Shown here piece by piece: positions 1 to 33,110 of a stretch of DNA of 33,110 bases (position 1 is its first letter; each line of letters starts with the position of its first letter). This stretch comes from an uncultured Bacteroidota bacterium. Its GTDB lineage: Bacteria; Bacteroidota; Bacteroidia; UBA4408. A program made the position numbers and the translations under genes. The notes beneath the pieces were generated by a model. The model did not search any database. It was not told the DNA's origin and was given only the letters and a program-made list of their open reading frames with translations. The stretch is taken from NCBI GenBank assembly GCA_903842515.1, contig CAIMMJ010000083.1, positions 1 to 33,110 of the forward strand, in the 5' to 3' direction.

Positions 1-153
1 TTCAGACAGTTAACAAAAATATAAACTTTAGTTTTACTGCACTCGCCCGCAGCAGAGCCTTTACGCACTTTTTAACCCTTCAGCTTGACGCTTGCTAGGA
101 TTCCAAAGGAGAGAAACACCTCAAAAACAAGGCTTTATAAAGCAATTGTTTGC

Positions 154-579
154 TTACTTCATTTTTAATTGAGCACAGTATGGATGCTCTGGATTAACAA
201 TTAATTCTTGACGCAAGGGATGAATTAATACATCCATTTCCTCCATTGGAATTACTCCCAATAATGGTTCGCTATCTCCTGGCAAAACAAAAGCGTTACA
301 AACAGCGCTCCTGTTTTTAAATTTTATTTCAATTGGTCCAACAACATCATATTCTACAATGGAACCATTTGCCAGTTGAGCCTTTCTTTTTTCTTTGAAT
401 GGAATGTTTAACTGCTCTTGAATAGACTCATTTATTGCCATCATATAAGCTCCGCTGTCCACCAACATATTTACCTTCATTCCTTTTACTTCTTCTTCAC
501 CAATAATATGTCTTTTAGCAAATGCAACATCATCAGCATTTATTAATTCTATTTCTGCATAAACGCTTCGCTTCTCCAA
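154..579 (-). CDS. Retropepsin-like clan AA aspartic protease
   Basis: Single-domain 141 aa protein with the VDSGA aspartyl protease motif (MLVDSGAYMMAIN) and a downstream hydrophobic LLGVIPMEEMDVLI segment; TTG start. Confidence 0.8.
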   Translation of the reverse strand: MEKRSVYAEIELINADDVAFAKRHIIGEEEVKGMKVNMLVDSGAYMMAINESIQEQLNIPFKEKRKAQLANGSIVEYDVVGPIEIKFKNRSAVCNAFVLPGDSEPLLGVIPMEEMDVLIHPLRQELIVNPEHPYCAQLKMK

Positions 580-605
580 TTATTTATTTCAAATGTAGAA
601 AGTTT

Positions 606-1742
606 CTATTCAAAATACTCCTTCATTCTAGAAAAAAATCCTCTTTCTTTTTGGCTTGGATTAGGTTTAAAGTTTTCTGAATCTCTTAATTTTTCGAGCA
701 GTTGTTTTTCTTCTTTGTTCAAAGTTTGCGGCGTCCAAACATTTACGTTCACCAACAAATCTCCTTTTTCGTATCCGTTTATATTGGGCAAACCTTTTCC
801 TCTTAATCTCAAAACTTTTCCTGATTGAGTGCCCGGCTCTATTTTTATTTTAGCTTTTCCATCTAGAGTATTTATCTCTGCCGATGTTCCCAATATTACC
901 TCCGGAACGCTAATAAATAAATTATACAATAAATTGTTTCCATCTCTCTTTAAGGTTGGATGTTCTGCTTCTTCTACCACAATTAACAAATCTCCAGGAA
1001 CACCTCCTCTTGCAGCAGCATTGCCTTTTCCTTGCATGCTCAGTTGCATACCTTCTGCAACACCTGCAGGAATGTTTATGCTAATTACCTCTTCTCCTTT
1101 TACAATTCCATCGCCGTAGCACGATTTACATTTTTCTTTTATAATTTGTCCTTCGCCACCGCAACTAGGGCAAGTGCTTGCCGTTTGCATTTGACCAAGC
1201 ATTGTTTGAACCACTCTGGTAACTTGTCCGGTTCCTCTGCAAGTATTGCAATTGCTGAATCCTGAACCATTTTGTGCTCCGGTACCTTTGCACGGAACGC
1301 AAGAAACATATTTATTTACCTTTATTTTTTTCTCTACTCCGTTTAGTATTTCATTTAGGTCTAGCTTAACTTTAATGCGTAGGTTAGAACCTCTGTTTAC
1401 TCTTCTACCCCCTCTGCCAGAGCCACCGCCAAAACCTCCCCCGCCAAAAATATCTCCAAAGGCGCTAAAAATATCGTCCATGCTAGAAAAATCTCCGTGT
1501 CCGCCGCCACCACCAGCAGAAAAACCAGCGTGACCAAACTGATCGTATTTTTGTTTTTTGTTGGCATTACCTAAAACATCATAAGCTTCAGCTGCTTCTT
1601 TAAACTTTTCTTCGGCAGCTTTATCTCCCTGATTTTTATCGGGGTGATATTTCATTGCCATTTTGCGGTATGCTTTTTTTATTTCGTCCTCTGAAGCGTT
1701 TTTATTTACGCCAAGAACATCGTAATAATCTCTTTTAGCCAT
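606..1742 (-). CDS. dnaJ: Molecular chaperone DnaJ
   Basis: J domain with HPD ([10 protein letters not shown]), G/F-rich linker, four CxxCxGxG-type zinc repeats, C-terminal substrate-binding domain. Confidence 0.97.
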
Positions 1743-1753
1743 TCTAAATTTTT

Positions 1754-2374
1754 TTAGCTGCCTACAACAACTTTGGCAAACCTAATAACTTTTCCGTTTA
1801 AATAATATCCTTTTTCCAATTCGTCTACCACTTTGCCTTTAAGGTTATCGCTTGGGGCCGGGAATTGTGTTATTGCTTCATGAATTTCAGGGTCAAATGT
1901 TTGCTCTAACGAAACCATTTCTTCTAAACCTTTTTGTTGCAAGGTGTTTTTTAGTTTATGTTGCACCAAATCCACGCCCTCTTTAATTGCGGCAATATCT
2001 GTAGAGTTTTCCATAGATTTTTTTGCTCTTTCAAAATCGTCTAATACCGGAAGAATTGCTTTAAAAAAAGCTTCACCGGCAGTATTTGTAAGATCTATTC
2101 TTTCTTTAAGGGTTCTTTTTCTAAAGTTTTCGAAATCGCTGTAAAGCCTTAAATATTTTTCGTTCAACAGTTTAACTTCATCAGCGTGAGAGGGTGTTTG
2201 TTCAACAATTTCGTCAGAGTTCTCTGCCGCATCGTCAGTAGATGAGTCCTGCGGGGTGGAGTTAGTATGGGTATTGTTTTCAGTAGAAGTTTGTTCATCT
2301 GCTATTGAATCAGCGCTATTTTCTTGAGTTTTTTCGTTCTTCATTTTAAATTTCGTTTTCAAATTTTTAAACAT
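1754..2374 (-). CDS. grpE: Nucleotide exchange factor GrpE
   Basis: GrpE core ([19 protein letters not shown]...[11 protein letters not shown]...[12 protein letters not shown]); directly upstream of dnaJ. Start may be ATG 2374 or the GTG at 2380. Confidence 0.95.
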
Positions 2375-2484
2375 TATCACTTGTCATCAATTTTTTTGCC
2401 ATGCCCTTGTTGTTAGACAGATTGTCACAATTTGCCTCGGCACGTGCAAACAAAAAATAAATACAAAAATTTAAACAATACCTG

Positions 2485-2492
2485 TAATTTTG
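2485..2492 (+). promoter_or_regulatory. Putative Bacteroidota -7 box TAATTTTG upstream of the epimerase gene
   Basis: Matches TAnnTTTG, 24 nt before the TTG start at 2516; no clear -33 element seen. Confidence 0.4.
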
Positions 2493-2515
2493 CCCACAAC
2501 CAAACAAAAACGTAG

Positions 2516-3526
2516 TTGGAATTTTTTTTAACCGGAGGAACCGGACTTTTAGGAACATACTTTTTAGTTCAGGCGCTAGAGCAGGGGCATAGCGTAACAG
2601 CAATATATAGAAGTGAAGAATCTAAACAAATTACCAATAAAGTTTTTGCCTCTTTAGGTTCCTCTATTTTAGAAAAGTATTCAACTATTAATTGGGTAAA
2701 AGCAAACCTTTTAAATCCATTGGAACTTGACGAATTAATATTGCCCCATTATACCATTGTGCATTGTGCTGGCATGGTTTCATTTTTGCCTAGCGATGAA
2801 CAGGAAATGTATAAATCAAATTTTGTTGCCACTCAAAATTTAGTGAATGTTTGCATTGAAAAAGGGGTTAAAAAGTTCATACATATAAGTAGCGTTTCTA
2901 CTCTTTGTAAGGAAGCGGAAATTAGAGATGAAAACTCATTTCAGAGACCTGCCAAAGGAGCTGGTTTTTATGGTAAAAGCAAGTATTTGGCAGAAATGGA
3001 AGTTTGGAGAGGAATGCAAGAAGGATTAAATGCTTGTGTACTTAGTCCTTCTATAATTCTTGGAGCACACGATTGGAATAAGGGAAGTTCAAAAATGTTT
3101 AATGTTGCCCGCAAAGGATTGCTTTTTTATACCCAAGGAAAAACTGGTTTTATTGACGTGAGCGATGTGGCAAAAGCCATATTAATTGTTGCAGAAACCC
3201 AAACAAAACAAAAACGTTATTGCCTCAGTGCTGAAAACATATATTACAAAGATTTTTTTGAGAAAATACACCTTGCTTTTGGCCAAGCAATGCCAAAGTA
3301 TAAAGCAGGAAAATTTCTAACGGCTTTGTATTGGCGTTTTCAGTGGCTAAAAAGTAAAATTACAAATTCAGCTCCATTAGTTACCAAAGAAAGTGCAAAC
3401 ACAGCCCATTCTATAAGGCTTTTTAATGGAGATAGATTTTCCATTGAGTTTGGTTTTTCATACACTCCAATTGATCAATCAGTGGCTAGTATTGTTAAAA
3501 AGTACAATGCCCTAAAATTTGATTGA
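2516..3526 (+). CDS. NAD-dependent epimerase/dehydratase (extended SDR family)
   Basis: N-terminal FFLTGGTGLLGTYF (GxxGxxG), VHCAGMVSF, YGKSKYLAE (YxxxK). TTG start is immediately preceded by an in-frame TAG, so no upstream start is possible. Confidence 0.9.
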   Translation: MEFFLTGGTGLLGTYFLVQALEQGHSVTAIYRSEESKQITNKVFASLGSSILEKYSTINWVKANLLNPLELDELILPHYTIVHCAGMVSFLPSDEQEMYKSNFVATQNLVNVCIEKGVKKFIHISSVSTLCKEAEIRDENSFQRPAKGAGFYGKSKYLAEMEVWRGMQEGLNACVLSPSIILGAHDWNKGSSKMFNVARKGLLFYTQGKTGFIDVSDVAKAILIVAETQTKQKRYCLSAENIYYKDFFEKIHLAFGQAMPKYKAGKFLTALYWRFQWLKSKITNSAPLVTKESANTAHSIRLFNGDRFSIEFGFSYTPIDQSVASIVKKYNALKFD

Positions 3527-3537
3527 GTTTTTATTAA

Positions 3538-4818
3538 ATGAAAAACCTGTTTAAAAGCCTCTCGCTTAATTTTGAATATGGCAAACTAAAAATTCTACTA
3601 TTTATTTTTTGGCTTGTCTTAGTTTTGTTCGATTCAACTGCTAAAGGCGATTTTGAAATATTTATTCAAGCATCAAAAGATTTGTTTGACTCAAAAAATA
3701 TCTACACTGCTTTTTACAATAACTATTTTCACTACTACTATAGTGTTCTATTTGCAGTAATTATATATCCACTTACTTTTTTGAATTTTTATTTTGTGAA
3801 GGTAATATGGATGATTTGTAATTATATTTTTACATACAGAATATTAAAAAACGGTGCTTTGTTTTTAAATTTAAAAGATGAAAATAACAAAGCAAAATTC
3901 ACAGTTTTGTTTGTTTCATTTTTATTAGTTTTTGCCCTATGGCACAGAAATATTGCATTGGCACAAGTAACAATATTTGTACTTTTTTTGATGTTGGAGA
4001 GCTTTACTTTAATTTTAAAAAACCATGTTCTTTTACCTGCTCTTTTGCTTGCCTTTGGTATTGATTTTAAAATTATGCCAATTGTATGTTTGCCTTATTT
4101 TCTCTACAGAGGATACAATAAAGTTGTATTTACAAGTTTAATTTTTTTGCTTACATTACTCTTATTACCTTCTGTTTTTATTGGAATAGATTTTAATTTG
4201 TTTCTTTTAAATGAAAGATGGAATTTAATTAACCCAAGTAATACAGAACATATTTTAGACGTGGCTGAACGAAGTTTTCATTCCATCACAACTTTTTTAT
4301 CTGTTTTGTTGGTTGAAAACACACATGAAGTTTATGCATTAAAATACAAAAGAAATTTGCTAGATATTTCGCAAGAAGAACTTAGATATGTAATTCTTTT
4401 TACTAGGTTGTTTTTTGTGCTTCTAAGTTTCGTTTTTTTAAGAGCCAGAATTTTTAAATCACCTTCAAAAAAAATAGATTGGTGGTACGAATGGAGTTAT
4501 ATTTTTATTGCTATTCCTCTTATATTTCCCCACCAGCAACACTATGCATTTTATATGGTGTTTCCTGCAATTTTATATTTAGTTAATTTTGGAAGAATTA
4601 ATTATTTTAACGATAAAAATCCATCAAAAAGCAGAGAGAGGTACATGTATTTTGTTGGCATGTCCTTAATTTTTTTACTCTTAAATAGTCATTTTTTACT
4701 TGGAACATTTAGGGAGTATTACGACCATTACAAAACGCTAACCTATGGTGTTTTTTTAGTAATAGTTATTTTAGCGCTTTGTCCTCCCAGTAAAATTAAA
4801 TATGCTGTAGAAAATTAA
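3538..4818 (+). CDS. Polytopic membrane protein, GT87/DUF2029-like glycosyltransferase
   Basis: Many hydrophobic helices; DFEIFIQASKDLFDSKNIY near the N-terminus and FGIDFKIMPIVCLPYFLYRG resemble GT-C/GT87 proteins. Confidence 0.7.
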   Translation: MKNLFKSLSLNFEYGKLKILLFIFWLVLVLFDSTAKGDFEIFIQASKDLFDSKNIYTAFYNNYFHYYYSVLFAVIIYPLTFLNFYFVKVIWMICNYIFTYRILKNGALFLNLKDENNKAKFTVLFVSFLLVFALWHRNIALAQVTIFVLFLMLESFTLILKNHVLLPALLLAFGIDFKIMPIVCLPYFLYRGYNKVVFTSLIFLLTLLLLPSVFIGIDFNLFLLNERWNLINPSNTEHILDVAERSFHSITTFLSVLLVENTHEVYALKYKRNLLDISQEELRYVILFTRLFFVLLSFVFLRARIFKSPSKKIDWWYEWSYIFIAIPLIFPHQQHYAFYMVFPAILYLVNFGRINYFNDKNPSKSRERYMYFVGMSLIFLLLNSHFLLGTFREYYDHYKTLTYGVFLVIVILALCPPSKIKYAVEN

Positions 4819-6497
4819 TTTTTGATTAATTTTCTGGTATAAATTTTATCTTTTGTACTTAAACTAAAAAAATAAATGCCTCTAGAAAGACTTTGAGCAA
4901 TTGGAATATTTATTTGATTATATGATTTTGATGTTGCAAAATAGTTGTGCTCAAAAATCTTTTTACCCAATGCATCTGCAATTACTATTCTAAAGCTTTG
5001 CGTATCGGCAGAGTAAAAATTAAAATTTAGATTGTCTGTGAATGGATTTGGCGAAAGAAGAATGTTTTCGGCATTTGGATACTGCTCCAATTTTTTTCCT
5101 TGTAAAATAAAGTCTGCAGCAGAATAGTTTGGTATTCCCCATCCCAAAGAAGAATCGGGATTTGAAAATTGAGATGATGTGTTTTTTATTGCTTCAATAA
5201 GTTCCATATTAGAATAAGTTGGGTTGGCTTGCCACAAGCAGGCACTCATTCCTGCAATAATTGGACAAGAAAATGACGTTCCATTTGCTCCTCCAACACT
5301 TCCGTTTTGATTAAAAACAGTTGCTCCCACCGCCAAGGCTGCTACATCTGGTTTTAATCTGTTATCTGCAGTGGGGCCATAAGAAGAAAAACTTGCTCTG
5401 GTTAAATTAGAATTTACACCCCCAATACAAAATACACTGTCGCCATCTGCAGGAGCGCCCAATTTCTGCCAAGAATTTCCACCAGAATTTCCTGCACTGT
5501 TCACTACTAGAATCCCTTTAGAAGCGGCAAAATCAGCTCCTCGTGTGCATATTGCCGTATTACCATCTAAATTTGCTCTGGTGTAGTTAATTGCTGCATC
5601 ATCAAAGGTGGTATAACCTAAAGAGGAATTTATAACATCTGCTCCGCAACTGTCGGCATATTCTGCTCCTTCTACCCAATAAAACTCTTCTGATTTGCTT
5701 TCGGGAGAGGCATCTTCTGTTCTTAAAAGCAAATAAGATGCTTTGGGTGCAGTTCCAATAAAGGAACCCGGAACCAAAGCTGCCATGCAACTTAGTGTAG
5801 ATGTTCCGTGCGAGTTGTAAGAATATACAAAAGGACTTCTGTTTACAAAATCATAAGTAGAAATAATTCTGTTTTCGTTTCTAAGGCTGTCAAATCCCGC
5901 AATAATATCAACACCCGGAAATCCAGCATCCAAAACAGCAATTAGCATTCCTTGTCCTCTGTAGCCGTTTTGATGAAGCTGCATACCACCAATCATATTT
6001 ATTTGTTGATAGCCTTGCCCATAATCAAAAGCCAAAGCAGAGGCAACTCTGTTTTGAGAATTCGTTGACGGGCTAAAAGTTTCTAAATTAAATTTGTTTT
6101 CATCAGAAATAAATGTTGAATTTCTATTTAATGGTAAATTTGAAATTACAAAAGGCAACTCATTTATATCAGTTAATTGTTGTGGATTTGAAATTAAAAC
6201 AGAAATGCTGTTTAACCATTTGCTTTTTCCAATTACTGTTGCACCTGTAGCAGCAACTTGGCTTATGTAGGATGAAGTAAGAGGTAAATCGTTTTCAGAA
6301 ATAGAGATATTTCTTGTTAATCGTCTTTGTATAGCTCTTTCTGATAAAAAAGCCTGAGGAACGTCAATGCTAAATCCGTTGTTATTTTTGTCGGTAAAAC
6401 CAATCATGTAAACATCTCCTCCAAGTCCTTGTGAGTGGCTTTTGCAGGTAAAAAACGCGATAAAAATAAAACTAAAAATTAAAAATTTATTTTTCAT
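4815..6497 (-). CDS. Secreted S8 (subtilisin-like) serine peptidase with T9SS type A sorting domain
   Basis: Catalytic motifs AVLDAGFPG (D), SHGTSTLSC (H), GTSFSCPIIAG (S); N-terminal signal peptide; C-terminal LSPNPFTDNLNF...GIYFFSLSTKDKIYTRKLIKN. Confidence 0.92.
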   Translation of the reverse strand: MKNKFLIFSFIFIAFFTCKSHSQGLGGDVYMIGFTDKNNNGFSIDVPQAFLSERAIQRRLTRNISISENDLPLTSSYISQVAATGATVIGKSKWLNSISVLISNPQQLTDINELPFVISNLPLNRNSTFISDENKFNLETFSPSTNSQNRVASALAFDYGQGYQQINMIGGMQLHQNGYRGQGMLIAVLDAGFPGVDIIAGFDSLRNENRIISTYDFVNRSPFVYSYNSHGTSTLSCMAALVPGSFIGTAPKASYLLLRTEDASPESKSEEFYWVEGAEYADSCGADVINSSLGYTTFDDAAINYTRANLDGNTAICTRGADFAASKGILVVNSAGNSGGNSWQKLGAPADGDSVFCIGGVNSNLTRASFSSYGPTADNRLKPDVAALAVGATVFNQNGSVGGANGTSFSCPIIAGMSACLWQANPTYSNMELIEAIKNTSSQFSNPDSSLGWGIPNYSAADFILQGKKLEQYPNAENILLSPNPFTDNLNFNFYSADTQSFRIVIADALGKKIFEHNYFATSKSYNQINIPIAQSLSRGIYFFSLSTKDKIYTRKLIKN

Positions 6498-7213
6498 TTT
6501 CCGTATGAGATTATAGTGTAGATAACATCAGTTCCTTTATTTGCTCTTTCAACTATTGGAATAGATGCTTGAATAGTGGATCGTGTATCTTGCAATGACA
6601 TTTTTCTTTTTTTTACTAAACCAACATTAGCAGCATATTGTTCGGAATGGTAATCAATTGAAATTAATGAAGTATCTGCCATTTGCAAAACGGTGCAAAC
6701 AGAATCAAAGTCTAAAGTGCCCAAACTGATTTTTTTATGTACGTCTGTATATTCAAAATTTTGTTCACCTAAAGTATTGTATGCATTCCCGTTCCACTTA
6801 AGGTTTTGTTTAATTGGAAACAATAATTTTACAAAACGTATGTTTTCTTCTGATTTTATTGCCGAATTTTTAGAGAATGAAGCTTGCCACACTCTTTTTA
6901 GTTGCCAATTTTCTGTGCTGTTGTTTCTATAATAACGTTCTAATCTGTACGAAGTATTGCCTTTATCGTCTTTAATTTCTGATTCGATGTATTCTTTTAG
7001 CTCAAAAGAAAACGTGTCAATAGAGGAGGTAAAATCGTTGTAGTAAAAAGAATCTACCTGATAAACCCAGTATCTTCCTTTTTCTAATGGATAATAGTTT
7101 TTATTGTTAACGGAAAGTGGTGAAAGTGGAATATCTTTTTTGCAGGAATTTAGCAATGCAAAAAGCAGCACAAGCACAAATAGGCTTAAATACGATAGTG
7201 TTGTCTTAAACAT
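6494..7213 (-). CDS. Hypothetical lipoprotein
   Basis: N-terminal hydrophobic stretch then lipobox-like ALLNSCKKD; overlaps the S8 peptidase start by 4 nt. Confidence 0.7.
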   Translation of the reverse strand: MFKTTLSYLSLFVLVLLFALLNSCKKDIPLSPLSVNNKNYYPLEKGRYWVYQVDSFYYNDFTSSIDTFSFELKEYIESEIKDDKGNTSYRLERYYRNNSTENWQLKRVWQASFSKNSAIKSEENIRFVKLLFPIKQNLKWNGNAYNTLGEQNFEYTDVHKKISLGTLDFDSVCTVLQMADTSLISIDYHSEQYAANVGLVKKRKMSLQDTRSTIQASIPIVERANKGTDVIYTIISYGK

Positions 7214-7292
7214 TCAGTAAAACTAATAAATGAAATTTAAATGGTTTAGAATTTCTTCAAATAGATTGCTATTTAACAATTGTTTAAAGAAT

Positions 7293-8075
7293 TCAATTAA
7301 CGTTAAATACAAGTTTTGCATTTATTGCAGTTTGCTCTTTTACTTTTTGGGGCATAACTTTTTTTATTTCGGCAATTCTATTTGCAACAAGTTCTAACAT
7401 CCAGGGTTCGTTTCTTTTTCCGCGGTGAGGTGCAGGGGCTAGATAAGGTGAATCTGTTTCCAATACAATGTGTTCTAATGCTATTTCTGAAATCAAGGGC
7501 TCCAGTCCGCCATTCTTGAAAGTTGCCACACCGCCAATACCTATTTTAAAACCCCAATCAATAATTTTTTTTGCTTGCTCAATTGTTCCACCAAAGCAAT
7601 GAAAAACGCCTTTTTGATGATTAGATTGTAAGAACGATTTAAGTTTCTCTGATTCTAAAATTTCTATACTTCTATCAAGAGATTCTCTGCAATGGACAGA
7701 AACAGGCAAGTTAAATTCTTTTGCCCATTCTAGTTGAGTTATAAATGCATCTTCTTGCTGTGGAATAAATGTTTTATCCCAATAAAAATCTAAACCTATT
7801 TCTCCAACACCAATGTAATTTCCGTTGACTAAATAGTTGTGAATCTTACTTAAATCTTCTTTGTAATTTTCAAAAACAGAACATGGATGCAAGCCCATCA
7901 TGGCAAAACAACAATCGGGATAGGTGCTAACTAACTGGTGTAAATCTTCAATGGAGTCTAAATCTATATTGGGCAATAGAAATTTTTTTATTCCTACTTT
8001 TTTTGCTTTTGCAATTTGTTGATCAATGTCATCCTTAAATTCTTTTACGTAGAGGTGTGTATGTGTATCAATCAT
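7293..8075 (-). CDS. TatD family metal-dependent hydrolase
   Basis: MIDTHTHL, GEIGLDFYWDK, PVSVHCRES, HCFGGT, LETDSPYLAPAPHRGKRNEP. Confidence 0.95.
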   Translation of the reverse strand: MIDTHTHLYVKEFKDDIDQQIAKAKKVGIKKFLLPNIDLDSIEDLHQLVSTYPDCCFAMMGLHPCSVFENYKEDLSKIHNYLVNGNYIGVGEIGLDFYWDKTFIPQQEDAFITQLEWAKEFNLPVSVHCRESLDRSIEILESEKLKSFLQSNHQKGVFHCFGGTIEQAKKIIDWGFKIGIGGVATFKNGGLEPLISEIALEHIVLETDSPYLAPAPHRGKRNEPWMLELVANRIAEIKKVMPQKVKEQTAINAKLVFNVN

Positions 8076-8641
8076 TACTTTCCGTTGTAATTAGTCATTG
8101 TTAATTGCAATCCAATAGTTCCAAACGCCAAGCACATCTCTGCTGCTTTTTCTGTGCGTTCTTGCAGTCTTTTTTCTTCTTCGTTATCCCACTTACCCAA
8201 AACATAATTTACTTGGCTACCTTTGTTAAATTCGTTGCCAATGCCAAATCGAAGTCTAGCATAATTTGTAGTACTTAAAACAGTTTGAATGTCTTTTAGT
8301 CCATTGTGTCCGCCGTCGCTTCCTTTTCCTTTGAGCCGGAGTGTTCCAAATGGCAATGCCAAATCATCCGTAACAACAATAATGTTTTCTGTATTAATTT
8401 TTTCTTTCGTCATCCAATATTGAACAGCTTTGCCGCTTAGGTTCATGTATGTTGTTGGTTTTATTACAACAAAAACATGCGATTTGTGTTTGAGTTCCGC
8501 TACCATTGCCAATCGTTCTAGTGTAAAAGAAACATCAAACTTTTTTGCAATAAAATCAGCTACCAAAAAACCAATATTATGTCTAGTATTTGCATATTCT
8601 TCTCCAATATTTCCTAAGCCTACAATTAAAAACTTTGCCAT
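8075..8641 (-). CDS. pth: Peptidyl-tRNA hydrolase
   Basis: LIVGLGNIGEEYANTRHNIGF, KPTTYMNLSGKAV, DDLALPFGTLRLKGKGSDGGHNGLKDI. Confidence 0.96.
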   Translation of the reverse strand: MAKFLIVGLGNIGEEYANTRHNIGFLVADFIAKKFDVSFTLERLAMVAELKHKSHVFVVIKPTTYMNLSGKAVQYWMTKEKINTENIIVVTDDLALPFGTLRLKGKGSDGGHNGLKDIQTVLSTTNYARLRFGIGNEFNKGSQVNYVLGKWDNEEEKRLQERTEKAAEMCLAFGTIGLQLTMTNYNGK

Positions 8642-8716
8642 TCCAAATATTTTTACTTTTTTTATCCTAAATTAAAGTTCAAAAAAACTAATTTATTTTT
8701 CAACTAGGAAACAATC

Positions 8717-10531
8717 ATGCGTAAATTGCTTGTAATTTTTTTGTTTGTGCATTTTGTTTCTTATTCTCAGCAATCATACAAGGTAGAAATTGATTTGAAC
8801 AAAGTAAAAACAAAAGGAATTAAAGTAAAGATACAATTGCCCGATAGTTTAAATGAAAGTGATGTGTTTTGTTTTCCTGCAATAATTCCTGGTACTTATG
8901 CCAGATATGATTATGGAAGAGTGGTAACTAAATTTAGTGCGAAAGATGTAAGCGGAAAAAAACTTGCCTTTAAACGAGAGAATGTAAACACGTTTTCATT
9001 TAAAAAAATAACAAAAGTAAAACACCTCGAATATTGGGTAAAAGATACGTGGTCCGATAAAAAAAATAAAAACTACATTTTTCAGCCTGCAGGAACTTAT
9101 TTTAAAGAAAATGAAGTTTTTGTGTTAAACTTTTCTGGCATAATAGGATACATTCAAAGCAAGTCAAAACTTCCGTTTGAATTAAATATTGCTTACCCTC
9201 AAAATTTATTTGGCAGCACCTCACTCACAACTAAAGTTGTAGAAAACGGAATGGACAAATATTATGTAAAAGATTACAACGAATTAATAGATTCTCCGAT
9301 GTTATATTCAAAAGCTGACACTACTTCTTTTTATGCTGGTGAAACAAAAATTGGATTTTCTATTTATTCGGAAAACAACATTGTTAATGCTCAGGTTGTG
9401 GCAAATAGTATGAAACCCCTGGCATACAGTTTAAAAGATTTTTTTGGGAAACTGCCCGTTAGGAACTATCAGTTTTTGTATTATTTTTCTGACCCATCAA
9501 ATAAAAAGACAAGAGGAGATGGGGGCTTGGGAGCATTAGAGCACAACTATTCTTCTTTTTATTTTTTAGTTGAACAGAAGGATACAACATCAATTAAGCA
9601 CATGGTAAGAGATGTATCCTCTCACGAGTTTTTTCACATTCTTACACCACTTAATATTCATTCCAATGAAATTCAGAGTTTTGATTTTCAATCGCCCAAG
9701 ATGTCTAAACATTTATGGATGTACGAAGGAATAACAGAATATTTTGCACACTTAGTGCAGGAGAAGGGAGGGTTAATAACTCAAAAAAGATTTATGGAGA
9801 TAATTCGCACAAAGATGAACGAAGCAGATAATTATCCCAACTATTCTTTTACAGAAATGAGTAGTAAAATTCTGGAAGATAATTTTAAGGTAGCTTATGC
9901 AAATGTTTATGAAAAAGGAGCAGTAATTGCATTTCTTTTAGACATAAGATTAAATGAGTTAAGTGAAGGAAAAAAGAACTTGAAAGATTTAATGTTGGAA
10001 CTTTCTCATGTATATGGCCCAAACAAAAGTTTTCCGGATTCTTCATTGTTTGATGTAATTGAAAAAATTTCTTATCCACAGATTAAAACATTTTTAATTG
10101 ATTATGTGCAGGGAAACAAAGATCTGCCGTATGAAGAATATTTAAAAAAAATAGGATGGCAATATCTTAGCGAAGAAAAAGATACTGTTGATGGTTTTGG
10201 TAAAAATGGTTTTTATTACGACCAAAGTTTAAACGGTATTTTTGTGTATGCAGTTGACCCAATAAATAATCCACTAGCTATTAAAAACAACGATTTGATA
10301 ATTTCTTTAGATGGAATAAAAATTACCGAGCTAAATGCCAGCGAAAAGCTCGAAGAAATTACTAAACCTAATGCAGGGAAACTTTATGAAATGGAAATAA
10401 TTAGAGACAAAAAACAGATGAAAGTTTCCGGCATCTCTATAAAATATGAGCGAACAAGAAAGAATGTGATTAAAGAGATTGAAAACATTGACGAAAGTCA
10501 AATAAAATTTAGAGAATGGATGCTGGAATAG
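8717..10531 (+). CDS. M61 family metallopeptidase with C-terminal PDZ-like domain
   Basis: Signal peptide; GGLGALEHNYSS; zinc motif HEFFH and WMYEGITEYFAHL; C-terminal PDZ-like NNDLIISLDGIKI. Confidence 0.9.
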   Translation: MRKLLVIFLFVHFVSYSQQSYKVEIDLNKVKTKGIKVKIQLPDSLNESDVFCFPAIIPGTYARYDYGRVVTKFSAKDVSGKKLAFKRENVNTFSFKKITKVKHLEYWVKDTWSDKKNKNYIFQPAGTYFKENEVFVLNFSGIIGYIQSKSKLPFELNIAYPQNLFGSTSLTTKVVENGMDKYYVKDYNELIDSPMLYSKADTTSFYAGETKIGFSIYSENNIVNAQVVANSMKPLAYSLKDFFGKLPVRNYQFLYYFSDPSNKKTRGDGGLGALEHNYSSFYFLVEQKDTTSIKHMVRDVSSHEFFHILTPLNIHSNEIQSFDFQSPKMSKHLWMYEGITEYFAHLVQEKGGLITQKRFMEIIRTKMNEADNYPNYSFTEMSSKILEDNFKVAYANVYEKGAVIAFLLDIRLNELSEGKKNLKDLMLELSHVYGPNKSFPDSSLFDVIEKISYPQIKTFLIDYVQGNKDLPYEEYLKKIGWQYLSEEKDTVDGFGKNGFYYDQSLNGIFVYAVDPINNPLAIKNNDLIISLDGIKITELNASEKLEEITKPNAGKLYEMEIIRDKKQMKVSGISIKYERTRKNVIKEIENIDESQIKFREWMLE

Positions 10532-11193
10532 ACGCTAAAACAATTCTTTCTTTTTTAAAAAAGTTAGAATCTAATAATTCAAAGGAATGGATGGATTTGA
10601 ATAAAAAGGAATATGAAAAAGCAAAAACCTTTTTTATTGAAATGATAGATTATGTAATAAAAAGCACCTCAAAATTTGACGGAACTATAGCTCACCTCGA
10701 ATCTAAAAAAACTATATTTAGAATAAATAGAGATGTGAGATTTTCTGCAAACAAAGCTCCCTACAAAAATAATTTTGGCTCATCAATTAACAGAGATGGA
10801 AAAAAAAGTAACATGGCCGGTTACTATTTGCACATTCAAAACAACGGCACATTTATTGGAGCAGGTGTATATATGCCACAAGCTGATACATTACAAAAAA
10901 TTAGACAAGAAATAGATTACAATACAAAAGGATTTGAGAAAATTGTTACCTCAAAATCGTTTAAAGATTTTTACGGTAGCATAGACGATTCTGATAAATT
11001 AAAAACTGCCCCAAAAGGTTACGATAAAGAAGCTACAAACATTGAGTGGCTTAAACTAAAAAGTTTTATCGCCATAAAAAACTTCAGCAATGCCCAAGTG
11101 TTATCTCCAGATTTTTTAGAGGATGTGATCAAAGGGTTTAAAGTTGCAAAACCATTGATAGATTTTATTAATGAACCTTTACAAATTGAATAA
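10516..11193 (+). CDS. DUF2461 domain-containing protein
   Basis: ILSFLKKLESNNSKEWMDLNKKEYEKAK...FRINRDVRFSANKAPYKNNFG is characteristic of DUF2461; overlaps the upstream gene by 16 nt. Confidence 0.9.
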   Translation: MDAGIDAKTILSFLKKLESNNSKEWMDLNKKEYEKAKTFFIEMIDYVIKSTSKFDGTIAHLESKKTIFRINRDVRFSANKAPYKNNFGSSINRDGKKSNMAGYYLHIQNNGTFIGAGVYMPQADTLQKIRQEIDYNTKGFEKIVTSKSFKDFYGSIDDSDKLKTAPKGYDKEATNIEWLKLKSFIAIKNFSNAQVLSPDFLEDVIKGFKVAKPLIDFINEPLQIE

Positions 11194-11201
11194 GACTTAA
11201 T

Positions 11202-11666
11202 ATGAAAAAAATTGCACTGTTTCCTGGTTCGTTTGACCCTTTTACCAAAGGACACTTTTCAATTGTAAAAAAAGCCATGCCACTATTTGATAAAATAGTA
11301 ATTGGCATTGGAGAAAATTCCAATAAAACCTATCTTTTTAGCTTAGAGCAACGAATAAACTTTATTAAACACTGCTTTAAAACTACTCCACAAGTTGAGG
11401 TTGGAAGCTACAATAACCTAACCGTTGATTATTGCCGCGAAATTGGTGCAAATTATATTTTAAGAGGATTGCGAAACTCAGTAGATTTTGGATTTGAGAG
11501 AAATATTGCACAAATGAACCATGCCATGATGCCAAGTGTAGAAACGGTATTTATTGTAACCGATCCAGAGTTATCAGCGATAAGCTCTACAATTGTTAGA
11601 GAAATTATAAGGCACAACGGAAACGCCTCAGAATTTGTTCCCCATGGAATGTTGGATATAATATGA
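11202..11666 (+). CDS. coaD: Pantetheine-phosphate adenylyltransferase
   Basis: IALFPGSFDPFTKGHFSIV (HxGH-like), ILRGLRNSVDFGFE, SAISSTIVREI. Confidence 0.96.
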   Translation: MKKIALFPGSFDPFTKGHFSIVKKAMPLFDKIVIGIGENSNKTYLFSLEQRINFIKHCFKTTPQVEVGSYNNLTVDYCREIGANYILRGLRNSVDFGFERNIAQMNHAMMPSVETVFIVTDPELSAISSTIVREIIRHNGNASEFVPHGMLDII

Positions 11667-13027
11667 GGGTATTAATTCTAGTTTTTGTTTTAATTAGCCC
11701 TAAGATATTTTGTTTAGAAACAAAAATAAAAGGAACATATCCAAAGAATCCATCAAAAAAAATTTACCTCTACAGGTACAACGATTTATTAAATCAAAAA
11801 CTTCAATTAGCAAAAGAACAAATAATCAATGAAAATGGGGAGTTTGAATTTTTATTTGATGTAAAGCAAACGGAGCAAGTTGTATTAATAAGCGATAACA
11901 GTAAAACAACTGTAATTGTAGAACCAAGTCAAACAATACAAATAGAAATATTTCCGCCAAAGGAAAATAAGCAAATAAGTTTTTTAAATCCACCTAAAAC
12001 ATATTGCGATTTTTCTGCTGACACTTCTAACATAAACTATAAAATTCAAAAAATTGAAGCTTGTATAGATACGTTTACAGAAAATCACTTTGAGTTATTT
12101 TTAAAACCTATTTTACTTGCTCCATTACTTCCCTCATTAGAAGTTTCTATTGAAAGTAAGTTGCGGCTAAGAACAGACAAAGAAAAAAATTATTTGTGGT
12201 ATACCATGGCAAAATTATACGACGCAGCTCAACCCAAAAAACGAGTTATAAGAGACAAATATTTTATGAGCAGCATTGATTTTAGTAATCATGATTACTT
12301 TAATTTTTTTAGGTATCATTTTTCAAATGCACTCCAAAATATTAGTACATTGCCCACAGGAGAGGAAATTGAATCTGACATAAATAAAAAACACGATTGG
12401 GAAGGGTTGGTAAAACATATTAAACAAGCCGATTTAAGTATTAGAAATGATACTCTTGCACAGTTAATAGTTTTGTTCGGTTTAAGAAGCTGGTACAATC
12501 AGAGAGGTAACAATCAAAAGAATGTTGAGTATTTATTGCGTTCAACAGAGTTGTATAGCAAAAGCAAAAACGTGGTTACAATTGCCAAGAATCTTTTGTT
12601 TGAACTGTTGCAATTTCAGAACGGTATGCCTGCTCCCAATTTTATGTTTTTAACCGAATCAAAAACAGAAATTACAAAAGAAACTTATAAGGGGCAGTAT
12701 TTGTATATCAGTTTTTACAGCAGCGATTCACCAGAATTTATTCAGGAATATCCTTTATATGACAAGTTAAAAATTCTATATGGAAAGAAGGTGAGCTTTT
12801 TGTTTGTTTCTTTAGATGAAAAAAAGGAGACTTTTTTAGAGTTTTTTACCGATAAAAAAGTTCCCGAAAACTTTGTTTTTATACATAGAGATAGAAAACT
12901 ATTAGAGAATTTTGGAGTAAAGTCTATACCTCAAAACATGTTGATAGATCCAGAGGGCGATTGGAAAAATTATTCAGCCTTATCGCCCAGTCAAGGATTA
13001 GAAAATGTAGTGAAGCAGTTAAAATAA
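11663..13027 (+). CDS. TlpA/AhpC-like thioredoxin-fold protein lacking CxxC
   Basis: N-terminal signal and DUF4369-like beta domain; C-terminal thioredoxin-like domain with VKSIPQNMLIDPEG (cis-Pro loop) but SFYSSDSPEF in place of the usual WCxxC region. Confidence 0.75.
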   Translation: MRVLILVFVLISPKIFCLETKIKGTYPKNPSKKIYLYRYNDLLNQKLQLAKEQIINENGEFEFLFDVKQTEQVVLISDNSKTTVIVEPSQTIQIEIFPPKENKQISFLNPPKTYCDFSADTSNINYKIQKIEACIDTFTENHFELFLKPILLAPLLPSLEVSIESKLRLRTDKEKNYLWYTMAKLYDAAQPKKRVIRDKYFMSSIDFSNHDYFNFFRYHFSNALQNISTLPTGEEIESDINKKHDWEGLVKHIKQADLSIRNDTLAQLIVLFGLRSWYNQRGNNQKNVEYLLRSTELYSKSKNVVTIAKNLLFELLQFQNGMPAPNFMFLTESKTEITKETYKGQYLYISFYSSDSPEFIQEYPLYDKLKILYGKKVSFLFVSLDEKKETFLEFFTDKKVPENFVFIHRDRKLLENFGVKSIPQNMLIDPEGDWKNYSALSPSQGLENVVKQLK

Positions 13028-13031
13028 ATCA

Positions 13032-14048
13032 TTATTCGTTTTCAATTTTTCTTCTCACTTCTTCAATCATTTGTTTTACTTTTCTAAAAAACTGAAACCT
13101 CTGTTTCTCGGAAACACTACTAATCAATATCGATTTTTTTACTAAATTTTGAATCCACCTTTCGTTTTCTAAACAATAATTTAAATTAAAAGTTTGCAAA
13201 GAATTAAATGTATTAAAACCCAAAAGAGAAATTTTTAACTGGTCGGCCTGCACTAGCATAGAGTTGTTGCCAATTTGAACTTCGCATGAATACAAGTGAA
13301 AATTTTTTGCTCCTTCGGCAGGAGGATTTTTTCTTGGAAATTTTGTACCCATCTCGGCTTGCAATTGCAAATGCTCCATCATTTCTTCAACATCATCGCA
13401 AACAGAAAGTGCGTCTTTTTTAGTGGCAAACAACCCCGAATCCCAGTAGTAAGTAATCTGACTTAATGTACTGCTTATCGTTTCTTCTGTCCAAACCTCA
13501 GTAGATTCTATGTTTTGATATATGCGGCTAATTTCTTTACTAAGATTTAATACCTCGGGAGAGATTAATTTTTTGTCAAACTTTTTACCATCTAATGTGG
13601 TATCGTTTAGTATTGATTTTCTCCAATAAAAATATTTAAAAGGTGTTAGGTATTCAAAGTCTAAATGGTGAAAAAGTGGAACATCTTCTGCTGCAAAGTA
13701 AAAATGGATGTTATTAAATTCGTGCAATTGTAAAAACTCTTTTTTTATGCTCTCTAAATATCCCGAAAGTTTAACACGTTCTACACCCAATGATTTGTAT
13801 GTAAAATTTACAAAACCGGTTTCTTTGTTCTCCAAAATACTGGGAGAAATATTAAATTTGGTGCAAATGGCCATTGTTTCATCATAGCTTAAAGCACTAT
13901 CTCCTCTTAATCTTCTATAAGCACTATCCAGGCTAACTCCTAAAACTTCTGCCAGTTCGTCTGCCAAAGAAATGTTTTTGGAAATTGCCTTTTTTAGTTT
14001 TTCTAAAAATTCAACTTGTAAAGGAAACTTAACTTCTTCTTTTTTCAT
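13032..14048 (-). CDS. Helix-turn-helix transcriptional regulator
   Basis: N-terminal XRE/BetR-like HTH (LADELAEVLGVSLDSAYRRLRGDSALSYDETMAICTKFNIS) followed by a long effector-like region. Confidence 0.75.
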   Translation of the reverse strand: MKKEEVKFPLQVEFLEKLKKAISKNISLADELAEVLGVSLDSAYRRLRGDSALSYDETMAICTKFNISPSILENKETGFVNFTYKSLGVERVKLSGYLESIKKEFLQLHEFNNIHFYFAAEDVPLFHHLDFEYLTPFKYFYWRKSILNDTTLDGKKFDKKLISPEVLNLSKEISRIYQNIESTEVWTEETISSTLSQITYYWDSGLFATKKDALSVCDDVEEMMEHLQLQAEMGTKFPRKNPPAEGAKNFHLYSCEVQIGNNSMLVQADQLKISLLGFNTFNSLQTFNLNYCLENERWIQNLVKKSILISSVSEKQRFQFFRKVKQMIEEVRRKIENE

Positions 14049-14061
14049 TAGTATAAAAATA

Positions 14062-14673
14062 TTATTTTATATTCTTTAGTCCTTCTAAGGAGGATAAATC
14101 GTTTGGACGAATCATTAATGCTTTATTAAACAAAACTTTTGCTTCTCTATAGTTTGCCAAGCTCAAATGGTTCCAGGCACTAAGGTGAACAACATCATAT
14201 TCAAAAGGAAATAAATTAAGTGCTTTGTCTAAATATTTTTTAGAAACTAAATGGTCTTTTCTGTTGTAGTAAATAAGCCCTAATCTAAAATTAGCTAAAT
14301 AATTTAATGGTTCAATTTTTAAGATAGCTTCGTATTGCCTAATAACATCGTCCCATTTTTCTAAAGCCGACAGAGGATAAACATAGCCCAGCAAGGGTTC
14401 AATGGCGGCAGGCATCAGAGAAATTGCTTTTTTGTAGTACACTATTGATTGGTCATTTTTTCCTGCCAAGTAACTTAACCAACCCATTCTTAAATTTATC
14501 TCATAGTTTTCGGCAGTGTAATATGTTTTTAAAACATATATGGCGCTGTCGTATTGATAGCGGTATTCGCAAGCATAGCTTTTACTAAAGGCAGTAATAA
14601 CAGTTCCGTCTTGCGAAAAGACATTTGTAAGCGTAGTTACTAAAATAAATGCTAGTAAAATTAGTTTTTTCAT
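14062..14673 (-). CDS. TPR-repeat protein, exported
   Basis: Signal peptide; TPR-like repeats (NDQSIVYYKKAISLMPAA, WDDVIRQYEAILKIEPLNYLANFRLGLIYY, YREAKVLFNKALMIRPND). Confidence 0.8.
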   Translation of the reverse strand: MKKLILLAFILVTTLTNVFSQDGTVITAFSKSYACEYRYQYDSAIYVLKTYYTAENYEINLRMGWLSYLAGKNDQSIVYYKKAISLMPAAIEPLLGYVYPLSALEKWDDVIRQYEAILKIEPLNYLANFRLGLIYYNRKDHLVSKKYLDKALNLFPFEYDVVHLSAWNHLSLANYREAKVLFNKALMIRPNDLSSLEGLKNIK

Positions 14674-15983
14674 AATGTGTATTTAAGGGTTAATGATGTT
14701 TGAATTCGTTGGTAATTAAATGAAGATATTCCACTGGTTGAGCCGGGTATTCTATAATTTGTATAATCTATGCTTCTATTATACAAAACTACTCTTGGCA
14801 CAAATGTAAATTTTTTAATAAAGATGGAAGCTTCTATATCAAAGTAATGCCTTGTATTGTCTAGCGAAGTAAAAATCCCACTGCCCCAAAAAGCAATTAA
14901 ATTATTGTTGTTTCCATTAAAATAACCTGCTCTAAACCAAAGGGTATTACTGAACTTTTTTCCTAAGGATATACTAAAGGGAGAATTAAAATTGGTAGAA
15001 TCTTTTTGTAAAAACAATTTGCCAACTACATATAATTTATGATTCCCCAATGGCAGAATACTGATGGTGTTTTCGCTTTGAATTTGTTTAAAAGTGCCTA
15101 AGGAAAATAATGCAGGATTTATTTCAAATGTAAAAAATGGTCGTTGAAATTTAAAGTGAGCACCAAGAGCAAATCCACCGGAGTTTATATCTTGGTTAAA
15201 ATAATTTATTCTTACATTATTATTTTTATCAGGAGGTCCAGCAGGTATCCCATAGGTAATTGTGCCCGTGCTTACAAAATAATTATAAAAAACTCCTAAC
15301 TCAAAATTTTGTTTTGGTTTATACACTGTCATCCCATAAAAGCCATTCTGTATCCATGGAAACTCTACTTCTTTTTTTTGGTTATTATAATTAACAAGAT
15401 TGTATGAAGTTAATATGTTGTAGGAATAACCCAAGAAAAACCTCCATTTAGGATTTAATTTATAATCTAAAATAAAACTATTTATGGAAATATTCTCCGG
15501 AAAAACTACATGAGCATAATTTTTAGTATCGGAAGTTAATTGAGAAACTTGATTTTTGTTTCCAAACAACATTCCATTGTACAAAGCAAGTGTTACTAAT
15601 GGTTTTGATTTTTTTTCTTTGTTGTAATTAAGCCATTGTATTTCTTCAAATCTACTTAGCTTTTCTAACGTTAATATATAATAATCGTATGCTAATTTGT
15701 TGTTAAATTCTATTGAAAGGGAATCAAGCACTATAAGTGCTTTTGAATAATTTTGATTGTAATAATAGCTTAGTGCTTTTCTTAGTTTTAACTTCTCCAA
15801 TTTAAATGCTTCTGTATTTTTCTTGCTGTAATTTATTACTTCATCAAATTTATTTTCGATGAACATTTTCTCTGAAACGCTATCCTCAAAAGAATAATTT
15901 TGGGCAGAACTTATTTCTACCATCAAAAATATTACGAAGGCAGTTGTCCAGAAATTCTTCGCTTTTTTGAACAATAGTTCCAT
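14670..15983 (-). CDS. Outer-membrane beta-barrel protein (YaiO-like) with N-terminal TPR-like region
   Basis: Signal peptide, helical repeats, then alternating amphipathic strands ending in an aromatic-rich C-terminus (YQRIQTSLTLKYTL). Confidence 0.65.
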   Translation of the reverse strand: MELLFKKAKNFWTTAFVIFLMVEISSAQNYSFEDSVSEKMFIENKFDEVINYSKKNTEAFKLEKLKLRKALSYYYNQNYSKALIVLDSLSIEFNNKLAYDYYILTLEKLSRFEEIQWLNYNKEKKSKPLVTLALYNGMLFGNKNQVSQLTSDTKNYAHVVFPENISINSFILDYKLNPKWRFFLGYSYNILTSYNLVNYNNQKKEVEFPWIQNGFYGMTVYKPKQNFELGVFYNYFVSTGTITYGIPAGPPDKNNNVRINYFNQDINSGGFALGAHFKFQRPFFTFEINPALFSLGTFKQIQSENTISILPLGNHKLYVVGKLFLQKDSTNFNSPFSISLGKKFSNTLWFRAGYFNGNNNNLIAFWGSGIFTSLDNTRHYFDIEASIFIKKFTFVPRVVLYNRSIDYTNYRIPGSTSGISSFNYQRIQTSLTLKYTL

Positions 15984-18103
15984 TCTGTAATTTGTTGTTG
16001 TTTAATAACTGATTGGGCACTAAATGAAAATAATTTTATGCCAAATAAATAGTAATCACATTTATTATTTACTTCTTTATGGTATTCCTCAATTCTACTT
16101 TCCGATACAAATTCAGCACCTTTAACATTTATAAATGGAGCAAAAATATCTATTACCCACTTAAAATAGGTAACATTAAACAGCATGGGCGAAATACTTT
16201 CTTTTACACATAAACCACTTTCTGTAGAGAACAAAATTTTATAGTGAGCTAAAAAGAAATAGTACAAAAGTGATTTTTTGTCACCTTCAAAAGTTGTGAA
16301 TCTTAATATGTTTCCGTCGTTTACAAAATATGCTGCCGACATAGTTTTATTGCACCACAAATACAATTCGTTGTAGGCTGTGGTTAATACATTCCACTCC
16401 CAAACAACTTTGTTAGCATCTTCATACTTCAGCAATTTTCCGGGAGAAAAATTAAATGCTTCAGAAAGATCTTCATCAATTATTAAGTTACTTATAGTTT
16501 TGCCTTCCTTAGGAATTCCATTTTCAATTAATTCTTTTTTATTAAAATTATTTTCTACAAAAATGCCAAAAGGATAATCAATAGTTTGAGAACCTATTTT
16601 TGGAAAATATTGAACTTGGAAATGCAAATGAGGCTCAGGAGAACGTCCAGAACTTCCGCACAAAGCAACAATTTGTCCTTTTTGTACGTAGTCGCCAATC
16701 ATTACCTGTGGAGAGTTTTTTTTTAGGTGACTTAGTTGAGTATATAACCCCGCTCCGTGTTGTATAACCATAGAATTGCCCCAATTTTCTTTGGTATTAG
16801 ATTTGCCAATAATATTATCTTCAATATCATTGGTAAGCATAACAACATATCCATTGGCTGGGCTTAATACAGGTTTTGAAAAACAGTAATAATCTTCTGG
16901 CTTTAATCCCGGATCATTGTAGGTTTTCATTTCATCGTCTAGCAACACAAAATCTAATGCCTTAGACCAAGGCCCTAAATGGGTTATTCCTCCGTTATGT
17001 CCCTGCGAAACCATCCAGTGTCCGTAGAACGGAAGAGAAAACTGAATTCGTGAAAGTTGCTCTTGAATAGGACTTAAAATAGTGTTTAAATACAGATTTT
17101 TTTCTGGTGAAAAATATTGGAATGGAACCCATCTAAATCCTTTAATGGGTTTTATAAACCTCATGATAGAAAGTGAAATAAAAACAGAAATAACAAATGG
17201 AAGTGTGAGAGAAAAAAGCTGAAATGAAATTAAAAACTTGGTTAGAAAAATACTAATAAGCATTAGAACCGGAAAAAAACACATCACCCAAAGCATTGGC
17301 AACCATCCCGGAATAAGAAAAAAAGTGGCAAAGGACAAGGCATAAAAAATAAAATTTGCACCTAATAAATGTTGCGACAATAGATTTGTGTCAAGTCCAT
17401 ACACCTGAAACATAAACCATGCAAACGAAAACGCTAAAAAAGAAAAAACAAATGAAATTCTAGAATATATAAATAATGCAAAACAAATTATTAAACCTGC
17501 AGCAATGTGTGTACTAAAAAATACTCCTGCTATTGTTCTAAAATACTCTACAATAAAATTAGGCAAATGAAATTTTAATATTTCTTCGTCAAAATATACA
17601 ATTGGATTAACCGATTCTCTCAGGAGTTCATTTGCGGCATAAATTCCTTTTTCGGAATAGCTAATATTGGGGAAGCTGCTAGCTGCAAGCATTACAATGT
17701 AGGCACAAATGATAAATGGAAATGAAAGGTAGGGCATTCCCCATTTTGAAGCCCAGTTTTTTATCCAAAAAGTCATGGCAAAACACAAGAGATTTGCAGA
17801 GAGAAAAAGTAGCACAAAAGGAAAATTTAATTGGTAGGGAAACGATAAAAAAAGAGAAATCATTAAATGATTAAACCCCCAATATCCATTTTGTATTTCT
17901 TGTTTGTCGCTTATAAAAAGAAAAGAAAGTAAGTTTCCAAAAACAATACCAAGCAAGCCTAAAAGGCCACTAAGTGGATTAAAGAAAGTAATAAGTAAAC
18001 AAGCAATGCCAAGCACTTCATCTTTTGAGAAGAAAATTTGAGCATAGCTGTTTATGCTTGCCTGCCACCAAAAATAGAGTCCTGTTTTACTTTCAGATTT
18101 CAA
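15932..18103 (-). CDS. Urea-transporter-like membrane channel fused to C-terminal M23 (LytM) metallopeptidase
   Basis: N-terminal polytopic region with ITFFNPLSGLLGLLGIVFGNLLSF and LLGANFIFYALSFATFFLIPG resembling UT repeats; C-terminal M23 motifs THLGPWSKALDF, PANGYVVML, LYTQLSHLKK, EPHLHFQVQ. Confidence 0.8.
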   Translation of the reverse strand: MKSESKTGLYFWWQASINSYAQIFFSKDEVLGIACLLITFFNPLSGLLGLLGIVFGNLLSFLFISDKQEIQNGYWGFNHLMISLFLSFPYQLNFPFVLLFLSANLLCFAMTFWIKNWASKWGMPYLSFPFIICAYIVMLAASSFPNISYSEKGIYAANELLRESVNPIVYFDEEILKFHLPNFIVEYFRTIAGVFFSTHIAAGLIICFALFIYSRISFVFSFLAFSFAWFMFQVYGLDTNLLSQHLLGANFIFYALSFATFFLIPGWLPMLWVMCFFPVLMLISIFLTKFLISFQLFSLTLPFVISVFISLSIMRFIKPIKGFRWVPFQYFSPEKNLYLNTILSPIQEQLSRIQFSLPFYGHWMVSQGHNGGITHLGPWSKALDFVLLDDEMKTYNDPGLKPEDYYCFSKPVLSPANGYVVMLTNDIEDNIIGKSNTKENWGNSMVIQHGAGLYTQLSHLKKNSPQVMIGDYVQKGQIVALCGSSGRSPEPHLHFQVQYFPKIGSQTIDYPFGIFVENNFNKKELIENGIPKEGKTISNLIIDEDLSEAFNFSPGKLLKYEDANKVVWEWNVLTTAYNELYLWCNKTMSAAYFVNDGNILRFTTFEGDKKSLLYYFFLAHYKILFSTESGLCVKESISPMLFNVTYFKWVIDIFAPFINVKGAEFVSESRIEEYHKEVNNKCDYYLFGIKLFSFSAQSVIKQQQITEWNYCSKKRRISGQLPS

Positions 18104-19458
18104 AGTTCGAACGATGATAAATGTTTAGGCATAGATTCTAATTGTTCCAATGTTTGAATGGTTTCTCTCTCTCTAATAATGTGTACTTCTCCTTTCTCAT
18201 CAATCATAACAACTCTTGGTCTCATTTGAATAAACTGCATCCATTGAGTCATGTTGTATGCTCCAACTCTGTGAACAACCACGTTGTCTCCTTTAGAAAG
18301 CAAAGGCAAAGTTATGCTTTCTCTTACAACATCAATATTCATACACAAAGGACCATATAAAACCATGTCTTCTGTGTGATGAGAGAATTCTTGTGCCGGA
18401 GATATTTTATGGTTGTACCAAAATGCTGTAAACAATATATTTACTCCAAAATCCATTATGGTGGCACGTCTTCCATCACTAAGTCTTTTGGTGGCCAACA
18501 CAGAGCCTAACAAATAACCAGCATCGTCAATCATTGCTCTTCCTGTTTCTAAAATTAAAAGAGGCAATTCGTTTTGTTTGAAACCATAATTTAAAATTAC
18601 ACTTGTTATGGCTTCTGCATATTCGTCGATGGTTGGAATAATATCTGCTCCTTGCAAATAAGAACCTTTTAAACTATTGGCAGATGCAAATCCACCACCC
18701 ATATCTAAGTATTCTATGCTTTTATTCCATTGCGATTTTATATTTACGGCCAGGTCACAAAGTTTTGATGCAGCAATAGAATAAGCACTAACGGCAAGCA
18801 TGTACGTTCCAATATGGCAATGCAAACCTGTTAAATCTAACCATTCGTTTGCCATTACTTTGTTTATGCAATTCCAAGCTTGTCCGTTTTCGTAATTAAA
18901 GCCAAATCTGTCCCACATTGGGTAAACACCTGTGTCCATATTTACACGAATGGCTACTCTTGTTTTTTGTTTTCTTTCTTCTGCCATTGCCGATACCTCA
19001 AACAATTCGTCAAAATGGTCTAGATGTATAACAGAATTGTTTTCCATTGCTGTTTTTAACTCTTCTGTAGTTTTATCGGGGCCATTAAATAATATTTTGT
19101 TTCCTGGCACTCCGTTTTGAATGGCTTTTTGATACTCAAATCCCGAAACCACTTCGGCCCAAATACCTTCTTGATGAAAAACATTGCACACCGCATTGAT
19201 GTAATTTGTTTTGTACGACCAAGCAAACTGAACCTTTGGATACCTTGTTTTAAAGGCTCTTTGTGCTGATCTAATGTTTTTTCTTAATTGCTTTTCCGAA
19301 ATTACAAAGCAGGGGGAACCGTGCTCTTTTATAATTGATTTTACAGAAACGCCATCAATATCTGTTACAGGTGTATATTCTGTTCGTGTTCCAAATTTAT
19401 TGGATATTCCGGTATTTAACTTTGTAATTACCGGTCTCTCATATATTATTTTTGACAT
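18100..19458 (-). CDS. Fold-type III PLP-dependent decarboxylase (LysA/ornithine decarboxylase-like)
   Basis: PLP-lysine motif FAWSYKTN, LHCHIGT, YLDMGGGF, LILETGRAM, YGPLCMNID. Confidence 0.85.
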   Translation of the reverse strand: MSKIIYERPVITKLNTGISNKFGTRTEYTPVTDIDGVSVKSIIKEHGSPCFVISEKQLRKNIRSAQRAFKTRYPKVQFAWSYKTNYINAVCNVFHQEGIWAEVVSGFEYQKAIQNGVPGNKILFNGPDKTTEELKTAMENNSVIHLDHFDELFEVSAMAEERKQKTRVAIRVNMDTGVYPMWDRFGFNYENGQAWNCINKVMANEWLDLTGLHCHIGTYMLAVSAYSIAASKLCDLAVNIKSQWNKSIEYLDMGGGFASANSLKGSYLQGADIIPTIDEYAEAITSVILNYGFKQNELPLLILETGRAMIDDAGYLLGSVLATKRLSDGRRATIMDFGVNILFTAFWYNHKISPAQEFSHHTEDMVLYGPLCMNIDVVRESITLPLLSKGDNVVVHRVGAYNMTQWMQFIQMRPRVVMIDEKGEVHIIRERETIQTLEQLESMPKHLSSFEL

Positions 19459-19475
19459 ATCTTTTTTTTAAGATG

Positions 19476-20528
19476 TTATACTTCGCCTATTGTTGAAATT
19501 TTTTCGTATTCTTTTAAATCCACAATCATATCGTAAGAATATCTTACAAACATTTTGCCCGCAATGTATTCATTAAATGGTTTTACTTTGTCTCCCAAGG
19601 CCAATGATACAAGTGCTTCGGGATGATTTTGACCACAGCCAGTTGCCAAGTACACCCAGGCCGGAAACCTTGGATTTATCTCCAGCAAAAAGTACTCACC
19701 ATCATTATTACGAATAAACTCTAATTCATTTCCACCTTTCCATTTAAGTGCTTTAATTACCTTTTTTGCACTATCAATAAGTTCGGAATCATCTGTTGCT
19801 ACTCCTGCCCAAGCCTTTCCTTTGTCTGTAATATATAATTTTCTCATGGGCACAGCGCCAATGCAATTACCGTTTCCATCGCCAATGGCAGTAACGTTAA
19901 CTTCTTGTCCCGAAACAAATTGCTGAATAATTACAGGTAAACCCCATTTTGCAGATATTTTATGAAAATAGCTTGTTACTTGGTCAGAGGTATAAGCAAT
20001 GCTTGCATCATAAAATTTACCTTTTACAACCATAGGGTAGGTAAACTCGTGTTGAAGTTTAGAAATTTCTGCTGCACTAAAAATCATTTTGCTGTATGGA
20101 ACTTTAATACCATTTTCTTTTCCAAAATTATACAATACAGATTTTTGCCTTGCATCAAATTGTTCTAATGTGGGAAGAAACATTTTTATTCCAAAAGCAT
20201 CTAAAATTTGTTTTTCAGCTTTTATAAAGTTGTGCAATTCGGCATCAAAATTTGGAATTATAACGTCTAGTTTTTCAACAGAATTAATGTAGGATAAACG
20301 CTGCAATAAACTCTCTACGCCAGCTCCGGGCAAAGGAATTTGGTATGAATAATCTACCAGCTCGTGCATGTATAAGCCGGGCTCTAAAGATTCATAGGAT
20401 AGACCAATAATTCTAACGTCGTAAATTTTACTTTCTTTAAGAGAGCGAATTACAGGAATTCCCGGACCCGGACTATCAATATTATTTAGGCCCGTTACAC
20501 CTACGGTTATTTTTTTTCTATTAACCAT
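19476..20528 (-). CDS. ATP-grasp ligase (carbamoyl-phosphate synthase/biotin carboxylase-like fold)
   Basis: VGVTGLNNIDSPGPGIPVIRSL N-terminal fold; YPMVVKGKFYDASIAYT, VIIQQFVSGQEVNVTAIGD, FLLEINPRFPAW (metal-binding ExNPR). Confidence 0.85.
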   Translation of the reverse strand: MVNRKKITVGVTGLNNIDSPGPGIPVIRSLKESKIYDVRIIGLSYESLEPGLYMHELVDYSYQIPLPGAGVESLLQRLSYINSVEKLDVIIPNFDAELHNFIKAEKQILDAFGIKMFLPTLEQFDARQKSVLYNFGKENGIKVPYSKMIFSAAEISKLQHEFTYPMVVKGKFYDASIAYTSDQVTSYFHKISAKWGLPVIIQQFVSGQEVNVTAIGDGNGNCIGAVPMRKLYITDKGKAWAGVATDDSELIDSAKKVIKALKWKGGNELEFIRNNDGEYFLLEINPRFPAWVYLATGCGQNHPEALVSLALGDKVKPFNEYIAGKMFVRYSYDMIVDLKEYEKISTIGEV

Positions 20529-20763
20529 TGTTGTCCATTAATTGAAAACTTTTAAGCATATCAATAAAATCACCCAGATCTTTTTCTATTCTAGATTCTT
20601 CTACTTCGTATTTTCCCAGTATAAACTTTAAAACTTCCTTGGGAGAACTCCCATCTTTAAGTTCTCTGATAATATCTAATCCAATAGGATTGGTAGAGTA
20701 GGAGTCGCCGGTTGATGGGTTAAATAAAAATCCGGTATCACTTAGTGCAATGTTTTTTTTCAT
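20521..20763 (-). CDS. PqqD-like small protein
   Basis: 80 aa with PqqD pattern: FLFNPSTGDSYSTNPIGLDIIRELKDGSSPKEVLKFILGKYEVEESRIEKDLGDFIDMLKSFQLM. Confidence 0.8.
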   Translation of the reverse strand: MKKNIALSDTGFLFNPSTGDSYSTNPIGLDIIRELKDGSSPKEVLKFILGKYEVEESRIEKDLGDFIDMLKSFQLMDNNG

Positions 20764-20781
20764 GACTTGTTTAGTGAAAAA

Positions 20782-21078
20782 TTAATAGAGTTCTTGGTTG
20801 TTTTTTGAAGGATTATTTGAGTTTTCAAAAATTGGTGTTTCTATTGATGTTTGTTGGTTTGAGTTTTTTCTTTTGATGTTAATGAACGAAATTAGATTTA
20901 CGATTATTAGAATGGAAAGAGAAACAAATGCCATTTTATAACCGGCTTTATAGTTTTGTTTTTTGTAATACGACGAAATTATGTATTCCATTTTTGAATC
21001 AAAAAAAGGACTTGCTTCCAGTTTTTCCAAACTATCCAGCAGCCTAAGTGCTTTATCTGTTTCTGTTCGGGTTTTCAT
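20782..21078 (-). CDS. Small single-TM protein, putative anti-sigma factor
   Basis: 98 aa, cytoplasmic-type N-terminus, one TM (KMAFVSLSILIIVNLISFI); starts 4 nt after the sigma factor gene stop. Confidence 0.5.
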   Translation of the reverse strand: MKTRTETDKALRLLDSLEKLEASPFFDSKMEYIISSYYKKQNYKAGYKMAFVSLSILIIVNLISFINIKRKNSNQQTSIETPIFENSNNPSKNNQELY

Positions 21079-21082
21079 ACTA

Positions 21083-21607
21083 TTAGTTGTATAGTTTATT
21101 TAAATGTTTTCTTAAATTATCTTTTGCTCTTGCTACCAACGATTCAACTGCTTTTTCTGTAGTTTCTAAAATTAGCGCTACTTCTTTGTAGTTTAATTTC
21201 TCCATTTTGGTAAGCACAATTACAATTTTTTGCTTCTCCGGTAATTTGTCTATGCAGGCATATAAATTTTTTGCCATTTCTTTTTCTTCTGTAACAATTC
21301 CTGGATGATAATGGTGAGCCAGATGTTTTGTCTCTTCATTCTTTTTCCCGAAAAACGATACTATTTTCCCCCACTTATTTTGCCTTTCTCTTTTCTTTAT
21401 CAAGTCTAAACATTTGTTTACTGTAATTCTATACAGCCATGTAGAAACTTCTGACTCTTCTCTAAACTTCTCTAAATTGTTCCAAACACTAATAAAAACC
21501 TCTTGCGAAATATCTTCTGCATCTTCTCTGTTTTTCATAAAGCCAAATGCGGTATTAAAAACCTTGTTTTTGTTTTTTGCAACTATCTGTTTAAACTTTT
21601 CTTCCAA
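21083..21607 (-). CDS. ECF RNA polymerase sigma factor
   Basis: Sigma70 region 2 (NREDAEDISQEVFISVWNNLEKFREESEVSTWLYRITVNKCLD) and region 4 (KLNYKEVALILETTEKAVESLVARAKDNLRKHL); TTG start. Confidence 0.92.
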   Translation of the reverse strand: MEEKFKQIVAKNKNKVFNTAFGFMKNREDAEDISQEVFISVWNNLEKFREESEVSTWLYRITVNKCLDLIKKRERQNKWGKIVSFFGKKNEETKHLAHHYHPGIVTEEKEMAKNLYACIDKLPEKQKIVIVLTKMEKLNYKEVALILETTEKAVESLVARAKDNLRKHLNKLYN

Positions 21608-21661
21608 GGTTCTTTCTTCTATTTCTTGTTAAATAGGTGTTGCAAGCATTATTTTTATTGG

Positions 21662-21669
21662 CAAATATA
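21662..21669 (-). promoter_or_regulatory. Putative -7 box TATATTTG upstream of the ECF sigma gene
   Basis: Matches TAnnTTTG on the minus strand about 55 nt upstream of the sigma start; no clear -33 element. Confidence 0.4.
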
Positions 21670-22031
21670 TCTCAATCTCTCCTTTATTTATTTTAATACA
21701 ACGTAAGAGCACTTAAACGATATTTTGTACAATAATGTTCCATCTATTTTGTGTGCAATTGTAAGTGTTAAAATTCAAAGAACTAATTCGTTTATTTAGA
21801 CGGTAGCTATGTTTGAACCCCTCGAAGCTTTTTGGTTTGCATGCTTAAGTGATTGAAAAATAGCACTGTAAATTTTGTTTTAGAAACCAAGTATTACTAG
21901 AAAGGACAATACTTACCGCATGTAATTGTTAATTCTGTGTTTGTTTGTATTAATTTAATTCCTGCTAAGATTAATTTCTATTTGTTTTTATATATTTTTG
22001 CTACCTAAAGAAGTATTGAAAAATCTTAATT

Positions 22032-23273
22032 ATGATAGTTGAGCAAAAAGTACCAAGTCCTGGAGAATCTATTTCGGAAGTAGTAATAGCCCGTTGGTTA
22101 AAAAAAGACGGAGAATACGTAGAAAAGGACGATGAGTTATGCGAAATTGATTCAGACAAGGCAACATTAACTGTTAATGCCGACGAAGCAGGTGCATTTA
22201 AGTCATTAGCTGCCGAAGGCGACACGGTAAAAGTGGGTTCGGTAATTTGTACCATAGATACCACAGCTGCAAAACCTGCCGCTTCAGAAAAAGTAGAACA
22301 GCCAAAAGCAGAAGAAAAAAAGGCAGAACAAAAGCCTGTGAAAGTTGAAGCTAGCAAAACAGCAAGCTATGCAGCGGGCACACCTTCGCCGGCTGCAAAT
22401 AAGTTAATGAACGAAAACAACATTTCCTCTTCTCAGGTAAATGCCACGGGCAAGGATGGACGAATAACTAAAAGTGATGTTCAAAACCTTTTGGCTTCAG
22501 GTTTTACAGCTCCTGCAAAACTCAGTGGCTCTTTTTCTGCTAACAGAGATGTTGACAGGCAAAAAATGACTCCATTAAGAAAGAAATTATCACAACGCCT
22601 GGTATCTGTAAAAAACGAAACAGCCATGCTCACCACTTTTAATGAAGTGGACATGAGTGCCATCATGGAAATAAGAAAAAAATACAAGGATAAGTTTTTC
22701 GAAAAGCACAATGTTGGCGTAGGTTTTATGAGCTTTTTTACCAAGGCGGTAACCGAAGCTCTACAACATTTTCCGGCCGTTAATGCTATGATTGATGGCG
22801 AAGAAATTGTTTACCACAAATATGCGGATATAGGAATTGCAGTTAGTGCCCCAAAGGGTTTGGTAGTTCCTGTAGTAAGAAATGCACAAGAAATGAGTCT
22901 TGCTCAAATTGAACAAGAAATTAAAAACCTGGCAGTAAAAGCCCGCGACAATAAAATTACCTTAGAAGACATGAGTGGTGGCACCTTTACCATTACCAAC
23001 GGAGGAGTTTTTGGAAGCATGATGAGTACACCCATAATAAATCCGCCACAAAGCGCCATTTTAGGTATGCACAATGTGGTAGAAAGGCCAATGGCAGTAA
23101 ATGGCAAAGTAGAAATAAGACCAATTATGTATGTGGCACTTAGCTACGACCATAGAATTATTGACGGTAGAGAGTCAGTAGGCTTTTTGGTGAAAGTGAA
23201 AGAGATGTTAGAAAATCCACATAAAATGTTGTTTGGAGGCAAAGATCCCGATCAAATATTGTTGGGATTGTAA
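22032..23273 (+). CDS. odhB: Dihydrolipoyllysine-residue succinyltransferase, E2 of 2-oxoglutarate dehydrogenase
   Basis: Lipoyl domain ([16 protein letters not shown]), E3-binding domain ([14 protein letters not shown]...GRITKSDV), catalytic [14 protein letters not shown], terminal [11 protein letters not shown]. Confidence 0.93.
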
Positions 23274-23329
23274 TTAAAGTTTAAATTCAATTTAAGTTAT
23301 AAGTAGAAATTTGCAATAGAATAGATTTC

Positions 23330-24997
23330 ATGAAAAAGAATAAGGTGCTTACTACATGCCTAGCATTTATACTTAGTTTATCCTATTCAGCGTATGCACA
23401 AAATTGGTTATGGGCAAAATCAATTGGCTATGCATATACTGAATATGGTGGCAAGGTGGCGACAGACCAAAGCGGAAATGTTTATTTAGCAGGAAATTTT
23501 AGAAGTCCTACATTAGTGCTAGATAACTTTACTCTCACAAATGCAGGAGGTAATTCAGGTGGTAGTGATGTGTTTTTGGTGAAATATGCACCAGATGGAA
23601 CAGTTCTTTGGGCCACCTCCTTTGCTGGAATTTCTAATGATTATGTTTCTGGTGTTGCAGTAGATACAATTGGAAATGTATATGTAACAGGCTATTTTAA
23701 CAGTGTTAGTTTAAATATTGGTAATAGCACATTGCAGAATGTTGGCGGATTTGATATTTGCTTAGCAAAATATAATTCATTTGGAGTTGCACTTTGGGCT
23801 AAGTCTGCAGGTGGTGTCGATGGTGATTTAAGTAGAGGAATTTGTACTGACGTAAGCGGTAATATTTACCTTACTGGTGAATTCAAGAGTCCTACAATAA
23901 ACTTTGGAACAACAGTAACATTAAACAATACGGTTTCAAATTCATTCACTTCTGACATGTATATTGTAAAGTACGATGCTAATGGAACAATAATGTGGGC
24001 TAAAGCAGGCGGTGGTATTTCATTTGAGTTTGGGAAAAGCATTTCATGCGATGCAAGCGGTAATGTTTATGTTTCAGGCAACTTTCAGAGTGCCAATGCG
24101 ATTTTTGATTCTGTAACTTTAATTGGTTCTGGTAGTATAGATATTTTCATACTAAAATACTCTTCTAATGGAGCTTTACTATGGTCAACATCTTCAGGTG
24201 GAGACGGTCAAGACGAATCTAGTAGTATTGCGATAGATCTTTCAGGTAATTTGTTTTTGACAGGTTATTTTAAAAGTAGCACTATCTCATTCGGAAATAT
24301 TACTCTGGACAATACAATTAACCCAGGTACTAATTCAAGGGTTTATCTGGTGAAATTTGACCCATCAGGCATTGTTCAATGGGCAACCGCAGCAGGCGGA
24401 GACTCTTTTGATAGAGGAACTGATATAGCTACCGATTTTAGTGGCAATATTTATCTTATTGGCGATTTTCAGAGTCCAACAATTAGTTTTGATACCAACA
24501 CACTTTACAGCAATGGGGATTATGAGGTTTTTTTTGTTAAATACTCACCTTCAGGATCAGTGCTTTGGTCATCCTCAATTGGAGGTGGTTCTACTGAAAT
24601 TGGCAGAAGCATTGCTACTGATTTATATGGCAATATTTTTATAACAGGCGATTTCTCTAGTGCTAACCTCAACTTCAATACAATATCAGTAGCACTTAAT
24701 CCCAGCATTAACGGTGATTCTGATATTTTCCTTGCTAAATATGGTATTGAAATAATTACTCAATTGGAAGAACAATTGAAACAACAGAAATTGACGATTT
24801 ACCCCAACCCTGCAAATTCTATCATCAACATCGGTGGAGCAAATACTCAAAATCTTGAAATCCAAAACACTCTGGGCGAAATTGTATTCTACAAACAAAA
24901 TTGCAATTCATTAGAGACTGTTGATGTGAGCGGCATTGCAAAGGGTGTGTATTTTGTAAGGTTAAATGAACAGACATTAAAAATGGTAAAAGAATAA
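23330..24997 (+). CDS. Secreted SBBP-type beta-repeat protein with T9SS type A sorting domain
   Basis: Signal peptide; seven GN(V/I/L)(Y/F)xxGxFxS repeat cores; C-terminal LTIYPNPANSIINI...GVYFVRLNEQTLKMVKE. Confidence 0.88.
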   Translation: MKKNKVLTTCLAFILSLSYSAYAQNWLWAKSIGYAYTEYGGKVATDQSGNVYLAGNFRSPTLVLDNFTLTNAGGNSGGSDVFLVKYAPDGTVLWATSFAGISNDYVSGVAVDTIGNVYVTGYFNSVSLNIGNSTLQNVGGFDICLAKYNSFGVALWAKSAGGVDGDLSRGICTDVSGNIYLTGEFKSPTINFGTTVTLNNTVSNSFTSDMYIVKYDANGTIMWAKAGGGISFEFGKSISCDASGNVYVSGNFQSANAIFDSVTLIGSGSIDIFILKYSSNGALLWSTSSGGDGQDESSSIAIDLSGNLFLTGYFKSSTISFGNITLDNTINPGTNSRVYLVKFDPSGIVQWATAAGGDSFDRGTDIATDFSGNIYLIGDFQSPTISFDTNTLYSNGDYEVFFVKYSPSGSVLWSSSIGGGSTEIGRSIATDLYGNIFITGDFSSANLNFNTISVALNPSINGDSDIFLAKYGIEIITQLEEQLKQQKLTIYPNPANSIINIGGANTQNLEIQNTLGEIVFYKQNCNSLETVDVSGIAKGVYFVRLNEQTLKMVKE

Positions 24998-25062
24998 GCG
25001 GTAAACAAGGTAAATTTTTTAAATTACTGTTTCATACATAACTCAACAAGCGATTTTGTATT

Positions 25063-25070
25063 TAGATTTG
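25063..25070 (+). promoter_or_regulatory. Putative -7 box TAGATTTG upstream of HEPN/MNT
   Basis: Matches TAnnTTTG just 12-18 nt before candidate TTG starts, suggesting a very short leader. Confidence 0.35.
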
Positions 25071-25081
25071 TCTAAACAAAT

Positions 25082-25480
25082 TTGCAATTGACAAAACAAG
25101 AACACATAGAACATTGGAAAAATGGTGCCGAAGACTCTTGGCAATCTGCACTGGTGTTGATGCATAGCAATCATAATTCAATGGCTGCCTTTTGTTTTCA
25201 TTTGAGCATAGAAAAACTATTGAAAGGCATTTGGGTCAAAAACAATGAAGGCAATTTCCCTCCAAGAATACATAATTTAATAACCTTACACAATGGCGCC
25301 AATTTAAATTTAGAACCAGATATTTTAGCAGAGTTTTCTTCAATAAATTCTTGGAATTTAGAGGGACGTTAAACTGAATATCGAACTAAAATGTATCTTG
25401 TAATTAACAAACAATTTTTAGATTCAAAAATAGAAAACCTAACAAAAATAAAAACATGCTTACTAGAGATATTGCACTAA
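25082..25480 (+). pseudogene. HEPN domain protein interrupted by in-frame TAA at 25370-25372
   Basis: ORF to 25372 encodes the HEPN core (MAAFCFHLSIEKLLKGIWVKNNEGNFPPRIHNLITLH); the same frame continues after TAA as TEYRTKMYLVINKQFLDSKIENLTKIKTCLLEILH to a TAA ending at 25480, matching the expected HEPN C-terminal helix. Confidence 0.7.
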
Positions 25481-25821
25481 CCCTTGCAAAGAATTTTATT
25501 AATGATTTAAAAAGTTTGGGTTATTATCCTAATCAAGTTTATATGTTTGGCTCAATGGTAAAAGGTAACATACATGAATATTCTGATATTGATTTAGCTA
25601 TATGGGATAAAAAATTAACAGGTGCTATGCACTTAGATTATGATACACTAAAACTGTTGTTGGTAAAACACCCAAACATTGAATTACACCCCTACAACAC
25701 TGCCGACACCGAAGAAACCAACCCTTTTATTGAAGTAATTAAAAAAACAGGAATACAAATACCCATTAACGATATTAATGTGGTGAATGAGCCTAATGAA
25801 GATTTCGATAATGAGAAATGA
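25456..25821 (+). CDS. MNT-type minimal nucleotidyltransferase domain protein
   Basis: MFGSMVKGNIHEYSDIDLAIW fits GSx10DxD of minimal nucleotidyltransferases; overlaps the 3' end of the extended HEPN frame. Confidence 0.88.
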   Translation: MLTRDIALTLAKNFINDLKSLGYYPNQVYMFGSMVKGNIHEYSDIDLAIWDKKLTGAMHLDYDTLKLLLVKHPNIELHPYNTADTEETNPFIEVIKKTGIQIPINDINVVNEPNEDFDNEK

Positions 25822-25912
25822 ATAAAAAATGAAACACACAATACACGGTAATCTTTAAAAATTGTGTATTTAAAAACCACATATTGAGATAAGACTAACT
25901 CCAACTACCAAT

Positions 25913-25942
25913 CAAACAAAAAACCCCCGAAAGTTTCGAGGG
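25913..25942 (-). terminator. Rho-independent terminator of the atp operon
   Basis: Minus-strand CCCTCGAAACTTTCGGGGG hairpin followed by TTTTTTGTTTG, about 30 nt after the atpG stop. Confidence 0.85.
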
Positions 25943-25970
25943 CCTAATGTTCGTAGAAAAAAATTTAATC

Positions 25971-26849
25971 TTAACCTTTTAGTGCTTCTGCACCACCTAC
26001 AATCTCTAAAATTTCGTTGGTAATACTTGCCTGACGTGCTTTGTTGTAGGTAAGTTTTAATTCTTTTATTAAAGCGCCGGCATTGTCTGTGGCTTTGTGC
26101 ATGGCAGTCATTCTGGCTCCGTGCTCCGAAGCATGGCTGTCTAACAATGCCTTATATAACTGTATTTTAAGCGATTTAGGAATCAATTCTGTTACAATGT
26201 ACTCTTTGCTAGGCTCAAACAAATAGTCTACCTTAGAACCGCTGGAGCTGCTTTCTGGTTTTTGAACTGGCAAAAATTGTTCTTCTTGTAAGATTTGAAC
26301 GGCAGCATTTTTAAACTGGTTGTAAATGATAATTACTTTATCAAATTGCTTGTTTGCAAATGCATTCATTACCAATTGAGCAACTGGTGCTACCTGGTCA
26401 AACGTTAAATTGTCAAACAATTCATTTAAGTGCCTTGGCAAATCGGAACCAATAATGTGGTATTCAGTTCGTTTAAAAAACTCGTCCGATTTTTTTCCTA
26501 TGCACAACATACTTACTTTGGCGTTGGCATATTCGTGATTAGCTAAGTAAGATGCTTTTTTTATAACGTTGTTGTTAAAGGCTCCACACAATCCTCTGTT
26601 AGAGGTTATAGGAATTAACAATACATTTTTTACCTCTCTGGTTTCAGAATAAATTCCTTCGCTGCTTTCTAAAGTAGAACTTAAATTTTCTAAAAGATCC
26701 TTGAGTTTATTGGCGTAAGGTCGCATTTGAACAATAGCATCTTGTGCTCTACGCAACTTTGCTGCCGAAACCATTTTCATGGCTTTGGTAATTTGCTGGG
26801 TAGAACTTACCGATGTTATCCTGTTACGTATCTCTTTTAAATTGGCCAT
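25971..26849 (-). CDS. atpG: F-type ATP synthase subunit gamma
   Basis: MANLKEIRNRITSVSSTQQITKAMKMVSAAKLRRAQ and the C-terminal MTAMHKATDNAGALI...NKARQASITNEILEIVGGAEAL. Confidence 0.98.
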   Translation of the reverse strand: MANLKEIRNRITSVSSTQQITKAMKMVSAAKLRRAQDAIVQMRPYANKLKDLLENLSSTLESSEGIYSETREVKNVLLIPITSNRGLCGAFNNNVIKKASYLANHEYANAKVSMLCIGKKSDEFFKRTEYHIIGSDLPRHLNELFDNLTFDQVAPVAQLVMNAFANKQFDKVIIIYNQFKNAAVQILQEEQFLPVQKPESSSSGSKVDYLFEPSKEYIVTELIPKSLKIQLYKALLDSHASEHGARMTAMHKATDNAGALIKELKLTYNKARQASITNEILEIVGGAEALKG

Positions 26850-26871
26850 TTTGCCTCTTTTTCTTGGTTAT

Positions 26872-28452
26872 TTATTTCGCAAATCGTTTAGAAACTTCTT
26901 TAGCAACTACTTCCAATGTTCCAGTAATTTCGTCGGTGAATTTACCTGCTCTTAAATCGCTTAATACACCAGCATGTTTGCTTTCTAATACATTTAAATA
27001 TTCTGTTTCAAACTCTCTTACTTTGTTCACAGGAACATCTCTCAATAATCCTTTTGTTCCGCAGTAAATAATAGCTGTTTGTTTTTCTACAGACAGAGGA
27101 GAAAATTGTCCTTGCTTAAGAATTTCAACGTTTCTAGAACCTTTTTCCAATACAGATTTTGTGGCTGCATCAAGGTCGGAACCAAATTTAGCAAATGCCT
27201 CTAGCTCACGGTATTGTGCTTGGTCTAATTTAAGTGTACCTGCCACTTTTTTCATAGATTTTATTTGAGCATTACCCCCAACACGTGATACAGAAATACC
27301 AACGTTAATGGCTGGACGAACACCTGCCAAAAACAAATTACTTTCTAAAAATATCTGTCCGTCTGTAATAGAAATTACGTTGGTAGGGATGTATGCCGAA
27401 ACGTCTCCTGCTTGTGTTTCAATAATTGGTAGAGCAGTTAATGAGCCACCACCTTTTACTTTTCCTTTTAATGATTCCGGCAAATCGTTCATTTGAGAAG
27501 CAATTTTATCAGAAGCATTTATTTTTGCAGCACGTTCTAATAAACGACTGTGTAAGTAAAACACGTCTCCTGGGTAAGCTTCACGCCCCGGTGGACGTCG
27601 AAGCAACAAAGAAACTTCACGGTAAGCCACTGCTTGCTTAGATAAGTCATCGTAAACAATTAATGCAGGTCTTCCGGTATCTCTAAAGTATTCGCCAATG
27701 GCAGCGCCAGTAAATGGTGCGTAAAATTGCATTGGTGCAGGATCAGAAGCTGTTGCCGAAACAATAACAGTATACTTCATAGCTCCGGCATCCTCTAACG
27801 TTTTAAGGATAGACGCAACTGTTGAGCCTTTTTGCCCCACTGCCACATATATACAAAAAACTGGTTCGCCTTTGTCAAAAAATTCTCTTTGGTTAATAAT
27901 GGCGTCAATAGCAACTGCAGTTTTTCCGGTTTGACGGTCACCAATAATCAACTCTCTTTGACCTCTACCAATAGGAATCATAGCATCAATTGCTTTGATA
28001 CCAGTTTGCATTGGCTCGGTAACTGGCTGACGGTAAATTACACCCGGCGCTTTTCTTTCTAAGGGCATTTCAAATGTTTCACCGGTTATTGGACCTTTTC
28101 CATCAATTGGTGTTCCAAGGGTATCTACAACTCTCCCTAGCATTCCTTCGCCTACATTAACCGAAGCAATTTTTTTGGTTCTTTTTACGTTGTCGCCTTC
28201 TTTAATGTCGTTAGAACTACCAAGGATAACGGCTCCAACATTGTCTTCTTCAAGATTTAATACTAAGCCCTTTTTTCCATTGTCAAATTCAATTAACTCT
28301 CCCGATTGAACATTAGAAAGTCCGTATATACGGGCAATTCCATCTCCTACCTGAAGAACCGTTCCCACTTCTTCTAATTGAGCTTCTGTTTTAAAGCCCG
28401 AAAGTTGTTCGCGGATTATTGCAGAAACTTCTGCTGGTTTAACGTCTGCCAT
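26872..28452 (-). CDS. atpA: F-type ATP synthase subunit alpha
   Basis: Walker [71 protein letters not shown]. Confidence 0.99.
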
Positions 28453-28475
28453 TTTTATATGGTTTTATAAATGAT

Positions 28476-29021
28476 TTATATTTTTGATTCTACTAATTCT
28501 CTTTTTACTTTTCTAATTCTTGTAGATACACTGCTATCGTATAGGGTATCTCCTATTTTTAACACAAATCCACCAATTAAATCTTTGTTTACTTTCTCAA
28601 TCAATTCAACTTCTGAGTTGGTAGCTTTTTGTGCTAGTTTTTTAATTTCTTCTCTTAATTTATCGTCTACTTTATTGGCGGTAGTTAATATAATTTGAGT
28701 AATGTTTTTATAGTCGGCATACAATGCACCAAATTCTCTAGCAATGGATAAAATATGCGATTCTCTACGTTTTGTTACCAATAAGGAAACAAAAGAGAAG
28801 GTCAGTGTATTTATTTGCGATTTAAAAATCTTAGAAAACAACTCTAATTTTTGAGAAACTTTTACCACAGGACTATCAAACAGCATTTCTAAATCTCTTA
28901 TTTGGAGAATAGAGTCCGTTATAAATTTCATGTCTTTGTTTACTTCTTCCAAAAGGTTTTTTTCTCTTGCAAGGTCCAACAACGACTGGGCGTATCGTTT
29001 AGCTAATTTCTGGTTAACCAT
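28476..29021 (-). CDS. atpH: F-type ATP synthase subunit delta
   Basis: LAKRYAQSLLDLAREKN and C-terminal LIGGFVLKIGDTLYDSSVSTRIRKVKREL; position in the operon. Confidence 0.97.
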   Translation of the reverse strand: MVNQKLAKRYAQSLLDLAREKNLLEEVNKDMKFITDSILQIRDLEMLFDSPVVKVSQKLELFSKIFKSQINTLTFSFVSLLVTKRRESHILSIAREFGALYADYKNITQIILTTANKVDDKLREEIKKLAQKATNSEVELIEKVNKDLIGGFVLKIGDTLYDSSVSTRIRKVKRELVESKI

Positions 29022-29026
29022 TTGTA

Positions 29027-29521
29027 TTAGTTAAGTTTTGCTTCGGCCAACAAATTAGCCATAAGTGATTTTTGTTTGTCGTCGCTGCTCAATTCACTTT
29101 TAATAATCTTTTCTGCAATTTCTACAGATAATACAGCAACCTGAGTTTTAATTTCGTTGATGGCAGCATTTTTTTCTGCTTTAATTTCCGTTCTGGCCGA
29201 TTCCATAATTCTATTTGCTTCCTCACCGGCTTTTTGTTTTGCTTCGGCCAAAATTCTATCTTTTGTTTCACGGGCTTCTTTCATCATTGCCTCTCTTTCT
29301 GCTCTGGCTTCGTTCAACAATTTTTCGTTTTGATTTTGGTAGAGCTTTAAGTCTTCTTTAGCAATTTCTGCTGCTTTTAGTGCTTTTGCAATAGACTGCT
29401 CTCTTTCGGTAATTATTCCTAAGATTGGTCCCCAAGCGAATTTCTTGAGCAAGAAAAACACAATTCCAAAAGAAAGTACCATCCAAAAAATTAATCCAAT
29501 ACCGGGTGTAACTAATTGCAT
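29027..29521 (-). CDS. atpF: F-type ATP synthase subunit b
   Basis: N-terminal TM (GLIFWMVLSFGIVFFLLKKFAWGPIL) plus long charged coiled coil; position in the operon. Confidence 0.97.
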   Translation of the reverse strand: MQLVTPGIGLIFWMVLSFGIVFFLLKKFAWGPILGIITEREQSIAKALKAAEIAKEDLKLYQNQNEKLLNEARAEREAMMKEARETKDRILAEAKQKAGEEANRIMESARTEIKAEKNAAINEIKTQVAVLSVEIAEKIIKSELSSDDKQKSLMANLLAEAKLN

Positions 29522-29560
29522 ATTATATATTTTTTAATTTTTATAGTTTTTTAATTTTTT

Positions 29561-29592
29561 TCTCATTGCCCAACCAACCGTTGGGCAAGAGA
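29561..29592 (-). promoter_or_regulatory. Intercistronic hairpin between atpE and atpF
   Basis: TCTC-a-TTGCCCAAC / GTTGGGCAA-GAGA inverted repeat (9 bp perfect plus 4 bp across a 1-nt bulge), 5-nt loop; no T-run on the transcribed-strand side. Confidence 0.7.
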
Positions 29593-29611
29593 AAAATTCT
29601 TTTGCAGCTGC

Positions 29612-29869
29612 TTAGATAAAAAGAATCAATAAGCACACAACAATAGCAAAGAAGGCAGCACCTTCTACAAGAGCCGCAGCAACAATCATGTTGGAACGGA
29701 TATCGCCTTGAGCTTCTGGTTGGCGAGCAATTGATTCTAATGCAGAACCACCTATCCTACCAATTCCCATACCTGCTCCAAGAGCTGCGATACCAGCACC
29801 AATTCCGGCACCTGCTTTTGCAACTGCTGTGTTTGCTACTTCTTGTAATAACATCATTAATGTTGACAT
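29612..29869 (-). CDS. atpE: F-type ATP synthase subunit c
   Basis: Two-TM proteolipid GAGIGAGIAALGAGMGIGRIGGSALESIARQPE...AAALVEGAAFFAIVVCLLILFI; start placed at ATG 29869 (MSTLMMLLQ) rather than the 29935 ORF start. Confidence 0.96.
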   Translation of the reverse strand: MSTLMMLLQEVANTAVAKAGAGIGAGIAALGAGMGIGRIGGSALESIARQPEAQGDIRSNMIVAAALVEGAAFFAIVVCLLILFI

Positions 29870-29931
29870 TTTGTTTTGTTTTTTTTGGTTTATAAATATG
29901 CCTTTCGGCGTGTTTTCATTTTGTTGTTTAA

Positions 29932-31044
29932 TCAATGGTGTGCTTCTTCGTGGTGATGTTCTTCTAAGGCAGAGCCAAAATACAGCGAAGCCAAAAGAGT
30001 AAAAACATAAGCCTGAAGAAATGCAACTAGTAATTCTAAAAAGTTCATAAAGATGGTAAATGCCACAGATACTATAGAAACTCCGTATCCTACACCTGCA
30101 CTCATTTCGCCAAAAATAAAGATTAAGCTAAAAAAGGCAAGGGCAATAATGTGGCCGGCAGTAATGTTTGCAAACAAACGCAGGCACAATACAAGCGGCT
30201 TAGAGATTAAACCCATCAGCTCAATAATTGGCATCAATGGAATAGGAAATTTTAACCACCATGGAACTCCCGGAGTATTAACAATGTGAATCCAAAAATC
30301 TTTTTTGGCAGAAAACAAAGTAATTCCAAAAACGGTTAATGCCAAAACCATAGTAACGGCAATGTTTCCGGTAACGTTTGCTCCACCTGGCAAAATTGGA
30401 ATTAAGCCCAATAAATTATTAAAGAAGATAAAAAAGAAAAGAGTCAATAAAAAAGGCAAGTATTTATGGTATTTGTGGCCAATTGATGGCTTTACCACTT
30501 CGTCTCTTAAAAAAACAATTAAAGGCTCAATAAACGATTGCAGGCCTTTTGGTGCCACTCCCGGATTTCTTTTGTAGGTATTTGCAACTGATATAAAAAC
30601 AAGTAACATCAATGCCAAAGAGATAAACAAAGCAAAAACGTTTTTTGTGATGGATAAATCGTAAAAAACCTCAGAAGCATCTTCCGAAATAATTTTTTGT
30701 TCATCTAAAGAGTAGCCTTGGTAAGCCTGAGCATGATGAGTTTCGTGGTTTACAAAGTTGGAAGAAGAAAAAACAACTAATCCTTTGGTTTGGCTATAAA
30801 TAATAATAGGCAAAGGGAGAGCAATGTGTTTTTCGTGTTCAGTTCCTTCACCAAGAGTAAGAATGTGCCAGCCGTGTTCATCAGAAACGTGTTCCATGAT
30901 GAGTTTGCCGGCATTAAATTTTTTGGAGGCATGTTCAGCTGCGCCGTGTTCTTCGTTTGCAAAAGCAAAATTATTTGCACAACCCAATGAAAATATGAAA
31001 ACAAAAGAAATTAAGAAGCTGAAAAGGTTTATTTTGTTGGGCAT
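29932..31044 (-). CDS. atpB: F-type ATP synthase subunit a
   Basis: PLVLCLRLFANITAGHIIALAFF and other subunit a helices; signal-like N-terminus and His-rich extension. Start placed at ATG 31044 because the 31083 TTG lies inside a -7 box. Confidence 0.95.
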   Translation of the reverse strand: MPNKINLFSFLISFVFIFSLGCANNFAFANEEHGAAEHASKKFNAGKLIMEHVSDEHGWHILTLGEGTEHEKHIALPLPIIIYSQTKGLVVFSSSNFVNHETHHAQAYQGYSLDEQKIISEDASEVFYDLSITKNVFALFISLALMLLVFISVANTYKRNPGVAPKGLQSFIEPLIVFLRDEVVKPSIGHKYHKYLPFLLTLFFFIFFNNLLGLIPILPGGANVTGNIAVTMVLALTVFGITLFSAKKDFWIHIVNTPGVPWWLKFPIPLMPIIELMGLISKPLVLCLRLFANITAGHIIALAFFSLIFIFGEMSAGVGYGVSIVSVAFTIFMNFLELLVAFLQAYVFTLLASLYFGSALEEHHHEEAHH

Positions 31045-31080
31045 TGATGCTGTATTTTTTATCAGATAATAATTTTGCCG

Positions 31081-31088
31081 CAAAGGTA
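31081..31088 (-). promoter_or_regulatory. Putative -7 box TACCTTTG of the atp operon
   Basis: Matches TAnnTTTG, 37 nt upstream of the atpB ATG; CTTG about 15 nt upstream could be a weak -33. Confidence 0.55.
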
Positions 31089-31198
31089 GATATTTTTTGC
31101 ATACAAGGTAATAAATTCAGAGAAAAAATTTCAGAGAAGGTTTATGCAATCGTAATAACAATTTATTTTTTGTTATAGTGTTGTTTTTCAGTATTTTG

Positions 31199-31270
31199 TA
31201 GCCTCGAAGGGAATCGAACCCCCACCTAGAGAACCGGAATCTCTTGTTCTATCCATTAAACTACGAAGCC
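31199..31270 (-). tRNA. tRNA-Arg(CCG)
   Basis: Minus strand GGCTTCG TA GTTTAATGGATAGAAC ... AGAGA TTCCGGT TCTCT ... GGGGGTTCGATTCCC... CGAGGCT A; anticodon loop TTCCGGT gives CCG; CCA not encoded. Confidence 0.92.
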
Positions 31271-31347
31271 ATTGAGCAAAGATAGAGAATAATATTATTG
31301 AGGTTTTAAAATTTACTTCAAGTTCAAAATAATTGAATCAGTTATAG

Positions 31348-31376
31348 AATTTAGCTTTTATAAAAAAAGCTAAATT
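31348..31376. repeat. Perfect 12-bp inverted repeat (possible operator)
   Basis: AATTTAGCTTTT-ataaa-AAAAGCTAAATT, 4 nt upstream of TACATTTG. Confidence 0.75.
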
Positions 31377-31380
31377 TTAA

Positions 31381-31388
31381 TACATTTG
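31381..31388 (+). promoter_or_regulatory. Putative -7 box TACATTTG upstream of the SiaC-like gene
   Basis: Matches TAnnTTTG, 20 nt before the GTG start. Confidence 0.5.
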
Positions 31389-31408
31389 TAAAACAAAAAT
31401 CTAAACCC

Positions 31409-31792
31409 GTGGATAATTTATTAATTGAAGAAACTGCAAATACTCCTAAAGTTGAGTTGAATGCTTCTGGAAAATCTCTACTTTTCAAGGGAAAATCTAT
31501 TCCCGAAAACACCATAAAATTCTATACTCCAGTAAAAGCGTGGCTAGATGAGTATTTTAATTCTCCGGCAGCCGAAACCACATTAGATATTCACTTAGAA
31601 TATTTTAATACCAGTTCGGCCAAAGTAATTATTGATATTCTTAAAAAGCTAGTTCAATTGCACAACAATGGAAATACTAAATTAACGATTGTTTGGAAGT
31701 ACGATTCAAATGATTCTGATATGCAAGAAGCAGGAGAAGACATGATGAGTTTGCTGAAATTTGATTTTGAGTTTTTAGCTGTAGCAGATTAA
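31409..31792 (+). CDS. SiaC-family (DUF1987) regulatory phosphoprotein
   Basis: GKSIPENTIKFYTPVKAWLDEYF...TTLDIHLEYFNTSSAKVIIDILKKL is typical of DUF1987; conserved NTSSAK phosphosite; GTG start. Confidence 0.85.
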   Translation: MDNLLIEETANTPKVELNASGKSLLFKGKSIPENTIKFYTPVKAWLDEYFNSPAAETTLDIHLEYFNTSSAKVIIDILKKLVQLHNNGNTKLTIVWKYDSNDSDMQEAGEDMMSLLKFDFEFLAVAD

Positions 31793-31794
31793 TA

Positions 31795-32682
31795 ATGCTT
31801 TACCTTTTTAATGATAATCAAACCCAAAGGGCTGAAGCGCTCAAAGAAGTACGTTCTATTTTGATTAGTGCTTCATTTAATTTGTTTATCAATGAACACG
31901 TTAATGAAACCACTGGTTTTTTAGAAACACTAAACAAAGGTTTAGAAAATAGTAAAGGAGCCGTAATGATTCTTTCAGAAGAGTATGGCGATAAACTAAA
32001 TTTTGAAAATGGAGAAGAACTTTCCTTTGCTGAGTATCAATTTAATCAGGTTATAAAAAGGTGTGCCATCAATCCAAACTTTAAATTATTTGTTTGGTAT
32101 CCGCCTCATTTAGCCAAGAATTTACCTGACGAACAACAAATAAATTTTATTAATAAAATTAGAAATTCTTTGGGCAAAAACATGGTGTTTACCAATGTGT
32201 CCTCGCCCATAGAATTTGTTGACGATATAAGGTCATCTTTTGAAGAGCAAGAAACAAAGGCCTATGATTTAAAAGAAACTGAAGTGTTTTTAATTAGCAA
32301 TCAACTCGACGAGAGCGAAGCCGAAGATGTGGCAGATATGCTTAGAGACATAGTTTCTACAGAAAACGTTAGCATTGTGCAAGACAGTGACATTGATTAT
32401 TCTGAAATGTGTGCTCAACAAATTAAAAAAAGCAAATTGGCAGTTGTTTATTTTAAAACATCATCGGATTGGGCAGTTCCTTTTGCTCAAGAAATTTGGA
32501 AAAAAGTGGGCGGGGCCGATACCAAAACACCTATTCTTTTAATTGGAGATTCGGACCCCGATTACAACAAAGAAGTAAAACTAAGGGCACCCAAAGTAGT
32601 GTGTGTAATTGTGGATGGAATTTTAATTCCGCTAGAAATAAAAGTTCAATACGACAAAGCCAAAGAAGGTCTAATATTGTAA
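31795..32682 (+). CDS. Protein with two TIR/DUF4062-like alpha/beta domains
   Basis: First half: SILISASFNLFIN...LENSKGAVMILSEEYG...NFKLFVWYP; second half: TEVFLISNQLDESEAEDVADMLR...CAQQIKKSKLAVVYFKTSSDWAVPFAQEIWKK...TPILLIGD. Only 2 nt after the SiaC-like gene. Confidence 0.5.
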   Translation: MLYLFNDNQTQRAEALKEVRSILISASFNLFINEHVNETTGFLETLNKGLENSKGAVMILSEEYGDKLNFENGEELSFAEYQFNQVIKRCAINPNFKLFVWYPPHLAKNLPDEQQINFINKIRNSLGKNMVFTNVSSPIEFVDDIRSSFEEQETKAYDLKETEVFLISNQLDESEAEDVADMLRDIVSTENVSIVQDSDIDYSEMCAQQIKKSKLAVVYFKTSSDWAVPFAQEIWKKVGGADTKTPILLIGDSDPDYNKEVKLRAPKVVCVIVDGILIPLEIKVQYDKAKEGLIL

Positions 32683-32689
32683 AAAAAAG

Positions 32690-33110
32690 ATGGAACAAAA
32701 GTTTTGTCCTTATCCCGGCCTTAGGCCATTTAACGAAGAAGAATCTATTTTCTTTAAAGGAAGAGATACTCAGGTTTCTAAGGTAGTTAGCCTACTAGAA
32801 AAGAATAGATTTTTGATGATTACCGGTGCCAGTGGCGATGGAAAATCTTCCTTGACATACGCTGGCTTAATACCCAATGCCAGAGCGGGTTTTTTTAAGG
32901 CAAAATTTAATAATTGGCGAATAGCAGATTTTAGGCCGGAAAGAACACCACTAGAAAACTTAGTATACACACTTACTAAAGCGCTTCAAATTCCAAAACA
33001 AGAAATTGAGCAGGCCGTAAAGGCTGGTTTTTCTTCTTTGGTAAATCTTTATAAAAATAGCAAGTGGCACGTTGATTACCTTTCTGATGAATGGTTACTG
33101 GCAGACGAAA
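32690..33110 (+). CDS. nSTAND1-type NTPase, N-terminal part (open at window edge)
   Basis: Manual translation: MEQKFCPYPGLRPFNEEESIFFKGRDTQVSKVVSLLEKNRFLMITGASGDGKSSLTYAGLIPNARAGFF..., i.e. YPGLRPF + GR + Walker A GASGDGKSS + AGLIP. Not in the ORF track because no stop lies in the window. Confidence 0.88.
   Translation, partial: MEQKFCPYPGLRPFNEEESIFFKGRDTQVSKVVSLLEKNRFLMITGASGDGKSSLTYAGLIPNARAGFFKAKFNNWRIADFRPERTPLENLVYTLTKALQIPKQEIEQAVKAGFSSLVNLYKNSKWHVDYLSDEWLLADE

Follow-up and report, generated by a model that had tools for sequence, protein, structure and literature searches.

When STAND NTPases or TIR domains turn up in bacteria, immunity is almost always the default reading. STAND NTPases of the nSTAND1 clade are described together with TIR domains in conflict systems (Kaur et al. 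2020, 2021; PMC7159879, PMC8195603), and DUF4062 proteins are reported to be TIR-like NADases that use a catalytic glutamate and work in defence (PMC13174449). Other systems close to the locus described here are partner switches. T68 is the phosphorylated residue of Pseudomonas SiaC, and SiaA and SiaB act on it (PMC7647112); SiaC serves as activator of the neighbouring SiaD, and a modulating role toward adjacent proteins has been proposed for DUF1987 proteins (PMC8457831). RsbU-type phosphatases are activated by partner binding to their coiled-coil linkers (PMC12143880). We found an operon in an uncultured Bacteroidota bacterium whose parts each come from a known family; the combination of a TIR-like protein, nSTAND1, a phosphatase and SiaC is apparently undescribed, and the open-access literature searched held no account of it. 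The operon probably senses something in the cell envelope and flips a SiaC switch, and is probably not an ordinary phage-defence cassette.

The window, the whole 33,110-nt stretch of DNA analysed, is one contig (C83) of a 3.18-Mb genome in 440 contigs. Three genes of the operon lie at its right edge:

31409..31792, plus strand: siaC-like gene (DUF1987), GTG start, 127 aa; Pfam SiaC 3.4e-37
31795..32682, plus strand: gene of a tandem TIR-like candidate adaptor, 295 aa; sub-threshold Pfam TIR_2/DUF4062 matches, AlphaFold2, Foldseek and family profile
32690..33110 (window end), plus strand: 5' end of an nSTAND1 NTPase gene, ATG start; Pfam nSTAND1 1.6e-25, Walker A

The genes are 2 nt (siaC-like to TIR-like) and 7 nt (TIR-like to nSTAND1) apart, as the first-pass annotation had it. 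Its other calls on the outer genes, SiaC for the first and a Walker A-bearing nSTAND1 frame open to the window end for the third, agree with the Pfam matches listed, with a conserved phospho-threonine T68 and with an intact Walker A motif (GASGDGKS at residue 46). Scored separately, the two parts of the protein reach 91 and 151 bits against the nSTAND1 domain (curated cut-off 27.1). The window SiaC clears the Pfam cut-off easily (127 bits versus 24.5). Since it reaches only 81 bits against the cut-off of 150 of the SiaC equivalog model, we class it, judging by sequence, as a member of the SiaC family and not as a SiaC orthologue. Structures of P. aeruginosa SiaC (6kko/6k4f) match it with an E-value of 4e-13 and the NTSS motif in register, so that its predicted phosphorylation site, T68 in FNTSSA, is aligned with LNTSSIK of 6kko. 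Upstream of the siaC-like gene lie a tRNA-Arg gene (31198-31270, minus strand) and atp genes on the other strand. In the window genome, where the surroundings were inspected with a defence island in mind, the flanks also hold, 6 kb off, a HEPN gene with a nucleotidyltransferase (MNT) gene after it (25082-25821; Pfam HEPN 4e-9, NTP_transf_2 2e-7), probably a toxin-antitoxin pair.

The operon continues on a second contig. The last 141 bases of the window are exactly the first 141 of contig C378, and these bases turned up nowhere else; overlaps of this kind are usual between neighbouring assembly contigs. The nSTAND1 frame runs on into C378 (locus L005, 1-3761) to give a 1346-aa protein. The join is sound because a 1379-aa homologue whose gene is not interrupted aligns colinearly, at 38% identity, with residues 1-1328 of this protein. 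Downstream of nSTAND1 on the same locus are:

3847-4428: mazEF-type pair (RHH antitoxin, PemK/MazF toxin), an apparent insertion between nSTAND1 and the GldL-like gene
4444-5400: gene of a GldL-like polytopic membrane protein
5643-6366 (contig end): SiaA-like phosphatase gene, first 241 residues of a SpoIIE-type protein

Extension past position 33110, which the first-pass annotation had proposed as a check, thus yielded a complete nSTAND1, a GldL-like protein and a SiaA-like phosphatase. The phosphatase gene is incomplete, and the last bases of C378 are shared by no other contig of the genome. A copy of the start of the GldL-like gene (35 nt, 89% identical) sits 3 nt past the nSTAND1 stop codon. 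Because this duplication flanks it, the mazEF pair seems to have been inserted into the operon, and the GldL-like gene probably followed nSTAND1 directly before that event. The cassette with its flanking copies (L005, 3765-4478) appears to have entered the operon without breaking the target gene. MazF was considered as the operon's effector and rejected, since the 35-nt flanking duplication points to insertion. The GldL-like protein has no Pfam match; its profile matches the structures of GldL (7sau, 2.6e-4) and PorL (7sat, 0.009), and its membrane segments have the HWPGA motif in common with theirs, which suggests distant homology to GldL/PorL within those segments.

The readable part of the linked phosphatase carries a DCTGHG motif, an N-terminal transmembrane segment (TM) and a long coiled coil. 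Among NCBIfam models it matches SiaA best (4e-27), far below the SiaA equivalog cut-off. SpoIIE proteins of the nSTAND1-adjacent type carry such an N-terminal TM. The window genome encodes 17 SpoIIE genes. A coiled-coil profile, built from 21 phosphatases at TIR-like loci of other genomes with the protein's own sequence left out, gives 136 bits to the linked phosphatase and at most 23 to the other SpoIIE proteins of the genome; because of this gap we assign the linked phosphatase, on sequence, to a distinct subfamily. A SiaB-family kinase (169 bits versus a cut-off of 85) is encoded on a third contig (C8), followed by a second siaC. Hence the first-pass statement that siaA and siaB are missing upstream is correct within the window only: a SiaA-like phosphatase lies downstream on C378 and a SiaB-family kinase elsewhere. 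The genome holds three siaC copies (on C83, C8 and C139), one of which adjoins siaB. The third (C139; L049, 4629-5003) sits among ffh, folD and DUF520, with no siaB or phosphatase nearby.

In the TIR-like protein, the N-terminal half (residues ~1-150) resembles TIR/DUF4062 and the C-terminal half (~155-295) is a second alpha/beta domain. The Pfam matches remain below cut-off (TIR_2: 1.9e-4, 22.4 bits versus 28; DUF4062: 2.9e-4, 21.4 bits versus 24.7), and one relative passes that of DUF4062 (27.1 bits). AlphaFold2 predicts two five-stranded alpha/beta domains with a pLDDT of 91.7, and a pTM of 0.59 makes their relative placement uncertain. Foldseek returns the TIR domains of MAL, RPP1 and RPS4 (probability 0.98-1.00), with moderate E-values and mixed with other Rossmann-like folds. 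The family profile finds almost only TIR/DUF4062 proteins among PDB sequences, all on the N-terminal half, where the KpSwz structure also matches (E-value 0.005). The first-pass reading of the middle gene as TIR/DUF4062-like is thus borne out by structure and profile searches of its product. Profile alignment of the two halves with each other, and with the extra canonical TIR domains of some relatives, gave no significant match; the label 'tandem TIR-like' rests on the predicted model and secondary structure and not on an internal sequence repeat. Glu80 of the window protein probably aligns with the catalytic Glu of KpSwz (E97). Residue 80 is Glu in 6/29 family members (the window protein and five relatives) and another residue in 23/29; residue 82 is Gln in 25/29, and residue 230 in the C-terminal half is never acidic. 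Invariant residues of that half are D172, W226, W235, G239 and G240. We take the TIR-like protein to be mainly an adaptor, with catalysis by the window protein possible.

Every full-length nSTAND1 protein checked has one TM, near residues 555-590 (~559-577 in the window genome). Mean net charge of the flanks is +4.5 before the TM and +0.4 after it, and because of the strongly positive N-terminal flank the protein is predicted to be N-in/C-out, with a C-terminal sensor that is probably periplasmic. Relatives of ~1100 aa have WD40 repeats there, where tested. In the window genome the C-terminal half is predicted to be alpha-helical; its model is poor (pLDDT 64) and consists of alpha-helical repeats that match TPR/PPR-like solenoids with low TM-scores. 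For these reasons only 'alpha-helical repeat' is retained from it.

We found the TIR-like gene in 35 of 389 sampled genomes of the class Bacteroidia and, in named assemblies, at 51 loci that belong almost without exception to Bacteroidota metagenome genomes. The locus counts that follow combine these 51 (L078-L128) with five further loci, and since some assemblies appear in both searches they do not represent fully independent lineages. Of 56 unfused loci, 51 are long enough to show an nSTAND1 gene after the TIR-like gene, and in 38 it follows directly, mostly after short gaps or with 4-base overlaps; the two are fused in seven GTDB families. Among the 28 unfused loci that offer 8 kb or more of downstream sequence, 21 have a SpoIIE gene within the next six same-strand genes, where about one would be expected at 17 SpoIIE per genome, the number in the window genome. 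The other 7 of the 28 have no SpoIIE nearby, and among them are those with an extra canonical TIR domain, which in a few genomes precedes the TIR-like protein. A soluble SpoIIE directly follows the TIR-like gene in 7 loci. The unit conserved across Bacteroidia is therefore the TIR-like gene, nSTAND1 and a SpoIIE/SiaA-like phosphatase. Four types of locus can be distinguished:

Type i: TIR-like gene, nSTAND1 of ~1100 aa, outer-membrane barrel protein, lipoprotein or Kelch protein, SpoIIE
Type ii (the window genome's): TIR-like gene, nSTAND1 of ~1350-1410 aa, GldL-like protein, SpoIIE
Type iii: nSTAND1, then two genes of the same sizes, a series of secreted proteins with type IX sorting (tested for one of them), TIR-like gene, soluble SpoIIE
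Type iv: TIR-like protein fused to the N-terminus of nSTAND1, ~1500 aa, seven families; no SpoIIE in the part seen

Secreted proteins of ~300 aa with type IX sorting tails and a PCMD domain form tandem arrays of up to five, which adjoin TIR-like and SpoIIE genes (L058, 1158-6223; L061, 5659-8559; L103, L106, L107); they are possible surface ligands of the system. On a Hymenobacter tibetensis plasmid (NZ_CP094670.1, L150, 737-6651), a TIR plus TIR-like protein is encoded next to a 1440-aa protein. This was the only copy in the plasmid collection, and the phage search returned no homologue.

The siaC-like gene is not part of the conserved unit. It directly adjoins the TIR-like gene only in the window genome; at two other loci a siaC is near, which is about chance level. 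In L083 it lies upstream at a distance of three genes, and in L107 it is a neighbour of SpoIIE on the opposite strand; the L083 SiaC resembles the siaB-linked SiaC more than that of the window. SiaC as a conserved neighbour was accordingly dropped (2 of ~45 loci), and the SiaC-TIR-nSTAND1 trio of the first-pass annotation is not conserved. Because of this pattern the link of SiaC to the TIR-like/nSTAND1 system is statistical. All 35 genomes with the TIR-like gene contain SiaC, versus 211/389 overall (54%), and all 35 contain SiaB/DUF6272, versus 212/389. For the SiaC co-occurrence the hypergeometric test gives 1e-10 by genome, 2e-7 by genus and only ~5e-4 by family (families counted by hand), and SiaB/SiaC presence also tracks phylogeny. 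Of the phosphorylation-gated STAND/TIR operon first suggested, the operon and the link to phosphorylation stand, the latter through the conserved phosphatase and the constant presence of SiaB and SiaC.

The sequences themselves give us the set of genes with their fusions, the predicted topology, motifs that are intact and the co-occurrence; from these we infer a direction of signalling and an order of events with SiaC as substrate, together with the nature of signal and output. The best explanation, to which we give a probability of about 0.48, is that a transmembrane STAND receptor controls a SiaABC-type partner switch. nSTAND1 would keep its NTPase in the cytoplasm, span the membrane once and hold its C-terminal sensor on the periplasmic side. 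This sensor, presumably a WD40 propeller in many relatives and alpha-helical repeats in the window genome, would adjoin an outer-membrane barrel and a lipoprotein or, here, the GldL-like membrane protein. An envelope signal would drive ATP-dependent nSTAND1 assembly; the cytoplasmic tandem TIR-like protein would join the STAND assembly to the operon's phosphatase via the coiled-coil linker of the latter; the SpoIIE/PP2C domain, once activated, would dephosphorylate SiaC at T68; and SiaC in this state would bind its target until reset by the SiaB kinase encoded elsewhere in the genome. We propose a trans-envelope signalling device because of the envelope partners, the predicted nSTAND1 topology and the dedicated phosphatase. 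The TIR-like protein is the natural candidate for the link because its gene pairs directly with nSTAND1 or with SpoIIE, and the proposed route from signal to SiaC follows from the precedent of coiled-coil switching and from SiaC being the substrate of SiaA. Points against the model are the merely statistical link to SiaC, the seven of 28 long loci that lack a nearby SpoIIE and the poor model of the C-terminal sensor.

The main rival reverses the order: SiaC, dephosphorylated by the linked phosphatase, would be a gate and not the output, binding the TIR-like protein or nSTAND1 and licensing STAND assembly toward some other output. The position of the siaC-like gene, first in the operon and 2 nt from the TIR-like gene, fits a gate on the TIR-like/nSTAND1 pair equally well and counts against the partner-switch model; the SiaC-SiaD precedent and the proposed action of DUF1987 on adjacent proteins (PMC8457831) also suit a gate, as does the genome-wide co-occurrence of SiaC with the TIR-like gene. 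However, SiaC adjacency is not conserved, and the direct TIR-like/SpoIIE pairs in 7 loci suggest that the TIR-like protein acts upstream of the phosphatase; we consider the gate less likely than the partner switch. The same failure of adjacency could instead mean that the siaC-like gene is an unrelated neighbour and that the TIR-like/nSTAND1/SpoIIE set has its own substrate, such as another STAS-like protein. The chance-level proximity at two loci and the three SiaC copies, only one beside siaB, are consistent with so loose an association, but the 2-nt spacing at the window locus, the presence of siaB and siaC in 35/35 genomes with the TIR-like gene and the position of SiaA as closest named relative of the linked phosphatase speak against it, and we consider it improbable.

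As an anti-phage or abortive-infection operon, the locus would detect infection through nSTAND1 and kill through NAD hydrolysis by the TIR-like protein, like the DUF4062 Swarozyc or TIR-STAND systems. The TIR/DUF4062-like N-terminal half (DUF4062 proteins being NADases in defence; PMC13174449), Glu80 at the probable position of the KpSwz catalytic Glu, the extra canonical TIR domain of some relatives and the Hymenobacter plasmid copy all point this way. Against it, position 80 is not Glu in most of the family, position 82 is mostly Gln and position 230 never acidic; matches of the operon proteins to PADLOC models are none better than E 0.0077; no phage homologue was found; the receptor is predicted to span the membrane with a periplasmic sensor; and the partner genes encode envelope proteins where nucleases or other effectors would be expected of a defence operon. 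A defence role is thus possible but unsupported, and we consider it improbable. The first-pass annotation had left open signalling or defence; the operon is real, and its immunity half lost ground with the missing PADLOC model, phage homologue and conserved candidate for a TIR catalytic glutamate.

If the partner-switch model is true, this conserved Bacteroidia operon represents a signalling use of the same STAND/TIR parts and offers a concrete input for the SiaB/SiaC and SpoIIE proteins that are orphans in Bacteroidota in large numbers. Its predictions on topology, binding partners and SiaC dephosphorylation are directly testable. We also propose, tentatively, a new signalling class, in which a STAND ATPase would act as a single-pass receptor whose sensor is periplasmic, and a protein of two degenerate TIR domains, as non-enzymatic adaptor, would report the receptor's state of assembly to a PP2C phosphatase with a coiled coil and on to a SiaC/SiaB switch; if so, an immune-type architecture has been wired to a partner switch.

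Compared with SiaABC(D) of P. aeruginosa, the system shares the SiaC domain with its T68 phospho-site, a SiaA-like PP2C phosphatase with an N-terminal TM and a SiaB-family kinase in the same genome. However, the window operon has no SiaD-type cyclase, its siaB is unlinked, its phosphatase has one TM and a coiled coil in place of the large sensor of SiaA, and its conserved neighbours encode a STAND NTPase and a TIR-like protein. The RsbU/RsbT/RsbV stress switch likewise combines a SpoIIE-type phosphatase and its coiled-coil linker with control by a partner protein, but the activator proposed here is a STAND/TIR-like membrane complex and not RsbT from the stressosome, and no sigma factor was seen. 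nSTAND1 itself, WD40 or helical repeats and a TIR-type partner are common to the STAND NTPases of conflict systems, from which this system differs by the single conserved membrane span, the tandem non-canonical TIR-like adaptor, the conserved SpoIIE phosphatase and the envelope partners. Swarozyc shares the weak DUF4062 match of the N-terminal half (KpSwz, E 0.005), whereas here there is a second TIR-like domain, the candidate catalytic Glu is not conserved, and STAND and phosphatase genes are neighbours. GldL/PorL, the inner-membrane motor protein of gliding and type IX secretion, has membrane segments with the HWPGA motif in common with the GldL-like protein; the latter has ~7 predicted membrane spans and no GldM partner in the locus. 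Overall, we suggest that the operon relates to the Sia/Rsb partner switches and to STAND signalling rather than to a defence system.
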